DNA of 64,000 bases from Microbacterium sp. 4R-513. GTDB lineage: Bacteria; Actinomycetota; Actinomycetes; Actinomycetales; Microbacteriaceae. The notes under the pieces were generated by a model. The model had not been told where the DNA came from. It ran no database searches and worked only from the letters and a program-made list of their open reading frames with translations. Positions 1 to 64,000 of this stretch are shown here, in pieces. The position numbers were made by a program, and so were the translations under genes. The stretch lies in assembly GCF_011046485.1 (NCBI RefSeq), contig NZ_CP049256.1:1922001-1986000 (forward strand), in the 5' to 3' direction. Position 1 is the stretch's first letter. Every line of letters starts with the position of its first letter.

Positions 1-1
1 G

Positions 2-1090
2 CTCGTGCGGTGCGAGACGCCCAGCGGCGACATCGACGCGCTGGAGCGCTTCGCCGGCCTTCTGGAGTCGCGGTGGAGTGATCTCGGCGTCCGGTCGGTG
101 CGGACCGGCACCGCCGGCGGTCCTGTCCTCGTCGGGGATCTGCCGGGACGTGGCTGGGGCGAACGGCTGGCGCCGGTGCTCCTGATCACCCATGCCGACA
201 CCGTCTGGCCGGTTGGAACCCTCGAATCCCGGGTTCGGTGGCGGCGCGAAGACGGCCTCGTCCGCGGGCCCGGCATCTTCGACATGAAGTCGGGGATCGT
301 GATCATCGAGACCGTCGTCGGCCTCCTGGCAGCCGCCGGACAGCCTCATCCGCCCCTGCGCATCTTCGTCGCGCCCGACGAGGAGACCGGATCCGCCCAC
401 TCCGCGCCCTTGCTGCAGGAGGCGGCGGTGGGCTGCGCCGCCGGACTCGGGTTCGAGTCTCCGCACCCGGATGGCGCGCCCAAGGTCGGGCGCTTCGGGA
501 GCATGAGGCTGCGCATCAGTGTCACGGGGCGGGCAGCGCACGCCGCGCTCGATCCCGGTCTCGGGATCTCCGCCATCGATGAGCTCGTCGATCAGCTGCT
601 GGTCGTGCGCCGGCTCGTGGAACCGTACGCGACGGGCGACCAGCCGGTCCTGCTGAACGTCGGCCGTGTCGAGGCCGAGGGGAAGACGAATGTCGTCTCG
701 GCGCGCGCGGTCGCGGAGATCGGGCTGAGGTTCGCGCGGCAGGATCAGGAGGACGACCTGCTGCCCAGGATCACGGGGCTGCACCCGGTCCGCCACGGCG
801 CGATGGTCGACATCGAGGTGCTGTCGCACCGGCCGCCGTGGGCGTCGGAGCCGCGCGATGCCGCGCTCGCGGCGCGACTCTTCGGAGGTGACGCCGGCCG
901 ACCGGCCCGAGGCTCGGCCGACACGAACATGCTGGCCGGCTCAGGGCTTCCGCTCGTCGACGGGCTGGGCGCGAGGGGAGCGGGCGCGCACGCCGACCGT
1001 GAGCACATCGTCGAGGAGTCGCTCTGGGAGAGGGTGGCTCTCCTCCACCATGCCTTCACGGATGAGCATGCGTGGAGCGGGAGCGCCTGA
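2..1090 (+). CDS. M20-family zinc metallopeptidase (glutamate carboxypeptidase-like), 5' end outside window
   Basis: This is the C-terminal part of an M20 metallopeptidase, the family that includes carboxypeptidase G2 and ArgE/DapE. The reading frame is open to the first bases of the window, and the first visible residues (LVRCETPSGD) match a segment that is normally 10-20 residues inside the protein, so the true start lies upstream. Counting from the GTG at 5, visible metal-site motifs are H63-x-D65 (THAD), D93 (IFDMKSG), the E126-E127 pair (PDEETGS) and a late His (GAHADREH). The middle carries the dimerisation insert typical of the family (about residues 160-275). No signal peptide can be judged. 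The substrate is unknown; hydrolysis of an N-acyl or peptide amide bond is inferred from the family only. Confidence 0.85.
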   Translation, partial: LVRCETPSGDIDALERFAGLLESRWSDLGVRSVRTGTAGGPVLVGDLPGRGWGERLAPVLLITHADTVWPVGTLESRVRWRREDGLVRGPGIFDMKSGIVIIETVVGLLAAAGQPHPPLRIFVAPDEETGSAHSAPLLQEAAVGCAAGLGFESPHPDGAPKVGRFGSMRLRISVTGRAAHAALDPGLGISAIDELVDQLLVVRRLVEPYATGDQPVLLNVGRVEAEGKTNVVSARAVAEIGLRFARQDQEDDLLPRITGLHPVRHGAMVDIEVLSHRPPWASEPRDAALAARLFGGDAGRPARGSADTNMLAGSGLPLVDGLGARGAGAHADREHIVEESLWERVALLHHAFTDEHAWSGSA

Positions 1091-1110
1091 CCCTCCGGGC
1101 CGGCCGGCGC

Positions 1111-2160
1111 TCAGCCGAGCGCGTCGCGGGTCGTCTCACGGAGCACCAGGCTCGCTGCGGACATGATCCGCTGCGGGGATCCGAGACCCGCTCCGGACAG
1201 CCGACGCAGCATGAGGTCGACGATCGCGTCGGCCATCTCTTCGTTGCCCGGCTCGATGGTGGAAAGCGCGGGCGTGTGGAACCGACCGCCCGTGACATTG
1301 TCGAAGCCGATGATCTGCACCTCGCCCGGGATGCGCCGGCCGTCTTCGTTCAGCGCGCGGACCGCTCCCATCGCATTCGCATCGGTGAGGGCGAAGATCC
1401 CGTCGAACGGCGTCCCTGCATCGAGGAGGGCTCGCACGTGGTGGTAGCCGTCGGCGATGTGCAGCCCGCTGTCGACGATCAGGTCCGGCCGGACCGGCAC
1501 ACCGACCGCTTCGTGCGCATCGAGATAGCCGCGGGTCCGCAGCGTCTCGACGGAATCCCCCTCCTCGGTCGCGCCGCCGAGGGCGACGATCGACCGGGCG
1601 CCCCGCGCGAGGAGCGCTTCGGTGGCGAGTCGGCCGCCTCCGCGGTTGTCCATGACGACATGGTCGAAGCGGGCGGAGAGAGCGCGTTCGCCGAGGAGCA
1701 CGATCGGCTTGGACGGAGCGATGACATTGAGGTCCGCCGATTCGCTCGCGGCGACCGCGAGGATGAAGCCGTCATACGTCTCGAGATGCGACGCGGCGAG
1801 GGACTCCACCTCGGCGGTGAGCGCGCCGCCCGTGTTCTCGACCACCATCCGGACCCCGTGCGCCGCGAAGCGATCGGCAAGCCGGTCCGCGAGCTCCCCG
1901 TAGTACTCGAGGGCGAGGAGGGGCAGACCGAGGCCGACGATGCCCGTGCGGCCCTTTCGGAGCGAGCGGGCGCTCTGATTGAGGCGGTAGCCGAGGTCGT
2001 TGATCGCCTCGACCACGCGCTGGGTCGTCTCGGCGCCCACCCGGGCGGACCGGCCGTTGACGACGTTCGAGACGGTCTGCGCTGACACGCCGGCTCGCCG
2101 GGCGACATCCTGCATGGTGATGTGCGCCGTGGTCTCAGCGGATCCGGGCTCGTGGTCCAT
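1111..2160 (-). CDS. LacI-family transcriptional repressor (1)
   Basis: The protein has about 349 residues, the usual LacI/GalR length. The N-terminal helix-turn-helix (ITMQDVARRAGVSAQTVSNVVN, roughly residues 15-37) is followed by the hinge helix and a periplasmic-binding-protein-like effector domain. The ATG at 2160 is chosen over an adjacent in-frame TTG. It points away from the GH43 gene at 2500, with a 339-bp divergent intergenic region that holds two palindromes (2183-2200 and 2297-2312). It is therefore probably the local repressor of the GH43 genes, sensing a sugar released from the polymer. The effector cannot be read from sequence. Confidence 0.9.
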   Translation of the reverse strand: MDHEPGSAETTAHITMQDVARRAGVSAQTVSNVVNGRSARVGAETTQRVVEAINDLGYRLNQSARSLRKGRTGIVGLGLPLLALEYYGELADRLADRFAAHGVRMVVENTGGALTAEVESLAASHLETYDGFILAVAASESADLNVIAPSKPIVLLGERALSARFDHVVMDNRGGGRLATEALLARGARSIVALGGATEEGDSVETLRTRGYLDAHEAVGVPVRPDLIVDSGLHIADGYHHVRALLDAGTPFDGIFALTDANAMGAVRALNEDGRRIPGEVQIIGFDNVTGGRFHTPALSTIEPGNEEMADAIVDLMLRRLSGAGLGSPQRIMSAASLVLRETTRDALG

Positions 2161-2182
2161 CAAATCGCGTCACGCCTGTTCG

Positions 2183-2200
2183 AGTAGAAGCGACTCTACT
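2183..2200. promoter_or_regulatory. Candidate LacI operator and -10 region of the regulator gene
   Basis: AGTAGA and TCTACT arms flank a 6-bp centre with a central CG, as in LacI-family operators. The site is about 23 bp upstream of the LacI start. On the minus strand it contains TAGAGT, a plausible -10 hexamer, so binding would allow autoregulation. The 10-mer GCAGTAGAGT recurs upstream of the LacI gene at 12156, which supports a promoter role for this stretch. Confidence 0.45.
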
Positions 2201-2296
2201 GCTCGAGGGGCTCCCGACGCCGTCGGCACACGGTGCGCGCGGTCGTGGAATGGAATAGATCGTGGCGGCAATCCGGCGGGATTCTCGCGCCTCCTG

Positions 2297-2312
2297 GGTT
2301 TGTCGATAAACC
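2297..2312. promoter_or_regulatory. Candidate LacI operator upstream of the GH43 gene
   Basis: GGTTTGTCGATAAACC is a 16-bp palindrome with 14 of 16 positions symmetric around TCGA. It lies about 190 bp upstream of the GTG at 2500 in the divergent region. A partial echo (GATCGATAAAGG) overlaps the ribosome-binding site at about 2480-2492. Apart from these palindromes I see no other feature in the 2161-2499 gap. Confidence 0.45.
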
Positions 2313-2499
2313 AAATCGGGCCGATGCCTTGCAGTCCCACTCGTGTGACCGCTAACATCCCCAGTACCGCAACTCGGATGCAGCGCACGGAGCCGTGAGC
2401 AGGACGAGGACGCCACTGTCCGAAACGCCCCGACAAGCGGTCCTTCGGTGCGCCTCCGCACCGCCGGGAGATCGAAGTTGATCGATAAAGGAGACGGTC

Positions 2500-5499
2500 G
2501 TGAAGGCATCCATCCCGCTCGCCCCGAGAAGATCCGCAGCGAGGAGCAATCGAACCCTCTCTGGGTCCGGACGCTCCCCACGACCGCTCCGCGGCATCGG
2601 TGCACTCAGCGCCGCACTCGTGACCGCCGCGCTTCTCATCGCCCCCACGTCGGCGAACGCGGCCGCGGATCCGTGGAACCCGGACTCGGGCTATACCTCG
2701 ACCGACAAGGGCGACGGCACGTACACGGTGCCGCTGCTCAACGCCGACGTTCCGGACGTCTCGGTGGAGCGCGTGCCCGCGGCTGAGAACGACGAGGGCC
2801 GCGACATCTACTACATGATCAGCACCACGATGCACCTGAGTCCCGGTGCCCCGATCATGAAGTCCTACGACCTCGTCAACTGGGAGATCGTCAACTACGT
2901 CTTCGATCGCGCGAACATCGGAGACGCCTTCTCGCTGCGCAACGGGCAGACCTCCTACGGTGAGGGCCAGTGGGCCTCGTCGATCCGGCACCACGACGGC
3001 AAGTGGTACGTCGCGTTCAACACCAACAACCTCGGCGGCTCGTACCTCTACGTCACGGATGACATCGACAACGGCTCATGGGAGCGCATCGCCCTGGGGC
3101 GCGCCTTCCACGATCCGTCGCTCTTCTTCGACACCGATGGCACGCCGTACATCTTCTACGGCTCGGGGTCCACGAGCGCCGTCAAGCTGTCGAGCGATCT
3201 CAAGACCGTCGTGGCCGAGTACCCGCAGATCCTGCGCACCTCGGACTATCCCGGCGCCTCCTTCATCGGCGGGCTCTTCGAGGGCGCGCAGGTGCAGTAC
3301 ATCGACGGAAAGTACTACATCGTCATCATCACGTGGCCCTCCGGTCAGGGCCGGCAGGTGGCCCTCTTCCGGTCGGACTCCCTCCTCGGCCGCTACTCGA
3401 CGGCGGACGGGAGCAACTCGTACGAGGCGAAGGGCGTGCTCAATTCCAACGGGTTCGCACAGGGCAGCCTCGTCCCCGTCGCCCGCGAGGGCGGCGGCAC
3501 GGACTGGTGGGGCATGTTCTTCCGCGACACCTTCCCGATCGGACGCGTCCCGGCGCTCATCCCGGCCACCTGGTCGAACGGGTGGCCCACCTTCGGCAAC
3601 AACGGATCGGTCCCGGTCAACGGCTCCTTCACCAAGCCGATCGCGCTGTCGCCCGAGGAGGCGCTGTACGAGCGGCAGAAGAGCATCGTCGTCTCGGACG
3701 ACTTCCAGAACGATGCACCCGATCGCGCCTACATGCACGAGAACTGGACGATCCCGGCGGCCCCCGATGTCGACCAGTCCCTCCTCGGGGTCGAGCTCCT
3801 CGCGAATCCCGGCTTCGAGAACGGCGCGACCGGGTGGACGGTGAACGACACGGCGACGGTCGCTCCGTCGACGGATGCCGCGACCGGCAGCGGTTCGCTG
3901 CAGGTGACCGCTCGTCAGACGACGGGCTCCGGCCCGGCACAGGACGTGTCCGGCAAGGTGCAGCACAACGTCACGTACGACATCTCGGCGAAGATCAAGT
4001 ACGAGAACCCGAACAGCCCCGCGACGAAGCAGTTCTTCGTGACCGCTCGCTACGGCAGCACTTTCACGAACCTCGCCAGCGTGACCGCGACCCGCGGGCA
4101 GTGGGCGACGCTCTCGGGGAGCTTCACGGTTCCGGCATCCCAGAGCCTGGCGTCGATGCGGATCTTCATCGAGACGCCGTGGACGAGCAACGCGAACGCC
4201 CAGGCCGCGCCCGACACGCATCTCATGGACTTCAAGGTCGACGACGTCTCCCTCAAGGGGCGCCCGCTCACGACCGAGCTGCCGAACGCGGACGAGATCG
4301 CGCCGAACGGCTCTCGGCTCGCGCTGCCGTGGGAGTGGAACCACGCACCCGACAACCGCTACTGGTCGCTCACCGATCGCGACGGCTGGCTGCGGCTGAC
4401 CACCGGAAAGGTCGTCACCGGCGGGTACAGGCACTACAAGCTGGCGAACGACGACGAGGCGACCTATCTCGAGGAGGCGCGAAACACCCTCTCGCAGCGC
4501 ACGTTCGGTCCGCGGCAGTCGGCTGAGACGAAACTCGACATCTCGGGCATGAAGAACGGGGATGTCGCGGGCCTGGCCGCCTACAACCGGGGCTTCTCGT
4601 ACGTGGCCGTGAAGCGCGTCAACGGCGTGAACACCGTCGGGGTGGTCAACCGCGTCCAGCCCTTCACCGCGGCGATCGACCAGGCAGCGGTCGAGAGCTT
4701 CCTGCCCGGTACGACGGCGGCCCTGGGCACGGCCACCGAGGTGCACCTCAAGGCCGACCTCGACTTCGCTTCTCCCGTCGGGCAGCTCTGGACGACCTTC
4801 TATTACAGCCTCGACGGCGTGACGTGGACGCAGCTCGGCAGCCGGGTCGGTCCGCAGACGCTCGACGGCACGCTCACGCATTTCATGGGGCACCGCATCG
4901 GGCTCTTCGACTACGCGACTCTCGAGGCCGGCGGCCATGTGGACTTCGACCACTACCTCCTGAGCGACACGCTGACCTCGCAGAACGTGCCTCTCGACAC
5001 GAGCGACCTCGACGCGGCGATCGCCTACGCGGGAACGCTCCGCGAAGGCGATTACCCCGCGAACGAGTGGGCCGAGATGCGCGAGCTGCTCGCTGCCGCG
5101 CAGGCGGCCCGCGCCGGACAGCTGGGCACGCAGAACCAGATCGACGCGCCGGAGCGCGCATTGAGCCTGCAGCTGGCGAAGCTCGGCGTCGTGAAATCCG
5201 CCGAGCCGTCGCTGGATGTGTCGGTGGTGGCGGGGACGCGCTGCGTGGCGGGGAAGACGGTCGTGACGGTGCAGGCGACGAACGGTGAGGCGGTGCCGGT
5301 CGCGGTGTCGCTGTCGTCGTCGTTCGGTGCCAAGTCGATCGCGGCGCTCGCTCCGGGCACGAGCACGGCGCAGGCGTTCACGTCGCGTCAGGTGTCGGTG
5401 CCGGCGGGTTCGGTGTCGGCGGAGGTCTCGGCGACGGTCGACGGGAAGCCGATCTCGGTGACCGTGGACGCACCGTACGCCGCGCGGTCCTGCGGCTGA
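2500..5499 (+). CDS. Secreted GH43-family arabinanase/xylosidase-like enzyme with internal CBM, FIVAR-like and C-terminal adhesion-like module
   Basis: A 999-residue exported glycoside hydrolase that probably cleaves arabinose- or xylose-containing side chains or backbones. The GTG start follows AAAGGAG (2487-2493) with 6-nt spacing. A long signal peptide ends near residue 55 (PTSANA). The five-bladed GH43 propeller spans about 60-390. A carbohydrate-binding module of the CBM4/9 type (LLANPGFENGATGW onward) spans about 430-590. A beta-xylosidase-type concanavalin-like domain starts before this CBM (SDDFQNDAPDRAY) and continues after it to about 830, so the CBM appears inserted in that domain. 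A FIVAR-like helical segment (about 830-895) and a 95-residue Ser/Val/Ala-rich terminal module ending AARSCG follow. No LPXTG sorting signal is seen. Exact polymer specificity is uncertain. Confidence 0.85.
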   Translation: MKASIPLAPRRSAARSNRTLSGSGRSPRPLRGIGALSAALVTAALLIAPTSANAAADPWNPDSGYTSTDKGDGTYTVPLLNADVPDVSVERVPAAENDEGRDIYYMISTTMHLSPGAPIMKSYDLVNWEIVNYVFDRANIGDAFSLRNGQTSYGEGQWASSIRHHDGKWYVAFNTNNLGGSYLYVTDDIDNGSWERIALGRAFHDPSLFFDTDGTPYIFYGSGSTSAVKLSSDLKTVVAEYPQILRTSDYPGASFIGGLFEGAQVQYIDGKYYIVIITWPSGQGRQVALFRSDSLLGRYSTADGSNSYEAKGVLNSNGFAQGSLVPVAREGGGTDWWGMFFRDTFPIGRVPALIPATWSNGWPTFGNNGSVPVNGSFTKPIALSPEEALYERQKSIVVSDDFQNDAPDRAYMHENWTIPAAPDVDQSLLGVELLANPGFENGATGWTVNDTATVAPSTDAATGSGSLQVTARQTTGSGPAQDVSGKVQHNVTYDISAKIKYENPNSPATKQFFVTARYGSTFTNLASVTATRGQWATLSGSFTVPASQSLASMRIFIETPWTSNANAQAAPDTHLMDFKVDDVSLKGRPLTTELPNADEIAPNGSRLALPWEWNHAPDNRYWSLTDRDGWLRLTTGKVVTGGYRHYKLANDDEATYLEEARNTLSQRTFGPRQSAETKLDISGMKNGDVAGLAAYNRGFSYVAVKRVNGVNTVGVVNRVQPFTAAIDQAAVESFLPGTTAALGTATEVHLKADLDFASPVGQLWTTFYYSLDGVTWTQLGSRVGPQTLDGTLTHFMGHRIGLFDYATLEAGGHVDFDHYLLSDTLTSQNVPLDTSDLDAAIAYAGTLREGDYPANEWAEMRELLAAAQAARAGQLGTQNQIDAPERALSLQLAKLGVVKSAEPSLDVSVVAGTRCVAGKTVVTVQATNGEAVPVAVSLSSSFGAKSIAALAPGTSTAQAFTSRQVSVPAGSVSAEVSATVDGKPISVTVDAPYAARSCG
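5205..5499 (+). repeat. 295-bp direct repeat, copy 1 (C-terminal module of GH43)
   Basis: This segment encodes the terminal module (PSLDVSVVAGTRCVAGKT to AARSCG and the stop). It matches 7853-8147 over the same length with only about five base differences by eye, much closer than the rest of the two genes. It looks like a recent intragenomic copy or gene conversion. Confidence 0.9.
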
Positions 5500-5506
5500 A
5501 AGAGCT

Positions 5507-5540
5507 GGTGGCCCGGGGCACTGCGCCGTCCCGGGCCACC
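5507..5540 (+). terminator. Hairpin after the first GH43 gene
   Basis: GGTGGCCCGGG (5507-5517) pairs perfectly with CCCGGGCCACC (5530-5540) across a 12-nt loop, 8 bases after the stop codon. There is no U-tract, so termination would be partial or factor-dependent. A second GC hairpin (GGCCCCC/GGGGGCC, 5649-5667) sits in the leader of the next gene. The rest of the 5500-5723 gap shows nothing recognisable. Confidence 0.6.
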
Positions 5541-5723
5541 GCACATCGGAGAACGGCGCAGGCACCCTCTCGCGACGAACAAGGCGTCGGCGAGCAGCGC
5601 TTCGCTTCGGAGGACCGCGGACGCGGCATCCATTTCGCAGCGGATCAAGGCCCCCAGGCCGGGGGCCGGCAGAAGACACCCGGCCTGGGACTGCAGGAAA
5701 TCGCAGAACAAGGAGGATATCTG

Positions 5724-8147
5724 TTGAAAATGAGACTGGACAGGCGGACCGGGCATCGGTTCGCCGCGATGGCGACGGCAGGCTTGCTGCTCGTCGCAGG
5801 ACTGGCCATGGCCGGCCCGGCATCGGCTGCCGATGAGGAGCTGATCACCAACGGCGGGTTCGAGAACGGGACCACGGGGTGGTTCGCGAACAACGGCAAC
5901 GCCGCCGACGGCGCGACTCTGGCCCTGACCACCGACGCCTACGCCGGCGCCAGCGCCCTGCGGGCCTCCGCCCGCAAGACCACGGGGTCGGGGCCGATGC
6001 AGGACCTGTCGGGCAAGCTGCAGGCGGGCAGCACCTACACGGTGAAGGCGCGGGTGAAGTACGACAACCCCAACAGCCCCGCGACGAAGCAGTTCTTCGT
6101 CACGATGCACTACGGCGGGGGGACCTACACGAACCTCGGCTCCGTGACGCCCCAGCGCGGGCAGTGGGGCTACATCAACAGCACCTTCACGATCCCCGCG
6201 ACGCAGAGCACGGCGACGACGCGCATCTTCATCGAGACGCCGTGGGTGGACTCGGCGACCGCTACGGCCGCCCCCGACACCCACCTCATGGACTTCACGG
6301 TGGACGACGTGTCGCTGGTCGGAACGCCGCCGCCTCCGCCGCCCTCGAAGACCATCGAGGTCGTCGGCAAGCTGCCGGGCGAGCACAACCCCCTCATCGG
6401 CCACAAGTTCGGAGCCGACGGGTTCGGGTTCGTCGACAACGGACGCGTGTACATGTACATGACGAACGACACGCAGGGCTACGCACCCAACCCCCTCACG
6501 GGCATCTCGCCGTCCATCGACTACGGCAAGATCAACCAGGTCACCCTCATCTCGTCGACCGACCTCGTGAACTGGGTCGACCACGGTGAGATCCAGGTCG
6601 CCGGTGCCACCGGCGTCGCGCCGTTCACGAACAACTCGTGGGCCCCCGGCATGGCGAAGAAGACGGTGAACGGGAAGGACAAGTACTTCCTCTACTACGC
6701 CAACGGCGGCGGCTCGAGCAACGTCATCACCGGTGACAGCCCGCTCGGACCCTGGACGAGCGAGCGGACGAGCACGCTCATCAACAGCAGCACCCCCGGT
6801 GCGCAAGGCGTGAACTGGCTCTTCGACCCGGCGCCCCTCGTGGACGACGACGGCCGGAGCTACCTCTACTTCGGCGGCGGCCCGGCTTCGACGAGCTTCC
6901 CCGCGGCGGAGCGGTTCAACAACCCGAAGAACATCCGCGTGATCGAGCTGGGCGACGACATGATCTCGACGAAGGGCACGGCGGCCGTCGTCGACGCCCC
7001 CGTCGCGTTCGAGGCATCCCAGGTGTTCAAGCGGAACGGCAAGTACTACCTGTCGTACTCGTCGCACTTCGGCGGCTCGGACTTCGGCGGCAACCAGACG
7101 CCGCTTCCGGGGTACCCGGGCGGCGGGCAGATCGGCTACATGATGTCGGACAACCCGATGTCGTGGCCGAAGGAGGCCTACGCCGGCGTGCTGTTCCCGA
7201 ACCAGTCGCAGTTCTTCGGCGCCGGCACCGGCGGCAACAACCACCAGTCGGTGTTCGAGTACGAGGGCAAGTACTACTTCACGTACCACGCGCCGACCCT
7301 CAACAAGCGGATCAACGGCAACACGACGCAGGGTTACCGAAGCCCTCACATCGAGGAGCTGACGTTCAACGCGGACGGGACCGCGAAGCAGGTCGTCGGC
7401 ACCTACAAGGGTGTCGACCAGGTCCGCAGCTTCGATCCGTACCGCGTGTTCGAGGCCGAGACCCTCGGGTGGAGCAAGGGCATCGCGACGGCGAAGATCG
7501 CCGGCCCGAGCGGCGAGTTCGGTGCGACGGCCCCGAACCTCGCGGTGACCGACGTCGACAACGGCGACTGGACGGCGCTGTCGGCCGTCGCCTTCGGCGA
7601 CACCGGGGCCTCGTCCGTCACGGTGAAGGTCAAGCCGGCACAGGCGGGCGGCTCCATCCAGGTGCGCTCGGGCAGTGAGACCGGTGCGGTGCTCGGAACG
7701 CTCCCGGTCACCGGGACTGCCGGGCAGTGGACGGAGATCACGGCTCCGCTCGAGGGTGCGACCGGCACGAAGGACGTGTTCTTCACGTACTCCGGCCCGA
7801 GCGGCGACCTCTTCGAGCTCGACTCGTACTCGTTCACCGCGGCTCCCGCGGCGCCGTCGCTGGATGTGTCGGTGGTGGCGGGGACGCGCTGCGTGGCGGG
7901 GAAGACGGTCGTGACGGTGCAGGCGACGAACGGTGAGGTGGTGCCGGTCGCGGTGTCGCTGTCGTCGTCGTTCGGTGCCAAGTCGATCGCGGCGCTCGCG
8001 CCGGGCTCGAGCACGGCGCAGGCGTTCACGTCGCGTCAGGTGTCGGTGCCGGCGGGTTCGGTGTCGGCGGAGGTCTCGGCGACGGTCGACGGGAAGCCGA
8101 TCTCGGTGACCGTGGACGCACCGTACGCCGCGCGCTCCTGCGGCTGA
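5724..8147 (+). CDS. Secreted GH43 arabinofuranosidase/arabinoxylan arabinofuranohydrolase-like enzyme (CBM4/9-GH43-CBM6)
   Basis: An 807-residue exported enzyme. The TTG at 5724 is preferred because AAGGAGG lies 7 nt upstream, whereas the ATG at 5730 is 13 nt away. A signal peptide ends near GPASA (about residue 34). Domain order: CBM4/9-like module (about 37-195), a Pro-rich linker (PPPPPPS), the GH43 propeller (about 200-545), a CBM6-like module (about 570-705, FEAETLGW onward) and the 95-residue C-terminal module shared with the previous gene. Within GH43 the acidic motifs NPLIGHKFGADGFGF, FDPAPLVDDDG and FEASQVFKRNGKYY fit the base, pKa-modulator and acid positions. The GH43 plus CBM6 layout resembles arabinoxylan arabinofuranohydrolases. 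The CBM is closely related to that of the upstream gene (both contain PNSPATKQFFVT). Confidence 0.85.
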   Translation: MKMRLDRRTGHRFAAMATAGLLLVAGLAMAGPASAADEELITNGGFENGTTGWFANNGNAADGATLALTTDAYAGASALRASARKTTGSGPMQDLSGKLQAGSTYTVKARVKYDNPNSPATKQFFVTMHYGGGTYTNLGSVTPQRGQWGYINSTFTIPATQSTATTRIFIETPWVDSATATAAPDTHLMDFTVDDVSLVGTPPPPPPSKTIEVVGKLPGEHNPLIGHKFGADGFGFVDNGRVYMYMTNDTQGYAPNPLTGISPSIDYGKINQVTLISSTDLVNWVDHGEIQVAGATGVAPFTNNSWAPGMAKKTVNGKDKYFLYYANGGGSSNVITGDSPLGPWTSERTSTLINSSTPGAQGVNWLFDPAPLVDDDGRSYLYFGGGPASTSFPAAERFNNPKNIRVIELGDDMISTKGTAAVVDAPVAFEASQVFKRNGKYYLSYSSHFGGSDFGGNQTPLPGYPGGGQIGYMMSDNPMSWPKEAYAGVLFPNQSQFFGAGTGGNNHQSVFEYEGKYYFTYHAPTLNKRINGNTTQGYRSPHIEELTFNADGTAKQVVGTYKGVDQVRSFDPYRVFEAETLGWSKGIATAKIAGPSGEFGATAPNLAVTDVDNGDWTALSAVAFGDTGASSVTVKVKPAQAGGSIQVRSGSETGAVLGTLPVTGTAGQWTEITAPLEGATGTKDVFFTYSGPSGDLFELDSYSFTAAPAAPSLDVSVVAGTRCVAGKTVVTVQATNGEVVPVAVSLSSSFGAKSIAALAPGSSTAQAFTSRQVSVPAGSVSAEVSATVDGKPISVTVDAPYAARSCG
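7853..8147 (+). repeat. 295-bp direct repeat, copy 2 (C-terminal module of second GH43)
   Basis: Second copy of the near-identical segment described at 5205-5499. Both copies start at the same codon phase and end at the same stop codon, so a complete C-terminal module was duplicated as a unit. Confidence 0.9.
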
Positions 8148-8154
8148 GTGGAAC

Positions 8155-8189
8155 AGAGCGGCCCGGGGCACTTCGCCCCGGGCCGCTCT
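8155..8189 (+). terminator. Strong intrinsic-type hairpin ending the GH43 pair
   Basis: AGAGCGGCCCGGGGC (8155-8169) and GCCCCGGGCCGCTCT (8175-8189) form a perfect 15-bp stem with the loop ACTTC, seven bases after the stop at 8147. Only a short TT follows. Confidence 0.8.
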
Positions 8190-8230
8190 TGCGCGCTCAC
8201 GGCCGGGGGAGGCCGCGTGCCGCAGAAGAA

Positions 8231-8265
8231 TGCGGGCTGCCGGCGAGATCCGCCGACAGCCCGCA
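8231..8265 (-). terminator. Terminator of the esterase gene
   Basis: TGCGGGCTG-C-CGGCG pairs with CGCCG-A-CAGCCCGCA around loop AGATC, with one mismatch. It lies 13 bases past the esterase stop on the minus strand and is followed on that strand by TTCTTCT. Confidence 0.7.
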
Positions 8266-8278
8266 CCTATGGGGTTGC

Positions 8279-9826
8279 TTACTGCTGCCAGTAGCTCAGG
8301 TTGAACGTGAGCTTCTGGCCGATCGTCGTCAGGTCGGCCGCCTGGGCGGCGGTCAGCTTGCCGGCGGTCTGGAACTCGGCGACCTGGGTGAGGAAGCCGT
8401 TGAGCACCTCGAGGGCACCCGCGGTGTCATCCTTCGTGACGAGCTTCAGGGCCTGGTCGAGCTTGACCGTGAGCGCGTTCGTGTTGCCCTTGTTCAGACC
8501 CGCGGCCGCGACCGACGTCTTCAGCGTGTCGACCTCGTCCTTGATGAAGGCCTCGGGGTGCCACAGGTAGTCACGCGCGAACGTCGTGAACATCTGGTTC
8601 CACGTGTTGAAGTCGTGCGCACCCGCCACGACGACGTTCTCGATGAAGCCCGCATCGTCGAGCGCGGCGACCGCATTCGCGTTCGGAAGACCGAAGTCCC
8701 AGCGCCCGCCGCCGAAGAGGATGTAGGGCGCCGCGAGGTTCGGCGTCGTGGCGCGGACGCTCACACCGCCGCTCCACGGTCCGTAGTACCCGAACTCGTC
8801 GGCGTCGAAGTTGATCAGGTTCTGCGTCACGAAGCTGCCTGCCGACAGACCCGCGAAGGCGCGGTCGATCGCGTCGGTCGAGACGTTGTAGTTCGACTCG
8901 ACGAACGGGATCACGACGTTGCGGAGGTTGGGGTACCCCTGGTTGGCGGCGCCGAGGTAGTTCGTGTTCGTCGTGATGACGACCGCCGGCTCCGTCGTGC
9001 CGTCCTGGATGAGGTTGTCCATGATGACGGGGACGTCACCCATGTTCATCCAGTCGGACTGGTCCTGGCCGCCGCCGTGCTGCATGTAGATCGTCTTGTA
9101 CGGCTCGGCCCGGTTCGGGTCGTAGTTCGGCGGGAGGTAGACGCCCATCGTGCGCGGGATGCCGTTCAGCGGCGCCAGACCCGGGATCTCGACGTAGCTC
9201 CACGTGCCCTTGGGCGAGTCGGCGCGCGGGAGCTCGATCTGCCGAGCAGCGAGAGGTGCGAAGTTCTGCTTGGCGTCGTCGTAGGGCACGAAGACCTTGT
9301 TGAAGGCGCGGCGAGCCGTGCCGGTCAGCCCGTCGGGCGCGAAGATCGGCGAGTTCGCCGGGTCGGCGACCCATAGGTTGGTGTTGTTGTCGACGTAGAA
9401 CCAGTACTGGTTCGCGCCGGCTGCGAGCGGCACGTCGGTGACCCAGTAGCCGTTGCCTGCGTTGGTCATCTCGACGTCGTACCCGCCGCCACCCCGCATG
9501 AGGCCCGGCTTGTACTGCGACGGCTGATAGATCGTCGGGTCCGTCTGGTCGGCCCAGTTCCTCAGCCTGATGTCGGCTACGAAGCGGACGCTCGTCGCCG
9601 TGGGGTTGTAGTAGACGAAGTGTCCCGTGTATCCCGTGGGCGAGTTCGGGTCGGCGGTGACCGTGGGTCCCGGCGTCAGATCGACATCGTCCGCCTGAGC
9701 GGCGAGCGGCGCCGTGCTCAGGATCATCGCGGCAGCGAGACTCAGTGCCGCGACGGCTTTCATGCGGCGGGCACGCCCACCGCCTCCGTCCTCGTGGCGC
9801 CTCGTCTTGGGTTGCAGAGCTCTCAT
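8279..9826 (-). CDS. Secreted CE1/esterase D-like carbohydrate esterase (feruloyl/acetyl esterase-like) with C-terminal helical domain
   Basis: A 515-residue exported alpha/beta-hydrolase of the esterase D (CE1) superfamily. The ATG at 9826 sits 7 nt after GGAGG; the adjacent upstream GTG is only 4 nt away. The signal peptide has an Arg/Gly-rich n-region and ends at LAAQA (about residue 46). An immunoglobulin-like early-set domain (about 55-170) precedes the hydrolase (about 185-430). The nucleophile elbow is GLSAGS (Ser near 310) and a late His lies in VAGAHDFNTW. The last 85 residues are helical (KLDQALKLVTKDDTAGALEVLNGF) and resemble FIMAH/FIVAR-type modules. It likely removes feruloyl or acetyl groups from arabinoxylan or pectin, complementing the neighbouring GH43 enzymes; the ester substrate is inferred. 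Confidence 0.8.
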   Translation of the reverse strand: MRALQPKTRRHEDGGGGRARRMKAVAALSLAAAMILSTAPLAAQADDVDLTPGPTVTADPNSPTGYTGHFVYYNPTATSVRFVADIRLRNWADQTDPTIYQPSQYKPGLMRGGGGYDVEMTNAGNGYWVTDVPLAAGANQYWFYVDNNTNLWVADPANSPIFAPDGLTGTARRAFNKVFVPYDDAKQNFAPLAARQIELPRADSPKGTWSYVEIPGLAPLNGIPRTMGVYLPPNYDPNRAEPYKTIYMQHGGGQDQSDWMNMGDVPVIMDNLIQDGTTEPAVVITTNTNYLGAANQGYPNLRNVVIPFVESNYNVSTDAIDRAFAGLSAGSFVTQNLINFDADEFGYYGPWSGGVSVRATTPNLAAPYILFGGGRWDFGLPNANAVAALDDAGFIENVVVAGAHDFNTWNQMFTTFARDYLWHPEAFIKDEVDTLKTSVAAAGLNKGNTNALTVKLDQALKLVTKDDTAGALEVLNGFLTQVAEFQTAGKLTAAQAADLTTIGQKLTFNLSYWQQ

Positions 9827-9892
9827 CACTGTTCCTCCTTGAATAGCCGTGGAGCGCCCCGAGGTCGCTCGACGTCGCCAGGCTAGCCACGG

Positions 9893-9931
9893 TTTACGAC
9901 GTTGTAAAGGAGGAATTTACGACGTTGTAAA
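9893..9931. promoter_or_regulatory. Two identical 16-bp LacI-type operators in the esterase/LacI divergent region
   Basis: TTTACGACGTTGTAAA occurs at 9893-9908 and again at 9916-9931, centres 23 bp apart (about two helical turns). Each is a near-perfect palindrome with a central ACGT. They lie between the divergent esterase (start 9826) and LacI (start 9999) genes, so one repressor could control both. The core ACGTTGT recurs at 12257 and 16525-16550. Confidence 0.7.
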
Positions 9932-9998
9932 GTATCATCGGCTCGCGCGTCGACGAGTCGACGTTGCCGGCCCCGTCGACCCGACCGATTGGAACTCC

Positions 9999-11024
9999 AT
10001 GGCCCGCGACGCCGTCTCATCACGCGGTCGACCCAGCATCTACGACGTCGCGCTGCGCGCCGGCGTCTCGCACATGACCGTCTCCCGGGTCATCAACGAT
10101 CAGCCGAACATCAGGGAATCGACGCGTCAGCACGTCAAGCGGGTCATCGCAGAACTCGGCTACCAGCCCAGTTCCGTGGCGCGGGCTCTGGCGAGTCGGC
10201 ACTCGAGAAGCATCGGCGTGATGGTGGATGCCGCGGACCACTACGGGCCGAAGAACACCCTGCTCGCGATCGAGCGGGCGGCCCGGGAGACCGGCTACAC
10301 CGTCGCGACGTTCTCGATGAGCGGCGAAGAGGGGAGCGCACGGGAGGGGTTCGCCGACCTGGCCGGCCACGGGGTGGACGCGGTGTGCATGATCGCCCCG
10401 CGGATGTCGTCGCTGGCCGCGGTGATCTCCGCGCCACTGGACGTTCCGACCATCGTGATCGGAGATGTCGAAGGCGACCCGTCGCTGATCACCGTCGCCG
10501 TCGATCAGGGCTACGGCGCCGCGCTCGTCGCGGAGCACCTGACCGGGCTCGGCCACCGCTCGCTCCTGCACCTGGCCGGACCGCTCGACTGGATCGATGC
10601 GAAGGCCCGCGAACGCTCGTGGCGCCGGGAGATGGATGCTCGTGGGCTGGCCCCGCACATGGTCGTCGGCGACTGGACGTCCGACTTCGGCTACGACGTG
10701 GGGGCGCGGCATCCGCTCGTCGAAAGCGTCTCGGCGATCTTCGCCTCGAACGACCAGATGGCTCTCGGGCTTCTGCACGGCCTGTCGACGCGGGGCCTGC
10801 GGGTGCCCGAACACATCGCGGTGGTCGGATACGACGATGCGCCGGAGTCCCGGCACCTGCTGCCGCCCCTGACAACCGTCCGGCAGGACTTCGGCGCCGT
10901 GGGTACGGCCGCGCTGCGCGCCGTCTTCGACGCCCTCGACCGGCAGCCGGTCGAGCCTCGGCAGCGCGTGCGTCCGGAGCTGATCGTGCGGTCGTCGTCC
11001 GCGCCGCCGGCGGAGCGCGCCTGA
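9999..11024 (+). CDS. LacI-family transcriptional repressor (2)
   Basis: A 341-residue LacI/GalR protein. The helix-turn-helix is PSIYDVALRAGVSHMTVSRV (about residues 11-30), followed by the hinge and a type I periplasmic-binding-like domain (about 65-335). The ATG at 9999 is used because a more upstream in-frame start would place the two operators inside the gene and adds residues unlike the family. It is divergent from the esterase and immediately downstream of the paired operators, so autoregulation and control of the esterase are likely. It is similar in layout to the regulator at 44630 (both contain WIDAKARE- or WIEAEARM-type and SNDQMALGF/L motifs). Confidence 0.9.
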   Translation: MARDAVSSRGRPSIYDVALRAGVSHMTVSRVINDQPNIRESTRQHVKRVIAELGYQPSSVARALASRHSRSIGVMVDAADHYGPKNTLLAIERAARETGYTVATFSMSGEEGSAREGFADLAGHGVDAVCMIAPRMSSLAAVISAPLDVPTIVIGDVEGDPSLITVAVDQGYGAALVAEHLTGLGHRSLLHLAGPLDWIDAKARERSWRREMDARGLAPHMVVGDWTSDFGYDVGARHPLVESVSAIFASNDQMALGLLHGLSTRGLRVPEHIAVVGYDDAPESRHLLPPLTTVRQDFGAVGTAALRAVFDALDRQPVEPRQRVRPELIVRSSSAPPAERA

Positions 11025-11112
11025 CCGGACGACGACCCAGCTCTCGCGGAGGCGGATGTCTCCCGCCCCCGAGCGCGCCGCGACGGGGCCGCCCTCGCCT
11101 GCCGCGTGGCGC

Positions 11113-12156
11113 CTAGTCGGCGTCGTCGGTGCTCGCGAAGCCGGTCGACTCGCGGCGGACGATGCGGAACGCCGGCTTGAAGGTCTCGGGCGGCCGGCGC
11201 TCGCCCTTCTCGTTGATGCGCTCGATCAGGCGGTCGACCGCGATCGCGGCGATCTCGTCGCGGCCGGTGTCCACCGTCGACATGGACGGCACCGAGTACT
11301 TGCTCTCGTCGATGTTGTCGAAGCCGATGACCGCGGCGTCGTCGGGCACGCGGAGCCCCTCTTCGCGCAGCGCGCGCAGCACACCGAGGCCGAGCGTGTC
11401 GTTGAGGGCGAAGACGGCGTCGAAGTCGACGCGCTCCTGGATCATGAGGTGCGTCGCCGCCGCGCCGCCCGCCCGGTTCCACTGCGACATCGCCGTCGGG
11501 CGGACGAGCGTCGGGTCGAGGTCGATGCCGGCCGCCTCCAGCGCGCGGAGGTAGCCGCGCAGGCGCAGGTTGGCCGAGTTCGGCTCGTCACCGCCCCGCA
11601 GGTCGGCGCCGATGAGCGCGATCCTCCGGCGCCCGATCTCGAGCAGGTGCTCCACGGCGGCCTGCGCCGACGACATGTTGTGCATCGTGACGTGGTCGGT
11701 GGGTCCGTCGAAGATGCGCTCCCCGAGGAGCACGAGCGGCCCGTCCACCGTGAGCGCGGCCGCGTCGTCCTGGCCGAGGCTCACCGGGCTGAAGAGCAGT
11801 CCGTCGAGAAAGCGCGGGCGGCTCGTCGACACGGCGCGCAGCTCGGCATCCCGCTGTCCGCTCGTCTGCTCGACCATGACGCCGAGGCCGCGCTTCTCGG
11901 CGGCCCGGATGACGGCGTCGGCGAGCTCGGCGAAGTAGTTCTCGCGGAGGGACGGCACGGCGAGGCCGATGACGCCCGTGCGGCCCGAGCGCAGACCGCG
12001 GGCGGAAAGGTTCGGGCGGTAGTCGAGCTGGACGATCGCCTCGTTGACGCGATCCCTCGTGCCCGGCCGCACGTGCGGGTAGTCGTTGATGACGTTGGAC
12101 ACCGTTTTGATCGAGACGCCGGCGACTCGCGCGACATCGTGCATCGTCGGTCCCAT
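11113..12156 (-). CDS. LacI-family transcriptional repressor (3)
   Basis: A 347-residue LacI/GalR repressor. The helix-turn-helix lies at about residues 3-25 (PTMHDVARVAGVSIKTVSNV), followed by the hinge (RPNLSARGLRSGRTGVIGLA) and the effector-binding domain with the typical DAVFALNDTLGLGVLRAL segment. It is divergent from the sugar-pathway operon that begins at 12311. The 154-bp intergenic region contains an ACAACGTTGT-type palindrome (12257-12268), making this protein the first candidate regulator of that operon. Its sequence is closest within the window to the regulator at 1111-2160. The inducer is unknown. Confidence 0.9.
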   Translation of the reverse strand: MGPTMHDVARVAGVSIKTVSNVINDYPHVRPGTRDRVNEAIVQLDYRPNLSARGLRSGRTGVIGLAVPSLRENYFAELADAVIRAAEKRGLGVMVEQTSGQRDAELRAVSTSRPRFLDGLLFSPVSLGQDDAAALTVDGPLVLLGERIFDGPTDHVTMHNMSSAQAAVEHLLEIGRRRIALIGADLRGGDEPNSANLRLRGYLRALEAAGIDLDPTLVRPTAMSQWNRAGGAAATHLMIQERVDFDAVFALNDTLGLGVLRALREEGLRVPDDAAVIGFDNIDESKYSVPSMSTVDTGRDEIAAIAVDRLIERINEKGERRPPETFKPAFRIVRRESTGFASTDDAD

Positions 12157-12256
12157 CGGTGCTCCCGCCTGCCCTTGGATTTCTGTACTCTACTGCGTCC
12201 GCGTCGTCTCGATCGCCGGCCTCCATCCGCCTCCGGAAGCCCTCCCAAAGCAAAAG

Positions 12257-12268
12257 TGCAACGTTGTA
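12257..12268. promoter_or_regulatory. LacI-type operator before the tetrulose/sugar-acid operon
   Basis: TGCAACGTTGTA has GCAACGTTGT as its palindromic core and lies about 42 bp upstream of the start at 12311. It belongs to the same motif family as the sites at 9893-9931 and 16525-16550. Confidence 0.6.
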
Positions 12269-12310
12269 TTTTACGGTATCGTGCCCGTGTGCGAGTCGCG
12301 GAGGACGGAC

Positions 12311-13288
12311 ATGCTGACAGCTGACGATTGGCCGATCGCCGGGGCGATGCTCCCCCTCGGGGATGCTCATCCGGGGCCGGACGCCGCGGACGCCGCCGAG
12401 CGGTGGCTCGCCGATCTGACGGAGGTCGCCGACGCAGGCTTCACGCACGTCGACCTCACCGACTCCTGGGTGCGCTACGGCGACCTGGACCCCGAGCAGG
12501 CGGGCGCCCTCCAGGACTGCCTCGAGTCGGCGGGCCTGACCGCCGCGTCGCTCTCGGCCATCCGGCGCAGCGTCATCGACGAGCGCCACGGCGACGAGCA
12601 CCTCGCTTACGCGCACCGGACCATCGACTACGCCGCGTCCGTCGGCATCCCCGTCGTCTCGGTCGGCCTGCACCGCGCGCTCACGCCGGAGCAGCGCGAG
12701 CAGCTGTGGTTCTGGACGGTCGAAGGCCACCGCGATCCCTTCGGCGACGCCGACGCGTGGAAGCTCGCGGTCCGGCGCCTGCAGGAGCTCGGCCGACATG
12801 CCGGCGAGGCGGGACTGCTCCTGTCCCTCGAGCTCTACGAGCACACCTTCCTCGGCACCGCGGAGTCGTCCGTGCGCCTCGTCGAAGAGATCGGTCTCGA
12901 CGTCGTGGGACTCAACCCCGACATCGGCAACCTCATCCGCCTGCACGAGCCGGTCGAGCACTGGCGGGCGATCGCCGAGGCCACGATGCCGTACGCCAAC
13001 TTCTGGCACGTCAAGAACTATGCGCGGGATGAGGATGCCTCGGCCGGCCTCTATTCGACCGTTCCGACATCGCTCGAGCTGGGCGTGATCGACTACCGCG
13101 AGGCGGTGAAGATCGCCGTGCGCAACGGATTCCAGGGCGTCATCTGCGTCGAGCACTACGGCGGCGACGGTCTCAGCGTGAGCGCGACGAACCGGGACTA
13201 TCTCCGCCGGCGAGTGCTTCCGCGTCGCGACTACGTCGTGGGACGCAGCCGCGTCCGACAGTCGCACGCCGGCGGGGGCGCGCGATGA
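12311..13288 (+). CDS. Sugar phosphate isomerase/epimerase-like TIM-barrel protein (AP endonuclease 2 superfamily)
   Basis: A 325-residue TIM-barrel protein of the xylose-isomerase-like superfamily, which includes ketose epimerases, inosose dehydratases and 3-keto acid decarboxylases. The ATG follows GGAGG (12300-12304) by 6 nt. Strand-end metal ligands can be proposed at SLELYE (Glu), GLNPDIGN (Asp), WHVKNY (His) and VEHYGGD (Glu). No signal peptide is present, so it is cytoplasmic. It is the first gene of a tightly coupled operon and its stop overlaps the DhaKL start by 4 nt. The context suggests isomerisation, epimerisation or decarboxylation of a four-carbon or branched sugar acid feeding the downstream kinase. 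The exact reaction is not determined. Confidence 0.7.
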   Translation: MLTADDWPIAGAMLPLGDAHPGPDAADAAERWLADLTEVADAGFTHVDLTDSWVRYGDLDPEQAGALQDCLESAGLTAASLSAIRRSVIDERHGDEHLAYAHRTIDYAASVGIPVVSVGLHRALTPEQREQLWFWTVEGHRDPFGDADAWKLAVRRLQELGRHAGEAGLLLSLELYEHTFLGTAESSVRLVEEIGLDVVGLNPDIGNLIRLHEPVEHWRAIAEATMPYANFWHVKNYARDEDASAGLYSTVPTSLELGVIDYREAVKIAVRNGFQGVICVEHYGGDGLSVSATNRDYLRRRVLPRRDYVVGRSRVRQSHAGGGAR

Positions 13289-15033
13289 CCCGGATCTTCG
13301 CGCACCCCGACTCGTTCGTCGCGGATGCCCTGCGCGGCTTCTCCCGGGCGCACCGCGACGAGGTGGCCCTGGTCGAGGGAGGCGTCGTGCGCGCGCAGCC
13401 GCTCGCGCCGGGGCGGGTGGCGGTACTCATCGGCGGCGGCTCCGGCCACTACCCCGCCTTCGCCGGTTTGGTGGGGCCGGGCCTCGCAGCCGGCGCGGTG
13501 TGCGGCAACATCTTCACGTCACCCTCGACCGCCCAGGCGCTGCGCGTTGCGCGCGCGGCGGGCGCGGGCGGCGGCATCCTCTTCACCTACGGCCGCTATG
13601 CCGGTGACGTCATCCACTTCGGGGAGGCGGAGCGGCGCCTGCGTGAGGAAGGCGTCGACGCGCGCACCGTGCTCATCACGGACGATGTGGCCAGCGCGCC
13701 GCCGGAGGCGGCCGACGAGCGACGGGGGATCGCGGGGATCCTCTGCGTCTTCCACATCGCGGGAGCGGCGGCCGACCGCGGCGATTCGCTCGACGAGGTG
13801 GAGCGCCTCGCCATCCTCGCCAACAGCCGCACGCGGAGTCACGGCATCGCCTTCGGAGGCTGCACGCTTCCGGGCGCGGACCATCCGCTGTTCGAGGTGC
13901 CGGAGGGTCAGATGTCGATCGGCCTCGGCATCCACGGGGAGCCGGGCATCCGGGACGTCCCCCTGCAGTCGGCGCCCGAGCTCGCCGTCACCCTGTGCGA
14001 GCCGCTGCTCGCCGAGCGCCCCGACGACGGCGCCCGCGCGGTCGTGATCCTCAACGGCCTCGGATCGGTCAGATACGAGGAGCTCTCGGTGCTGTTCGGC
14101 TTCGTCGCCCAGCACCTGGAGGAGCAGGGCGTCGAGATCGTCGAGCCCCAGTGCGGCGAATTCGTCACGAGCCTCGACATGGCGGGCGTCTCGCTGACGG
14201 TCATGTGGCTCGACGACGAGCTCGAAGAGCTGTGGTCGGCACCAGCGAGTGCGCCGGGCTTCCGCAACCGCTCGGTCGCGCGGGCCGAACGAACCGAGCC
14301 CCGATCCGGTGAAGGACCGGTCGCCGAGCCCGCCGCGCCACCCGCCGCGCCGGCGGCCGCGGCGGCGCCCGCGACCCCCGCGTCGCGCGAAGCGGCCGGG
14401 GTCGCGCGCAGGATGCTGCGCAGCGCGCGCGAGGCGGTCGCCGGGCAGGAAGGCCGACTCGGCGACCTGGACGCGATCGCCGGAGACGGGGACCACGGGA
14501 TCGGGATGCTTCGCGGCCTCACCGCCGCGGTGGAGGCCGCCGATGCCACCGCACCCGAGACGGGCGTGCGCGAGCTGCTGCAGGCGGCGGGCGACGCGTG
14601 GTCGGACATGGCCGGCGGCACCTCGGGTGCCCTCTGGGGCGCGGCGCTGGCAGAACTCGGCTCGTCGCTGGGGTCGCGCGAGAGGTACGAGCCGGCAGAC
14701 GTGGCCGGCGCCGTGGCGGCCGCGCGCGCTCGCATCGCGGCGGTGGGCGGCGCGAGCCGTGGCGAAAGGACCATGCTCGACGCGATGATCCCCTTCGAGG
14801 AGGTGCTCGCATCGGCGCTCTCCGCGGGCGACGACCTGACGTCGGCGCTCACCGCTGCTGCGGAGGCGGCGCGCCGGGGCGCGGAAGCGACCTCCGGCAT
14901 GACGCCTCGTCGTGGCCGCGCGCGCCCGCTCGCCGAGCGGAGCATCGGGCACCCCGACCCGGGGGCGATCTCGTTCTGGATCATCGCCGACGACATCGCG
15001 AGGGCCGTCGCGGCCGGCGAAGAGGGGGAGTGA
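13285..15033 (+). CDS. DhaK-DhaL fusion kinase (dihydroxyacetone / L-erythrulose kinase type)
   Basis: A 582-residue ATP-dependent kinase with fused DhaK and DhaL domains. The DhaK part (about 1-330) carries GGGSGH (50-55) and the substrate-binding His in GIHGEPG (about 217). After an Ala/Pro-rich linker (about 340-375), the DhaL ADP-binding part (about 380-582) carries the Mg-binding GDGDHG (about 400) and GGTSG motifs. Fused ATP-dependent enzymes of this type phosphorylate dihydroxyacetone, or in tetritol pathways L- or D-erythrulose. Because an RpiB-type isomerase follows directly, a tetrulose substrate (LerK/DerK-like) is more likely than glycerol metabolism; this is an inference. It overlaps the previous gene by 4 nt and is 3 nt from the next. 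Confidence 0.8.
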   Translation: MTRIFAHPDSFVADALRGFSRAHRDEVALVEGGVVRAQPLAPGRVAVLIGGGSGHYPAFAGLVGPGLAAGAVCGNIFTSPSTAQALRVARAAGAGGGILFTYGRYAGDVIHFGEAERRLREEGVDARTVLITDDVASAPPEAADERRGIAGILCVFHIAGAAADRGDSLDEVERLAILANSRTRSHGIAFGGCTLPGADHPLFEVPEGQMSIGLGIHGEPGIRDVPLQSAPELAVTLCEPLLAERPDDGARAVVILNGLGSVRYEELSVLFGFVAQHLEEQGVEIVEPQCGEFVTSLDMAGVSLTVMWLDDELEELWSAPASAPGFRNRSVARAERTEPRSGEGPVAEPAAPPAAPAAAAAPATPASREAAGVARRMLRSAREAVAGQEGRLGDLDAIAGDGDHGIGMLRGLTAAVEAADATAPETGVRELLQAAGDAWSDMAGGTSGALWGAALAELGSSLGSRERYEPADVAGAVAAARARIAAVGGASRGERTMLDAMIPFEEVLASALSAGDDLTSALTAAAEAARRGAEATSGMTPRRGRARPLAERSIGHPDPGAISFWIIADDIARAVAAGEEGE

Positions 15034-15036
15034 GCG

Positions 15037-15498
15037 ATGGGTTTGACCATCGTGGTGGGAGCCGATGACGCGGGCTTCGCCTATAAAGAGGTGCTGCGCG
15101 ATCTCCTCGCCGCCGATCCGCGGGTGACCGAGGTCATCGACGTGGGCGTCGGCAGCGACGACCCCACGCCGTATCCGCGCGTGGCCGTGAAGGCGGCGAC
15201 GATCGTTTCGCGCGGTGAGGCGGACCGGGCCCTCCTCATCTGCGGAACGGGTCTCGGCGTCGCCATCGCGGCGAACAAGGTCCGAGGCATCCGTGCCGTC
15301 ACAGCGCATGACAGCTACTCGGTCGAGCGATCAGTCAAGAGCAACAACGCGCAGGTGCTCACGCTGGGAGCGCGTGTCATCGGCCTCGAGCTCGCCAAGA
15401 AGCTCGTCGACGAGTGGCTGGCGCACACGTTCGACCCCGGCTCCGCATCGGCCGCCAAGGTCGAGCTGATCGATCGATACGAGGAGGATCCACGATGA
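15037..15498 (+). CDS. RpiB/LacAB-family sugar-phosphate isomerase (D-erythrulose-4-phosphate isomerase-like)
   Basis: A 153-residue RpiB/LacA/LacB-family protein, a typical length. Visible active-site elements are GADDAGF (8-14), Cys69 in LICGTGLG, His91 in TAHDSYS and the Asn pair at 103-104 (KSNNAQVL). In tetritol catabolism such proteins convert D-erythrulose 4-phosphate to D-erythrose 4-phosphate, next to a DhaK-type kinase, exactly the arrangement here. Ribose-5-phosphate isomerase is the alternative, but the ADDAGF start and kinase neighbour favour the tetrulose role. The stop overlaps the next start in an ATGA. Confidence 0.75.
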   Translation: MGLTIVVGADDAGFAYKEVLRDLLAADPRVTEVIDVGVGSDDPTPYPRVAVKAATIVSRGEADRALLICGTGLGVAIAANKVRGIRAVTAHDSYSVERSVKSNNAQVLTLGARVIGLELAKKLVDEWLAHTFDPGSASAAKVELIDRYEEDPR

Positions 15499-16448
15499 TC
15501 GCCAAGACCGCTGTCGTCGGCTCGGGCTACATGGGCGGCGGGATCGCCCAGGTGCTCGCCCTGGCCGGAAGGGACGTCGTTCTCGCCGATGTCAGCGCCG
15601 AGCTCGCCTCGGGGAATCGCGAGCGCATCATCGGCGAAGCGCGGGCCCACGCCGCTCGCGGCATCTTCCCGCCGGACGCGGCGGAGCGGATCGCGGATCG
15701 CGTGGCCGCGGCTCCGTCGATCGAGGACGCCGTCGCCGACGTCGACTTCGTCGAGGAGGCGGTGCCCGAGGTGGTCGAGATCAAGCACCAGACGCTCGCC
15801 CGGATCAGCGACGCCTGCCGACCGGACGCCCTCATCGGCAGCAACACGTCGACGATCTCGATCGGCACGCTGGCCGAGGCGGTCGGCGGGCCGGAGCGCT
15901 TCCTGGGAGTGCACTTCAGCAATCCCGCACCGTTCATCCCGGGCGTCGAGGTGATCCCGCATGCGGGGACGAGACCGGATGCCGCGACCCGCGTCGTGGA
16001 GCTCCTCCGCGAGTGCGGCAAGGTCGGAGTTCCGATCGCCGACGTGACGGGCTTCGTGCTCAACAGACTGCAGTACGCCCTCTTCGGCGAGGCCGCCCGG
16101 CTCGTCGAGGAGGGCGTCGCGACGCCGGAGGCGATAGACCTCATCGCCCGCACCACCTTCGGATTCCGGCTGCCGTTCTTCGGCCCGTTCGCGATCGCCG
16201 ACATCGCAGGGCTCGACGTCTACGAGTTCTGCTACCAGTCCCTTCATGGCGCATATCCCGACCGGTTCTCGGCACCCGGAATCCTCACAGAGCATGTCGA
16301 GCGCGGGGAGAAGGGCATGAAGACCGGGGGCGGATTCCTCGCCACCCCTCCCGAGCGGGCGGGGGAGCTCGCCGCGTATCGCGATGAAGCGTACGCGGAG
16401 CTGACGAGCCTCCTCCAGCGACTCGGCGAGGCGCCCGTCGACTACTGA
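15495..16448 (+). CDS. 3-hydroxyacyl-CoA-dehydrogenase-family NAD(P)-dependent dehydrogenase, probably acting on a sugar acid
   Basis: A 317-residue protein with an N-terminal Rossmann fold (VVGSGYMGGG, about 7-16) and a C-terminal helical 3HCDH domain (about 185-290). The His in GVHFSNPAP (about 139) and the downstream VEVIPHAGT element fit the family's catalytic region. The start is the ATG at 15495, preceded by GAGGAGG and overlapping the RpiB-type stop. The family also contains L-gulonate 3-dehydrogenase, which oxidises a sugar acid, so a hydroxyacid in the carbohydrate operon is a more sensible substrate than an acyl-CoA; no fatty-acid oxidation genes are nearby. It is the last gene of the four-gene operon, followed by the ABC importer promoter. 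Confidence 0.7.
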   Translation: MIAKTAVVGSGYMGGGIAQVLALAGRDVVLADVSAELASGNRERIIGEARAHAARGIFPPDAAERIADRVAAAPSIEDAVADVDFVEEAVPEVVEIKHQTLARISDACRPDALIGSNTSTISIGTLAEAVGGPERFLGVHFSNPAPFIPGVEVIPHAGTRPDAATRVVELLRECGKVGVPIADVTGFVLNRLQYALFGEAARLVEEGVATPEAIDLIARTTFGFRLPFFGPFAIADIAGLDVYEFCYQSLHGAYPDRFSAPGILTEHVERGEKGMKTGGGFLATPPERAGELAAYRDEAYAELTSLLQRLGEAPVDY

Positions 16449-16524
16449 GGCCCCAAGTTTCGGAGCCTCCGCAGGAATTTCCGACGATCCCTTGACACCG
16501 GCGGAACCTCAATGCCAAAGTTCT

Positions 16525-16550
16525 TACAACGTTGCTCTACAACGTTGTAG
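16525..16550. promoter_or_regulatory. Tandem LacI-type operators upstream of the ABC importer
   Basis: CTACAACGTTGTAG (16537-16550) is a perfect 14-bp palindrome, and TACAACGTTG (16525-16534) is a second site whose centre is 13 bp upstream. A -35-like TTGACA lies at 16492-16497, so bound repressor would cover the start region. The core matches the sites at 9893-9931 and 12257-12268, linking esterase, sugar pathway and importer. Confidence 0.75.
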
Positions 16551-16646
16551 ACCAACTCCCGACCGGAGCCGCTGACCCCCGCGCGCCCCGAGGGGAGCAG
16601 GTCGCGCACCGACGAAGAAGTCCAGCAAAACCGAAAGGAATCTCCA

Positions 16647-18017
16647 GTGAAGACGAATCCTGTCCTTGCTGTGGTGGCCACCCTCGCCCTTGCCGGCGGT
16701 CTGGCCGCGTGCTCCGCCGGAGGGAACGACGGCGGATCCACCGGTGGTGGCGGCGGCAACGCAGACGCGAACTGCACGAACACCATCAAGAAGCCCGATG
16801 CGCCGCTCGTGACGCTCTGGGCCTGGTATCCCAACTCCGAGGCCGTCGTCGACAACTTCAACGAGGAGCACGACGACGTCCAGGTCTGCTGGACGAACGC
16901 CGGCGCCGGTGGCGACGAGTACGACAAGTTCCAGACCGCCGTCTCGGCGGGCAGCGGCGCCCCCGACGTCGTCATGGTCGAGGCCGACCGCATCGCCCCC
17001 TTCCAGGTGCAGGACGCGCTGGTCGACCTGAAGGACCTCGGCTACGAGGACGTCAAGGACAACTTCAGCGAGGGTGCCTGGAAGGACGTGTCGGTGGGCG
17101 ACGGCGTCTACGGCGCGCCGATCGACGGCGGCCCGATGGGCATGATCTACCGCAAGGACGTCTTCGAGAAGTTCGGCGTCACCCCGCCCACGACGTGGGA
17201 GGAGTTCGAGGCGGCCGCCCAGAAGGTGAAGGATGCCGGGGGGCCGGTCTTCGCGAGCTTCGCCGCGAACCAGCCCGCCGAGGTCACGGCGCTCATGTAC
17301 CAGAACGGCGCCGAGCCGTTCTCGTACGATCCCGCCAAGGAGGGCGAGATCGGCATCAACCTCAACAGCGATGAGATCAAGGAGGTCCTCGACTACTGGG
17401 CCGGTCTCGTCGAGAAGGGCCTCGTCGGCACGGAGGACCAGTTCACCCCCGAGTACATCGCGGGCGTGATCAACGGCGACTACGCGACCTACCTCTCGGC
17501 CGCCTGGGCGCCGGGCTACCTGCAGGGCGCAGGCGTCGGCGAGGGTGCGGACGCCGGTGTGTGGGCCACCGCCCCCATGCCGCAGTGGGACCCGTCCAAC
17601 CCGACCGCCATCAACTGGGGCGGCTCAGCCTTCTCCGTGACGAAGCAGGCGAAGGACCCGGAGCTCGCGGCGAAGGTCGCCTTCGGGGTCTACGCCGACC
17701 AGAAGTCCCTGGACGACGGCTGGCAGAACCAGATCATCTTCCCGCTGAACCAGGACGTGCTGAAGTCCGACGAGTTCCAGAACTACGAGGTGCCGTTCTT
17801 CGGCGGGCAGCAGGCCAACAAGGAGGTGTACGTGCCGGCGGCCAACGCCTACAAGGGGATGACCTACACGCCGATCGGCCAGTACTACTACTCCGCGCTG
17901 ACGAAGCAGATCGCCGCCATCAACGAAGGAAAGGCGACCGGCTCCGAGGCGGCCGACGCCCTGCAGAAGGACGTCGTGGCCTACGCGGAAGAGCAGGGGT
18001 TCACCGTCACCCAGTGA
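16647..18017 (+). CDS. ABC sugar importer, extracellular solute-binding lipoprotein (CUT1)
   Basis: A 456-residue lipoprotein of the family 1 extracellular solute-binding proteins. The GTG start is 6 nt after AAAGGAA. The lipobox LAAC places the lipidated cysteine at residue 22, followed by a Gly/Asn-rich tether. The body shows the usual maltose-binding-protein-like pattern (TLWAWYPNSEAVVDNFNEEH; PDVVMVEADRIAPF; YGAPIDGGPMGMIYRKDVFEKFG). It delivers sugar or oligosaccharide to the two permeases that follow. A strong hairpin after its stop (18027-18060) would favour higher expression of this protein than of the membrane parts. Given the GH51 gene downstream, arabino-oligosaccharides are a reasonable ligand guess. 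Confidence 0.9.
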   Translation: MKTNPVLAVVATLALAGGLAACSAGGNDGGSTGGGGGNADANCTNTIKKPDAPLVTLWAWYPNSEAVVDNFNEEHDDVQVCWTNAGAGGDEYDKFQTAVSAGSGAPDVVMVEADRIAPFQVQDALVDLKDLGYEDVKDNFSEGAWKDVSVGDGVYGAPIDGGPMGMIYRKDVFEKFGVTPPTTWEEFEAAAQKVKDAGGPVFASFAANQPAEVTALMYQNGAEPFSYDPAKEGEIGINLNSDEIKEVLDYWAGLVEKGLVGTEDQFTPEYIAGVINGDYATYLSAAWAPGYLQGAGVGEGADAGVWATAPMPQWDPSNPTAINWGGSAFSVTKQAKDPELAAKVAFGVYADQKSLDDGWQNQIIFPLNQDVLKSDEFQNYEVPFFGGQQANKEVYVPAANAYKGMTYTPIGQYYYSALTKQIAAINEGKATGSEAADALQKDVVAYAEEQGFTVTQ

Positions 18018-18026
18018 CCTGAGCTC

Positions 18027-18060
18027 GGGGGCCGGTCCGCGCGAGCACGGACCGGCCCCC
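18027..18060 (+). terminator. Intercistronic hairpin between binding protein and permease genes
   Basis: GGGGGCCGGTCCG (18027-18039) and CGGACCGGCCCCC (18048-18060) form a perfect 13-bp stem with an 8-nt loop. No U-tract follows. It probably acts as an attenuator or 3' mRNA stabiliser for the binding-protein transcript. Confidence 0.7.
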
Positions 18061-18088
18061 GTGCATCCCTCACAGACTCGGAGAAATC

Positions 18089-19015
18089 ATGACCGCCTCC
18101 ACCACGACTGCGGTGCCGACCAAGCGCCGCAAGGCGACCGCCGCACGTCAGAACCTCACCGGATGGCTCTTCGTCGGGCCGTTCGCGATCATCTTCCTGG
18201 CCCTCCTCGTCCTGCCGATCGGGTACGCGCTCTACCTGAGCCTGTTCCAGAAGTCCCTCATCGGGGGCACGCGCTTCGTCCTCTTCGGCAACTACGTCAA
18301 AGCGTTCAGCGACCCGTCCTTCCTCAACGGCGTCGGATTCGTCATCCGCTTCTCGCTGGTGCTCATCCCGCTGCAGATGGCGATATCACTGGCGATCGCG
18401 CTGATCCTCGACATCGTCATCACGCGCTTCGCCCGATTCTCGCGCCTCATGATCTTCATGCCCTACGCGATCCCGACCGTGATCGGCGCCCTCATGTGGG
18501 GGTTCCTGTACAGCGACAACTTCGGGCCGCTTGCGGAGATCTTCGAAAGTTTCGGGAGACAGGCGCCTGATTTCCTGAGCAGCAGCCTGATCTTCTACGG
18601 CCTCCTCAACATCGTCACGTGGCAGTGGGCCGGCTATTACATGATCATCCTGTTCGCGGCGCTGCAGGGGATCGATCCCACCCTCTACGAGGCGGCGCGC
18701 ATCGACGGGGCATCCCAGTGGCAGATCGTCCTGCGGATCAAGATCCCGCTCGTCGCGCCGGCGCTCCTGCTGATCCTCGTCTTCGCGCTGATCGGCACCC
18801 TGCAGTTCTTCAACGAGCCGAAGATCCTCCAGCAGCTCGCCGCCGGGGCGATACCCGACGACTTCACGCCCAACATGTACGCCTACCAGCAGGCCTTCTC
18901 GCTGGCGAACTACAACTACGGCTCTGCGATCTCGTTCGCCCTCGGAGCGGTCGTCTTCGTCTGCGTGTACATCTTCCTGTTCGCCACCCGCAAGCGAGGG
19001 AGCTTCTTCTCATGA
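18089..19015 (+). CDS. ABC sugar importer permease (CUT1, MalF type)
   Basis: A 308-residue inner-membrane permease with about six hydrophobic segments, beginning after a basic N-terminus (TKRRKATAARQN). The EAA loop that docks the ATPase is YEAARIDGASQWQIVLRIKIPL (about residues 200-220). It follows the binding-protein gene and its stop overlaps the next permease start (ATGA). No ATPase gene is present in this operon, as is common for actinobacterial CUT1 systems that share one MsiK-type ATPase encoded elsewhere. Confidence 0.9.
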   Translation: MTASTTTAVPTKRRKATAARQNLTGWLFVGPFAIIFLALLVLPIGYALYLSLFQKSLIGGTRFVLFGNYVKAFSDPSFLNGVGFVIRFSLVLIPLQMAISLAIALILDIVITRFARFSRLMIFMPYAIPTVIGALMWGFLYSDNFGPLAEIFESFGRQAPDFLSSSLIFYGLLNIVTWQWAGYYMIILFAALQGIDPTLYEAARIDGASQWQIVLRIKIPLVAPALLLILVFALIGTLQFFNEPKILQQLAAGAIPDDFTPNMYAYQQAFSLANYNYGSAISFALGAVVFVCVYIFLFATRKRGSFFS

Positions 19016-19938
19016 GCGCCACCCCCGTCGAGCTCACAGACACCCGTCCCCAGCCGCGCAAGCTCATCGAGCGTCGCTCGGCTCCGCGCACCCGCGGTCG
19101 CGTGCCGCTGAACATCGTGCTCGCGCTGCTGATGATCTACTTCCTCATCCCGTTCTGGTGGCTGATCGTCAACAGTTCCAAGACCTCCGCAGGGCTCTTC
19201 GGCGGGGGCAGCTCGCTCTGGTTCGCCGATGACATCAACTACCTGGGCAACCTCGTCGACCTCTTCACGTACAGCGGAGGGATCTACGCCCGCTGGCTGG
19301 CCAACTCCGCCCTGTACGCGATCGTCGGCGGCGTCGGTGCGACCGTCCTCGCCGTCCTCGCCGGCTACGGCTTCGCCAAGTACCGGTTCGGCGGCCGGCG
19401 CTTCGCATTCGCGATCCTGCTCGGGTCGGTCATGGTGCCGACCACGGCCCTCGTCATCCCGACCTTCGTCCTGTTCGCCCAGGTGGGCTGGACGAACACG
19501 ATCTGGGCCGTGATCTTCCCGACGCTGCTGAACCCGTTCGGCGTGTACCTCATGAACGTCTACGCTCGGGATGCCGTGCCCGACGAGCTTCTCGACGCCG
19601 CCCGCGTCGACGGCGCGGGGGAGTTCCGATCGTTCTTCGTGGTCGCGCTGCCGCTGCTGCGCCCGGCGATCGTGACGGTGCTGCTCCTGTCGATCGTGGC
19701 GTCCTGGAACAACTACTTCCTGCCCCTCGTGATGCTGTCGGACAACCGGCTCTTCCCGGTCACCGTGGGCATCGGCCTATGGCAGTCCACGGCGTCGACC
19801 TACGGGGCGGCGGGCGGACAGAGCCTGTGGAGCATCATCGTCCTCGGCTCGCTCGTCTCGGTGATCCCGCTCATCATCGCGTTCCTCACCCTCCAGAAGT
19901 ACTGGCGCGGGGGGCTCGCCATCGGAAGCCTCAAGTGA
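19012..19938 (+). CDS. ABC sugar importer permease (CUT1, MalG type)
   Basis: A 308-residue partner permease with about six transmembrane segments. The ATG at 19012 overlaps the previous stop by 4 nt; longer in-frame extensions would lie inside the upstream permease gene and are rejected. The EAA motif is DELLDAARVDGAGEFRSFFV (about residues 195-215). With the previous two genes it forms a complete importer except for the ATPase. The GH51 arabinofuranosidase gene starts 52 bp downstream and is probably cotranscribed, so the imported substrate is likely an arabinose-containing oligosaccharide cleaved in the cytoplasm. Confidence 0.9.
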   Translation: MSATPVELTDTRPQPRKLIERRSAPRTRGRVPLNIVLALLMIYFLIPFWWLIVNSSKTSAGLFGGGSSLWFADDINYLGNLVDLFTYSGGIYARWLANSALYAIVGGVGATVLAVLAGYGFAKYRFGGRRFAFAILLGSVMVPTTALVIPTFVLFAQVGWTNTIWAVIFPTLLNPFGVYLMNVYARDAVPDELLDAARVDGAGEFRSFFVVALPLLRPAIVTVLLLSIVASWNNYFLPLVMLSDNRLFPVTVGIGLWQSTASTYGAAGGQSLWSIIVLGSLVSVIPLIIAFLTLQKYWRGGLAIGSLK

Positions 19939-19990
19939 CCCGCGGCCGCCGCCGCCCCGTCTTCGGCCCCCTGCTCACCGGAAGAGAAGA

Positions 19991-21502
19991 ATGATCCGAG
20001 CACACCTCACCATCGACCCGCACTTCACCGTCGGGCCCATCAACCGCCGCCTGTTCGGCTCGTTCGTCGAGCACCTCGGCCGCTGCGTCTACGACGGGAT
20101 CTACGAGCCCGGTCATACCCGCGCCGACGAGGACGGCTTCCGCACCGACGTCATCGAGCTCGTGCGCGAGCTGGGCGTCTCGACCATCCGGTACCCGGGC
20201 GGCAACTTCGTCTCGGGATACCGCTGGGAGGACGGCGTCGGACCGCGAGACCAGCGTCCGCGGCGTCTGGACCTCGCATGGCACTCGACCGAGACGAACG
20301 AGATCGGACTCGATGAGTTCGCGACCTGGCTCGGCAAGGTGGACAGCGAGCTGATGTACGCCGTCAACCTCGGGACGCGCGGAGTGCTCGAGGCCCTCGA
20401 CGTCCTCGAGTACGCCAACCACCGCTCGGGGACCGAGTGGTCCGACAGGCGGGTGGCGAACGGGCATCCCGAGCCCCACGGCATCCGCATGTGGTGCCTC
20501 GGCAACGAGATGGACGGTCCGTGGCAGCTCGGCCACAGCACGGCGCAGGAGTACGGGCAGCTCGCCTCGAAGACCGCGCGCGCCATGCGGCAGATCGATC
20601 CCGATCTCGAGCTCGTGGTGTGCGGCAGCTCCGGCGCGCAGATGCCGACGTTCGGCGAGTGGGAGCGCGTCGTGCTCGAGGAGACGTACGACAACGTCGA
20701 CTTCATCTCGTGCCACGCCTACTACGAGCCGTCGGGCGACGACTTCGGCAGCTTCCTGGCGTCCGCCGTCAACATGGACCGCTTCATCGAGGCGGTCGTC
20801 GCGACGGCCGACCACGTCAAAGCGGTGCGCAACAGTGACAAGACGATCAACATCTCGTTCGACGAGTGGAACGTCTGGTACCAGTCGCGCTACAACGAGG
20901 TCGACAAGATCACCGATGTCGCGGACTGGCCGGTCGCGCCCCGCCTGCTCGAGGACTCCTACACGGTGCTCGACGCCGTCGTCTTCGGGAGCCTCCTCAT
21001 CTCGCTCATCCGGCACGCCGATCGAGTCACGTCGGCGAGCCTCGCGCAGCTCGTCAACGTCATCGCGCCGATCATGACCGAGCCCGGCGGGCCGGCGTGG
21101 CGGCAGACGACGTTCTTCCCGTTCTCGCTCACGTCGCAGCTCGCCCGGGGAGTTGCGCTCGAGCTGAAGCTCGACAGCCCCACCTACGACACCGAGCAGT
21201 ACGGCGCTGTGCCGATCGTGGACGCCGTCGCGACGCACGATCCCGACGAAGGCGGGACGACGGTCTTCGCCGTGAATCGAAGTCTGACCGATGAGGTCAC
21301 CCTCCAGATCGACGCGCGCGCCCTCGGCGCGGCGAAGAGCGCGAAGGCGACCTCGATCTTCGACGACGACATCCACGCCGCGAACACCCTCGCGCAGCCC
21401 GACCGGGTGGCGCCGAGGGAGAACGACTCGGTCGAGCTGTCGGAGGGGGCGATCACCGTCACCCTCCCGCCGTGCTCCTGGACGGTCCTCACGGTCGACT
21501 GA
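19991..21502 (+). CDS. abfA: Intracellular alpha-L-arabinofuranosidase, GH51
   Basis: A 503-residue retaining GH51 enzyme that releases terminal L-arabinofuranose from oligosaccharides. There is no signal peptide, consistent with hydrolysis after import. The (beta/alpha)8 barrel carries the acid/base Glu173 in WCLGNEMDG and the nucleophile Glu292 in SFDEWNVW. The N-terminal hallmark GPINRRLFGSFVEHLGR and the substrate-contact RYPGGNFVSGYRWEDG are intact. The C-terminal beta-sandwich (about 385-503) is complete and the length is normal for the family. It lies directly after the CUT1 permeases and before a LacI regulator, marking this as an arabinan/arabinoxylan oligosaccharide unit. Confidence 0.93.
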   Translation: MIRAHLTIDPHFTVGPINRRLFGSFVEHLGRCVYDGIYEPGHTRADEDGFRTDVIELVRELGVSTIRYPGGNFVSGYRWEDGVGPRDQRPRRLDLAWHSTETNEIGLDEFATWLGKVDSELMYAVNLGTRGVLEALDVLEYANHRSGTEWSDRRVANGHPEPHGIRMWCLGNEMDGPWQLGHSTAQEYGQLASKTARAMRQIDPDLELVVCGSSGAQMPTFGEWERVVLEETYDNVDFISCHAYYEPSGDDFGSFLASAVNMDRFIEAVVATADHVKAVRNSDKTINISFDEWNVWYQSRYNEVDKITDVADWPVAPRLLEDSYTVLDAVVFGSLLISLIRHADRVTSASLAQLVNVIAPIMTEPGGPAWRQTTFFPFSLTSQLARGVALELKLDSPTYDTEQYGAVPIVDAVATHDPDEGGTTVFAVNRSLTDEVTLQIDARALGAAKSAKATSIFDDDIHAANTLAQPDRVAPRENDSVELSEGAITVTLPPCSWTVLTVD

Positions 21503-21516
21503 ACCGGCGTGGCGAC

Positions 21517-22524
21517 ATGGCGCGGACCCAGCGGGTGACCCTGAAGGAGATCGCCGCTCAGACCGGGGTGTCGATGACGACCATCTCGAAGGTGCTCAAC
21601 GGGGCGGCCGACGTCTCGTCCTCCACGCGCGAGCTCGTCGAGGATCACCTGCGCAAGAGCGGCTACCGGCGGCGCAAGAGCAGGCAGCGACGCGAGTACA
21701 TCGAGGTCGTGCTCCACGAGCTCGAGGGGGAGTGGGCGCTCGCGATCATCGAGGGCGTCCGCGAGGCCGCGGCTCGCGTGGGGCTGGCAGTGTCGCTCTC
21801 CGTGAGCGGGGACCGCCACGCTCCCGGCGGCGAGTGGCTCGACTCCGTCGTGCGCCGAGGTCCGACGGGCATCATCCTGCTGTTCGCGGGCATCGAACCG
21901 GAGGGCCGCGAGAAGCTCAAGGCACGAGGCATCCCGTTCGTCATCATCGACCCCGCCGGCGACCCGGCGCCCGGCATCCCCGCGGTCGGGGCGGCCAACT
22001 GGGCCGGCGGGGTGGCGGCGACCCGGCACCTCATCGAGCTCGGGCACCGCCGCATCGCGGCGATCACCGGACCGGGCGACCTCATGTCGTCGCTCGCGCG
22101 GCTGGACGGATACCGGTCGGCGATGATGTCGGCGGGCCTCCCGGTGGATCCGGACTGGATACGGTTCGGGGACTTCGACCGCAGGAGCGGAGAACGTCAT
22201 GCCATCGCGCTCCTGAGCCTTCCCGAACCGCCGACGGCGATCTTCGCGGGAAGCGACCTCCAGGCCCTCGGGGTGCTGCACGCGGCGACCGCGCGCGCCG
22301 TGCGGGTTCCGGACGCGCTCTCGGTCGTCGGATTCGACGACCTTCCGGTCGCCGAGCTCGCCAGCCCGCGCCTGACGACCATCCGGCAGCCGCTGCGTGA
22401 GATGGCGGAGCAGGCGACGCGTCTCCTGCTCCAGCTCCTCGAGGAGCGCAGCCCCGACGTCACCCGGGTCGAGCTCGCGACGAGCCTCGTGATCCGCGAC
22501 TCGACGGCCCCCGCCCCAGCGTGA
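21517..22524 (+). CDS. LacI-family transcriptional repressor (4)
   Basis: A 335-residue LacI/GalR regulator. The helix-turn-helix is TLKEIAAQTGVSMTTISKVL at about residues 7-26, followed by a basic, unusual hinge (YRRRKSRQRREY). The effector domain has the usual FAGSDLQALGVLHA and GFDDLPVAELASPRLTTIRQP motifs. The start at 21517 is 14 nt after the GH51 stop and probably within the same transcript. It is likely the in-operon regulator of the importer and GH51 genes and is one of the candidates that could bind the ACGTTGT-core operators. Confidence 0.88.
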   Translation: MARTQRVTLKEIAAQTGVSMTTISKVLNGAADVSSSTRELVEDHLRKSGYRRRKSRQRREYIEVVLHELEGEWALAIIEGVREAAARVGLAVSLSVSGDRHAPGGEWLDSVVRRGPTGIILLFAGIEPEGREKLKARGIPFVIIDPAGDPAPGIPAVGAANWAGGVAATRHLIELGHRRIAAITGPGDLMSSLARLDGYRSAMMSAGLPVDPDWIRFGDFDRRSGERHAIALLSLPEPPTAIFAGSDLQALGVLHAATARAVRVPDALSVVGFDDLPVAELASPRLTTIRQPLREMAEQATRLLLQLLEERSPDVTRVELATSLVIRDSTAPAPA

Positions 22525-22647
22525 CCCGGGCCCTCCCCGCGCGGCGGAGGGAACAGGTGCGTAATGCGAGCGCAAGCCCTGCGTTTGCACAGGCGGCGTG
22601 GGGTAAGAACTATTCAGGAGGATCTCATCGACCTCCGCGGAGGTTCA

Positions 22648-23670
22648 GTGCCCGGTAACGCCATAGCCCGATTCCAGAACGTCGCGCTCCTCTCCGTCGC
22701 GAGCGTTCTTCCCAGTCGCGTCACGACGTCGGACGAGATCGAGCGGCGCCTCGCGCCCTCGCTGTCGCGCCTCAGACTGCGCAGCGGCCTCCTCCGACGC
22801 GTCGCAGGCGTCCTCGAGCGGCGCAACTGGGCCGAGGGCGAATCGGTGGATGCCGCCACCATCGCCGCGGGGCAGCGCGCTCTGGCCGAAGCCGGCGTCG
22901 ACGCGTCCGAGATCGGACTGCTGATCAACACGTCGGTCACGAGGGCGCACCTCGAGCCGTCGGTGGCCGTGGGCCTGCATCACGGCCTGGATCTGCCCAG
23001 CTCGGCCGTCAACTTCGACGTCGCGAACGCCTGCCTGGGCTTCATCAACGGCATGTCGCTCGCCGCGACCATGATCGAGTCCGGCCAGATCCGCTACGCC
23101 ATGGTCGTCGCGGGTGAGGACGCCGACGAGATCCAGGTCAACACGATCGACCGGCTGCTCCGCGGAGACGGCGACCGCGATGCCTTCATGAGCGAGTTCG
23201 CATCGCTCACACTCGGATCGGGTTCTGCCGCGGCGGTCCTCGGACGTGCCGACGAGCACCCGGAGGGCCACCGGATCCTGGGCGGCGTGACGCGCGCCGC
23301 AACCGTGTTCCACCAGCTCTGCGTCGGCAGCGTCGACGGCATGTTCACCGATGCGAAGGCGCTCCTCAAGGGCGGCCTCGATCTCGTGGTGTCGGCCTGG
23401 AAAGAGGCCGCAGGGGAGTGGGACTGGAAGTCCATGAACCGCTACATCACGCACCAGGTGTCGTCGATCCACACCGACGCCATCGTGAAGGCCATCCACC
23501 TCGACCGCTCGCGGGTCCCCACCACCTTCCCCCGCTTCGGGAACATCGGTCCGGCATCCGTGCCCATCACCCTCGTCGAGGAGCAGGCGACCCTGCACAA
23601 GGGCGACCGGGTCCTGCTGATGGGCGTCGGCTCCGGCCTCAACACGGCAATGCTGGAGCTCGCCTGGTGA
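22648..23670 (+). CDS. oleA: OleA: acyl-CoA head-to-head condensing thiolase (KAS III-like)
   Basis: A 340-residue thiolase-fold enzyme that condenses two long-chain acyl-CoAs to a beta-keto acid, the first step of long-chain olefin synthesis. The nucleophilic Cys129 lies in NACLGFINGMS, with His269 (ITHQVS) and Asn299 (RFGNIGPASVP) completing the usual set, and a Glu near 103 (HLEPS) in the position of the conserved OleA glutamate. The GTG at 22648 is preferred over an upstream ATG at 22564 because GGAGG precedes it and the protein then has the usual OleA length. Its stop overlaps the start of the OleBC fusion. It is distinguished from FabH by this neighbour. Confidence 0.88.
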   Translation: MPGNAIARFQNVALLSVASVLPSRVTTSDEIERRLAPSLSRLRLRSGLLRRVAGVLERRNWAEGESVDAATIAAGQRALAEAGVDASEIGLLINTSVTRAHLEPSVAVGLHHGLDLPSSAVNFDVANACLGFINGMSLAATMIESGQIRYAMVVAGEDADEIQVNTIDRLLRGDGDRDAFMSEFASLTLGSGSAAAVLGRADEHPEGHRILGGVTRAATVFHQLCVGSVDGMFTDAKALLKGGLDLVVSAWKEAAGEWDWKSMNRYITHQVSSIHTDAIVKAIHLDRSRVPTTFPRFGNIGPASVPITLVEEQATLHKGDRVLLMGVGSGLNTAMLELAW

Positions 23671-26351
23671 ATGACGCCGCGGCGCTCGCAGGGCTGCCCG
23701 GCCTCGACCTCCGATGGAGCAGCACCCGGCTGGTGCCCGAGCGAGGTTCGGGCGCGGTTCACGAGTGGCACTTCCTGGACACGGATGCCGAGCTCCGACG
23801 CCTCCGGGCCGCTCCCGTCGGCACGATCCTCGCCGTGCACGGCAACCCCACCTGGTCGTACCTGTGGCGGGAGCTCGCCGCCGCCTCGCTGCGCGCCGCC
23901 GAGGCAGGGGGGGCCGCCTGGCGCGTCATCGCGGTGGATCAGCTCGGCATGGGCTTCTCGGCCCGCCTGGACGAGCCCCGCCGCCTGGCGCGCCGCGTGG
24001 CCGACCTCGGCGACTTCACCGACGCTCTCGGTCTCGAGGGGCCCGTGGTCTCCCTCGGTCACGACTGGGGCGGTGTGGTCTCGCTCGGCTGGGCGGTCGA
24101 TCATCCCGACCTCCTGGCCGGAGTCATGGCCTTGAACACCGCGGTCCACCACCCGGCAGACGTGCCGATCCCGGCCGCGCTCCGCGTCGCCCGCACGCCG
24201 GGAGTCCTCGGCGCGTCGACGGTGACGACCCCCGCGTTCCTCGAGACCACGCTCGCGCTCGCTCGTCCGGCCCTGTCGCCGGAGGTCAAGGACGCCTTTC
24301 GCGCGCCGTACCTCACCCCCGCGCGGCGGCGCGCCATCGGCGGGTTCGTCGAAGACATCCCGGTGGATGCCGCGCATCCGAGCTTCCGCGAACTGGAGCG
24401 CATCGCGACCGGCGTCGCGGCCCTCCGTGTACCGGCGCTGCTGCTGTGGGGCCCGGGCGACCCCATCTTCACCGACCGCTACCTGGACGACCTCGTCGAC
24501 CGGCTCCCGCACGCCGACGTCCATCGGTTCGAGGGGGCGGGGCACCTCGTCGCCGAGGACCGGCCGTATGCCGACGCGATCCTCGACTGGCTGGGTGAGG
24601 AGGGGCGTGGGTTCGGGGATGTCAGGGCCGCGGAGCCGGGAGCCGGCGACGGCGACACTGCGTACCGACCCGGAGACCCCGCGCCGGCAGGACAGCCGGT
24701 CGCCCGGGACGCCTTCGCGCCGCTCTGGTCCGCCCTCGACGCCCGACGTGGCGACGACGAGGTCGCCGTCATCGACATGGCGACACGGGGCGGCGGTGAG
24801 CGTCACGTCAGCTGGCGTCTGCTCGACGACCGAGTCCGCCGGCTCGCTGCGGGCCTCGCGCGCATCGGTGTGCGGAAAGGGCAGCGCGTCTCGGTGCTCG
24901 TGCCCCCCGGTCCGACCCTCACCGCGGTGGTCTACGCCTGCCTGCGGATCGGCGCGGTCGTCGTGGTGGCCGATGCGGGACTCGGGGCGCAGGGGCTGAC
25001 CCGCGCGATCCGCGGAGCGTGGCCCGATGTCGTGATCGGCGGGCTCCCCGGCATCGCCGCCGCACGTGCGCTCGGCTGGCCCGGCATGCGCATCTCGGTC
25101 GGCCGGTTCCCCAAGGTGTCGGCCGCGGCGTTGGGAGTGCGTCACGACCTCGCCGCGATCGCCGCGCTCGGCGCGGCAGCGCCGCTTCCCCCGGAGCCCG
25201 GCCCCGACGATCCCGCCGCGATCCTCTTCACCTCGGGGTCGACCGGACCCGCGAAGGGCGTGGCGTACACGCACCGGCAGCTGTCCGCGCTCCGGGACGT
25301 CCTCGCAGCGCACTTCGAGGTCACGAGCGACACGGGTCTCGTCACGGGCTTCGCCCCCTTCGCTCTCCTGGGGCCGGCGCTCGGCACTCGCTCCGTGACG
25401 CCCGAGATGGATGTCTCGGCACCGCGCACCCTCACCGCGTCGGCGGTCGCGGCCGCCGTCCGCGCCTCTGACGCCCGCATCGTCTTCCTCTCGCCGGCCG
25501 CGATCATGAACGTCGTGGCGACGGCCGACGGCCTCACGGTCGAGGATCGCCGCGCCCTGGAGCGGGTGGAGACGTTCCTCTCCACGGGGGCGCCGGTGGG
25601 CGAGCCGCTCCTCGCGGCGGCGGCGGCGCTCATGCCGCAGGCTGTCCCGCACACGCCATACGGCATGACCGAGTGCCTCCTGGTCACCGACGTGACCCTG
25701 GCCGGCATCCGGGCGGTGACGGATGCCGCGGACCGCGGCGTCTGCGTCGGAACGCCGATCGCGGCCAACCACGTGCTCATCGACCCGTTGGACGCGGACG
25801 GCCGGCCGAGCGGAGATCCCGGCGCGACGACGGGGGTGCTCGGCGAGGTCGTGATCTCCGCGCCGCATCTCAAGACGTCCTACGACCGGCTCTGGCTCAC
25901 CGATCGAGCGGCTGTGCGCGACACGCCCGCCGAAGGCCGCTGGCACCGCACCGGAGACATCGGGCACCTCGATGCCGACGGACGTCTGTGGATCGAAGGG
26001 CGCCTGCCGCACGTCATCGTCGCGGCGGACGGCCCGATCGCGCCCGTGGGGCCCGAGCAGCAGGTGGAGGCGGTCCCCGAGGTGCGCCGCGCCGCCGTCG
26101 TCGGCGTCGGTCCGCGCGGTACGCAGCAGGCCGTCGCCATCGTCGAGACGCTTCCCGAGACCTCCCGCCCCGCTCTGGCCGCTGCCGAGACAGCCTCGGC
26201 CGTGCGGGCGTCCAGCGACCTGCCGCTCGTCGCCGTGCTCGCCGTGCCGCGCCTGCCGACGGACATCCGTCACAACTCGAAGATCGATCGTACGAGGCTC
26301 GCACGGTGGGCCGAGCGCACGCTCGCCGGGGGCGCGGTGGGCCGGCCGTGA
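23667..26351 (+). CDS. oleBC: OleBC fusion: beta-lactone decarboxylase plus beta-lactone synthetase
   Basis: An 894-residue fusion. Residues about 1-310 are the OleB alpha/beta-hydrolase related to haloalkane dehalogenases, with nucleophile Asp133 in GHDWGG, the oxyanion-side HGNPTWSYLW (58-67) and catalytic His293 in GAGHL. Residues about 345-894 are the OleC adenylate-forming domain, with P-loop LFTSGSTGPAKG (520-531) and the YGMTE motif (about 665). OleC closes a beta-hydroxy acid to a beta-lactone and OleB decarboxylates it to a cis-olefin. Fused OleBC is characteristic of actinobacteria. The GTG start overlaps the oleA stop, and the end overlaps oleD by 4 nt. Confidence 0.9.
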   Translation: MNDAAALAGLPGLDLRWSSTRLVPERGSGAVHEWHFLDTDAELRRLRAAPVGTILAVHGNPTWSYLWRELAAASLRAAEAGGAAWRVIAVDQLGMGFSARLDEPRRLARRVADLGDFTDALGLEGPVVSLGHDWGGVVSLGWAVDHPDLLAGVMALNTAVHHPADVPIPAALRVARTPGVLGASTVTTPAFLETTLALARPALSPEVKDAFRAPYLTPARRRAIGGFVEDIPVDAAHPSFRELERIATGVAALRVPALLLWGPGDPIFTDRYLDDLVDRLPHADVHRFEGAGHLVAEDRPYADAILDWLGEEGRGFGDVRAAEPGAGDGDTAYRPGDPAPAGQPVARDAFAPLWSALDARRGDDEVAVIDMATRGGGERHVSWRLLDDRVRRLAAGLARIGVRKGQRVSVLVPPGPTLTAVVYACLRIGAVVVVADAGLGAQGLTRAIRGAWPDVVIGGLPGIAAARALGWPGMRISVGRFPKVSAAALGVRHDLAAIAALGAAAPLPPEPGPDDPAAILFTSGSTGPAKGVAYTHRQLSALRDVLAAHFEVTSDTGLVTGFAPFALLGPALGTRSVTPEMDVSAPRTLTASAVAAAVRASDARIVFLSPAAIMNVVATADGLTVEDRRALERVETFLSTGAPVGEPLLAAAAALMPQAVPHTPYGMTECLLVTDVTLAGIRAVTDAADRGVCVGTPIAANHVLIDPLDADGRPSGDPGATTGVLGEVVISAPHLKTSYDRLWLTDRAAVRDTPAEGRWHRTGDIGHLDADGRLWIEGRLPHVIVAADGPIAPVGPEQQVEAVPEVRRAAVVGVGPRGTQQAVAIVETLPETSRPALAAAETASAVRASSDLPLVAVLAVPRLPTDIRHNSKIDRTRLARWAERTLAGGAVGRP

Positions 26352-27334
26352 TCGTCACCGTGACGGGGGCATCGGGGCACCTCGGCCGCGCCGTCGCTGC
26401 CGAGCTCGTGCGCCGAGGGCACGCGGTCCGCACGATGCAGCGGCGGCCGAGCGGAGTGGCGGGGGCTGTCGACATCCTCGGCTCGGTCGCGGACCGGGAT
26501 GCCGTGGCCCGCGCCCTCGACGGCGCCGAGGGCGTCGTCCACCTCGCCGCCAAGGTGTCCCTCGCGGGCGACCGGGCCGAGTTCCGCGCCATCAACGTCG
26601 ACGGAACGCGCATCCTGCTCGACGAGGCGCGGCGTGCCGGGGCATCCCGATTCGTCCAGGTCTCGTCGCCGTCCGTCGCGCATGCCGGCGCGGCTCTGGC
26701 GGGGGTCGGAGCGGAGCCTGCCTCGCCCGACGATGCCCACGGCGAGTACGCGCGCACGAAAGCCGAGGGCGAGCTCCTCGCGCTCGACCGCGACAGCGAC
26801 GAGATGCCTGTCGTGGCCGTTCGTCCGCACCTCGTCTGGGGCCCCGGCGACACGCAGCTCGTCGAGCGGATCGTCGACCGCGCACGCCGGGGCCGTCTGC
26901 CTCTCCTCGACGGAGGACGCGCGCTCGTCGACTCGACGTACATCGACAACGCCGCGAGCGGGATCGTCGCGGCGCTCGATCGTGCTCCGCAGGCGCGTGG
27001 CAGAGCCTTCGTGATCACGAACGGCGAACCGCGGCCCGTCGGCGAGCTGCTCGCGGGCATCTGCGTCGCCGCCGGCGTGCGTCCTCCTCGGTGGAGCGTG
27101 CCCTCGGGCGTCGCGCGCGCCGCAGGGTCGGTCGTCGAGCGGGTCTGGGCGATCCGCCCTGGCCTCGACGAGCCGCCCATGACCCGGTTTCTCGCCGAGC
27201 AGCTCTCGACTGCTCACTGGTTCGACCAGCGCGAGACCCGCCGGGCGCTCGACTGGACGCCGACGGTCACGATCGACGAGGGGCTGCGTCGGCTGCGGAA
27301 GCACTATGCCAAGCGCGCTGGAACTGCGCTGTAG
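26348..27334 (+). CDS. oleD: OleD: NADPH-dependent 2-alkyl-3-keto acid reductase
   Basis: A 328-residue extended short-chain dehydrogenase. The N-terminal GASGHLGRA Rossmann motif (about 7-15), the Ser in QVSSPSV and the catalytic YARTK (about 135-139) are intact. It reduces the OleA beta-keto acid to the beta-hydroxy acid that OleC lactonises. The GTG at 26348 overlaps the oleBC stop; longer in-frame starts fall within oleBC and are rejected. The three genes form a complete, translationally coupled olefin operon that converges on cofE with only 96 bp between stops. Confidence 0.88.
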   Translation: MIVTVTGASGHLGRAVAAELVRRGHAVRTMQRRPSGVAGAVDILGSVADRDAVARALDGAEGVVHLAAKVSLAGDRAEFRAINVDGTRILLDEARRAGASRFVQVSSPSVAHAGAALAGVGAEPASPDDAHGEYARTKAEGELLALDRDSDEMPVVAVRPHLVWGPGDTQLVERIVDRARRGRLPLLDGGRALVDSTYIDNAASGIVAALDRAPQARGRAFVITNGEPRPVGELLAGICVAAGVRPPRWSVPSGVARAAGSVVERVWAIRPGLDEPPMTRFLAEQLSTAHWFDQRETRRALDWTPTVTIDEGLRRLRKHYAKRAGTAL

Positions 27335-27430
27335 ATTGCCCTCCGCCCCGACATCCCGTCGCACCCGCCGGTCTGGCGGCGATTGGAGGGGCTTCGGCGC
27401 CTGACGACACCCCGGCCCGCGTGCTCGGTG

Positions 27431-28204
27431 TCAGGGCGACGACCGTGCGGCGAGGCCGGCGGCGTAGCCCTCCTGCCACGACTCGCGGGCGCCGGTGTGG
27501 AACAGGTCGCGGTCGCGCTCGCGCACGATGCTGCGGGCTCCCGGGAGATCGAGCTCGCCCACGAGATCGGCGCGTCCGCGCACGACCGCGACGGGCAGCC
27601 CCGTCGTCTTGCGCTTCACGAGGTCGGCGGCCGCCGCCAGCTCGTCGGCGACGCAGGGGAGGGTCACGACGAGCGGACGCCCCGCGGAGTCGACGTCGCC
27701 CCGGTAGTCCTCGAACACCCGCACTCCGCCCGCGCCGATCGCACTGTCGGTCTGTCCGTCGCGCCAGGCGCGGCCGAGCGTGTCGGACAGGATGACGCCG
27801 ACGCGAGCGCCGGTCGCCGCGCGCAGACCGGCGGCGAGGGCGCGAGCCGAGGCATCCGGATCCACCGGCAGGAGCAGGATCGTGCCCGGAGCGGTGTTGC
27901 TCGCATCGACCCCGGCCGCCGCGGCGATGATCCCCAGTCGGCTCTCGACGATGCGGACCCGGCCATCGGCCGACGTCGCGACGACGCGGGCGGTCTCGGC
28001 CTCGATCGCGTCCGCGCGGTCGTCTGCGACGACGGAGCGGCCCTCGGCCTTCGACACGATCTTCGAGGTCACGACGAGGATGTCGCCGTCGCGCAGAGGA
28101 TCGGCGGCCGCAGCCGCGGCGATGATCGCGACGAGGTCGTCGCCGGCCTGGATCTCGGGGATGCCGCGCAGCGGGAAGATCGTCAGGTTCGGCGCTTCGG
28201 GCAT
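27431..28204 (-). CDS. cofE: CofE: coenzyme F420-0:L-glutamate ligase
   Basis: A 257-residue GTP-dependent ligase that adds glutamates to F420-0, corresponding to the N-terminal half of mycobacterial FbiB; the nitroreductase-like C-terminal half is absent. Family landmarks are the N-terminal [33 protein letters not shown] (about 40-57), [32 protein letters not shown] and the metal-site region around these Asp/Ser residues. It is divergent from cofD with 39 bp between starts, so the two probably share a promoter region. It forms part of the F420 gene set spread over 27.4-39.8 kb. Confidence 0.9.
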
Positions 28205-28243
28205 GCGGCCACGCTACCAACGGCTTCGGTAGGCTCGTCCGCC

Positions 28244-29242
28244 ATGCGCGACCTTCGAAACGACGGCGTCCCTCTCCACGGTCTGCGGGTCGTCCTCCTC
28301 GCCGGCGGCGCGGGCGGATCGACGTTCGCCGTCGGACTCCGCGACGTCGTCGTGGCCGGAGGCGGAAGTCTGACGGTCGTCTGCAACACCGCCGACGACC
28401 TCTGGGTTCACGGCCTGCGCATCCAGCCCGACGTCGACTCGATGCTCTACGGACTCGCGGGCGTGAAGGATCCCGTGCGCGGCTGGGGCCGGGCCGGCGA
28501 CTCGGATCGGGTGTCTCAGGAGCTTCGCGAATGGAACCTCGGGTGGGACTGGTTCGCGCTCGGCGACCTCGACCTCGGAACGCACATCGCCCGCAGCTCG
28601 TGGCTCCGTGAGGGCGCAGGGGTCGGCGGGGTCGTGCACCGGCTCCAGGAGCGGTGGGAGCTGGGCGCCCGGCTCCTGCCGATGACCGAGTCCGAGGTGG
28701 ACACCCTCGTGATGCTCGATGAGGGCACGATCCACTTCCAGGAGTGGTGGACCCGCCACCGCGCGCAGCGCGAGCCCCGCGCATTCGCCAACCCCGGGAT
28801 CGAATCCGCCCGGCCGGCACCCGGGGTGCTCGAGGCCCTCGCCGAGGCCGACGTCGTCGTGCTCGCACCTTCGAATCCCGTGGTCTCCATCGGGCCCATC
28901 GTCGGCGTCCCGGGCATCGCTGACGCCATCAGAGGCGGGACCGCACCCGTCGTCGGCGTCTCGCCGATCATCGGCGGATCGCCGGTGCGGGGGATGGCCG
29001 ACGTGTGCCTGCGGGTGGTCGGAGCCGAATGCTCCGCCGCGGGCGTGGCGCAGCTGTACGGCGCCCGCGACGGGGGCGGGCTCCTCGACGCGTGGCTCCT
29101 CGGGGAGGAGGACGCGGCCGAGGCTCCGCGCATCGAGGGCCTCGGCATCCGTCCCGTCGTCACGCCCCTGTGGATGTCGGATGTCGCGCTCACGCGTGCG
29201 CTCGCCGCCGACGCGCTCGCCGCCGCCCTGACGCTCGGCTGA
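28244..29242 (+). CDS. cofD: CofD/FbiA: LPPG/EPPG:FO phospho-(enol)lactyl transferase
   Basis: A 332-residue enzyme that transfers the (enol)pyruvyl/lactyl phosphate moiety from a GDP-linked donor to FO, giving F420-0 or its dehydro form. The N-terminal LLAGGAGGSTFAVGL (18-32) is the donor-binding signature, followed by VVCNTADDLWVHGLRIQPDVDS with the metal-binding Asp. LAPSNPVVSIGPI and GVSPIIGGSPVRGMAD are further family blocks. The ATG at 28244 is divergent from cofE. It is 102 bp ahead of the pyrimidine catabolism genes. Confidence 0.92.
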   Translation: MRDLRNDGVPLHGLRVVLLAGGAGGSTFAVGLRDVVVAGGGSLTVVCNTADDLWVHGLRIQPDVDSMLYGLAGVKDPVRGWGRAGDSDRVSQELREWNLGWDWFALGDLDLGTHIARSSWLREGAGVGGVVHRLQERWELGARLLPMTESEVDTLVMLDEGTIHFQEWWTRHRAQREPRAFANPGIESARPAPGVLEALAEADVVVLAPSNPVVSIGPIVGVPGIADAIRGGTAPVVGVSPIIGGSPVRGMADVCLRVVGAECSAAGVAQLYGARDGGGLLDAWLLGEEDAAEAPRIEGLGIRPVVTPLWMSDVALTRALAADALAAALTLG

Positions 29243-29344
29243 CCCGGTTCGGGCGACCGCTCCCCGAATGCCTCTTGCGCACGCGGCCCGCTGACCCAAG
29301 CATGGGGACACGGCCGACCGAGGCCGACCACAGGGGAGGCCCAC

Positions 29345-30193
29345 ATGGCTGTCGTTCGAGCGGCGATCACACAGACCACCTGGACGGGTGACAAAGCGTC
29401 CATGCTCGACAAGCACGAGCAGTTCGCGCGGGATGCCGCGGCCCAGGGGGCGCAGGTCGTGTGCTTCCAGGAGCTGTTCTACGGCCCGTACTTCGGCATC
29501 ACGCAGGACAAGAAGTACTACCGCTTCGCCGAGGCGGCCGACGGGCCGATCGTGCAGCGGTTCGCGGACCTCGCCAAGGAGCTCGGCGTGGTCTCGGTGC
29601 TGCCGATCTACGAGGAGGACCAGACCGGCGTCTACTACAACACGTCGGTGCTGGTGGATGCCGATGGCACGATCCTCGGCAAGTACCGCAAGAACCACCT
29701 CCCCAACCTCGAGAAGTTCTGGGAGAAGTTCTACTTCCGCCCCGGCAACCTCGGCTATCCCGTGTTCGACACCGCCGTCGGCCGCGTCGGCATGTACATC
29801 TGCTACGACCGGCACTTCCCCGAAGGATGGCGCGAGCTCGGGCTCAACGGCGCGCACCTCGTCTTCAACCCCAACGCCACCAAGCCCGGTCTTTCGAACC
29901 GTCTCTGGGAGGTCGAGGGACCCGCGGCCGCGGTCGCGAACGGGTACTTCGTGCTGCAGCCGAACCGCGTGGGCCGCGAGGACAACGAGTACGGCGACGA
30001 CGCGGTCGACTTCTACGGCACGAGCCAGGTGATCGACCCGCGGGGCAACTTCGTCGGCGACCGCGGATCCACCGAGCACGAGGAGGTGCTCGTGCGCGAC
30101 CTCGACCTCGACATGGTGCAGCAGATGCGCGACGACTGGCAGTTCTACCGCGACCGCCGTCCCGACACGTACAACGACATCGTGGCGCCGTGA
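29345..30193 (+). CDS. Nitrilase-superfamily amidohydrolase, beta-ureidopropionase / N-carbamoyl amino-acid amidase-like
   Basis: A 282-residue cytoplasmic carbon-nitrogen hydrolase with the intact catalytic triad Glu43 (CFQELFYGPYF), Lys116 (YRKNHLP) and Cys153 (ICYDRHFPEGWRELGLNGA). The FYGPYF and W-R-E-L-G-L sequence around Cys fits beta-ureidopropionases and N-carbamoylputrescine amidases. Because a dihydropyrimidinase gene follows after 12 bp and a class III aminotransferase is downstream, hydrolysis of N-carbamoyl-beta-alanine to beta-alanine is the best reading. The preceding bases contain GGGGAGG near 29334 as a ribosome-binding site. Confidence 0.85.
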   Translation: MAVVRAAITQTTWTGDKASMLDKHEQFARDAAAQGAQVVCFQELFYGPYFGITQDKKYYRFAEAADGPIVQRFADLAKELGVVSVLPIYEEDQTGVYYNTSVLVDADGTILGKYRKNHLPNLEKFWEKFYFRPGNLGYPVFDTAVGRVGMYICYDRHFPEGWRELGLNGAHLVFNPNATKPGLSNRLWEVEGPAAAVANGYFVLQPNRVGREDNEYGDDAVDFYGTSQVIDPRGNFVGDRGSTEHEEVLVRDLDLDMVQQMRDDWQFYRDRRPDTYNDIVAP

Positions 30194-30205
30194 GAGTGAG
30201 CTGAC

Positions 30206-31642
30206 ATGACGACGACACTCATCACCGGCGGCACCGTGGTCTCGGCGACGGGACGTGCCGAAGCGGACGTGCTCATCGACGGCGAGACGATCGCCGCCGT
30301 GCTGGCTCCCGGCTCCCAGCTTCTCGGGACGGATGTCGCGGCATCCGTCGACGCCGTCATCGACGCGACCGGCAAGTACGTGATCCCCGGCGGCATCGAC
30401 GCCCACACGCATATGGAGCTGCCGTTCGGCGGCACGAACGCGTCCGACACCTTCGAGACCGGCACGCGCGCCGCCGCGTGGGGCGGCACGACGTCGATCA
30501 TCGACTTCGCCGTGCAGCGCTACGGCGAGCGGGTGCAGGACGGCTTGGCCGCATGGCACGAGAAGGCGGCCGGCAACTGCGCCATCGACTACGGCTTCCA
30601 CCAGATCGTCGGCGGGGTCGACGACGACTCGCTCGCGGCGATGCGTGGGCTCGCCGACGAAGGCGTCACGAGCTTCAAGCTCTTCATGGCCTATCCGGGC
30701 GTCTTCTACTCCGACGACGCGCAGGTGCTGAGGGCCATGCAGGTGTCGCAGGAGACCGGCCTCCTGACGATGATGCACGCCGAGAACGGTCCCGCGATCG
30801 ACGTGCTCGCGGCGCAGCTGGCCGAGGCCGGCAAGAAGGCGCCGTACTACCACGGCATCGCGCGCGCGTGGCAGATGGAGGAGGAGGCGACGCACCGCGC
30901 CATCATGCTGGCGAACCTCACCGGCGCTCCTCTCTACGTCGTCCACGTGTCGGCCAAGCAGGCGGTCGAGCAGCTCGCGTGGGCGCGCGACCAGGGCTGG
31001 AACGTCTTCGGCGAGACGTGCCCGCAGTACCTCTACCTGTCGCTCGAGGAGCAGCTCGGCGGCTTCAGCGAGGAGTGGGGGCAGTTCGAAGGCGCGAAAT
31101 GGGTGTGCTCCACCCCGCTGCGGTCCCGGGCCGAGGGCCACCAGCACCACATGTGGCAGGCGCTCCGGACCAACGACATCCAGATGGTCTCCACCGACCA
31201 CTGTCCGTTCTGCATGAAGGGCCAGAAGGAGCTCGGCAAGGACGACTTCCGCGCGATCCCCAACGGCATCGGCTCGATCGAGCACCGCATGGACCTCATG
31301 TACCAGGGCGTCGTCACGGGGAAGATCACCCTCGAGCGCTGGGTCGAGCTGACCAGCACGACGCCGGCCCGCATGTTCGGCCTGTACGGGCGGAAGGGCG
31401 TCATCCAGCCCGGAGCCGACGGCGACATCGTCGTCTACGACCCGAACGGCCACACGTCGATCGGGCTGAACAAGACCCACCACATGAACATGGACTACTC
31501 CGCGTGGGAGGGCTACGAGATCGACGGGCACGTCGACACAGTGCTCTCGCGCGGCAAGGTCATCGTCGACGGCGGCGAGTATCTCGGATCGAAGGGCGAC
31601 GGGCGCTACCTCAAGCGCGGCCTGTCGCAGTACCTCCTGTGA
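30206..31642 (+). CDS. hydA: Dihydropyrimidinase / D-hydantoinase
   Basis: A 478-residue cyclic amidohydrolase that opens dihydrouracil, dihydrothymine or 5-substituted hydantoins. The binuclear zinc site is visible: His67 and His69 in GIDAHTHME, the carboxylated Lys158 in SFKLFMAYPG, further His residues in MHAENG and VHVSAK, and the late Asp in STDHCPF. The length is normal. It lies between the nitrilase-like amidase (12-bp gap) and an LLM oxidoreductase, forming the core of a reductive pyrimidine or hydantoin route. A long hairpin (31661-31711) follows the stop codon. Confidence 0.92.
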   Translation: MTTTLITGGTVVSATGRAEADVLIDGETIAAVLAPGSQLLGTDVAASVDAVIDATGKYVIPGGIDAHTHMELPFGGTNASDTFETGTRAAAWGGTTSIIDFAVQRYGERVQDGLAAWHEKAAGNCAIDYGFHQIVGGVDDDSLAAMRGLADEGVTSFKLFMAYPGVFYSDDAQVLRAMQVSQETGLLTMMHAENGPAIDVLAAQLAEAGKKAPYYHGIARAWQMEEEATHRAIMLANLTGAPLYVVHVSAKQAVEQLAWARDQGWNVFGETCPQYLYLSLEEQLGGFSEEWGQFEGAKWVCSTPLRSRAEGHQHHMWQALRTNDIQMVSTDHCPFCMKGQKELGKDDFRAIPNGIGSIEHRMDLMYQGVVTGKITLERWVELTSTTPARMFGLYGRKGVIQPGADGDIVVYDPNGHTSIGLNKTHHMNMDYSAWEGYEIDGHVDTVLSRGKVIVDGGEYLGSKGDGRYLKRGLSQYLL

Positions 31643-31660
31643 CGCGCGGCATCGCCACCA

Positions 31661-31711
31661 TGTCCCGAAATCGGTCGCTTCCAGGGGTTGGAAGCGACCG
31701 ACTTCGGGACA
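31661..31711. repeat. Long intercistronic hairpin (22-bp arms)
   Basis: Arms at 31661-31682 and 31690-31711 pair over 22 bp with a single mismatch around the 7-nt loop AGGGGTT. The sequence starts TGTCCCGAAATCGGTCGC. It is not followed by a T-tract. A smaller hairpin (CGGGA/TCCCG) lies just downstream near 31727-31741. It sits between hydA and the LLM gene and could be an mRNA processing/stabilising element or a dispersed palindromic repeat. Confidence 0.8.
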
Positions 31712-31754
31712 TCAAAGGACAGGATCGGGACACGATCCCGGGGAGGAGTTGACC

Positions 31755-32771
31755 ATGGACTTCGGCGTCGTCCTCCAGACCAACCCGCCCGCCTCGCGCA
31801 CAGTGCAGCTCGCCAAGCTCGCCGAGGCGCACGGCTTCAGCCACGTGTGGACGTTCGACTCGCATCTGCTGTGGGAGGAGCCGTACGTCATCCACTCGGC
31901 GATCCTCGCCGAGACCAACCGCATCACCGTGGGGCCGTTCGTCACGAACCCGTCGACGCGGGACTGGACGGTCACGGCATCCGTGTTCGCGACGCTCAAC
32001 GAGATGTACGGCAACCGGACCGTGTGCGGCATCGGCCGCGGCGACTCCGCGGTGCGCGTCACCAACGGCCAGCCGGCATCGCTCGGCGAACTGCGCCAGG
32101 CGATCCACGTCATCCGCGAGCTCGCCAACTCGCGCGCCGTCGACTACCACGGCGCGACGCTGCAGTTCCCGTGGAGCCGCGGCTCGTCACTCGAGGTCTG
32201 GGTCGCCGCCTACGGTCCGCTCGCCCTCAAGCTCGCGGGCGAGGTCGGCGACGGCTTCATCCTGCAGCTCGCGGACGTCGACATCGCGGCATGGATGATC
32301 AAGACGGTCCGGGATGCCGCGGCGAACGTCGGCCGCGACCCCGACGCACTGGAGTTCTGCGTCGCCGCGCCGATGTACATCGGCACCGACTGGGCGCACA
32401 TGCGCGACCAGTGCCGGTGGTTCGGGGGGATGGTGGGCAACCACGTCGCCGACATCGTGGCGAAGTACGGTGCGCACGGCGCCGTGCCGGACGCCCTCAC
32501 CGAGTACATCGCGGGGCGCACGGGCTACGACTACAACACCCACGGCCGGGCCGAGAACGATCATGTCGACTTCGTGCCCGACGCGATCGTCGACCGCTTC
32601 TGCATCCTGGGGACGGCGGAGGAGCACATCGCGAAGCTCGAGCAGCTGCGAGCGCTCGGCATGACGCAGTTCGCGGGCTACCTGCAGCACGACAACAAGG
32701 AGGAGACCCTGCGCGTCTACGGCGAGCGGGTCATCCCGGCGCTCTCGGCACACGTGACCGCGAAGTCCTGA
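31755..32771 (+). CDS. LLM-class (luciferase-like) flavin/F420-dependent oxidoreductase
   Basis: A 338-residue TIM-barrel member of the luciferase-like monooxygenase superfamily; overall it resembles actinobacterial F420-type members (opening MDFGVVLQTNPPASRTVQLAKLAE). The ATG at 31755 is preferred over TTG at 31749 because GGGAGGAG ends 6 nt before it. Phosphate/cofactor-type motifs include VGPFVTNPSTRDWTVTAS and VCGIGRGDSAVRV. Its place between hydA and the aminotransferase, inside an F420 biosynthesis region, makes F420 a likely cofactor. A reductive step on a pyrimidine or related ring is an inference; FMN-dependent ring oxygenation, as in RutA, is the alternative. Confidence 0.75.
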   Translation: MDFGVVLQTNPPASRTVQLAKLAEAHGFSHVWTFDSHLLWEEPYVIHSAILAETNRITVGPFVTNPSTRDWTVTASVFATLNEMYGNRTVCGIGRGDSAVRVTNGQPASLGELRQAIHVIRELANSRAVDYHGATLQFPWSRGSSLEVWVAAYGPLALKLAGEVGDGFILQLADVDIAAWMIKTVRDAAANVGRDPDALEFCVAAPMYIGTDWAHMRDQCRWFGGMVGNHVADIVAKYGAHGAVPDALTEYIAGRTGYDYNTHGRAENDHVDFVPDAIVDRFCILGTAEEHIAKLEQLRALGMTQFAGYLQHDNKEETLRVYGERVIPALSAHVTAKS

Positions 32772-32804
32772 GCCGCTGCCCAGCACCCCCCGACGGGGGC
32801 CAGA

Positions 32805-34133
32805 ATGGCAGACATGACCATGAGCGAAGCGACGACCGACCTCGACGACCTCGCGACGCGGCTCGACCGCGATCACGTCTTCCACTCCTGGTCGGCGCAG
32901 GCCGGGCTGACCCCTACCGTCATCGCCGGCGGCTCGGGCAGCGTCGTGTGGGATCACGCCGGCAGGCGCTACCTGGACTTCTCGAGCCAGCTCGTCAACG
33001 TCAACATCGGACACCAGCATCCCGCGGTCATCCGGGCGATCCACGACCAGGCCGACGTCCTCGCGACCGTCGGCCCGGCCGCGGCGAGCCTCGTGCGCGG
33101 CGAGGCGGCCAAGCGCATCGCCGACCGGGCGCCCGAGGGGTTCTCCAAGGTCTTCTTCACCAACGGCGGCGCCGACGCCGTCGAGAACGCCATCCGGATG
33201 GCGCGGCTGCACACGGGCCGCGACAAGGTGCTCTCGACCTACCGCTCGTACCACGGCAACACGGGAGCCGCCATCGTCGCGACCGGCGACTGGCGACGGA
33301 TGCCGAACGAGTTCGCCCGCGGACACGTGCACTTCTTCGGGCCCTACCTGTACCGCTCCGAGTTCTGGGCGACGACGCCCGAGGAGGAGAGCGCGCGGGC
33401 CCTGCGCCACCTGGAGCGCGTGATCCAGTCCGAAGGGCCGGCGACGATCGCGGCGATCCTGCTCGAGTCCGTGCCGGGCACGGCGGGCATCCTGGTGCCG
33501 CCGCCCGGCTACCTCGCCGGGGTCCGTGCCATCGCCGACAAGTACGACATCCTCCTCATCCTCGACGAGGTCATGTGCGGCTTCGGACGCACCGGCCGGT
33601 GGTTCGCCTTCCAGGGATACGACGTCGTGCCCGACCTCATCACCTTCGCGAAGGGCGTCAACTCGGGCTACGTGCCGATCGGCGGGGTCGTGATCTCCGA
33701 CCCCATCGCGGCGACGTTCGACGAGCGCGTCTTCCCCGGGGGACTCACCTACAGCGGCCATCTCCTGGGCGCCGCCTCGATCGTCGGGGCGCTCGACGCG
33801 ATGGAGTCCGAGGGCATCGTCGACAACGCTCGCCGGATCGGCGCGGAGGCGATCGGCCCTGGGCTCCGCGAGCTCGCCGAGCGGCATCCCGCGATCGGCG
33901 AGGTACGAGGCGAGGGCGTCTTCTGGGCGATCGAGTTCGTGACCGATCGCGAGACCCGTGAGCCGGTGGATGCCGCGACCATCGGCCGCATCAAGAGCGA
34001 GCTCGTGTCGCGCGACCTGCTGCCGTTCGTCGCCGAGAACCGCATCCACGTGGTCCCGCCGTGCGTCGTCACCCACGACGAGGTGGCCCAGGCGCTCGCA
34101 ATTTACGACGAAGCCTTCGCCGCCGCCCTCTGA
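32805..34133 (+). CDS. Class III pyridoxal-phosphate aminotransferase (omega-amino acid:pyruvate type)
   Basis: A 442-residue fold-type I aminotransferase. Asp254 in ILDEVMCGFGRTG contacts the PLP ring nitrogen and Lys283 in ITFAKGVNSGYVPIGG forms the Schiff base. FTNGGADAVENAIRMAR and YHGNTGAA are standard cofactor-phosphate motifs. In the context of a beta-ureidopropionase and dihydropyrimidinase, deamination of beta-alanine or 3-aminoisobutyrate to the semialdehyde is the expected role. Other omega-amino acids or polyamines are possible. The start could also be one of two further Met codons within the first six residues. fbiC starts 13 bp after its stop, suggesting cotranscription. Confidence 0.82.
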   Translation: MADMTMSEATTDLDDLATRLDRDHVFHSWSAQAGLTPTVIAGGSGSVVWDHAGRRYLDFSSQLVNVNIGHQHPAVIRAIHDQADVLATVGPAAASLVRGEAAKRIADRAPEGFSKVFFTNGGADAVENAIRMARLHTGRDKVLSTYRSYHGNTGAAIVATGDWRRMPNEFARGHVHFFGPYLYRSEFWATTPEEESARALRHLERVIQSEGPATIAAILLESVPGTAGILVPPPGYLAGVRAIADKYDILLILDEVMCGFGRTGRWFAFQGYDVVPDLITFAKGVNSGYVPIGGVVISDPIAATFDERVFPGGLTYSGHLLGAASIVGALDAMESEGIVDNARRIGAEAIGPGLRELAERHPAIGEVRGEGVFWAIEFVTDRETREPVDAATIGRIKSELVSRDLLPFVAENRIHVVPPCVVTHDEVAQALAIYDEAFAAAL

Positions 34134-34146
34134 GCGGGTGCACCCG

Positions 34147-36609
34147 ATGCGCTTCCCTGCAACACCGACGGCTGCCCTTGCCGCTCCCGCCGTGACCGTC
34201 GACGAGGCCGAGCGGATGCTGTCCGCGACAGGTGACGATTTCGAGGAGCTCCTCGCGCGCGCCTCGGCCCTGCGCGACGAAGGCCTTGCCGCGGCCCGGC
34301 GACCGGATGTCATCACGTACTCGCGCAAGGTGTTCGTCCCGCTCACGACGCTGTGCCGCGATCGCTGCCACTACTGCATCTTCGTCGACACCCCCGGGCA
34401 GCTGCGCCTCACGCACGCCCCGCTGTACATGTCGGACGAGCAGATCCTGCGGGTCGTGCGGGCCGGCGCGGACCTCGGGTGCAAAGAGGCGCTGCTGACG
34501 CTCGGCGACCGGCCGGAGGAGCGCTGGCCCGAGGCGCGGGCCTGGCTCGATGAGCACGGCTACGCGTCGACGCTCGACTACGTCGCGCACGCCGCCCGGC
34601 TCATCACGGCCGAGACGGGTCTGCTCGCGCACCTCAACCCGGGCGTGATGACGGCGGAGGAGCTGCGCACCCTCCGCCCGACTGCCCCGTCGATGGGCAT
34701 GATGCTCGAGACCACCTCGCGCGCACTCTTCGAGACTCCGGGCGCCGTGCACTACGGATCGCCCGACAAAGACCCCGATGTGCGGCTGCGAGTCATCGCC
34801 GATGCCGGCGAAGCGCGTATCCCGTTCACGACGGGGCTCCTCGTCGGGATCGGCGAGACGCTTCGCGACCGCGCCGAGTCGCTCGTCGCGCTCCGCGACC
34901 TCCACGACCGCTACGGCCACGTGCAGGAGGTCATCGTCCAGAACTTCCGGGCCAAGCCGGGAACCGCGATGCGCAGCGCTCCGGATGCCGCGACCCGCGA
35001 GTACATCGCCACGGTCGCCGTCGCGCGGATCGTTCTCGGCGCGCACATGCGCATCCAGGCGCCGCCCAACCTCAGCGCGCGCGACGAGCTCGGCCTGCTC
35101 GTCCGCGCCGGCGTCGACGACTGGGGAGGCGTCTCGCCCCTCACCGCCGACCACGTCAACCCCGAGCGGCCGTGGCCGCACCTCGACGACCTCGCGGCTG
35201 CGACAGCCGAGGCGGGCTTCACTCTGCGCGAGCGCCTCACGGCCCATCCCGAGTACGTGCACGACTCCGAGCGCTGGATCGACCCCGGTCTGCACGCGGC
35301 CGTGGAACGGCTGGCCGACCCGGTGACGGGTCTCGCGGCGACGGATGCCTCGAGCCGGGCCGATCCCGTCGATCCGGAGCGTTTCGTCTCCGGCGCTGCG
35401 CGCCTCCGCTCAACGACCGGGGGCGGCGCTGCGGATTCGGGGCGTTTCGTCTCCGGCGCTGCGCGCCTCCGCTCAACGACCGGGACCGGGGCCGGGGCCG
35501 GCGTTCCCCCTCGGTCGTTGAGCGAGCGGAGCGAGACGAAACGCACCGAACCGCCAATGGAACGTCTGGCCGAGCAGGCCGCGCGAGACCCCCGCAGTCT
35601 CGACGACACCGAGTGGGAAGCCCTCCTCACCGCGACCCGGGACGACCTCGAGGCGGTCGTCCGCACGGCCGACGACGTGCGCCGGTACACCGTCGGCGAC
35701 GCCGTGAGCATGGTCGTCAACCGCAATCTGACCTCGACGCACCTGCGCGCGGTGCCGGCCGGTCCGCCGACGTTCGGACTGGCCGATGCAGCTGCGGTCG
35801 CCCACGACGCCGCCGATCTCGGTGCGACCGAGGTGTGCGTGCAGGGCGCTCTGCCGCCGACGGAAGATCCCGGCCTGTACGTCGAGCTGGTCCGCGCGAT
35901 CAGCTCGGCCGAGCCGAGCCTCCACCTCCATGCCTACCGACCGCAGGACGTGGCCGACCTCTCCGACCGCGGCGGGATCGGGCTCCAGGCGGCGCTCGAC
36001 AGCCTCAAGGCGGCGGGCGTTCGCACGATGCCCGGCACGGGCGTGAAGATCCTGAGCGAGCGCGTGCGCACGCTTGTGGCACCCGGAGACCTCGAGATCG
36101 ACCGCTGGATCGAGATCATCACGGCGGAGCACCGCGCCGGACTCCGCACGTCGTCGGTGCTCTTCTACGGCCACGTCGAGACGGCGGGGGAGCGGATCGC
36201 GCACCTCCGCCGCCTGCGCTCGATCCAGGACGAGACGGGCGGCTTCACGGAGTTCGTCCCGATTCCGCTTCCTGGCCACGGCGTGCCCCTCGTGAACGAC
36301 CGCGCCGACGCCGACGAGCACCGGGCGATGGTCGCGGTCGCGCGCCTCATGCTGGCAGGCAGCATCCCGCACATCCAGATCCCGTGGACCCGGCACGGCC
36401 GCGACCTCGCGATCACGCTCCTGCAGGCGGGCGGAGACGACCTGGGCGGAACGCTGCTCGACGGGCGCGTGCTGCCGGAGTCGGGGGTCGAGCACGGCCT
36501 GGAGTACCCGTACGCGGAGGCCGCGGCATCCGTCCGGCGGATCTTCCGGCCCCTGCGGCAGCGGTCGACGGACTACCGCGAGGCGGTCCCGGCAAGGACC
36601 TCGGCATGA
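34147..36609 (+). CDS. fbiC: FbiC-like FO synthase (CofG-CofH fusion) with a cysteine-less CofH half
   Basis: An 820-residue homologue of FbiC, which makes the deazaflavin FO from tyrosine and a pyrimidinedione using two radical-SAM halves. The CofG half (about 1-405) has an intact cluster motif Cys70-x3-Cys74-x2-Cys77 (LCRDRCHYCIF). The CofH half (about 490-815) is recognisable from ATEVCVQGALPP, PGTGVKIL, GFTEFVPIPL and AGGDDLGGTL. However, where CofH should carry Cx3CxxC after VVNRN, it reads LTSTHLRAVPAGPPTFGL (about 524-541), with no cysteine and roughly ten residues deleted. The inter-domain linker (about 411-465) is encoded by repeat sequence. The CofH half may be catalytically dead or altered. 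The stop overlaps the next start. Confidence 0.85.
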   Translation: MRFPATPTAALAAPAVTVDEAERMLSATGDDFEELLARASALRDEGLAAARRPDVITYSRKVFVPLTTLCRDRCHYCIFVDTPGQLRLTHAPLYMSDEQILRVVRAGADLGCKEALLTLGDRPEERWPEARAWLDEHGYASTLDYVAHAARLITAETGLLAHLNPGVMTAEELRTLRPTAPSMGMMLETTSRALFETPGAVHYGSPDKDPDVRLRVIADAGEARIPFTTGLLVGIGETLRDRAESLVALRDLHDRYGHVQEVIVQNFRAKPGTAMRSAPDAATREYIATVAVARIVLGAHMRIQAPPNLSARDELGLLVRAGVDDWGGVSPLTADHVNPERPWPHLDDLAAATAEAGFTLRERLTAHPEYVHDSERWIDPGLHAAVERLADPVTGLAATDASSRADPVDPERFVSGAARLRSTTGGGAADSGRFVSGAARLRSTTGTGAGAGVPPRSLSERSETKRTEPPMERLAEQAARDPRSLDDTEWEALLTATRDDLEAVVRTADDVRRYTVGDAVSMVVNRNLTSTHLRAVPAGPPTFGLADAAAVAHDAADLGATEVCVQGALPPTEDPGLYVELVRAISSAEPSLHLHAYRPQDVADLSDRGGIGLQAALDSLKAAGVRTMPGTGVKILSERVRTLVAPGDLEIDRWIEIITAEHRAGLRTSSVLFYGHVETAGERIAHLRRLRSIQDETGGFTEFVPIPLPGHGVPLVNDRADADEHRAMVAVARLMLAGSIPHIQIPWTRHGRDLAITLLQAGGDDLGGTLLDGRVLPESGVEHGLEYPYAEAAASVRRIFRPLRQRSTDYREAVPARTSA
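35380..35543. repeat. REP-like palindromic repeats forming the fbiC inter-domain linker
   Basis: A 42-bp unit beginning CGTTTCGTCTCCGGCGCTGC is present twice as identical direct copies (35380-35421 and 35443-35484). An inverted copy of its ends occupies 35512-35543 (CGGTCGTTGAGCGAGCGGAG to ACGAAACG). Intergenic palindromes with GTTTCGTCTCGCT..GCTCAACGACC ends are known to me from Microbacteriaceae-type genomes. Here they lie in frame inside the coding region and encode RFVSGAARLRSTTG twice. Confidence 0.85.
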
Positions 36610-38114
36610 TGCGCCGCTCGGTCGGCGTCGCGATCGTCGGAGCGGGGTTCGCCGGCCTCGCGGCCGCGATGACCCTTCGCGATGCGGGGCACGACATCGC
36701 CGTCTTCGAGCGCGCCGATAGAGTCGGCGGCACGTGGCGCGACAACACCTATCCCGGTGTCGCGTGCGATGTGCCGTCGCACCTGTACGGGTTCGCGCGG
36801 CATCCCGAACCGTCGTGGTCGGCCGAGTTCGCGCCGGGCGGCGAGATCCAGGCCTACATCGAGCGGGTCGTCGACCGGGAGCGACTGGGGGCGGCGATCA
36901 CCTTCGACGCCCCGCTCCTCGATGCCGAATGGCGGGAGGATGCCTCGGCCTGGCGCCTCGAGTTCGGCGGCGCCGCCCCGGCGACCGTCGAGGCCGAGGC
37001 GCTCGTCCTCGCCTGTGGGCGCCTCACCGAGCCGCGCATCCCGCCGATCGCCGGGCTCGAGTCGTTCGCCGGGCCGCTGTTCCACTCGGCGCGGTGGGAT
37101 CACGGAGTCGACCTCGACGGGCGGCACGTCGCTGTCGTGGGCTCGGGCGCGAGCGCTGTGCAGCTCGTGCCGCAGCTCGCGCGCAGCGCGGCGAAGGTGT
37201 CGCTCTTCCAGCGGAGCCCCGCCTGGATCCTGCCGCGCGGCGGGCGGGCGTACTCCGACGCCGAGCGTGCGCGGTTCGCCGAGGATCGGAGCGAGATCGC
37301 CGCCCTGAGGAAACGGCTCGACGCCGAGGGCGAGGCGCGGTTCGCGTCGCGTTCCGGCGGTCCGGACGCGGCCGACGCCGAGCGTGCCGCCCGTGCGCAC
37401 CTCGCCGCGCAGGTCGCCGACTCGGCGCTGCGGGCCGTCCTCACGCCCGACTACGCCTTCGGCTGCAAGCGGGTGCTGCTCTCCGACGAGTTCTACCCTG
37501 CCGTGGCCTCGGACCGCGTCACGCTCGAGCCGAGCGCGCTCGCCGCGATCGACGGAGGCGAGCTGGTCGCGGCATCCGGGAGGCGTCATCGCGGGGTCGA
37601 CGCCCTCGTGCTCGCGACCGGCTTCCAGACCACCAGGCAGCCCTACGCGCGGATCGTCCGCGGCGAGGGCGGCGTCGCGCTCGCCGAGCATTGGGCGGAC
37701 GGCATGACGTCGTTCGGCTCGACCGTGGTCTCGGGCTTTCCGCAGCTGTTCGTGCTCAACGGACCGAATGCGTCGCTCGGTCACACGTCGTCGGTCCTCA
37801 TGCTCGAGGCGCAGGCCCGATACGTGGCCGCGTCGCTCGCGCGTCGTGCGCCCGGCGCCGTGCTGAGGGTCCGGGCCGAGGCCGAACGAGACTACACCCG
37901 CATGGTCGACGACCGAGCGGCGGGGACCCCCTGGCTGACCGGCGGCTGCCGCAACTGGTATGTCGACGAGGGGTCGAGACGGCTCACCCTCGTGTGGCCG
38001 GGGACCGTGGCGGACTACCGCGCGGCGCTCGCCGCGAGCGACGGGGCCGAGTTCGAGGCCATGACGCCGATGGCGGCTGTTGCCGCTCGTACGCAGGAGG
38101 AGGCGGGATCGTGA
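36606..38114 (+). CDS. Flavoprotein monooxygenase, Baeyer-Villiger type
   Basis: A 502-residue class B flavoprotein monooxygenase. Two Rossmann motifs are visible: FAD-binding VGAGFAGLAAA (about 10-20) and NADPH-binding VVGSGASAVQLVP (about 178-190). Between them is the Baeyer-Villiger fingerprint FxGxxxHxxxW as FAGPLFHSARW (154-164). It would insert oxygen into a ketone or hydroxylate a heteroatom; the substrate is unknown. It is translationally coupled to fbiC upstream and fgd downstream by 4-nt overlaps, an unexpected position inside an F420 operon. This suggests that it works with an F420-dependent enzyme or was recruited into the operon. Confidence 0.85.
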   Translation: MMRRSVGVAIVGAGFAGLAAAMTLRDAGHDIAVFERADRVGGTWRDNTYPGVACDVPSHLYGFARHPEPSWSAEFAPGGEIQAYIERVVDRERLGAAITFDAPLLDAEWREDASAWRLEFGGAAPATVEAEALVLACGRLTEPRIPPIAGLESFAGPLFHSARWDHGVDLDGRHVAVVGSGASAVQLVPQLARSAAKVSLFQRSPAWILPRGGRAYSDAERARFAEDRSEIAALRKRLDAEGEARFASRSGGPDAADAERAARAHLAAQVADSALRAVLTPDYAFGCKRVLLSDEFYPAVASDRVTLEPSALAAIDGGELVAASGRRHRGVDALVLATGFQTTRQPYARIVRGEGGVALAEHWADGMTSFGSTVVSGFPQLFVLNGPNASLGHTSSVLMLEAQARYVAASLARRAPGAVLRVRAEAERDYTRMVDDRAAGTPWLTGGCRNWYVDEGSRRLTLVWPGTVADYRAALAASDGAEFEAMTPMAAVAARTQEEAGS

Positions 38115-39121
38115 CAGTGCCCATCCGTTTCGGATACAAGGCATCGGCGGAGCAGTTCGGACCTGCGGAGCTGCTCGAGTACGCCGTCATGGCGGAGGAG
38201 GCGGGCTTCGACTCGGTCTTCGTGTCGGATCACCTCCAGCCCTGGTTGCACGAGGGTGGGCACGCCCCGGCATCCGTTCCCTGGCTGGGGGCTCTCGGCG
38301 CGAAGACGTCTCGCGTGCTCATCGGCACGTCGGTGCTGACGCCCACGTTCCGCTACAACCCGACGGTCGTCGCGCAGGACTTCGCGACTCTCGGCGTGAT
38401 GTACCCCGGCCGGGTGATCCTGGGCGTCGGGACGGGCGAGGCGCTCAACGAGGCGAACCTCGGCATCCCGTGGCCGGAGCCGCCCGAGCGGTTCCGGCGC
38501 CTCAAGGAGGCCATCGGCCTGATCCGGCGGCTGTGGTCGGAGGACCGCGTCAACTTCGACGGCGAGTTCTACACGACCCGCAACATCACGATCTACGACA
38601 AGATGGACGACCCCGTGCCGATCTACATCGGCGCGGCCGGTCCCGCTGCGACACGCCTGGCGGGACGCATCGCCGACGGATTCATCACGACGAGCGGCAA
38701 GAAGCGCGAGCTCTACACCGACACGCTGCTGCCCGCCCTGCACGAAGGGCTGGAGAAGGCCGGTCGGCCCGATGACGCGATCGACACCCTCATCGAGATC
38801 AAGGTCTCGTACCATCCCGATCGCGCGACGGCGCTCGAGAAGACGCGCTTCTGGGCCCCGCTCGCGCTGAGTCCCGAAGAGAAGATGGGCGTCGACGATC
38901 CGCTGGAGATGCAGCGGCTCGGCGAGCAGCTGCCGATCGAGCGGGCGGCCTCCCGGTTCATCGTCTCGGACGACCCCGAGGAGCACGTGGAACGCATCGC
39001 GTGGTACGTCGGGCTCGGCTTCCGCCACCTCGTGTTCCACGATCCCGGCGCCGACCAGGCCGAGTTCCTGCGCCTCTACCGCGACGACATCCTGCCGCGC
39101 CTGCGCGAAAGGTTCTCGTGA
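38111..39121 (+). CDS. fgd: F420-dependent glucose-6-phosphate dehydrogenase
   Basis: A 336-residue LLM-fold enzyme that oxidises glucose 6-phosphate and reduces F420. The whole sequence follows mycobacterial Fgd closely: GYKASAEQF at the start, SDHLQPW with catalytic His41 and Trp45, TSVLTPTFRYNP, VGTGEALNE with Glu110, and TSGKKRELY with the phosphate-binding lysine near 197-198, then RFWAPLALS and IDDPIE-like VDDPLEM blocks. The GTG start overlaps the BVMO stop, and its stop overlaps cofC. Its presence indicates that reduced F420 is generated in this organism, feeding the LLM-class and other F420-dependent reductases. Confidence 0.92.
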   Translation: MTVPIRFGYKASAEQFGPAELLEYAVMAEEAGFDSVFVSDHLQPWLHEGGHAPASVPWLGALGAKTSRVLIGTSVLTPTFRYNPTVVAQDFATLGVMYPGRVILGVGTGEALNEANLGIPWPEPPERFRRLKEAIGLIRRLWSEDRVNFDGEFYTTRNITIYDKMDDPVPIYIGAAGPAATRLAGRIADGFITTSGKKRELYTDTLLPALHEGLEKAGRPDDAIDTLIEIKVSYHPDRATALEKTRFWAPLALSPEEKMGVDDPLEMQRLGEQLPIERAASRFIVSDDPEEHVERIAWYVGLGFRHLVFHDPGADQAEFLRLYRDDILPRLRERFS

Positions 39122-39774
39122 GCGGTTGGATCATCGTCCTGCCCGTGAAAGAGGCGTCTCGCGCGAAGTCCCGACTGGGAGAGCTGCGTCGCGGCGACGG
39201 CGCACTCGCACGGGCGATCGCGCTCGACACGATCGACGCGGTGCGCGAGTGCTCCGCCGTGGGGAGGGTCGTCGTCGTCACGGACGACGGCGGGCTTGAA
39301 GCATCCGTCCCCTCCGACGTCGAGGTGATCGCCGACCGGGAGGGACGGGGTCCTGATGCCGCCATCGCGGCGGCGATGTCGATGCTCGCCGAGACCGCCC
39401 CGCGCGCCGCGCTGCTCGCCGATCTGCCCGCGCTCAGACCCGGCGACCTCGCCGACGCTCTCGAGGCCGCGTTGGGGCATCCGCGCGCCGTCGTGGCGGA
39501 TGCGGAAGAACGGGGCTCGACCCTCGTCACGGCCGCCCCCGGGGTGCGCTGGGCCTCGGCATTCGGGCGGGATTCGTTCGAGCAGCACCTGTCGCTGGGT
39601 TGCGAGGCGCTGCCCGTGCCGGCCGGCTCGTCACTCCGACGCGACGTCGACACACCCGACCACCTCGCGGCGGCCGCGGAGCTCGGGCTCCGCGGCCGCA
39701 CGCTCGCGTGGTGGACAGCTGTCGGCGGCGATCAGCCCCGGGGGCTCTCCTTGACCGTCGATACGCGGACGTAG
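39118..39774 (+). CDS. cofC: CofC/FbiD: phospho-(enol)pyruvate/lactate guanylyltransferase
   Basis: A 218-residue nucleotidyltransferase that activates 2-phospholactate or phosphoenolpyruvate with GTP for CofD. The N-terminal VLPVKEASRAKSRLG (7-21) is the nucleotide-binding signature; VVVVTDDGG and ALLADLPALRPGDL are the following conserved blocks, the latter with a metal-binding Asp. The GTG start overlaps fgd by 4 nt. Its 3' end overlaps the convergent GH43 gene by 43 nt, so the last 13 codons are double-coding; truncating them would leave the catalytic core intact. Confidence 0.88.
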   Translation: MSGWIIVLPVKEASRAKSRLGELRRGDGALARAIALDTIDAVRECSAVGRVVVVTDDGGLEASVPSDVEVIADREGRGPDAAIAAAMSMLAETAPRAALLADLPALRPGDLADALEAALGHPRAVVADAEERGSTLVTAAPGVRWASAFGRDSFEQHLSLGCEALPVPAGSSLRRDVDTPDHLAAAAELGLRGRTLAWWTAVGGDQPRGLSLTVDTRT

Positions 39775-41672
39775 TCGAACTGCGCCGTGTAGTGCTGGTT
39801 GGGGTCCTGAAGACCGTACGCGACCAGTGCGATCTTCACGTCGTCGCCGAGCGAGTGGGTCCACGTCCCGCCCTTCACCCAGGTCTGGCCGTCCCGGCTC
39901 GTGTAGGCCGTGAAGCTCTGGGTGTCGCCGCCGGCCTCCTGGCTCGCGGCGCCCGTGAGCTTCTGCACGACGATGCGCAGGTACGTCCAGTCGTCACCCG
40001 GAGGGCCGACGACGGTGTTGCCGTAGCGCGCCCAGCCTTCGGGTGCTTGCGAGATCTCCTTCGCGAACTCGGTCTGGCGCGTGTTCCAGATCGACGTCTC
40101 GGTGAGCTTGACGTAGTCGTCGTCACTCGCGTAGGCCAGGATGCCGACCTGGGCGTAGTTGAAGCAGCATCCGCTCGGGAGGTCCATCCGCACCTTCGCC
40201 TCGATCACGTAGTCGGCCTTGGGGGCGTCGCGGAGAAGGACGGCCGCGCTGTCGGCGTCGACGTAGAGATCGCCGGCCTGGATCGGGATGCTCAGCACCC
40301 CGTTCGCGACGGTCGCCGTCGGCGCGATGTCGTCGCGCTGCCACGACCAGGCGGGGTCGAGCGCCGTGCCGTCGAACTCGTCGGAGTACTGCGGGAGCAG
40401 ACGCTTCGGCTCCTGCACGGCGGCCGGACGGTAGCGGTGGCGGGTCTGCTCACCGGCCTGCCCGGCGGGTGCCGGCTGCTTGTCCACGGAGGCGCCGGCG
40501 CCGCCGTTGACCGTCGGCCACCCGTCGACCCAGTCGATCGCGTCGAGGAGCGCCGGGCGCTTGGTGAAGCCCGGCTGGAACGCGAAGAACGGGTCCCGCT
40601 GGTCGACGGCGTGATAGATCGTCCACCAGTCTCCGTTGGCGTCCTGGAAGACGGTGTTGTGACCCGTTCCGACCCACCGGTTGCCGTTCATCGTGAGGAA
40701 GGGCGTTCCGCCGGTGTTCTCGGCGGTGAGCGACACGCCTTCGCGGTCGTAGAAGGGTCCGAGGGGACTCGTGGACCGTCCGACGAAGACGCTGTACCCG
40801 GTCAGCGCGCCGTTGCAGCAGTTGGTGGCCGAGACGAAGAGGTAGTAGTAGCCGTCCTTGTAGACGACGTTGGCGCCCTCGTACTTGTTGTCGATCGCCA
40901 CCTGGGTCGCCGATCCGGTGGCCGCGGTCGCGCCGGTCTCGGTCAGCTGCAGCGTCGTGCCATAGATCCCGCCGTAGTAGCTGCCGTAGTAGATGATGCT
41001 CGAGTCGGTGATCGTGTCACCGAGCACGTCCGGATCGTAGGTCCAGAGGAAGTTGCATCCGGCCCCGTTCTGCCGGGGGCCCACGACGGGCGTGTCCGAG
41101 AACGTCCAAGGGCCGGTCGGGTCGGGGGCGGTCGCGACGCCGATCGCGTTGTCGCTGTCGCACCCTTCCACTCCGCTCACGGAGCTCGCGGTGTTCGTCA
41201 CGACGACGAACATGTAGTACTGGTCGAAGGTGCTCGAGTACACGACATCGGGCGCCCACAGGGCCGCGGTGGGATCGGCCCAGCTCGGCAGCATCGAGAA
41301 CGCGTCGCCGACGTACGTCCAGTCCACGAGATTCTCGGAGGTCATGGTGGGAACCCGGTGGAAGACCGGGTCGCCGTTCGCATCGACGTCCTCGTCGTTG
41401 AGGGGATCCGTCGTGCAGTACAGGTACCAGGTCGTGTCGCCCGGACGCTGCCCGCGCAGCACGTTCGGGTCGGCGCAGCTCTCGACCACGCCGTCACCGG
41501 GGATGACCGGCTGCAGCGGGTTGGTGTAGCTGCCTGGGTTGGAGCCATGCCCCGACGAGCCGGTTGTGTGGGCTGTCGGCTGCGCTGCCGTGGCGAGCCC
41601 CGCGGGACCCGCGATCGCGAACGCCGACGCGATGACCGCGGCGAGTAGACGGATGCTGGACGACTTCTTCAT
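39732..41672 (-). CDS. Secreted GH43-family arabinanase/xylosidase-like enzyme with C-terminal lectin-like domain
   Basis: A 646-residue exported protein. The ATG at 41672 has GAGGAG 6 nt upstream, better than the more distal in-frame start at 41714. The signal peptide (MKKSSSIRLLAAVIASAFAI) ends near ATAAQ (about residue 30). The GH43 propeller spans about 50-400, with acidic motifs SCADPNVLRG (base), LWAPDVVY and KYEGANVVYKDGYYY (acid). The C-terminal region (about 425-640, DEFDGTALDPAWSWQRDD onward) is a concanavalin-like beta-sandwich of the type found in beta-xylosidases and DUF1349 proteins. It probably removes arabinose or xylose units from plant polymers. It is separated from other sugar genes by the F420 cluster and faces cofC. 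Confidence 0.85.
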   Translation of the reverse strand: MKKSSSIRLLAAVIASAFAIAGPAGLATAAQPTAHTTGSSGHGSNPGSYTNPLQPVIPGDGVVESCADPNVLRGQRPGDTTWYLYCTTDPLNDEDVDANGDPVFHRVPTMTSENLVDWTYVGDAFSMLPSWADPTAALWAPDVVYSSTFDQYYMFVVVTNTASSVSGVEGCDSDNAIGVATAPDPTGPWTFSDTPVVGPRQNGAGCNFLWTYDPDVLGDTITDSSIIYYGSYYGGIYGTTLQLTETGATAATGSATQVAIDNKYEGANVVYKDGYYYLFVSATNCCNGALTGYSVFVGRSTSPLGPFYDREGVSLTAENTGGTPFLTMNGNRWVGTGHNTVFQDANGDWWTIYHAVDQRDPFFAFQPGFTKRPALLDAIDWVDGWPTVNGGAGASVDKQPAPAGQAGEQTRHRYRPAAVQEPKRLLPQYSDEFDGTALDPAWSWQRDDIAPTATVANGVLSIPIQAGDLYVDADSAAVLLRDAPKADYVIEAKVRMDLPSGCCFNYAQVGILAYASDDDYVKLTETSIWNTRQTEFAKEISQAPEGWARYGNTVVGPPGDDWTYLRIVVQKLTGAASQEAGGDTQSFTAYTSRDGQTWVKGGTWTHSLGDDVKIALVAYGLQDPNQHYTAQFDYVRVSTVKESPRG

Positions 41673-42001
41673 CGACGCTCCTCGAACGAGAAGAGACCCT
41701 CGCACCCACGGCATGCGCGTCAGAAGGCACCGGGCCCCTCGCTCCGCACGCTAGTCCTCGGCCGCTCGGTGCCGGCCCCCCATTGCGCGCGCCTCCGAAA
41801 GGCAGTACATTCCCGCGCCGAGTCCCCCTGTGCTCGACGAGACCGACCGCGCCGACGTTCCGACGTCCCGCGGACCGGCGCTGGATGCGAAGCGCGAGTG
41901 CGCGATCCGAATGTGTGTTGCGGCGAGAGAACCGTGGGAAGGCGTCGTCGGATCGCGGAAGATAGGGTTCAGGGGACCGGCTGGCGCGACGGAGGAGATG
42001 C

Positions 42002-43315
42002 GTGGATGTGGGCGAAGCCGATGCGCTTCCGGTAGGTGTGGTCCGCGTCGATCGGCACGGGACCGTCGCCGACGCCAACCCCTGGTTCGCCGGGTGGGTC
42101 GGCCGCGATCGCGACGACCTCATCGGGCATTCGATCGACGAGTTCCTCGTGCATCCACCGGAGGACCTGCTCCCCAGCGGTGCCGGGCCGGGGCCGTGGG
42201 TGATGCTCCACACTGCGCGGCCGGGACGTGCCGTCATGGTCACGCGTCAGCGGTACGGGGCGGAGGACGTGCTCATCGTCTCCGAGGCATCCGAGAGATT
42301 CCAGGCGCTCACCGACCTTCGCCAGCGGTACGCGCTCGCAGACCGCACCCGGACACGCCTCCAGCTTCTTCTGGCCTCCTCCGTCGCGTTCGCGACCGCG
42401 ACGACGGAAGAGCGTCTCGCCGAAGTGCTCGCGGACACCACCGCGCGTTCGTACCGAGCCGAGGAGTCGACGGTCTACTTCCACGAGGCCGACGGCACGA
42501 GCGTCGTCGGCGGCGGCCGCGACCCGCTGAACGGGCGCTTCGACCCCGATACCCTCATCGGACTCGTGAGCGCTCCCCGGCGCGTGATCAAGGTCGTCGG
42601 TCCGGATGAGGCGGAGGCGCTCCTCGAGGGGTTGGGCGACGCGATGCGGTCGGCGGGCATCCGCGCCCTGATCGGCGCACCCCTGCACCATGAGGAGAGC
42701 GACTTCGGCGCCTTCATCAGCTGGTTCCACCACGAGCGGGCCTTCGACGACGAAGCCGCGCCCCTCGCGGAGGCGCTGGCCGGTCAGGCCGCTCAGGCGC
42801 TGGCCACGCTGCGGCTTCAGGAGCGCCTGGCTCATGCGGCGATGCACGACGAGGTCACCGGGCTGCCGAACCGCCGGCTGCTCGAGGCCCAGATGGACGA
42901 GCTCGCCGGATCGACCGGCTGCGCCGTGCTCTTCATCGACCTCGACGACTTCAAGCGCGTCAACGACAGGCTGGGCCACCACGCGGGTGACCGGATGCTG
43001 CACGAAGCCGGGAAGCGCCTGCTCTCGGGAGTGCGCTCGGGTGACCTCGTCGCCCGCTATGGAGGCGATGAGTTCGTCGTGGTCGCGCGCGATGTCGCGG
43101 ATGAGACCGTGGCCCTCGACATCGCGCAGCGGATCCTCGAGGCGCTCCGCAGCGAGCCCGGCGGTTCCGGCCAGCCGCTCAGTGCGAGCGTCGGCGTCGC
43201 GATCGCGCGCCCGGGCGGTGCGGTCCTGCCCGAGCAGCTCATCCGCCGCGCCGATCTGGCGATGTACCGCGCGAAAGCCGCGGGCGGCGACCGCATCGAG
43301 GTCGCGGCCGGCTAG
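42002..43315 (+). CDS. PAS-GAF-GGDEF diguanylate cyclase
   Basis: A 437-residue cytoplasmic sensor that should synthesise cyclic di-GMP. A PAS-like domain (about 1-95), a short coiled linker, a GAF-like domain (about 125-270) and a GGDEF domain (about 280-437) follow in order. The active-site motif GGDEF is intact at 354-358, and an RxxD inhibitory site (R345-D348) sits five residues before it, so product inhibition is expected. LFIDLDDFKRVND and SVGVAIA are further conserved blocks. The GTG start is 4 nt after GGAGGAG. No EAL domain and no transmembrane segment are present. The 41673-42001 gap before it holds no recognisable operator or small gene. Confidence 0.92.
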   Translation: MDVGEADALPVGVVRVDRHGTVADANPWFAGWVGRDRDDLIGHSIDEFLVHPPEDLLPSGAGPGPWVMLHTARPGRAVMVTRQRYGAEDVLIVSEASERFQALTDLRQRYALADRTRTRLQLLLASSVAFATATTEERLAEVLADTTARSYRAEESTVYFHEADGTSVVGGGRDPLNGRFDPDTLIGLVSAPRRVIKVVGPDEAEALLEGLGDAMRSAGIRALIGAPLHHEESDFGAFISWFHHERAFDDEAAPLAEALAGQAAQALATLRLQERLAHAAMHDEVTGLPNRRLLEAQMDELAGSTGCAVLFIDLDDFKRVNDRLGHHAGDRMLHEAGKRLLSGVRSGDLVARYGGDEFVVVARDVADETVALDIAQRILEALRSEPGGSGQPLSASVGVAIARPGGAVLPEQLIRRADLAMYRAKAAGGDRIEVAAG

Positions 43316-43342
43316 CCGCAGCCCCGCCGACTGCGAGAGCCG

Positions 43343-43711
43343 TCAGTCCTCCGCGCTGAGCGTCTCCTGCACCTTCCGGGGGAGGCCGGCGACGACGAGC
43401 TCGTACGATCGGTCGATCGCTTCGCGAAGCTCGTCATCCGGGATGCCTCCGCCCGCGTCGAGGACGTTCCACCCCGACCTGCCGATGTAGCGCGACACGC
43501 GCGCATGGTCGGGATAGCGGGCGAGCCAGTCGTCCGCCTCGTCGCGGGTCGTCGCAGCCTTGATGCCGATCGAGGTCCCGTCGCCGTAGAAGACGAAGAT
43601 CTTGCCGCGCTCGCCGGGACCGACCTTGAAGACCAGGTCGTCCTCCCATGGCCGGTCCTCCCACGCTCCGGGCTTCGCCGCACAGTACGAGTGGATCTCA
43701 TCAGGGGTCAT
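43343..43711 (-). CDS. MmcQ/YjbR family protein
   Basis: A 122-residue protein of the MmcQ/YjbR family, small alpha/beta proteins with a DNA-binding-like CyaY fold whose function is unsettled. Visible conserved blocks are the N-terminal YCAAKPGAWEDRPWEDDLVFKVG, a central KIFVFYGDGTSIGIKA and the C-terminal WNVLDAGGGIPDDELREAIDRSYELV. The protein is a normal length for the family. It converges on the diguanylate cyclase gene with 27 bp between stops and has no evident operon partner. Confidence 0.85.
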   Translation of the reverse strand: MTPDEIHSYCAAKPGAWEDRPWEDDLVFKVGPGERGKIFVFYGDGTSIGIKAATTRDEADDWLARYPDHARVSRYIGRSGWNVLDAGGGIPDDELREAIDRSYELVVAGLPRKVQETLSAED

Positions 43712-43776
43712 CGCATCAGTATCCCGCCGCGGACGCCGTGGGCAAGGGGAGGGGTCGCGGCAACTATGCTCGGTGC

Positions 43777-43902
43777 ATGCCTCCCGAGGAGAACCGCCCC
43801 CGCGTGAGCCCTGCCCGCATCGGGATCTGGATCGTCGTGGGCGGGATCGGGGTCTACATGGTGGTCTCGGGCCTCATCGCCGCGCTCACGTCGGGCGGCT
43901 GA
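43777..43902 (+). CDS. Small single-pass membrane protein (41 aa)
   Basis: A 41-residue ORF encoding a polar N-terminus (MPPEENRPRVSPAR) and one hydrophobic helix (IGIWIVVGGIGVYMVVSGLI, about 15-34). A G/A-rich stretch (GGGGAGGGG, 43747-43755) lies about 20 nt upstream, but spacing to the ATG is longer than usual. Codon third positions are GC-rich, as in real genes nearby. Its 3' end overlaps the convergent gene at 43886 by 17 nt. I do not recognise the family; a small membrane-associated peptide is all that can be said. Confidence 0.55.
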   Translation: MPPEENRPRVSPARIGIWIVVGGIGVYMVVSGLIAALTSGG

Positions 43903-44464
43903 GACCGCGCCCGGGCTCCTCACCGGGCGCGGTTCGCCGTGGCGGGGTGTCGGAGAGCGCCAGCAGGAAGCGGGCGATCTGCTCCGCCGTCGCCGAGAGC
44001 TCGGGCCCGTGCCCGAACCGCCAGACGGCGTCGGTCGCTCTGACCGTGTGGCCCTTGATGGCCGCGCGCCGGTCGAAGGGGCCGGATGTCGCGGCGTAGA
44101 GCGCGACGGACCCGAGAGTCAGCGGCTCGACGCCGGCAGCGACGCCGAGCTCGTCGGCGAGGACGAGCAGCGCACGGACCGCACGGCTGAGCGCCGCGAT
44201 GCTGCGCTTCCTGCCGGTGCGCACGTCGGATGCGAGCCCGCCGAGATCATCGACCGCGAAGGCAGCGGCATCCTTCTCGGACAGTAGAGCGGATGCCTCG
44301 GCGAAGCCCCGGGCCAGCTCGTCGCCCCGCTCGACGGGCGCCGCCAGGGCGAGCTGGAGCGCACGCTCGACGACGAGGGCCACGTCCTGACGGCGATCGC
44401 TCGTCGCGGCGGCTTCTTCGCCGGTGCGTCGCTGACTGAGCGGGAGGTACTTCGAGAAGTCCAC
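43886..44464 (-). CDS. Conserved-looking hypothetical protein, mostly helical
   Basis: A 192-residue protein that I do not recognise. It is predicted to be cytoplasmic and mostly helical, with Ala/Leu-rich amphipathic segments (VERALQLALAAPVERGDELARGF; SRAVRALLVLADELGVAAG) and a more conserved-looking block around KGHTVRATDAVWRFG. There is no signal peptide, metal motif or HTH. Its start faces the LacI gene at 44630, and the operator-like palindrome at 44533-44545 lies between them, so its expression could be affected by that regulator. Its function is unknown. Confidence 0.6.
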   Translation of the reverse strand: MDFSKYLPLSQRRTGEEAAATSDRRQDVALVVERALQLALAAPVERGDELARGFAEASALLSEKDAAAFAVDDLGGLASDVRTGRKRSIAALSRAVRALLVLADELGVAAGVEPLTLGSVALYAATSGPFDRRAAIKGHTVRATDAVWRFGHGPELSATAEQIARFLLALSDTPPRRTAPGEEPGRGLSRPT

Positions 44465-44532
44465 GGTGCCATCCTAGGAATGTGACGATGTGACAGGCGC
44501 GGCGGAGACCCTCCGGCGGTCCGGGCGTTTCG

Positions 44533-44611
44533 TGTGACTGTCACATGGCGCGAACGAGCCGGAATGCGCATCGGCGGCCGGAGTGTGCCACGCTGTGTGT
44601 GACCGTACACA
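44533..44611. promoter_or_regulatory. Two operator-like palindromes upstream of LacI regulator (5)
   Basis: TGTGACTGTCACA (44533-44545) is a perfect 13-bp palindrome. TGTGACCGTACACA (44598-44611) reads TGTGTACGGTCACA on the other strand, matching the site at 45720-45733 at 13 of 14 positions. The second site is 18 bp before the LacI start. Together they indicate autoregulation. Confidence 0.65.
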
Positions 44612-44629
44612 TTCCACGATGGAAATGAA

Positions 44630-45643
44630 ATGAGCGAAGACGCCGCGGTGCGCCGACCGAGCATCCGAGATGTCGCACGGCTGGCCGACGTGTCGTACCA
44701 AACCGTGTCGCGGGTGCTCAACAACCACCCGAGCGTGCGGCCCGAGACGCGCGAGCGCGTGCTGCAGGTCATGAGCGACCTCCAGTATCGCCCCAACCTC
44801 GCCGCGCGCGCCCTCGTCACCAGTCGCTCGCACACCATCGGCATCCTGGCGGCGGCGAGCTCGATGTACGGCCCGGCGTCGAGCATCGCCGCGATCGAGG
44901 CCGCGGCGCGCACGCGCGGCTACTGGGTCAGCACGGCGAACATCGACCCGTCGGATCCGACCTCCATCCCGGAGGGTCTTGCCCACCTCATGGCGCAGTC
45001 GATCGAGGGACTCGTCGTCATCGCGCCGCAGGTGCGCGTCGTCCGTGCGCTCGCCTCGCAGCCGCTCGAAGTGCCGTACGTGACGCTGCAGTCGACCGAC
45101 CTCGACGTCGACCACATGCTGTCGGTCGACCAGCTCGCGGGGGCCCGCCTCGCGACGAAACACCTGATCAGCCTGGGTCATCGCGGGATCTACCACCTCG
45201 CCGGCCCGCAGGACTGGATCGAGGCCGAGGCGCGGATGCGCGGCTTCCTCGCCGAGATGAGCGCCAACGACGTCCCCACGACCGCGCCGATCCTTGGGGA
45301 CTGGACGGCCGAGTTCGGGTATTACGCGGGGCGGGAGCTGCTGCAGGTGCGCGACTTCACCGCGGTCTTCTCGTCGAACGACCAGATGGCCCTGGGCTTC
45401 ATGCACGCCGTCCGCGACGAGGGCCTCGACGTCCCGCGCGACATCAGCATCGTCGGGTTCGACGACATCCCCGAGGCGGCGCACTTCTGGCCCCCGCTGA
45501 CGACGGTGCGGCAGGACTTCGCCGAACTCGGACGCCGGTGCGTCGAGCTTCTGCTGGGCCGCGCCGAGGCTGACGCCGAGCCGGCGCCCGCGACGATCGT
45601 CCCCGAGCTGATCGTGCGCAGGTCGACGGGTCTCCCCGGCTGA
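44630..45643 (+). CDS. LacI-family transcriptional repressor (5)
   Basis: A 337-residue LacI/GalR regulator. The helix-turn-helix is PSIRDVARLADVSYQTVSRV (about 9-28), the hinge is YRPNLAARALVTSRS, and the effector domain shows GHRGIYHLAGPQDWIEAEAR and VFSSNDQMALGFMHAV. It is closely related to the regulator at 9999-11024. It is followed by the ChvE-type sugar importer operon, whose promoter contains the same TGTGWACGGTCACA operator seen upstream of this gene. It is therefore very likely the autoregulated repressor of that operon, induced by an imported aldose such as arabinose, xylose or galactose. Confidence 0.92.
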   Translation: MSEDAAVRRPSIRDVARLADVSYQTVSRVLNNHPSVRPETRERVLQVMSDLQYRPNLAARALVTSRSHTIGILAAASSMYGPASSIAAIEAAARTRGYWVSTANIDPSDPTSIPEGLAHLMAQSIEGLVVIAPQVRVVRALASQPLEVPYVTLQSTDLDVDHMLSVDQLAGARLATKHLISLGHRGIYHLAGPQDWIEAEARMRGFLAEMSANDVPTTAPILGDWTAEFGYYAGRELLQVRDFTAVFSSNDQMALGFMHAVRDEGLDVPRDISIVGFDDIPEAAHFWPPLTTVRQDFAELGRRCVELLLGRAEADAEPAPATIVPELIVRRSTGLPG

Positions 45644-45681
45644 CCCGCACCCGGCCGTTACGAAGCCGAGACCATTCTCAG

Positions 45682-45733
45682 TTGACACGGCGTTCGATCG
45701 GCTGGCTATAGTGTCTCGATGTGAACGGTCACA
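45682..45733 (+). promoter_or_regulatory. Promoter and overlapping operator of the sugar importer operon
   Basis: A -35 TTGACA (45682-45687) and a -10 TATAGT (45707-45712) are separated by 19 bp. The operator TGTGAACGGTCACA (45720-45733) covers the expected transcription start, an ideal position for repression. It is almost identical to the site before the LacI gene at 44598-44611. Confidence 0.75.
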
Positions 45734-45772
45734 CGCCGTCACGTGAACAGCATCCAACGAGGGAGTCGCACG

Positions 45773-46579
45773 GTGGCGCAGGGCAGGGGCACCGAGCTTC
45801 GCGAGGACTACGTCAGCGGAGTCCGCACCGAGGTAACGACGGCCCGCGTACGCGCCGACGTCGCGACTCTGCACGGTGAACTGCTGATCAGCGGACTGGC
45901 CCTCGCCGTCGGCGGTGCCCTCTCGGCCCGCATCCCGGGCGCCGACCTCTTCGTCGTGACTCCCGCCGACGTGCCCTTTGCGGCGGTCGGCCCCGAGAAC
46001 CTCGTGCTGTGCGACCTCGACGGCGCCGTCGTGACGGGCACCCCGGGCAGCGACCTGTTGCCGCACCCGTCGTCGCAGGCGCACGCTCACGTGTACCGCC
46101 GCATGCCGGCCATCGGCGCCATCGCGCAGCTGCATTCGACCTACGCGACAGCTTGGGCCGCCCGGGCCGAGCCGATCCCCTGCGCATTCGCGGTCGCGGC
46201 CGAGGAGTTCGGCGGACCGGTCCCGGTCGGCCCCTATGCGGGGACGGATGACGAAGCGCTCGGCCGCGCGGTCGTGGAGGTTCTCGAGGGCCAGCGGTCG
46301 CGTGCCGTGCTCCTCGAGCAGCAGGGGCCGGTCACCGTCGGCGCGACCCCCCGGGAGGCGGCGATGCACGCAGCCCTGCTCGAAGACGTCGCCCGCGTCG
46401 CGCATGTGACGCGCGATGGGGGCGCGGCGACGCCGCTGCCGCAGGCCGAGATCGATCGCCTGTGGGAGAGCCGCCGGGCACGCGGCGACGCGCCGACGCC
46501 CGGTACCCCTGCCGTCGGCAGCCCCAAGCAGAAGAGACGACAACTGAATATCGACACCAAGACGAAGACGTCACGATGA
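45773..46579 (+). CDS. Class II aldolase/adducin-family protein (L-ribulose-5-phosphate 4-epimerase-like)
   Basis: A 268-residue zinc-dependent class II aldolase/epimerase-fold protein. Zinc ligands are proposed at the His pair in [11 protein letters not shown] and the His in [10 protein letters not shown], and a later acidic element follows in EEQGPV-like [10 protein letters not shown]. The GTG at 45773 has GAGGGAG 7 nt upstream and is preferred over GTG 45743, which lies close to the operator. The C-terminus is basic and extended ([17 protein letters not shown]). Family members are ribulose-phosphate epimerases or fuculose/rhamnulose-phosphate aldolases. With a ChvE-type importer downstream, a pentose role is plausible, but the substrate is not shown. 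Confidence 0.75.
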
Positions 46580-46590
46580 AAGGAACCACA

Positions 46591-47721
46591 GTGAAGGCAA
46601 AGAAGTTCGTGTTCGCCGCGCTCGCGGCGGGCGCGCTGATGCTGTCGGCATGTGCCGGAGGCGGCGCAGGCGGAAGCGGCGACAGCGGTGACGGCGGCGG
46701 AGACGGCGGCCTGATCGGCGTCGCGATGCCGACCAAGAGCTCGGAGCGCTGGATCCAGGACGGCGACGCCGTCAAGGCTGCGCTCGAGGACGCCGGCTAC
46801 CAGGTCGACCTGCAGTACGCCGAGGACGACATCCCCACCCAGGTGTCGCAGATCGAGAACATGATCACGAAGGGCGCCGAGGCGCTCATCGTCGCCTCGA
46901 TCGACGGCACGACGCTTTCGGAGGTGCTTCAGACCGCCAAGGACAGCGACATCCCGGTCATCGCCTACGACCGCCTCATCCGCGACAGCGAGAACGTCGA
47001 CTACTACGCGACGTTCGACAACTTCCTCGTCGGCCAGCAGCAAGCCTGGACGATCCTCAACGGCCTCGGTCTCACCGAGCTCGACGGGACCGCCAAGGCC
47101 GACGCTCCGGCGGGCCCCTTCAACATCGAGCTCTTCGCCGGCTCGCTCGACGACAACAACGCGTTCTTCTTCTTCAACGGCGCGATGGACGTCCTGCAGC
47201 CGCTGATCGACGACGGAACGCTCGTCGTGAAGTCGGGCCAGACCGACATCGAGCAGGCCGCCACGCTCCGCTGGGACGGCGAGACCGCGCAGAGCCGCAT
47301 GGAGGACATCCTCACGGCGAACTACTCCGACGGCACGAAGGTCGACGCGGTGCTCTCGCCGTACGACGGCATCTCGCGGGGCATCATCTCGGCCCTCACC
47401 GACGCCGGCTACTCGACGGGTGAGGACTGGCCGGTCATCTCGGGTCAGGACGCCGAGGTCGACTCCGTCAAGGCGATCCTCTCGGGCGAGCAGTACGCCA
47501 CGATCTTCAAGGACACGCGTGAGCTCGCCAAGGTCGCGGCCGGCATGGCCGTCTCGCTTCTCCAGGGCGACGAGCCCGAGGTGAACGACACCGAGACGTA
47601 CGACAACGGCGTCAAGGTCGTCCCGTCGTACCTGCTCAAGCCGGTCCAGGTCGTCAAGGACAACGTCGAGTCGGCGCTCGTCGACACCGGCTACTGGACG
47701 AAGGAGGACCTCGGCCTCTGA
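46591..47721 (+). CDS. chvE: ABC importer sugar-binding lipoprotein, ChvE type
   Basis: A 376-residue substrate-binding lipoprotein of the CUT2 family, very similar overall to ChvE ([98 protein letters not shown]). Such proteins bind galactose, arabinose, xylose or glucose. The GTG at 46591 is chosen because AAAGGA lies 7 nt upstream and yields a compact signal peptide with lipidated Cys21 (LMLSAC); an ATG at 46576 overlapping the preceding stop is the alternative. A Gly/Ser/Asp-rich tether follows the cysteine. A strong hairpin separates it from the ATPase gene. Confidence 0.9.
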
Positions 47722-47743
47722 GCCGAGGCATCCGCCCGAATCC

Positions 47744-47780
47744 CCGGCGGCGGCGAGGAGTGCCTCCCCGCCGCCGCCGG
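47744..47780 (+). terminator. Intercistronic hairpin after the sugar-binding protein gene
   Basis: CCGGCGGCGGCG (47744-47755) pairs perfectly with CGCCGCCGCCGG (47769-47780), and the inner GGAG/CTCC extends the stem. No U-tract follows. As in the CUT1 operon at 18027, it probably favours the binding-protein message over the downstream ATPase and permease. Confidence 0.7.
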
Positions 47781-47825
47781 CACCACTAACCTGCACCTGT
47801 CAGCCCTACGAGGAAGTCGGCGAAC

Positions 47826-49352
<1,527 letters not shown>

Positions 49353-49374
49353 CCCGCGCGCAGGAGTGATCAAC

Positions 49375-50604
49375 ATGACACAGACATCCACCAGCGACAC
49401 GGCCGTCGGAGCGAACGTCAACCCGCCCGACAACAAGTTCACCAACTGGCTCAGCCACGTCCTCGCCGACCTCGGCAAGAACGGCATCTTCATCGCGCTG
49501 ATCGCCGTCGTCGCGCTGTTCGCGTTTCTGACCAACGGGATCATCCTGCGGCCGCAGAACATCTCGAACCTCGTCGTCCAGAACGGCTACATCCTCGTCC
49601 TCGCGATCGGCATGGTCATGGTGATCATCGCCGGGCACATCGACCTCTCGGTCGGCTCGGTCGCCGCGTTCGTCGGGGCGTGCTCGGGAGTCTTCGCCAC
49701 GCAATGGGGTCTCCCGTGGTGGCTGTCGATCCTGCTCTCGCTCGCCATCGGCGCCCTCGTCGGCGCCTGGCAGGGCTTCTGGGTGGCGTTCGCGGGCATC
49801 CCGGCCTTCATCGTGACCCTCGCGGGCATGCTCATCTTCCGCGGGCTCGCGCTCGTCGTGCTCGGCAACCAGAACATCGGCTCGTTCCCCACCGAGTACC
49901 GGGCGCTGGGCAACGGATTCCTCACCGGCATCTTCGGCGAGAGCGACCCCGACCTCTTCACGCTGCTGATCGGTGCGGTCGGGATCGTGGCCCTCGTGGT
50001 CCAGCAGCTGCGCACGCGTCGCGGCCGCCAGAAGTACGGCCAGGAGGTCGAGCCCTTCACGTGGTTCATCATCAAGCTCGTGCTCGTCGCTGCCGTCATC
50101 GCATGGTTCACGTGGGCGCTCGCGTCATACAAGGGCATCCCCGTGACGCTCATCATCCTGGCGATCCTGATCCTCGTGTACGGCGTGGTCATGAACCGCA
50201 CCGTGTTCGGACGCCATATCTATGCGATCGGCGGCAACCGTCACGCCGCCGAGCTCTCGGGCATCAAGACGCGCCGCGTCGACTTCTGGCTGTTCGTCAA
50301 CATGGGCTTCCTCGCAGCGCTCGCCGGGCTCATCTTCACGGCGCGACTCAACCTCGCCGGGCCCAAGGCCGGTGACGGCTTCGAGCTCGAGGCCATCTCG
50401 GCTGCCTTCATCGGCGGCGCGGCTGTCCAGGGCGGCGTCGGCACGATCGGCGGCGCGATCATCGGTGGTCTCATCATCGGCGTCCTGAACAACGGCATGT
50501 CGATCATGGGCATCGGCATCGAGTGGCAGCAGGCCGTGAAGGGCCTGGTGCTCCTGCTCGCCGTGGCCTTCGACGTCTACAACAAGCGACGCTCGGGCGT
50601 CTGA
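49375..50604 (+). CDS. gguB: ABC sugar importer permease (GguB/XylH type)
   Basis: A 409-residue multi-pass permease of the CUT2 (BPD_transp_2) family. The ATG at 49375 is 8 nt after AGGAG; an in-frame GTG at 49366 overlaps that site and is rejected. Hallmarks are LVVQNGYILVLAIGMVMVIIAGHIDLSVGS, IPAFIVTLAGMLIFRGLAL and YAIGGNRHAAELSGIKTRRV. The central extension (QQLRTRRGRQKYGQEVEPFTW) between helices is characteristic of the longer GguB/XylH group. It completes the importer with the two preceding genes. A terminator follows. Confidence 0.92.
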   Translation: MTQTSTSDTAVGANVNPPDNKFTNWLSHVLADLGKNGIFIALIAVVALFAFLTNGIILRPQNISNLVVQNGYILVLAIGMVMVIIAGHIDLSVGSVAAFVGACSGVFATQWGLPWWLSILLSLAIGALVGAWQGFWVAFAGIPAFIVTLAGMLIFRGLALVVLGNQNIGSFPTEYRALGNGFLTGIFGESDPDLFTLLIGAVGIVALVVQQLRTRRGRQKYGQEVEPFTWFIIKLVLVAAVIAWFTWALASYKGIPVTLIILAILILVYGVVMNRTVFGRHIYAIGGNRHAAELSGIKTRRVDFWLFVNMGFLAALAGLIFTARLNLAGPKAGDGFELEAISAAFIGGAAVQGGVGTIGGAIIGGLIIGVLNNGMSIMGIGIEWQQAVKGLVLLLAVAFDVYNKRRSGV

Positions 50605-50616
50605 CACTCAGCGAGA

Positions 50617-50656
50617 GAAGGGCCCGCCGCGTTCCGAGGAACCCGGCGGGCCCTTC
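50617..50656. terminator. Terminator between gguB and the convergent beta-helix gene
   Basis: GAAGGGCCCGCC (50617-50628) and GGCGGGCCCTTC (50645-50656) form a perfect 12-bp stem with a 16-nt loop. It can act on transcripts from both directions. No other feature is seen between 50605 and 50718. Confidence 0.8.
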
Positions 50657-50718
50657 CTCCTTCACAGGGGTGCGGATGCCACGCACCCGCGCCCGCGTGC
50701 GCAATCGCCGTCGTCAGG

Positions 50719-53556
50719 TCAGATGGCGCCGGCGTGGGCGCCGGGCTCGCCCGCGGGAGCATCCGTCGCCAGTTTCAGCGCCGCCGCAACCGGATAGACA
50801 GGGCAGTAGAGCGGCGCGCCCGACTCGGCGGCGGGCTCGTCCTTCGCCTCGAGCGCCTCGCGAGCGCGGCCGAGGTCGGCGAGCAGATCGGCGACCGAGG
50901 GCTCGCCCGTCGTCGAGGCCGGTTCGTCGCCCGCCGGCGCCGCCTCCGGGGGTGCCGCCGCAATCGAGACGCCCAGTGCCGCCGCGGCTGCATCGAGTCC
51001 GTCCTTCGGCATCGCGGCCGCGAGCGCCGAGAGCCGGCCGACCGCTTCGCGGGCGAAGGCGGGGTCGACCGGTATCGCCGGCAGCTCGAACCGCGTCCCC
51101 GACTGGACGCCGAAGGGCGCGTCGAGAAGCACCCGATCGCGATTGGCCGCATCGACGAGCACGCTTCCGCCGTCGTAGATGTCGCCGTACAGGTTCGCCG
51201 CGAGCACGTTGTCCTCGAGGAGCACGTTCTGCCCCGGCATCCCGGTCCGGATCGCGATGCTGTCCGCGAAGGCGAGGACATTGGACGTCACGCTCAGGAT
51301 GCCTCGGCCCGACACCTCGAGCAGGCAGCCGCTGGTCGACTGACCCGTCGATGCGCGGCCCGTCGGGTCGGCCGCGAAGAGCGCCGTGTTCGACCGCACG
51401 ATCCATGGTCCGGCGCCCGGGATCTGGAGCCGGACGGCGGTGCCGCTCGTGTTGACCACGACGTTGTCCTCGAACACCCCGAAGGCTGCGCTGAGGTTCA
51501 CCCCGCCGTTCGCGGCATTCATGAAGACGCAGTGGCGCACCGTGATGCCACCGCTTCCGCCGCGGAGGTCCACGAGCGTGGCGGACTGGGACTGACCGGC
51601 TTCGAGGGCGCCGGCATCCGTGTAGGTGTTGTACGTCGACCCGTCGAAGACGAAACCGTCCAGGATGAGACCCGCGGCGGAATCGGCGACGGTCAGGATC
51701 GGCTCGCCGAAGATTCCTTTCGCCTTGGTCTCTGCGGGAAGGACGAACCGGACGGGATGCCGCCACGGGTCGCGAGTGGTGAACTCCGCGTCCCACCCGC
51801 CCAGCAGCTCGAGGTCGGGGAGGGGGATCTGCCACGTGCCGGAGCGGAGTCGTCCGCTGTACTCTCCCTCTGCGACGAGGATCCGGTCGCCTGGAGCAGC
51901 CACCTCGAGCGCCTTGAACAGGTCTTTCCAGGGCGCTTCGCGGCTCCCGTCGCCGTCGGCGGCACCCGCCCGCACGAACCAGTCGCGGCCCGTGGGGCGC
52001 ACGGCCGTCGGCAGCGTGAGGTCGATGAAGGGTGCGATCGAGTCGACCACGATCGTGGCCGGCTGTCGCCCGTCCGGTGCCACATCGGTGCGATACGTGC
52101 CTCGCACCAGATAGGTCGATTCGACATCGAGACCGCGAGAATAGCGCGTGGCTTCCTCGGTCTGGTGGTGCGCGAGACCGAAGCGCGGAGCGAGCGCCCA
52201 CCACGGGCTGTCGTCGCTTCCCGGCCGGTAGAGCGCCACGCCGACGTGGGACTCCGACAGCGCTGGGATCAGCTGGGTGTTCTGGTCGACTCCGATCCCG
52301 GCACGCACTTCGACCGGCGCGTTCGAGCGCGCGGGGTCCGCCGCCGCGAGCGGGGTCCAGTCGATCGCCTGATAGGCGGGAGCGGGGCGCGGTTCGCTGA
52401 ACGGCGCCGGCACGGGCGGTTCGGCCGGGTGGCTGCCCTGTGCCGCCGTGATCGTGACCGCGAGCACTTCGCTGGGCGAGAGGCGCCGCATGATGGGCCG
52501 CTGGGCGTCGCTGTCGAGCGCTTCGGGCAGCTCGGCCAGGCCCACCGCAGCGCGCAGAGCGTTGAGTGCGGGAATCGGCGGTCGGGCGTACGTCGCGGCG
52601 GTGTCGAGCGTGTACCCGTCGAGCCACGCGGTCGGCAGGCCGCTCAGTTGCGGGTCACCGACCGAGTTCCCGGAAGCCGAGCGAAGCCCGACGTCGTCGA
52701 GGTCTCCGACGTACTCCTCGGTGATCTCGGCCTCGGCGCCCGAGGCGCGGCTGCGCACGACGTCGCGGAGCGTCGCGAAGAACAGATTGCGGTCGACGCC
52801 GATCTGCCCGACGTCGCTCAGGCAGGCGATGGCGGCGTTGCCGCAAGCGACGAAGACGTTGTCGGCGATCGTCGCCGCGCCGTCGACCCGCACGCCCGCG
52901 GCTCTGTCGCCGCCAGAGCCGCGCGGGGGGTCGGTGTCGTCGTGGGCGAAGAGGAAGCTGTTGCGGCTGACAGTGGCCGGCGCCTCGGGCGGTGCTCCGC
53001 GCAGATTCAGGAGGGCGAGTCCCGCGCAGTTGATGAGCAGGTTGTCCTCGAACACGGCCCCCGAGCCGCCGAGCTCGATCGCCCCCGCGCTCGCGTTCGC
53101 GAAGACGCACCCCCGCACCGTGATGCGCTCGGCGTTGAGGCTGACGAGGGGTCCGTCGCCGTGCGAAGCCCGTTCGAGGCCGCCCGCGTCGTCGTAGTCG
53201 TCCCGCCCGGACCCGTCGAAGAAGAGACCGTCCAGGACGAGGCCGGCGTGGTCGCCGACCCCCGAGAGCATGTTGGACTCGGTCGCCACCCGCAGCGCGG
53301 ACCGCGCTGCGAGGACCGTCGGGGTGCGCCATGGCGTCCGCGCGGCGAAGTCGGCCGAGTAGCCCCCGAGCACCGTCAGCTCCGGGCAGTCGACGACCCA
53401 CGACGACCGCTCGAGCCGGCCGGTGTACGTTCCGGCCGCGATGTGGACAGTGTCCCCTGGTGTCGCCGCCCGCAGGGCGAGCCAGGGGTCGTGGAAGGGA
53501 TGCTGCCTGCTGCCGTCGCCGGTCGTCGCCGCGGCGGCCACGAAGAGATCGGTCAT
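50719..53556 (-). CDS. Large cytoplasmic right-handed beta-helix protein with internal duplication
   Basis: A 945-residue protein without signal peptide or membrane segment. It has two parallel beta-helix halves that begin with matching motifs: TGDGSRQHPFHDPWLALRAA-TPGDTVHIAAGTYTGRL near residue 12 and GDGSREAPWKDLFKALEVA-APGDRILVAEGEYSGRL near 532. Each half then repeats a LELLGGWDAEF/LTVLGGYSADF block and rungs of the VRxCVFxNAxxGxxxLxxxxGVFEDNxxxN type, as in pectate-lyase-like folds. The two are joined by a Pro/Ala-rich region (about 375-520). The C-terminus (about 860-945) is Ala/Glu-rich. No catalytic residues can be recognised, so binding or scaffolding is as likely as enzymatic action. 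It is the second gene of an operon, 1 nt after the helical protein gene. I do not know its function. Confidence 0.8.
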   Translation of the reverse strand: MTDLFVAAAATTGDGSRQHPFHDPWLALRAATPGDTVHIAAGTYTGRLERSSWVVDCPELTVLGGYSADFAARTPWRTPTVLAARSALRVATESNMLSGVGDHAGLVLDGLFFDGSGRDDYDDAGGLERASHGDGPLVSLNAERITVRGCVFANASAGAIELGGSGAVFEDNLLINCAGLALLNLRGAPPEAPATVSRNSFLFAHDDTDPPRGSGGDRAAGVRVDGAATIADNVFVACGNAAIACLSDVGQIGVDRNLFFATLRDVVRSRASGAEAEITEEYVGDLDDVGLRSASGNSVGDPQLSGLPTAWLDGYTLDTAATYARPPIPALNALRAAVGLAELPEALDSDAQRPIMRRLSPSEVLAVTITAAQGSHPAEPPVPAPFSEPRPAPAYQAIDWTPLAAADPARSNAPVEVRAGIGVDQNTQLIPALSESHVGVALYRPGSDDSPWWALAPRFGLAHHQTEEATRYSRGLDVESTYLVRGTYRTDVAPDGRQPATIVVDSIAPFIDLTLPTAVRPTGRDWFVRAGAADGDGSREAPWKDLFKALEVAAPGDRILVAEGEYSGRLRSGTWQIPLPDLELLGGWDAEFTTRDPWRHPVRFVLPAETKAKGIFGEPILTVADSAAGLILDGFVFDGSTYNTYTDAGALEAGQSQSATLVDLRGGSGGITVRHCVFMNAANGGVNLSAAFGVFEDNVVVNTSGTAVRLQIPGAGPWIVRSNTALFAADPTGRASTGQSTSGCLLEVSGRGILSVTSNVLAFADSIAIRTGMPGQNVLLEDNVLAANLYGDIYDGGSVLVDAANRDRVLLDAPFGVQSGTRFELPAIPVDPAFAREAVGRLSALAAAMPKDGLDAAAAALGVSIAAAPPEAAPAGDEPASTTGEPSVADLLADLGRAREALEAKDEPAAESGAPLYCPVYPVAAALKLATDAPAGEPGAHAGAI

Positions 53557-53557
53557 C

Positions 53558-54757
53558 TCACGACTTCTTCACTTCTTCGTCCGCTTCCTTCGTCTTCTGG
53601 AAGAGCGCGTCCCAGCCCGTCCGCAGGATCAGCTTCGTCTGCTCGAGCGTCGCCACCGCGGTCTGCTTGTAGTCGCCGTCGGCGAGGTCGGCCACATAGT
53701 CGGTCTCGCTGGCGAGCAGGTCCTCGAGGGAGTCGAACGTCGATCTCAGCTCATCCGTGAATTTCTGCAGCGCAGCGGGATCGTCGGTCAGCTGGGCGAA
53801 GGCCTTCGAGCTCTGCTCGATGAACGTGGGGTACAGCTCGTCGTAGAGCCGCGCGGACTGCTCCTTGGCCGCTACGGCCCGCGGCTCCAGTCCGTCGTCG
53901 ATGACGTGATCGGCGAGCTCCTCCCAATCCGCGGCGCGATAGTCGCCCGACTGGCCGATCCCGGCCCAGCTCTCCGCCGCGTCCGAGCCGCGCGCGAGGA
54001 GCTGGTCGATCCATCCTTCGTCGAGCTGCTCGCGGGCGTCCGTCAGAAGCTTGATGTTGGCGAGCACGGTCTGCTTCGCCGCGCGCTTGTCCCTGGCCGC
54101 CTGGTACATCTCCGCCGCGGCCTTCTCCCACGCCTGGATCGCCTCCGTCGCGGCATCCTTCGCAGCCCGGTCCTGCATGAAGAAGACGACGAGCCGCGCG
54201 AAGGCGGTGGGCAGCTGGGTGTACTTCACGACGAGGCCCTTGGCCGTTTCGCTGACGCCGCCGAAGTTCTTCTCGAGCACCCGCTGCACGATGGCGTCGC
54301 TGCTGAGCGCCTGCTTCAAGTCCTCCTCGCACTTCTTGATGATCGCGAGATCGGTCTCGAGCACCTTTCCCATGAGGGTCGCGACATCGGGAACGTCGAG
54401 CTTGGCAACCTCGGCCCAGATCTTGCGCTCGCCAGCGAGGAAGTCACCCGGGCCGACGGCCTCCATCCGCTCCTCGGCGGACAGTGCGTTCGCCTCGCTG
54501 TCCTCGAGGATCGATGTCATGTCCTCCTCGAGCCGGTCCAGCAGCGCCTCTGCCTGCACGCAGTTCGTCGCCCAGCGGTCCCGAAGCCCGTCGTAGCCCG
54601 GCGCCTCCAGCTTGTCGAGCATCTCCTCGAAGAGCTTCTCGCGATCCGTGTCGAAGCGTTCGAGCAGCTCGAGCACGCGGTCGAAGATGTCCTCCTCGAA
54701 CCCGGTGTCGCGCATGCGCTGCTCGACAAGCTCCCGCGCGTCGTCGACGTCTTCCAT
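53558..54757 (-). CDS. All-helical, coiled-coil-rich protein of unknown function
   Basis: A 399-residue acidic protein that is almost wholly alpha-helical, with long amphipathic stretches (RVLELLERFDTDREKLFEEML; IIKKCEEDLKQALSSDAIVQ; YQAARDKRAAKQTVLANIK). One moderately hydrophobic segment, GLVVKYTQLPTAFARLVVFF (about 183-202), could be buried or membrane-interacting. There is no signal peptide. The ATG at 54757 has GGAGG 9 nt upstream and is preferred over an in-frame start at 54778. It is transcribed ahead of the beta-helix gene with a 1-nt gap, so the two products likely act together in fixed ratio. The shape resembles helical-bundle scaffolds or alpha-pore-forming proteins, but no homology is claimed. 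Confidence 0.75.
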   Translation of the reverse strand: MEDVDDARELVEQRMRDTGFEEDIFDRVLELLERFDTDREKLFEEMLDKLEAPGYDGLRDRWATNCVQAEALLDRLEEDMTSILEDSEANALSAEERMEAVGPGDFLAGERKIWAEVAKLDVPDVATLMGKVLETDLAIIKKCEEDLKQALSSDAIVQRVLEKNFGGVSETAKGLVVKYTQLPTAFARLVVFFMQDRAAKDAATEAIQAWEKAAAEMYQAARDKRAAKQTVLANIKLLTDAREQLDEGWIDQLLARGSDAAESWAGIGQSGDYRAADWEELADHVIDDGLEPRAVAAKEQSARLYDELYPTFIEQSSKAFAQLTDDPAALQKFTDELRSTFDSLEDLLASETDYVADLADGDYKQTAVATLEQTKLILRTGWDALFQKTKEADEEVKKS

Positions 54758-54931
54758 GGGCGGCCACCTCCGGTGCACGAGCCGGATGGGACACGCTCAC
54801 CGAGCATTGCCGACCCGGCGGCAAGCCTCCCCTGCGAGTCATGCTAACGGGCCGCGGTCGCGGAGGGTATGGCATCTGAGGAGCGCGATGATGCGTCTGC
54901 CCGGAGCCGAGGCGGCGGAACCGCAAGACGA

Positions 54932-55348
54932 TCAGGTCCGGGATGTCACGGGTCGTGGTGCGCGCAGGACGAGGAACGCCGTCACCGCGAGCACGACGAT
55001 CCCGATCGACTCGATGACGACGGTCTGCGGGACGAGTGTGAAGTCCCACGTCTCGGTGATTCCGAAGAGTCCCACGGTCAGCGCGAGGAGAAGGGCGCCG
55101 AGGCTCGCGATGAGGAAGAGCAGCCCCAGCACCGTCGCGACCTGCAGCAGCCTGCCTCGCAAGGCCACCACGGCGACTGCCAGCACGATGCCCGCGATGC
55201 CGTTCAGGATGAACATCACCCCGAGGATGCCTCCGACGCCGTTCAACGCGAGGTAGAGGTGGATGCCGCCCGCGACGACGAGGAAGAGAGCGCTCAGGAT
55301 GCGCATGACCCAGAGCGCGCGTGAACTGTTTTCGGCCATGACCTTCAC
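54932..55348 (-). CDS. Four-helix integral membrane protein
   Basis: A 138-residue protein with four hydrophobic helices: about 12-35 (VMRILSALFLVVAGGIHLYLAL), 37-60 (GILGVMFILNGIAGIVLAVAVVAL), 67-95 (QVATVLGLLFLIASLGALLLALTVG) and 107-130 (TVVIESIGIVVLAVTAFLVL). The start could be GTG at 55348 or ATG at 55339; neither has a strong ribosome-binding site. The family is not recognised; similar small four-helix proteins are common in actinobacteria. It is likely monocistronic. The 54758-54931 gap upstream of the helical gene shows nothing further. Confidence 0.65.
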   Translation of the reverse strand: MKVMAENSSRALWVMRILSALFLVVAGGIHLYLALNGVGGILGVMFILNGIAGIVLAVAVVALRGRLLQVATVLGLLFLIASLGALLLALTVGLFGITETWDFTLVPQTVVIESIGIVVLAVTAFLVLRAPRPVTSRT

Positions 55349-55434
55349 CGGCTTCCGATCCGTGGCCCGTTGCAGGGGCCTTCTGGAGAGACACGAGCCC
55401 GGCGGCGTCAGGGTTCACATCTTCCGGAATCGAC

Positions 55435-55464
55435 GAAGGGCCGGTCCGTGAGGACCAGCCCTTC
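55435..55464 (-). terminator. Terminator after the DUF7882-like gene
   Basis: GAAGGGCCGGTCC (55435-55447) pairs with GGACCAGCCCTTC (55452-55464) over 13 positions with one G-U-type mismatch and loop GTGA. It lies 11 bases past the stop of the minus-strand gene at 55476. Confidence 0.7.
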
Positions 55465-55475
55465 ATCGGTGCGGC

Positions 55476-55811
55476 TCAGGCGGCCGAGGGGATTGCCTGC
55501 CGTTCGATCTCCAGCCAGTCGTTCATGTCGATCGTCAGGCCCGCAGTCGAGTTCGCGAGCCGGCTGAACTCCTGGAGCAGGGCGGGCTGGAGCTGTTCGG
55601 GCTCCTCCCTGCTGAAGACGAATCGCAGCGGGATGGACTCCTGGAGCCAGAGGGCGGATCGGCCCCGAGGTTCTGCCAGGTCGTGGCGCCACGTGAGGGT
55701 GAAGCTCTCACGGCGGCGCAGCTTGGTCGTGATGACGACCTTGAGATGAGCGAGGAGTGCGTCGGGCACCTCGATGCCGTGTTCATCATCGCCGTAGTAC
55801 AGGCAGCCCAT
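55476..55811 (-). CDS. Small conserved Microbacteriaceae-type protein (DUF7882-like)
   Basis: A 111-residue protein beginning MGCLYYGDDEHGIEVPDALLAHLKVVITTKLRRRESF. This N-terminal pattern (MGxLxYG, then an AHLKVVIxxKLRRxESF block followed by a W) is one I associate with small proteins widespread in Microbacteriaceae, often mislabelled as ATP-dependent DNA ligase. It has no ligase motif. Two further blocks are ALWLQESIPLRFVFS and FSRLANSTAGLTI. It is divergent from the MarR regulator, with a palindrome in the shared promoter region, so it is a likely regulatory target of that protein. Its biochemical role is unknown. Confidence 0.7.
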   Translation of the reverse strand: MGCLYYGDDEHGIEVPDALLAHLKVVITTKLRRRESFTLTWRHDLAEPRGRSALWLQESIPLRFVFSREEPEQLQPALLQEFSRLANSTAGLTIDMNDWLEIERQAIPSAA

Positions 55812-55892
55812 GAGGGCCTCCTTCGGTCGGAATGGGGGTCACCGACGCGGGGTGCGCCGCTGCTTCCGGATGTGGGGAGGGTAACACGAAAG

Positions 55893-55918
55893 TTCACTGA
55901 TTTAAATAGTTGAGTGAA
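55893..55918. promoter_or_regulatory. MarR-type operator in an AT-rich divergent promoter
   Basis: TTCACT (55893-55898) and AGTGAA (55913-55918) are inverted arms flanking the AT-rich centre GATTTAAATAGTTG. The surrounding 60 bp are much more AT-rich than the window. It lies between the DUF7882-like gene and the MarR gene and fits a divergently acting MarR site. Confidence 0.6.
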
Positions 55919-55984
55919 TTATCCGATGCTTGAGATAAATGGGGGTAAACTGCCGCTAATCGGGCTCTCGGGGAGTACTGCAAA

Positions 55985-56428
55985 ATGACTGACGAAGTGG
56001 TGGTGCCGGGCCTGCGACGAGCCCTGACGGACTATGTCCGCGCCCGTTCCGCCGCGCTCGGAGCCGCGCGCCGAGCCCTCGGCATCGGGGAGGGCGATGC
56101 CAACGCCCTCCTGCACATCGCCGCACATCCGGGCATCCGTCCCACCCATCTGCGCGAGCACTTGGGGATCACTGCGGCGGGCATCACCGCCCTCATCGAC
56201 CGTCTGGTCGAGCGCGGAGCCGTGCGACGCGACGTCGATCCCACCGATCGCCGCGTCAACCGCATCAGCCTCACGATCGACATCGGGGAGGAGCCGTGGG
56301 TGCAGCTCACGCGCTTCGACGACGACTTCGATGTCGCGCTCCTGGATGCGGATGAGGTCGAGACGCTGCGATTCGCGGAACTGCTCGACACGCTCACCGC
56401 CGTCACGGTGGGCCGCGGCGAGCGCTGA
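55985..56428 (+). CDS. MarR-family transcriptional regulator
   Basis: A 147-residue winged-helix regulator. Residues about 35-95 contain the MarR core, with recognition-helix region RPTHLREHLGITAAGITALIDRLVERGAVRR and the wing DPTDRRVNRISLT. The N- and C-terminal helices give the dimer interface. It is divergent from the DUF7882-like gene, and the palindrome at 55893-55918 lies about 67 bp upstream of its ATG. Autoregulation and control of the divergent gene are likely. No ligand can be predicted. Confidence 0.88.
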   Translation: MTDEVVVPGLRRALTDYVRARSAALGAARRALGIGEGDANALLHIAAHPGIRPTHLREHLGITAAGITALIDRLVERGAVRRDVDPTDRRVNRISLTIDIGEEPWVQLTRFDDDFDVALLDADEVETLRFAELLDTLTAVTVGRGER

Positions 56429-56458
56429 CCCGCCGATTCGTCCGCCTCGAGGCCTGAG

Positions 56459-56803
56459 TCAGGGCGTGTCCGCGCGGGGGAAGTCGGCCGACTTTTCCTC
56501 GAGGAACCGGCAGAGCGTCCCGACCATCGCCAGCTCCGCGGCGAGCGCGTGCACGCCTTCCGCGTCGAGGACGACCGGCTCCTCCCTCGGCTCCATCGTC
56601 ACCACCCAGTGGGCCGAGTAGGGCCCGTCGGGCTGCAGGTAGGTGATCGTCGACGTGTTCGCGAACCGCACGCCGACGAGTCCCGTGTCGGCGCCGTCGT
56701 CGCCGTCCTGCTGCATGACTTTGAGCGAACCCGTTATCGGGTGCCCCAGAGCGCGGAACTCATCCAGCCAGCCCTCAAGCGTCTGCTGGCTCCGAAACGG
56801 CAT
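56459..56803 (-). CDS. Hypothetical protein, 114 aa
   Basis: A 114-residue soluble protein. The ATG at 56803 lies 8 nt after AGGAG; two further upstream start codons (56806, 56809) are too close to that site. The sequence begins MPFRSQQTLEGWLDEFRALGHP and contains a beta-rich middle (VGVRFANTSTITYLQPDGPYSAHWVVTMEP) and a helical C-terminus (LAAELAMVGTLCRFLEE). I do not recognise a named family. It converges on the MarR gene with 30 bp between stops and has no operon partner. Confidence 0.65.
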   Translation of the reverse strand: MPFRSQQTLEGWLDEFRALGHPITGSLKVMQQDGDDGADTGLVGVRFANTSTITYLQPDGPYSAHWVVTMEPREEPVVLDAEGVHALAAELAMVGTLCRFLEEKSADFPRADTP

Positions 56804-56980
56804 CACCATCGCTCCTGACCGTGTGTCCGACCGTCATGCAGCAAATGTACGCGGTAGCCCCGGAAATGTGGGTGCGGCGATCCACATGCCGAAAGACGGG
56901 CGCGTCAAGCGGATCTCGGATCTTGCGAGGTTCTGCGACGATCGTTCCATGGGTCAGCCTCACATCCCGCTCGCAGCCGC

Positions 56981-57673
56981 ATGACCACCGACGCTCAGGA
57001 GCAGAGCGCCGAGCTCCAGGCCATCCGCGACGTGGACGCTCGTCGCGCGCTCGTCCTCACGGTCTCGATCGCCGCGACCGTCGCCTTCGTCGTCCTGCGC
57101 CTCGTCGTCGCCCTCAGCGGCCACAGCCCTCTACCCGTCGACGAGTGGTGGCACAACCTCATGGTGGCGACCGAGACGGATGTCGGGATCGTCGTCGCGT
57201 GGGTGCCCGCCATCGTCGGCGGGACGATCGGCATGATCGTGATCGGCATCCTGATCGTGCTCCTCCTGTGGTGGCGAAGAGGCAGGGGGGATGCCGCGAA
57301 CATGGCGTGCGCGATCGTGCTCGTCGTCGCGATCGGGGCGCCGATGGCGTCCATCATCGCCCGCTCGCGCCCGAACGACTCGCTCGCCGAGAGCGTGGCG
57401 ACCTCGTTCCCCTCGGGGCATACCGCCGTTGCGACGACCGTCGTCGTGACGCTCGGGCTCCTGCTGCGGCGCTGGTACGTCTGGGTGGTGGGCGCCGCCT
57501 GGGTGCTGCTCATGATGTGGAGCCGCACCTATCTGCACGCCCACTGGCTGAGCGATGTCATCGCCGGGATGCTGGAGGGCCTGGCCGTCGCGGGCCTGGT
57601 GTGGTGCGCGGTCGAGGCCCTGCGAGATCGCAGAGCCGTGCGCTCCGACGAACCGGCCCCCACGGAGTCGTGA
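56981..57673 (+). CDS. PAP2-family membrane phosphatase
   Basis: A 230-residue integral membrane phosphatase with about five to six transmembrane helices. The three PAP2 motifs are present: an RP element in IIARSRPNDS (about 125-134), PSGHTA (144-149, with the active-site His147) and SRTYLHAHWLSDV (181-193, nucleophilic His188). It would dephosphorylate a lipid pyrophosphate or phosphatidate, for example undecaprenyl pyrophosphate or phosphatidylglycerophosphate. The active site faces the outside in this family. It is 62 bp ahead of the DUF1206 gene and may be cotranscribed. Confidence 0.88.
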   Translation: MTTDAQEQSAELQAIRDVDARRALVLTVSIAATVAFVVLRLVVALSGHSPLPVDEWWHNLMVATETDVGIVVAWVPAIVGGTIGMIVIGILIVLLLWWRRGRGDAANMACAIVLVVAIGAPMASIIARSRPNDSLAESVATSFPSGHTAVATTVVVTLGLLLRRWYVWVVGAAWVLLMMWSRTYLHAHWLSDVIAGMLEGLAVAGLVWCAVEALRDRRAVRSDEPAPTES

Positions 57674-57735
57674 GCACGCCGACCGCTCTCGTCAAGCCAT
57701 ACCTCGTGCGGTCGTAGCTGGATACTCTTCCGCGC

Positions 57736-58539
57736 ATGGACAACACCCCCCAAGCCGCTGCCCGGGCGGCACAAGACTCGACAGCCTTCCGCGTGGCGGC
57801 GCGCATCGGCTACGTCGTGCTCGGCATCCTCCACCTCGTCATCGGCGGCATCGCCATCTCGATCGCCACGGGAGGCGGAGGCGAGGCCGACCAGGGCGGA
57901 GCCATGGAGCAGATCCAGAAGGCGCCCGCGGGCATCTTCGTGCTGTGGCTCGTCGTGCTGGGCCTGACGGCCCTCGCCGCCTGGCAGGTCGGCGAGGCCC
58001 TGGTCGAGCGCAATCCCGACACGAAGAAGAAGTGGGGATACCGGCTCAAGTATCTCGGGACCGCCGTCATCTACCTCGCGATCGCCTTCACCGCCCTCGT
58101 GTACGCGCTGGGCGGGCAGTCGGACTCGTCCGAGTCGACGCAGTCGTTCAGCGCACAACTGATGGCGAACCCCGCCGGTGTCGTGCTCGTCGCGGTGCTG
58201 GGTCTCGGTGTGGCCGCGCTCGGGGTCGCTTTCATCATCCGCGGCATCCGGCGCGCCTTCGAGAAGTACCTGGCCCTTCCCCCGAACGCCGCGCGTCGCG
58301 GAATCGTCACGCTCGGAGTCGTCGGCTATGTCGCCAAGGGCATCGCCATCGGGATCACCGGCATCCTCTTCATCGTCGCGGCGCTGACGCACGATCCTGA
58401 GACCGCGGGGGGCCTCGACGGCGCCCTCCACGCCCTGGCGGCCCTGCCGTTCGGAACGGTGCTCCTCTGGATCGTCGGTGCCGGTCTCGCCCTGTACGGC
58501 ATCTTCTGCGTCGCCCGCGCGCGGTACACGCGGATGTGA
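57736..58539 (+). CDS. DUF1206-family membrane protein
   Basis: A 267-residue protein with six hydrophobic segments arranged as three similar helix pairs, the DUF1206 pattern. Each pair begins with an ARxGYVxLGILHLVIGG-like unit: VAARIGYVVLGILHLVIGG (about 20-38), RLKYLGTAVIYLAIAFTALVY (about 100-120) and RRGIVTLGVVGYVAKGIAIG (about 188-207). The function of the family is unknown; internal threefold duplication suggests a channel or structural role. It lies between PAP2 and GlsB-type genes, a small group of envelope and stress proteins. Confidence 0.85.
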   Translation: MDNTPQAAARAAQDSTAFRVAARIGYVVLGILHLVIGGIAISIATGGGGEADQGGAMEQIQKAPAGIFVLWLVVLGLTALAAWQVGEALVERNPDTKKKWGYRLKYLGTAVIYLAIAFTALVYALGGQSDSSESTQSFSAQLMANPAGVVLVAVLGLGVAALGVAFIIRGIRRAFEKYLALPPNAARRGIVTLGVVGYVAKGIAIGITGILFIVAALTHDPETAGGLDGALHALAALPFGTVLLWIVGAGLALYGIFCVARARYTRM

Positions 58540-58712
58540 CGACGGATGCCGGCGCCCGCGCCGCGCGGATGATAGCGCTCGCCTCGGCTCCTGTACACCC
58601 CCAAACCGATCTCCGGTCCGGATCCGAAGCGCACTGCTAGCTTGGCTCCACCCCCCGCGCCGGACCCGCCGGCGCCGACCAACCTCGTATCCACGGAGGA
58701 AGGAAGAACATC

Positions 58713-58991
58713 ATGCTCTGGACCATTCTCGGACTCATCATCATCGGACTCATCGCCGGACTCATCGCGCGTGCCGTCATCCCCGGCAAGCAGAACATCG
58801 GCATCTTGATGACGATCGTCCTCGGCATCGTCGGCTCGTTCGTCGGAGGCTTCCTCGGCTTCCTGATCTTCCGCGCCGACCCCGCTGGCGGCTTCCTGCA
58901 GCCCGCGGGCATCATCGGCTCGATCATCGGAGCGATCATCGTCCTCGGCATCTACGTGGCCGTCACGCGCCGCCGCAGCATCACGCGGTAA
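58713..58991 (+). CDS. GlsB/YeaQ/YmgE-family stress-response membrane protein
   Basis: A 92-residue membrane protein with three Gly-rich helices, beginning MLWTILGLIIIGLIAGLIARAVIPGKQNIG. This is the transglycosylase-associated/GlsB family, often induced by general envelope or osmotic stress; no enzymatic activity is established. The ATG follows GGAGGAAGGA. A long leader (58540-58712) precedes it, and a strong terminator at 59026-59072 ends the transcript. Confidence 0.88.
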   Translation: MLWTILGLIIIGLIAGLIARAVIPGKQNIGILMTIVLGIVGSFVGGFLGFLIFRADPAGGFLQPAGIIGSIIGAIIVLGIYVAVTRRRSITR

Positions 58992-59025
58992 CCCCCGACC
59001 GGCGGCGTTCCACGCCGACAGTCCT

Positions 59026-59072
59026 CTCGCCCAGCGGGCGTCCTCCGGGACGGCCGCTGGGCGAGTTCTTTT
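59026..59072 (+). terminator. Intrinsic terminator after the GlsB-type gene
   Basis: CTCGCCCAGCGG (59026-59037) and CCGCTGGGCGAG (59054-59065) form a perfect 12-bp stem followed immediately by TTCTTTT. This is the clearest intrinsic terminator in the window. Confidence 0.92.
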
Positions 59073-59099
59073 CGCCGACGCGCACGGAAGAATGGACGG

Positions 59100-59801
59100 A
59101 TGCCTCACACCCACGTGGTCACGGGAGCCGGGTCCGGCATCGGCGCGGCCATCGCCCGGCGACTCGCCGATCGCGGTGATCGGCTCATCCTCGTCGCCCG
59201 CGACGCGCTACGAGCCGCCGAGCTCGCCGAGCAGTTCGGGGCATCCGCGAGCGTCGCGGCCGATCTGCGGCATCCCGAGTCCCTCGCCGCCGCCTTCGCG
59301 AACGCCGGACTGCCCGACGAGATCGACTCGGTCGTGCACGCCGCCGGCGTCGTGGACCTCGGGGCGGTGGCCGAGCTCCCGGTCGAGGCGTGGTCGTCGC
59401 AGCTGGCCGTCAATCTCGTCTCGGCGGCCGAGATCACACGCCTGCTTCTGCCGGCGCTCCGGGCGGCTCGTGGGCAGGTCGTCTTCCTCAACTCCGGTGC
59501 GGGCCTGACGGCTCATCCGTCATGGGCCGCGTACGCGGCCTCGAAGCACGGTCTGAAGGCGCTCGCCGACGCCCTCCGCGGTGAGGAGGCGCCGCACGGG
59601 GTGCGCGTCACGACGGTGTACCCCGGCCGTGCTGCGACGCCGATGCAGGCCAAGGTGCACGAGCAGGAGGGGCAGGAGTACGACCCCTCGCGGTTCATCG
59701 ATCCGGAGTCGGTCGCGACGGCGGTCCTGACGGCACTCGATCTGCCCCGTGACGCCGTCATCAGCGACCTGACGGTGCGCCCCGGGCCTCGGCCGAAGTA
59801 G
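59100..59801 (+). CDS. Short-chain dehydrogenase/reductase (1)
   Basis: A 233-residue classical SDR. The cofactor motif TGAGSGIG (about 8-15), AAG in VVHAAGVVD, the catalytic Ser in FLNSGAG (about 133-137) and YAASK (about 145-149) are intact. ARDALRAAEL after the second strand suggests an Arg that would favour NADP. The substrate is unknown. The TOPRIM gene follows after 9 bp and is probably cotranscribed. Confidence 0.88.
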   Translation: MPHTHVVTGAGSGIGAAIARRLADRGDRLILVARDALRAAELAEQFGASASVAADLRHPESLAAAFANAGLPDEIDSVVHAAGVVDLGAVAELPVEAWSSQLAVNLVSAAEITRLLLPALRAARGQVVFLNSGAGLTAHPSWAAYAASKHGLKALADALRGEEAPHGVRVTTVYPGRAATPMQAKVHEQEGQEYDPSRFIDPESVATAVLTALDLPRDAVISDLTVRPGPRPK

Positions 59802-59810
59802 GTTCCCGCG

Positions 59811-60290
59811 ATGACCGTCGTCCTCGTCGAGGGCGAGAGCGATCGGGTCGCTCTCGAGGTCATCGCACGCCGCACGGGATCCGTCGTTCCGACCGTGCTC
59901 GCGGTGGGCGGGTCGAAGGGCGCGCGGCGGGCCGCCGCAGAGCTTCCGTACGGCTCGATCGTCGGTCTCGTGGACGCGCCAGAGCGGGCCGATTTCGAGC
60001 GGGTGCTCGAGGTCGTCTTCGTGTGCGATCCCGACCTCGAGGGCGAGTTCGTGCGCGCGCTCGGAGTCGCGGGTGTCGAGGCGGTGATCGCCGCACAGGG
60101 CGAGCTCGAGTCGTTCCGTCGACTGCAGCGCCAGCCGTTCCAACGCGGCCGCCCCGTCGAGGCGCAGCTCGCGCGCTTCTTCGGCGGCCGCAGCGGCAAC
60201 AAGAGCCGCTACGCCCGGCTCCTCGCCGAGTCGGTCCCGCTCGATCGCATCCCCGCGCCGATCACGGGGGTCCTGGACGCCAGCCGTTGA
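59811..60290 (+). CDS. Stand-alone TOPRIM-domain protein
   Basis: A 159-residue protein consisting of one TOPRIM fold related to the C-terminal domain of OLD-family nucleases. The acidic residues are Glu7 in VEGESDR, Asp55 in GLVDAPE and Asp75 in FVCDPDLEGEFVRALG. QGELESFRRLQRQPFQRGRP and the basic GRSGNKSRYARLL are conserved features of the actinobacterial stand-alone family. No ATPase domain is attached and none is encoded nearby. Its nucleotidyl-transfer or nuclease activity is unproven. It follows an SDR gene by 9 bp. Confidence 0.8.
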   Translation: MTVVLVEGESDRVALEVIARRTGSVVPTVLAVGGSKGARRAAAELPYGSIVGLVDAPERADFERVLEVVFVCDPDLEGEFVRALGVAGVEAVIAAQGELESFRRLQRQPFQRGRPVEAQLARFFGGRSGNKSRYARLLAESVPLDRIPAPITGVLDASR

Positions 60291-60352
60291 GGCCTCATGC
60301 GCGAGGCTCATCGCGGGATCGCGCGTACCGCCCCCCGGCCGGATCAGCGCAC

Positions 60353-60381
60353 GTCGCCGGGCCGCTCAGCCGGACGGCGAC
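60353..60381 (-). terminator. Possible terminator after SDR (2)
   Basis: GTCGCCG (60353-60359) and CGGCGAC (60375-60381) pair around a 15-nt loop directly after the minus-strand stop. The stem is short and there is no U-tract, so confidence is modest. Confidence 0.4.
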
Positions 60382-61140
60382 CTATTCCGGTGCCCGAAGG
60401 CGGAGGCTCGCCATGCCGCCGTCGACCGCGAGCGCCGTCCCGGCGGTCGACCCGGAGGCGGGGCTCGCGAGGTAGGCGATGGCGAGGGCGACCTCGTGCG
60501 GCGAGACGAGGCGGCCGTGGGGCTGGCGCGCCTCCAGGGCGGCACGCTCGGCGGCCGGGTCGTCGGCCGCGTCGAGGAGCCGCTGCACCCACGGTGTGGC
60601 AGCCGTTCCCGGGTTCACGCAGTTGACGCGGACCCCTTCCCGCAGGTGGTCGGCGGCCATGGCGAGGGTGAGCGACTGCAGCGCGCCCTTCGTCGCCGAG
60701 TACAGCGCCCGCTGCGGCAGCCCGGTCGTCGCGGCGACCGACGCCACGTTGACGATCGCGGCGGAGGGCGACCGGCGCAGGTGCGGCAGGGCGGCCCGCG
60801 ACACGCGGACGGCTCCCAGCACATTGACGTCGTAGACGCGGTGCCACTCCTCGTCCGAATTGCGCGAGACATCGCCTTGCGCGCCGATGCCGGCGTTGTT
60901 GACCACGATGTCGAGGCGGCCGAGGGCGTCGACGACCCGAGCGACGCCCGCCCGCACGCTCTCGTCGGACGATACATCGGCTCCGATCCGGAGGACGCCC
61001 TCGGGGGCGCCGGCGGGATCGAGGTCGAACACCGCCACCCGCGCGCCCCGGTCCAGGAGGACCCGCGCGACTTCGGCCCCGATGCCCGACGCGCCGCCGG
61101 TGATGATCGCGACGAGCCCGTCGAATTCGCCGGCGGTCAT
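60382..61140 (-). CDS. Short-chain dehydrogenase/reductase (2), deoxy-sugar-acid dehydrogenase-like
   Basis: A 252-residue classical SDR: TGGASGIGAEVAR cofactor motif (about 14-26), an Asp in VFDLDP that favours NAD, NNAG in IVVNNAGIG, and the catalytic Ser-Tyr-Lys in NVASVAATTGLPQRALYSATKGA. The ATG at 61140 overlaps the stop of the FAH-family gene, so the two are translationally coupled. SDR plus FAH pairs occur in the non-phosphorylating L-fucose/L-rhamnose route, where the SDR oxidises 2-keto-3-deoxy-L-fuconate and the FAH enzyme cleaves the diketo acid. That pairing is the best functional guess. Confidence 0.8.
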   Translation of the reverse strand: MTAGEFDGLVAIITGGASGIGAEVARVLLDRGARVAVFDLDPAGAPEGVLRIGADVSSDESVRAGVARVVDALGRLDIVVNNAGIGAQGDVSRNSDEEWHRVYDVNVLGAVRVSRAALPHLRRSPSAAIVNVASVAATTGLPQRALYSATKGALQSLTLAMAADHLREGVRVNCVNPGTAATPWVQRLLDAADDPAAERAALEARQPHGRLVSPHEVALAIAYLASPASGSTAGTALAVDGGMASLRLRAPE

Positions 61141-61997
61141 CGGACGCCTCCGAACCCGACGAACTCCTGACGCTGCCGCCCGAGGCCGTCGATCTCGAGC
61201 TCGACGACATCGCCGGGGGCGAGATAGGGGAACCGGCCCGACAGCGCCACCCCTTCGGGCGTGCCGGTCAGTACGACGTCGCCCGGATCGAGCGTCATGA
61301 ACTGGCTGAGGTGATGGACGATGTAGGCGACGTCGAAGATCATGTCGGCGGTGCTGGAGTCCTGACGGGGCTCCCCGTTGACGAAGCTGCGCAGCCCGAG
61401 GCGGCTCGGGTCGATCTCGTCCGCCGTCACGAGCCACGGTCCCAGCGGGCTGAATCCCGGTGAGACCTTCCCTTTGCTCCACTGTCCGCCCGAGAGCTCG
61501 AGCTGGAACTCGCGCTCCGACACATCGTTCGCGATGAAGTAGCCCCCGACGTGGCCGAGCGCCTCCTCGGGGGTGGCCAGGTAGGAGGCGCGCGACCCGA
61601 TGACGACCCCGAGCTCGACCTCCCAGTCCGTCTTCGTGCTGTTCCTCGGAATCGTCACGGCGTCGTCGGGACCGACGACGGTGTTGGGCACCTTGAGGAA
61701 GATGACAGGCGCCGCGGGAGGCTGAACCCCGGACTCGGCGGCGTGGGCGGCGTAGTTGAGCCCGACGCAGACGAGGGCACCCGGTCGCGCGAGCGGAGCG
61801 CCGATACGGAGGCGGTCCGCATCCTCGACGAGCGGCAGCCGGCCGGCGGCCAGGGCTTCGGCGATGCGCCCGGGTGCTCCCGAGGTCCAGAATCCAGCAT
61901 CGATGTCGTCGACGAGCGAGGTGATGCTGAATGCCTGGTCGTCGACGAGGACGACCGGACGCTCCTGTCCCTCGGGTCCGAGCCTTGCGAACTTCAT
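61137..61997 (-). CDS. Fumarylacetoacetate hydrolase-family protein (diketo acid hydrolase-like)
   Basis: A 286-residue FAH-fold hydrolase. The signature VCVGLNYAAHAAESG (about 76-90), the metal ligands in KTDWEVELGVVIG (two Glu) and the Asp in FIANDVSEREFQ are visible, and VLTGTPEGVA (about 243-252) is intact. The ATG at 61997 has GGAAGGA upstream. Family members hydrolyse C-C bonds in beta-diketones or decarboxylate oxaloacetate. Coupling to an SDR suggests 2,4-diketo-3-deoxy-L-fuconate hydrolase, but oxaloacetate decarboxylase-like activity is an alternative. The 61998-62197 gap shows no further feature. Confidence 0.8.
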   Translation of the reverse strand: MKFARLGPEGQERPVVLVDDQAFSITSLVDDIDAGFWTSGAPGRIAEALAAGRLPLVEDADRLRIGAPLARPGALVCVGLNYAAHAAESGVQPPAAPVIFLKVPNTVVGPDDAVTIPRNSTKTDWEVELGVVIGSRASYLATPEEALGHVGGYFIANDVSEREFQLELSGGQWSKGKVSPGFSPLGPWLVTADEIDPSRLGLRSFVNGEPRQDSSTADMIFDVAYIVHHLSQFMTLDPGDVVLTGTPEGVALSGRFPYLAPGDVVELEIDGLGRQRQEFVGFGGVR

Positions 61998-62197
61998 GGG
62001 GTTCCTTCCGCCCGAGATCGATCTCTCACCAGTGCGATGATCCTGTGCGCTTACGTGGGAGCAGCGCGATCCCTCCATCTTGGTGGCGCAGCGGCCCCTC
62101 GTGCATTGCGCATCCCGCGGGACTGGGCCAGGATGACGCGATTCGCCGACCGTCGACCTCACCCGGCGGGGACGACGCGCGGACCGCGTACAGCGGT

Positions 62198-63076
62198 TCA
62201 GGGCTCCTCGTCGAGGAGTTCGCGAAGGTGTGCGGCCTCATGCTCCGCCATCCCGTACCCGTGCTGCGGCTGCGGGTAGGCGCCCGAGCGCACCTCAGCG
62301 GCATAGGCGCTGACGCCCTCGATCATGGCCGAGCGGAGGTCGGCATAGCGCTTCACGAACCGTGCGGGGTGTCCGTCGTAGATCCCGAGAAGATCGTGGA
62401 ACACGAGCACCTGGCCGTCCGTCGCGGCGCCGGCGCCGATGCCGATGACGGGGATCTGAAGCCGCGGCATGACAGCATCCGTCACCTCGCCGGGGATCGC
62501 CTCGAAGACGACGGCGAAGCAGCCGGCGTCCTGCAGGGCGAACGCGCTGCGGGCCACGGCGAGCGCGTCTTCGGCCGTGCGGCCCTGGGAGCGGTAGCCG
62601 CCGATCGCCACGGCCGTTTGCGGCGTCAGTCCGACGTGTCCCATGACGGGGATGCCGGCGGCGACGATGGCGCGCGCGCGATCGACGGTCGTTCCCCCGC
62701 GCTCGATCTTGACCGCATCGCAGCCCGTCTCCTTGACGAAGCGCTGGGCGGTCGCGACGGCCTGCTCGTCGGAGACCTCGTAGGAGCCGAACGGCAGATC
62801 GGCGACGAGGAGCGGCGTGGACAGCCCGCGGCGGACGGCTGAGGTCAGCACGAGCATCTCATCGACCGTGATCGGCACGGTGCTGTCGTACCCGAGCACG
62901 GTCATGGCCCCCGAGTCGCCGACGAGCACGATGTCGACGCCCGCCGCCTCGGCGATCTGCGCGCTCGGGTAGTCGTACGCGGTCACCATGACGATCGGCT
63001 CGTGCCGGGCCTTCTGCGCGGCGAGAGCCGCGAGCGTGACCGGCGGGCGCGCGCCCGCGGCGGGACGGGCGCTCAC
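62198..63076 (-). CDS. panB: PanB: 3-methyl-2-oxobutanoate hydroxymethyltransferase
   Basis: A 292-residue (beta/alpha)8 enzyme that makes ketopantoate from 2-oxoisovalerate and methylene-THF, the first committed step of pantothenate synthesis. Visible motifs are [34 protein letters not shown] (metal-binding Asp), [26 protein letters not shown] (catalytic Glu) and [20 protein letters not shown]. The GTG at 63076 overlaps the panD stop in a GTGA. It is the last gene of the panC-panD-panB operon. Confidence 0.95.
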
Positions 63077-63468
63077 GTCGGCACCCCCGCGAAGCGCAGT
63101 TCCGCGACCGCCGCATCGACGTCGATGATCGCGTTGCTGCGGTCGACGTGAACCACCACCGGCGCGTACTTCTCGAGCTCCGCCGCGTCGTACTCGGCGT
63201 ACGAGATGACGATGATCGTGTCGCCGTGGTGGACGAGGCGCGCGGCGGCGCCGTTGACCCGGATCTCGCCCGTGCCCCTGACGCCCGCGATCGTGTACGT
63301 CTCGAAGCGTGCGCCGTTGTCGACGTCGACCACGTGCACCTGCTCGTGTTCGAGGATGTCGGACGCCTCGAGCAGGTCGGGGTCGATCGTGATCGAGCCG
63401 ACGTAGTTCAGGTCGCTGCCGGTCACGGTGGCACGGTGGATCTTGGACTTCAGCATGGTCCGTCGCAT
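63073..63468 (-). CDS. panD: PanD: aspartate 1-decarboxylase proenzyme
   Basis: A 131-residue pyruvoyl-dependent proenzyme that forms beta-alanine from aspartate. Self-cleavage occurs between Gly and Ser in [10 protein letters not shown], creating the pyruvoyl group. [16 protein letters not shown] and the later [23 protein letters not shown] are family blocks. The ATG at 63468 shares one base with the panC stop (TGATG). Beta-alanine made here feeds PanC; the pyrimidine catabolism genes at 29-34 kb could be a second source. Confidence 0.95.
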
Positions 63469-64000
63469 CAGGGCGACACCTCCAGGGTCCGGTTGTCGAT
63501 GAGCCGTGCCGCGCCGACCCGGGCGGCGACGAGGAGGAGCGCCGTCGAGTCGATGCGGTCGAGTTCGCGCAGATCGTCGGTCGATCGCAATTCGACGTAC
63601 TCGGGCTGGATCGCGGATGCCTCGAGCTCGGCGCGTGCGACCGCGATGACGGCATCCCGATCCTTGCGCCCTGCCGCGACGAGCGCTTCCGCGGCGTCCA
63701 GTGCGCGGTTCAGCGCAGTGGCGCGCCGGCGCGCGTCCTGGTCGAGGTAGACGTTGCGGGAGCTCATGGCGAGACCGTCCGGCTCGCGCACGATCGGGCA
63801 GGCGACGATCCGCACAGGCATGTCGAGATCCCGCACGAGGCGTCGGACCACGAGCACCTGCTGCGCATCCTTCTGGCCGAAGTAGGCGGTGTCTGGCGCG
63901 ACGATCTGGAAGAGCTTGGTCACGACGGTGGCCACTCCGTCGAAGTGGTGAGGGCCGCGGCTCGCACCGTCGAGCACTTCCGTCACGCCGGCCACGTGGA
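63468..64000 (-). CDS. panC: PanC: pantothenate synthetase, N-terminal part outside window
   Basis: The visible 177 codons are the C-terminal portion of PanC, which joins pantoate and beta-alanine using ATP. Recognisable blocks are [35 protein letters not shown], then [23 protein letters not shown] (with the KMSKS-like SSRN element) and [10 protein letters not shown]. The N-terminal PTMGALHEGH region is missing because the gene runs off the end of the window; the reading frame is open to the edge. It is the first visible gene of the pan operon. Confidence 0.93.

Follow-up and report, generated by a model that had tools for sequence, protein, structure and literature searches.

A cysteine-free CofH half encoded beside a Baeyer-Villiger-type monooxygenase: a probable alternative to the radical SAM step of FO synthesis in Microbacteriaceae

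How might FO be made by an FO synthase whose CofH half no longer has its own radical SAM cluster site? The question is raised by a gene in the window, as we call the whole 64,000-nucleotide stretch of Microbacterium sp. 4R-513 DNA analysed here. According to the review PMC8498797, canonical CofH generates a p-hydroxybenzyl radical from tyrosine and adds it to ribityldiaminouracil, and the intermediate then moves by diffusion from CofH to CofG, which closes the ring. In the titles and abstract openings of the papers listed for CofH, FbiC, FO synthase and Microbacterium F420, neither a cysteine-less CofH nor a monooxygenase in FO synthesis appeared. We refer to the cysteine-less form of CofH as CofH' and to an FbiC that carries it as FbiC'.

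The translation agrees with the initial annotation of the locus, which had read the CofG half as keeping Cx3CxxC and the CofH half as cysteine-free at the cluster site (Table 1). The CofH' loop, NRNLTSTHLRAVPAGPPTFGLADAAAVAHDAADLGATEVC, has no CxxxCxxC; it had been described as about ten residues short, and the shortening stands, the exact figure against the canonical Microbacteriaceae FbiC L042 being 12. Profile searches separated the two halves of the protein: the CofG half belongs to its family (TIGR03550, 476 bits against a cut-off of 213), whereas the CofH score of 310 bits lies below the TIGR03551 cut-off of 374, outside the CofH family as that profile defines it. Likewise, PF04055 (radical SAM) matched the CofG half and gave no match to the CofH' half submitted alone, which leaves the latter outside the superfamily by this profile. 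The predicted fold of the CofH' half is nevertheless still closest to radical SAM enzymes. The nearest solved sequence and fold is that of MqnE (6xi9, 6xig), the aminofutalosine synthase of menaquinone synthesis and itself a radical SAM enzyme, with about 24% of 318 aligned residues identical. Compared with the bifunctional FO synthase FbiC (NF006687; TIGR03550 plus TIGR03551), FbiC' shares the fusion order, the CofG CxxxCxxC, many CofH motifs and the proximity to fgd, cofC, cofD and cofE, but differs in that its CofH half has no cluster cysteines and does not reach the CofH cut-off, and in that a flavoprotein gene (FMO) comes next. That another CofH or FbiC lies elsewhere, one option left by the initial annotation, is ruled out for this genome, a complete single contig of 3.91 Mb: the TIGR03551 search found no second CofH, and of its three other matches, which score 18-23 bits, two fall on the CofG half.

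Table 1. Features of the FbiC'-FMO locus and the F420 genes near it (window coordinates)
Feature	Position	Strand	Basis
cofE	27431..28204	-	over TIGR01916 cut-off
cofD, extent of profile match	28289..29209	+	over TIGR01819 cut-off (G000:C1:1950289-1951209)
FbiC' (820 aa), a fusion of the CofG half with a Cys-less CofH half	34147..36609	+	translation; NCBIfam and Pfam matches
Intact CofG cluster motif CRDRCHYC (Cys70, 74, 77)	34354..34377	+	translation
Repeat-rich linker between halves, with direct 40-bp copies at 35380 and 35443 and an inverted sequence related to them at 35513-35542	35380..35542	.	sequence reading
CofH' half	35557..36606	+	
Short Cys-free loop after NRN, replacing the radical SAM cluster loop	35719..35790	+	translation, comparison with relatives
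Arg598, diagnostic of CofH' (canonical CofH: Ser)	35938..35940	+	123/123 vs 0/43
Glu678, diagnostic of CofH' (canonical CofH: Asp)	36178..36180	+	123/123 vs 0/43
Gly773, diagnostic of CofH' (canonical CofH: Glu)	36463..36465	+	123/123 vs 0/43
FMO, type I Baeyer-Villiger monooxygenase-like flavoprotein, 502 aa; start overlaps FbiC' stop	36606..38114	+	nearest solved sequence, fingerprints, coupling to CofH'
F420-dependent glucose-6-phosphate dehydrogenase (fgd), start codon inferred	38111..39121	+	over TIGR03554 cut-off
cofC, start codon inferred	39118..39774	+	over TIGR03552 cut-off

Relatives of the window protein share the loss. FbiC' was matched in 79 of 149 genomes of the same genus (two matches, in G008 and G078, being short and weak), the CofH cysteines were absent from all 30 loci read from this search, and 58 of 58 CofH' rows from 52 distinct genomes were Cys-less alike; the CofG half, in turn, has CxxxCxxC in 79 of 79 rows read. 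Since a class-level score against A1 ran nearly as high for canonical CofH as for CofH' and so failed to separate the two forms, 34 loci (30 from that search and 4 fetched in addition) were each assigned by reading the loop itself. Across 299 Microbacteriaceae genomes, 50 (21 genera) carry CofH', 18 (6 genera) carry canonical CofH and none carries both. These counts cover the 68 genomes that have CofG among the 72 with a TIGR03551 match, and leave out G189, G218, G282 and G323, the last holding a contig-end CofH' fragment that adjoins FMO. Full-length CofH scores in the same survey are bimodal, with 18 genomes at 511-527 bits and the rest at or below 332 bits. The initial annotation had asked whether the loss is lineage-wide among relatives, and with 50 of 68 FbiC-bearing Microbacteriaceae genomes Cys-less, it is.

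The form also extends beyond the family. When named genomes were scanned with 20 CofH' halves, 79 of the best 80 among at least 558 confirmed relatives were Cys-less, the sole canonical locus of those 80 being that of Arsenicicoccus cauae; the named genomes with CofH' closest to the window's are Microbacterium. Five further actinobacterial families hold CofH': Intrasporangiaceae (Terrabacter aerolatus), Gordoniaceae (Millisia brevis), Nocardioidaceae (Aeromicrobium), Micrococcaceae (Arthrobacter sp. MYb23) and Micromonosporaceae (Actinoplanes lutulentus). One CofH' metagenome-assembled genome labelled Acidobacteria groups closely with a Microbacteriaceae one and may be mislabelled. Three residues (Table 1) separate 123 CofH' sequences, sorted as such by the absence of CxxxCxxC, from 43 canonical ones with zero exceptions, and in a CofH tree built with the loop columns removed a single branch with support 100 splits 43 CofH' rows from 14 canonical rows. 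Locus L158 has one cysteine inside the CofH' loop and lacks the motif. Values of dN/dS in 10 pairs were 0.11-0.28; this purifying selection and the three perfect diagnostic residues speak against decay of CofH'. An assembly error or a pseudogene was rejected, given that all 58 CofH' rows are Cys-less and that CofH' is under purifying selection. The loss of the CofH cysteines is real and no artefact, and by these comparisons it is old and conserved.

The gene next to FbiC', FMO, is a key feature absent from the initial annotation. It occurs downstream, in the same orientation, in all 58 CofH' rows (52 genomes) against 0 of 22 canonical loci (18 genomes), in 79 of 79 CofH' loci against 0 of 1 canonical locus among the best 80 of the named-genome scan, and in 9 of 9 CofH' loci against 0 of 25 canonical loci among the 34 class-level loci; several genomes recur between these three counts, and many loci were seen with only about 1.5 kb of flank. 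In the Microbacteriaceae survey, 48 of the 50 CofH' genomes have FMO within 3.2 kb of CofH'. The other two are G263, whose contig ends after FbiC' and which has FMO at the start of another contig, and G344, a single decayed genome with a truncated, stop-containing FbiC' and no FMO, which counts against the coupling. In locus L092 the FMO match (6029-7492) starts exactly at the end of CofH'. The survey also returned FMO matches that do not adjoin CofH' (37 of 87), all at most 46% identical to the window FMO; in a tree holding the 20 of these 37 that were fetched, one branch with support 100 splits them from 36 CofH'-adjacent proteins. FMO, too, is under purifying selection (dN/dS 0.05-0.32 in 10 pairs).

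No other neighbour was found to be coupled in this way. A class III aminotransferase was considered as a partner and set aside as not general, close homologues lying near FbiC' only in the window (L008), L074, L078 and L092; distant homologues occur near FbiC' in L076 and L149. Among other apparently conserved neighbours, one cluster of open reading frames consists of antisense frames, and at least two are, by position, FMO read backwards. In 16 of 137 loci more than 500 bp separate CofH' from FMO, and in 12 of these 16 the gap is filled by an alpha/beta hydrolase gene (L067 and L081 being one genome). A match of only 31 residues was obtained in L064 and L082, which are one genome, and none in the long-gap loci L065 and L069 or in 16 of 16 short-gap control loci. 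Of four such hydrolases, three exceeded the Pfam cut-off for Abhydrolase_6 and one fell below it; those of L063 and L084 lack the usual nucleophile serine.

The nearest solved sequence to FMO is phenylacetone monooxygenase (PAMO, 1w4x; E 1.4e-58). The window FMO has both fingerprints of type I Baeyer-Villiger monooxygenases, FxGxxxHxxxW(D/P) and GGxWxxxxYPGxxxD; among 58 FMO rows, some of them cut short, 14 lack the exact first fingerprint and one the exact second. FMO Asp55 and Arg289 occupy the aligned positions of PAMO Asp66 and Arg337, which we take to be catalytic residues. All 19 aligned relatives keep Asp55 and Arg289, and likewise His160, Trp164 and Gly156. PAMO converts phenylacetone to benzyl acetate. 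FMO shares with it both fingerprints and the positions of Asp66 and Arg337, but is 502 residues long against 542, and the CofH'-adjacent proteins form a clade of their own. When the FMO family profile is the query, steroid monooxygenase outranks PAMO, so the substrate is not fixed by this comparison, and it is quite possible that FMO acts on a compound other than those proposed below.

Several observations bear on whether FO is still the product. As the initial annotation had it, fgd, cofC, cofD and cofE are intact, all four exceeding their cut-offs (Table 1), and with cofC, cofD, cofE and an F420-dependent enzyme the window's genome has the genes of an F420 producer. Among the CofH' genomes, 49 of 50 have cofD, against 131 of 299 Microbacteriaceae overall. 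The two FbiC forms occur in different species of genera g12 and g77; in genus g125, three genomes have FbiC'-FMO near cofC, cofD and cofE, and in a fourth these three genes accompany canonical FbiC. The CofG half shows a single variant-specific change, which is conservative. In two genomes, Actinoplanes lutulentus and G443, CofG is a gene separate from CofH'+FMO. No canonical CofH was found in the A. lutulentus genome, where the stronger CofH-like match is MqnC, and the CofG of this genome clusters with that of Arsenicicoccus, a canonical one (SH-aLRT 99); on this evidence, CofH'+FMO appears to serve a canonical-lineage CofG in this organism. Because of the separate CofG genes, the CofH'/canonical label changes twice in the CofG tree, against once in the CofH tree with its loop columns removed.

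A further line of evidence comes from Microbacteriaceae that have cofD and lack FbiC, which make up 64 of the 131 cofD-bearing genomes. We fetched nine such loci, of which eight have an ABC permease and ATPase with cofD and seven also a binding protein, the domains of this transporter being Peripla_BP_2, FecCD and ABC_tran; L257 is cut by a contig end and L259 lacks the importer. In whole-genome searches with the L264 binding protein, this candidate importer was found in 56 of the 64 genomes (55 at 48% identity or more, one as a partial 60% match), and in 46 of the 56 it lies on the contig and strand of cofD within 4 kb. It was found in none of the 50 CofH' genomes, which gave only five paralogues at 34-39% identity, and in none of the 18 canonical genomes, which gave no match at all; the Fisher p values for its presence in FbiC-less cofD-bearing genomes, 3e-24 against CofH' and 3e-12 against canonical genomes, are both made too small by relatedness. 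Twenty genomes with neither cofD nor FbiC yielded one full match (G150, 57%), one fragmented match (G170) and one paralogue (G162, 35%). The mutual exclusion of CofH' and importer recurs within genera g1, g22, g38, g53 and g77, whose FbiC-less members have the importer and whose CofH' members do not.

The natural reading of these patterns is that the ABC transporter by cofD brings in FO and that CofH' strains, being able to make FO, have no need of it; with the importer in 0 of 50 CofH' genomes against 56 of 64 FbiC-less ones, CofH' genomes look like FO makers. The candidate importer shares its domains with FecCD-type ABC importers, but is tied to cofD and to the absence of FbiC rather than, as far as read, to iron or cobalamin genes. 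The literature matches listed for FO uptake concerned unrelated subjects. Eight of the 64 FbiC-less cofD-bearing genomes (G164, G175, G201, G300, G310, G364, G399 and G436) have no importer, so its absence alone is no proof of FO synthesis; seven of the eight belong to genera that also hold CofH' members, and they could be accounted for by incomplete assemblies, by a recent loss or by FO entering passively.

We therefore favour, with a probability of roughly two in three, the reading that FbiC' and the adjacent FMO form a working FO synthase whose first step is no longer radical SAM chemistry. Among the options of the initial annotation, a reaction split differently is the best supported, FMO accompanying the Cys-less CofH in every locus read, with one decayed exception in the Microbacteriaceae survey. 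The CofH step is probably taken over by this coupled gene pair; the product and one half of the enzyme very likely remain those already known. The CofH' half would have lost its own [4Fe-4S] site and kept its substrate-binding barrel, with the PAMO-like FMO supplying an activated 4-hydroxybenzyl group. The substrate of FMO may be a carbonyl compound derived from tyrosine, for example 4-hydroxyphenylpyruvate or alternatively 4-hydroxyphenylacetaldehyde; oxygen insertion with benzyl migration would give a 4-hydroxybenzyl ester that would break down to a p-quinone methide. CofH' would then let C5 of 5-amino-6-ribitylaminouracil add to the quinone methide without radicals, yielding the same adduct as canonical CofH, and CofG, its cluster retained, would perform the usual ring closure to FO. 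The ester and quinone methide steps, which are chemical reasoning only, we offer tentatively and with the odds somewhat against them in this exact form. An esterase-type neighbour agrees loosely with ester chemistry, but the missing serine in L063 and L084 and the occurrence in only 12 of 16 long-gap loci count against this.

The CofH' half could instead be dead or only structural, FO being taken up from neighbours and FbiC' and FMO having a minor role or none in F420. With FbiC absent from 64 of 131 cofD-bearing genomes, many members of the family live without an FO synthase, and FO crosses membranes readily according to PMC8498797. Nonetheless, we consider this improbable, since both CofH' and FMO are under purifying selection, the diagnostic residues of CofH' are perfect, the FMO coupling extends across several families and the candidate importer is missing from every CofH' genome.

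The initial annotation had also raised a modified deazaflavin. Here the pair would make such a compound, or another CofD substrate, in place of FO, a view with which the three fixed residue changes in CofH' accord and to which an oxygenase partner able to add oxygen to the product lends itself. It is less likely than a split reaction, and unlikely in itself, because the CofG half is nearly unchanged, a canonical-lineage CofG stands beside CofH' in Actinoplanes, and within a single genus either FbiC form can stand next to the same set of F420 genes, cofC, cofD and cofE. Were the CofG half to generate the radical for both steps, with CofH' only binding substrate, its cluster motif would be expected to persist, and it is indeed kept in every row; this we regard as very improbable all the same, as CofG shows almost no variant-specific change and is a separate gene in two genomes, and the FMO coupling would be left unexplained.

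Our preferred reading of FbiC' and FMO as a working FO synthase suggests, through a Cys-less CofH and the gene for an oxygen-using flavin enzyme, an unrecognised second way to the F420 core. The wider picture is about an even bet: a radical-free, O2- and flavin-dependent deazaflavin route, in which a former radical SAM coupling enzyme takes a 4-hydroxybenzyl unit from a Baeyer-Villiger monooxygenase, together with other species of the family that have dropped synthesis and import FO via a dedicated ABC transporter by cofD. If the route is real, it would illustrate how different chemistry can be built into a radical SAM enzyme, and F420 engineering would gain a route that needs one cluster fewer of two. 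With 50 of 68 FbiC-bearing Microbacteriaceae genomes carrying the altered form, the bare label 'FO synthase' may conceal an enzyme of another kind, and CofH' and the candidate importer together make FO sharing among soil bacteria directly testable.

Within the survey of 299 Microbacteriaceae genomes, neither form of FO synthase, canonical FbiC or FbiC' (whose CofH half lacks the radical-SAM cysteines), was recovered from 64 of the 131 genomes bearing cofD. In the nine FbiC-less cofD loci that we fetched, cofC, cofE and a gene resembling FGD are for the most part still present close by. A cofD-linked FecCD-type ABC importer is present in 56 of these 64 genomes and was found in none of the 68 FbiC-bearing Microbacteriaceae genomes surveyed for it; besides the tabulated example, we read it by cofD at loci L257, L258, L260–L263 and L265. 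On this genomic association, the transporter is a candidate FO importer. In genome G344 (locus L256), FbiC' is truncated and carries a stop codon, and FMO, the Baeyer-Villiger monooxygenase-like gene otherwise downstream, is absent, while the four FbiC-less, cofD-bearing members of its genus (g85) all have the importer. G344 thus likely represents a recent loss.

Features of the cofD and FbiC' loci (bare coordinates, window positions; L, fetched loci)
Feature	Coordinates	Location
FecCD-type ABC importer	L264:5895-8860	beside cofD
Carbon-nitrogen hydrolase, dihydropyrimidinase, TIGR03842 LLM oxidoreductase, class III aminotransferase	29345-34133	between cofD and FbiC'
Two 40-bp direct repeats and related inverted sequence	35380-35542	FbiC' linker
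Alpha/beta hydrolase gene		L063, L064, L067, L075, L076, L084, L154, L157, L160, L161, L163, L168

The FbiC' linker looks as if a REP-like element had been turned into coding sequence. In a subset of loci, an alpha/beta hydrolase gene sits between FbiC' and FMO; the L064 match spans only 31 residues, and the L063 and L084 proteins lack the usual serine. Two CofH' contigs, labelled Planococcus (L121) and Acidobacteria (L163), resemble Microbacterium or Microbacteriaceae sequences, so their labels may be wrong or the contigs may be contaminants.

The carbon-nitrogen hydrolase, dihydropyrimidinase and LLM oxidoreductase also lie near cofD or FbiC in L074, L089, L258, L260, L262, L263 and L265. 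This arrangement suggests an F420-linked reductive breakdown of pyrimidines.
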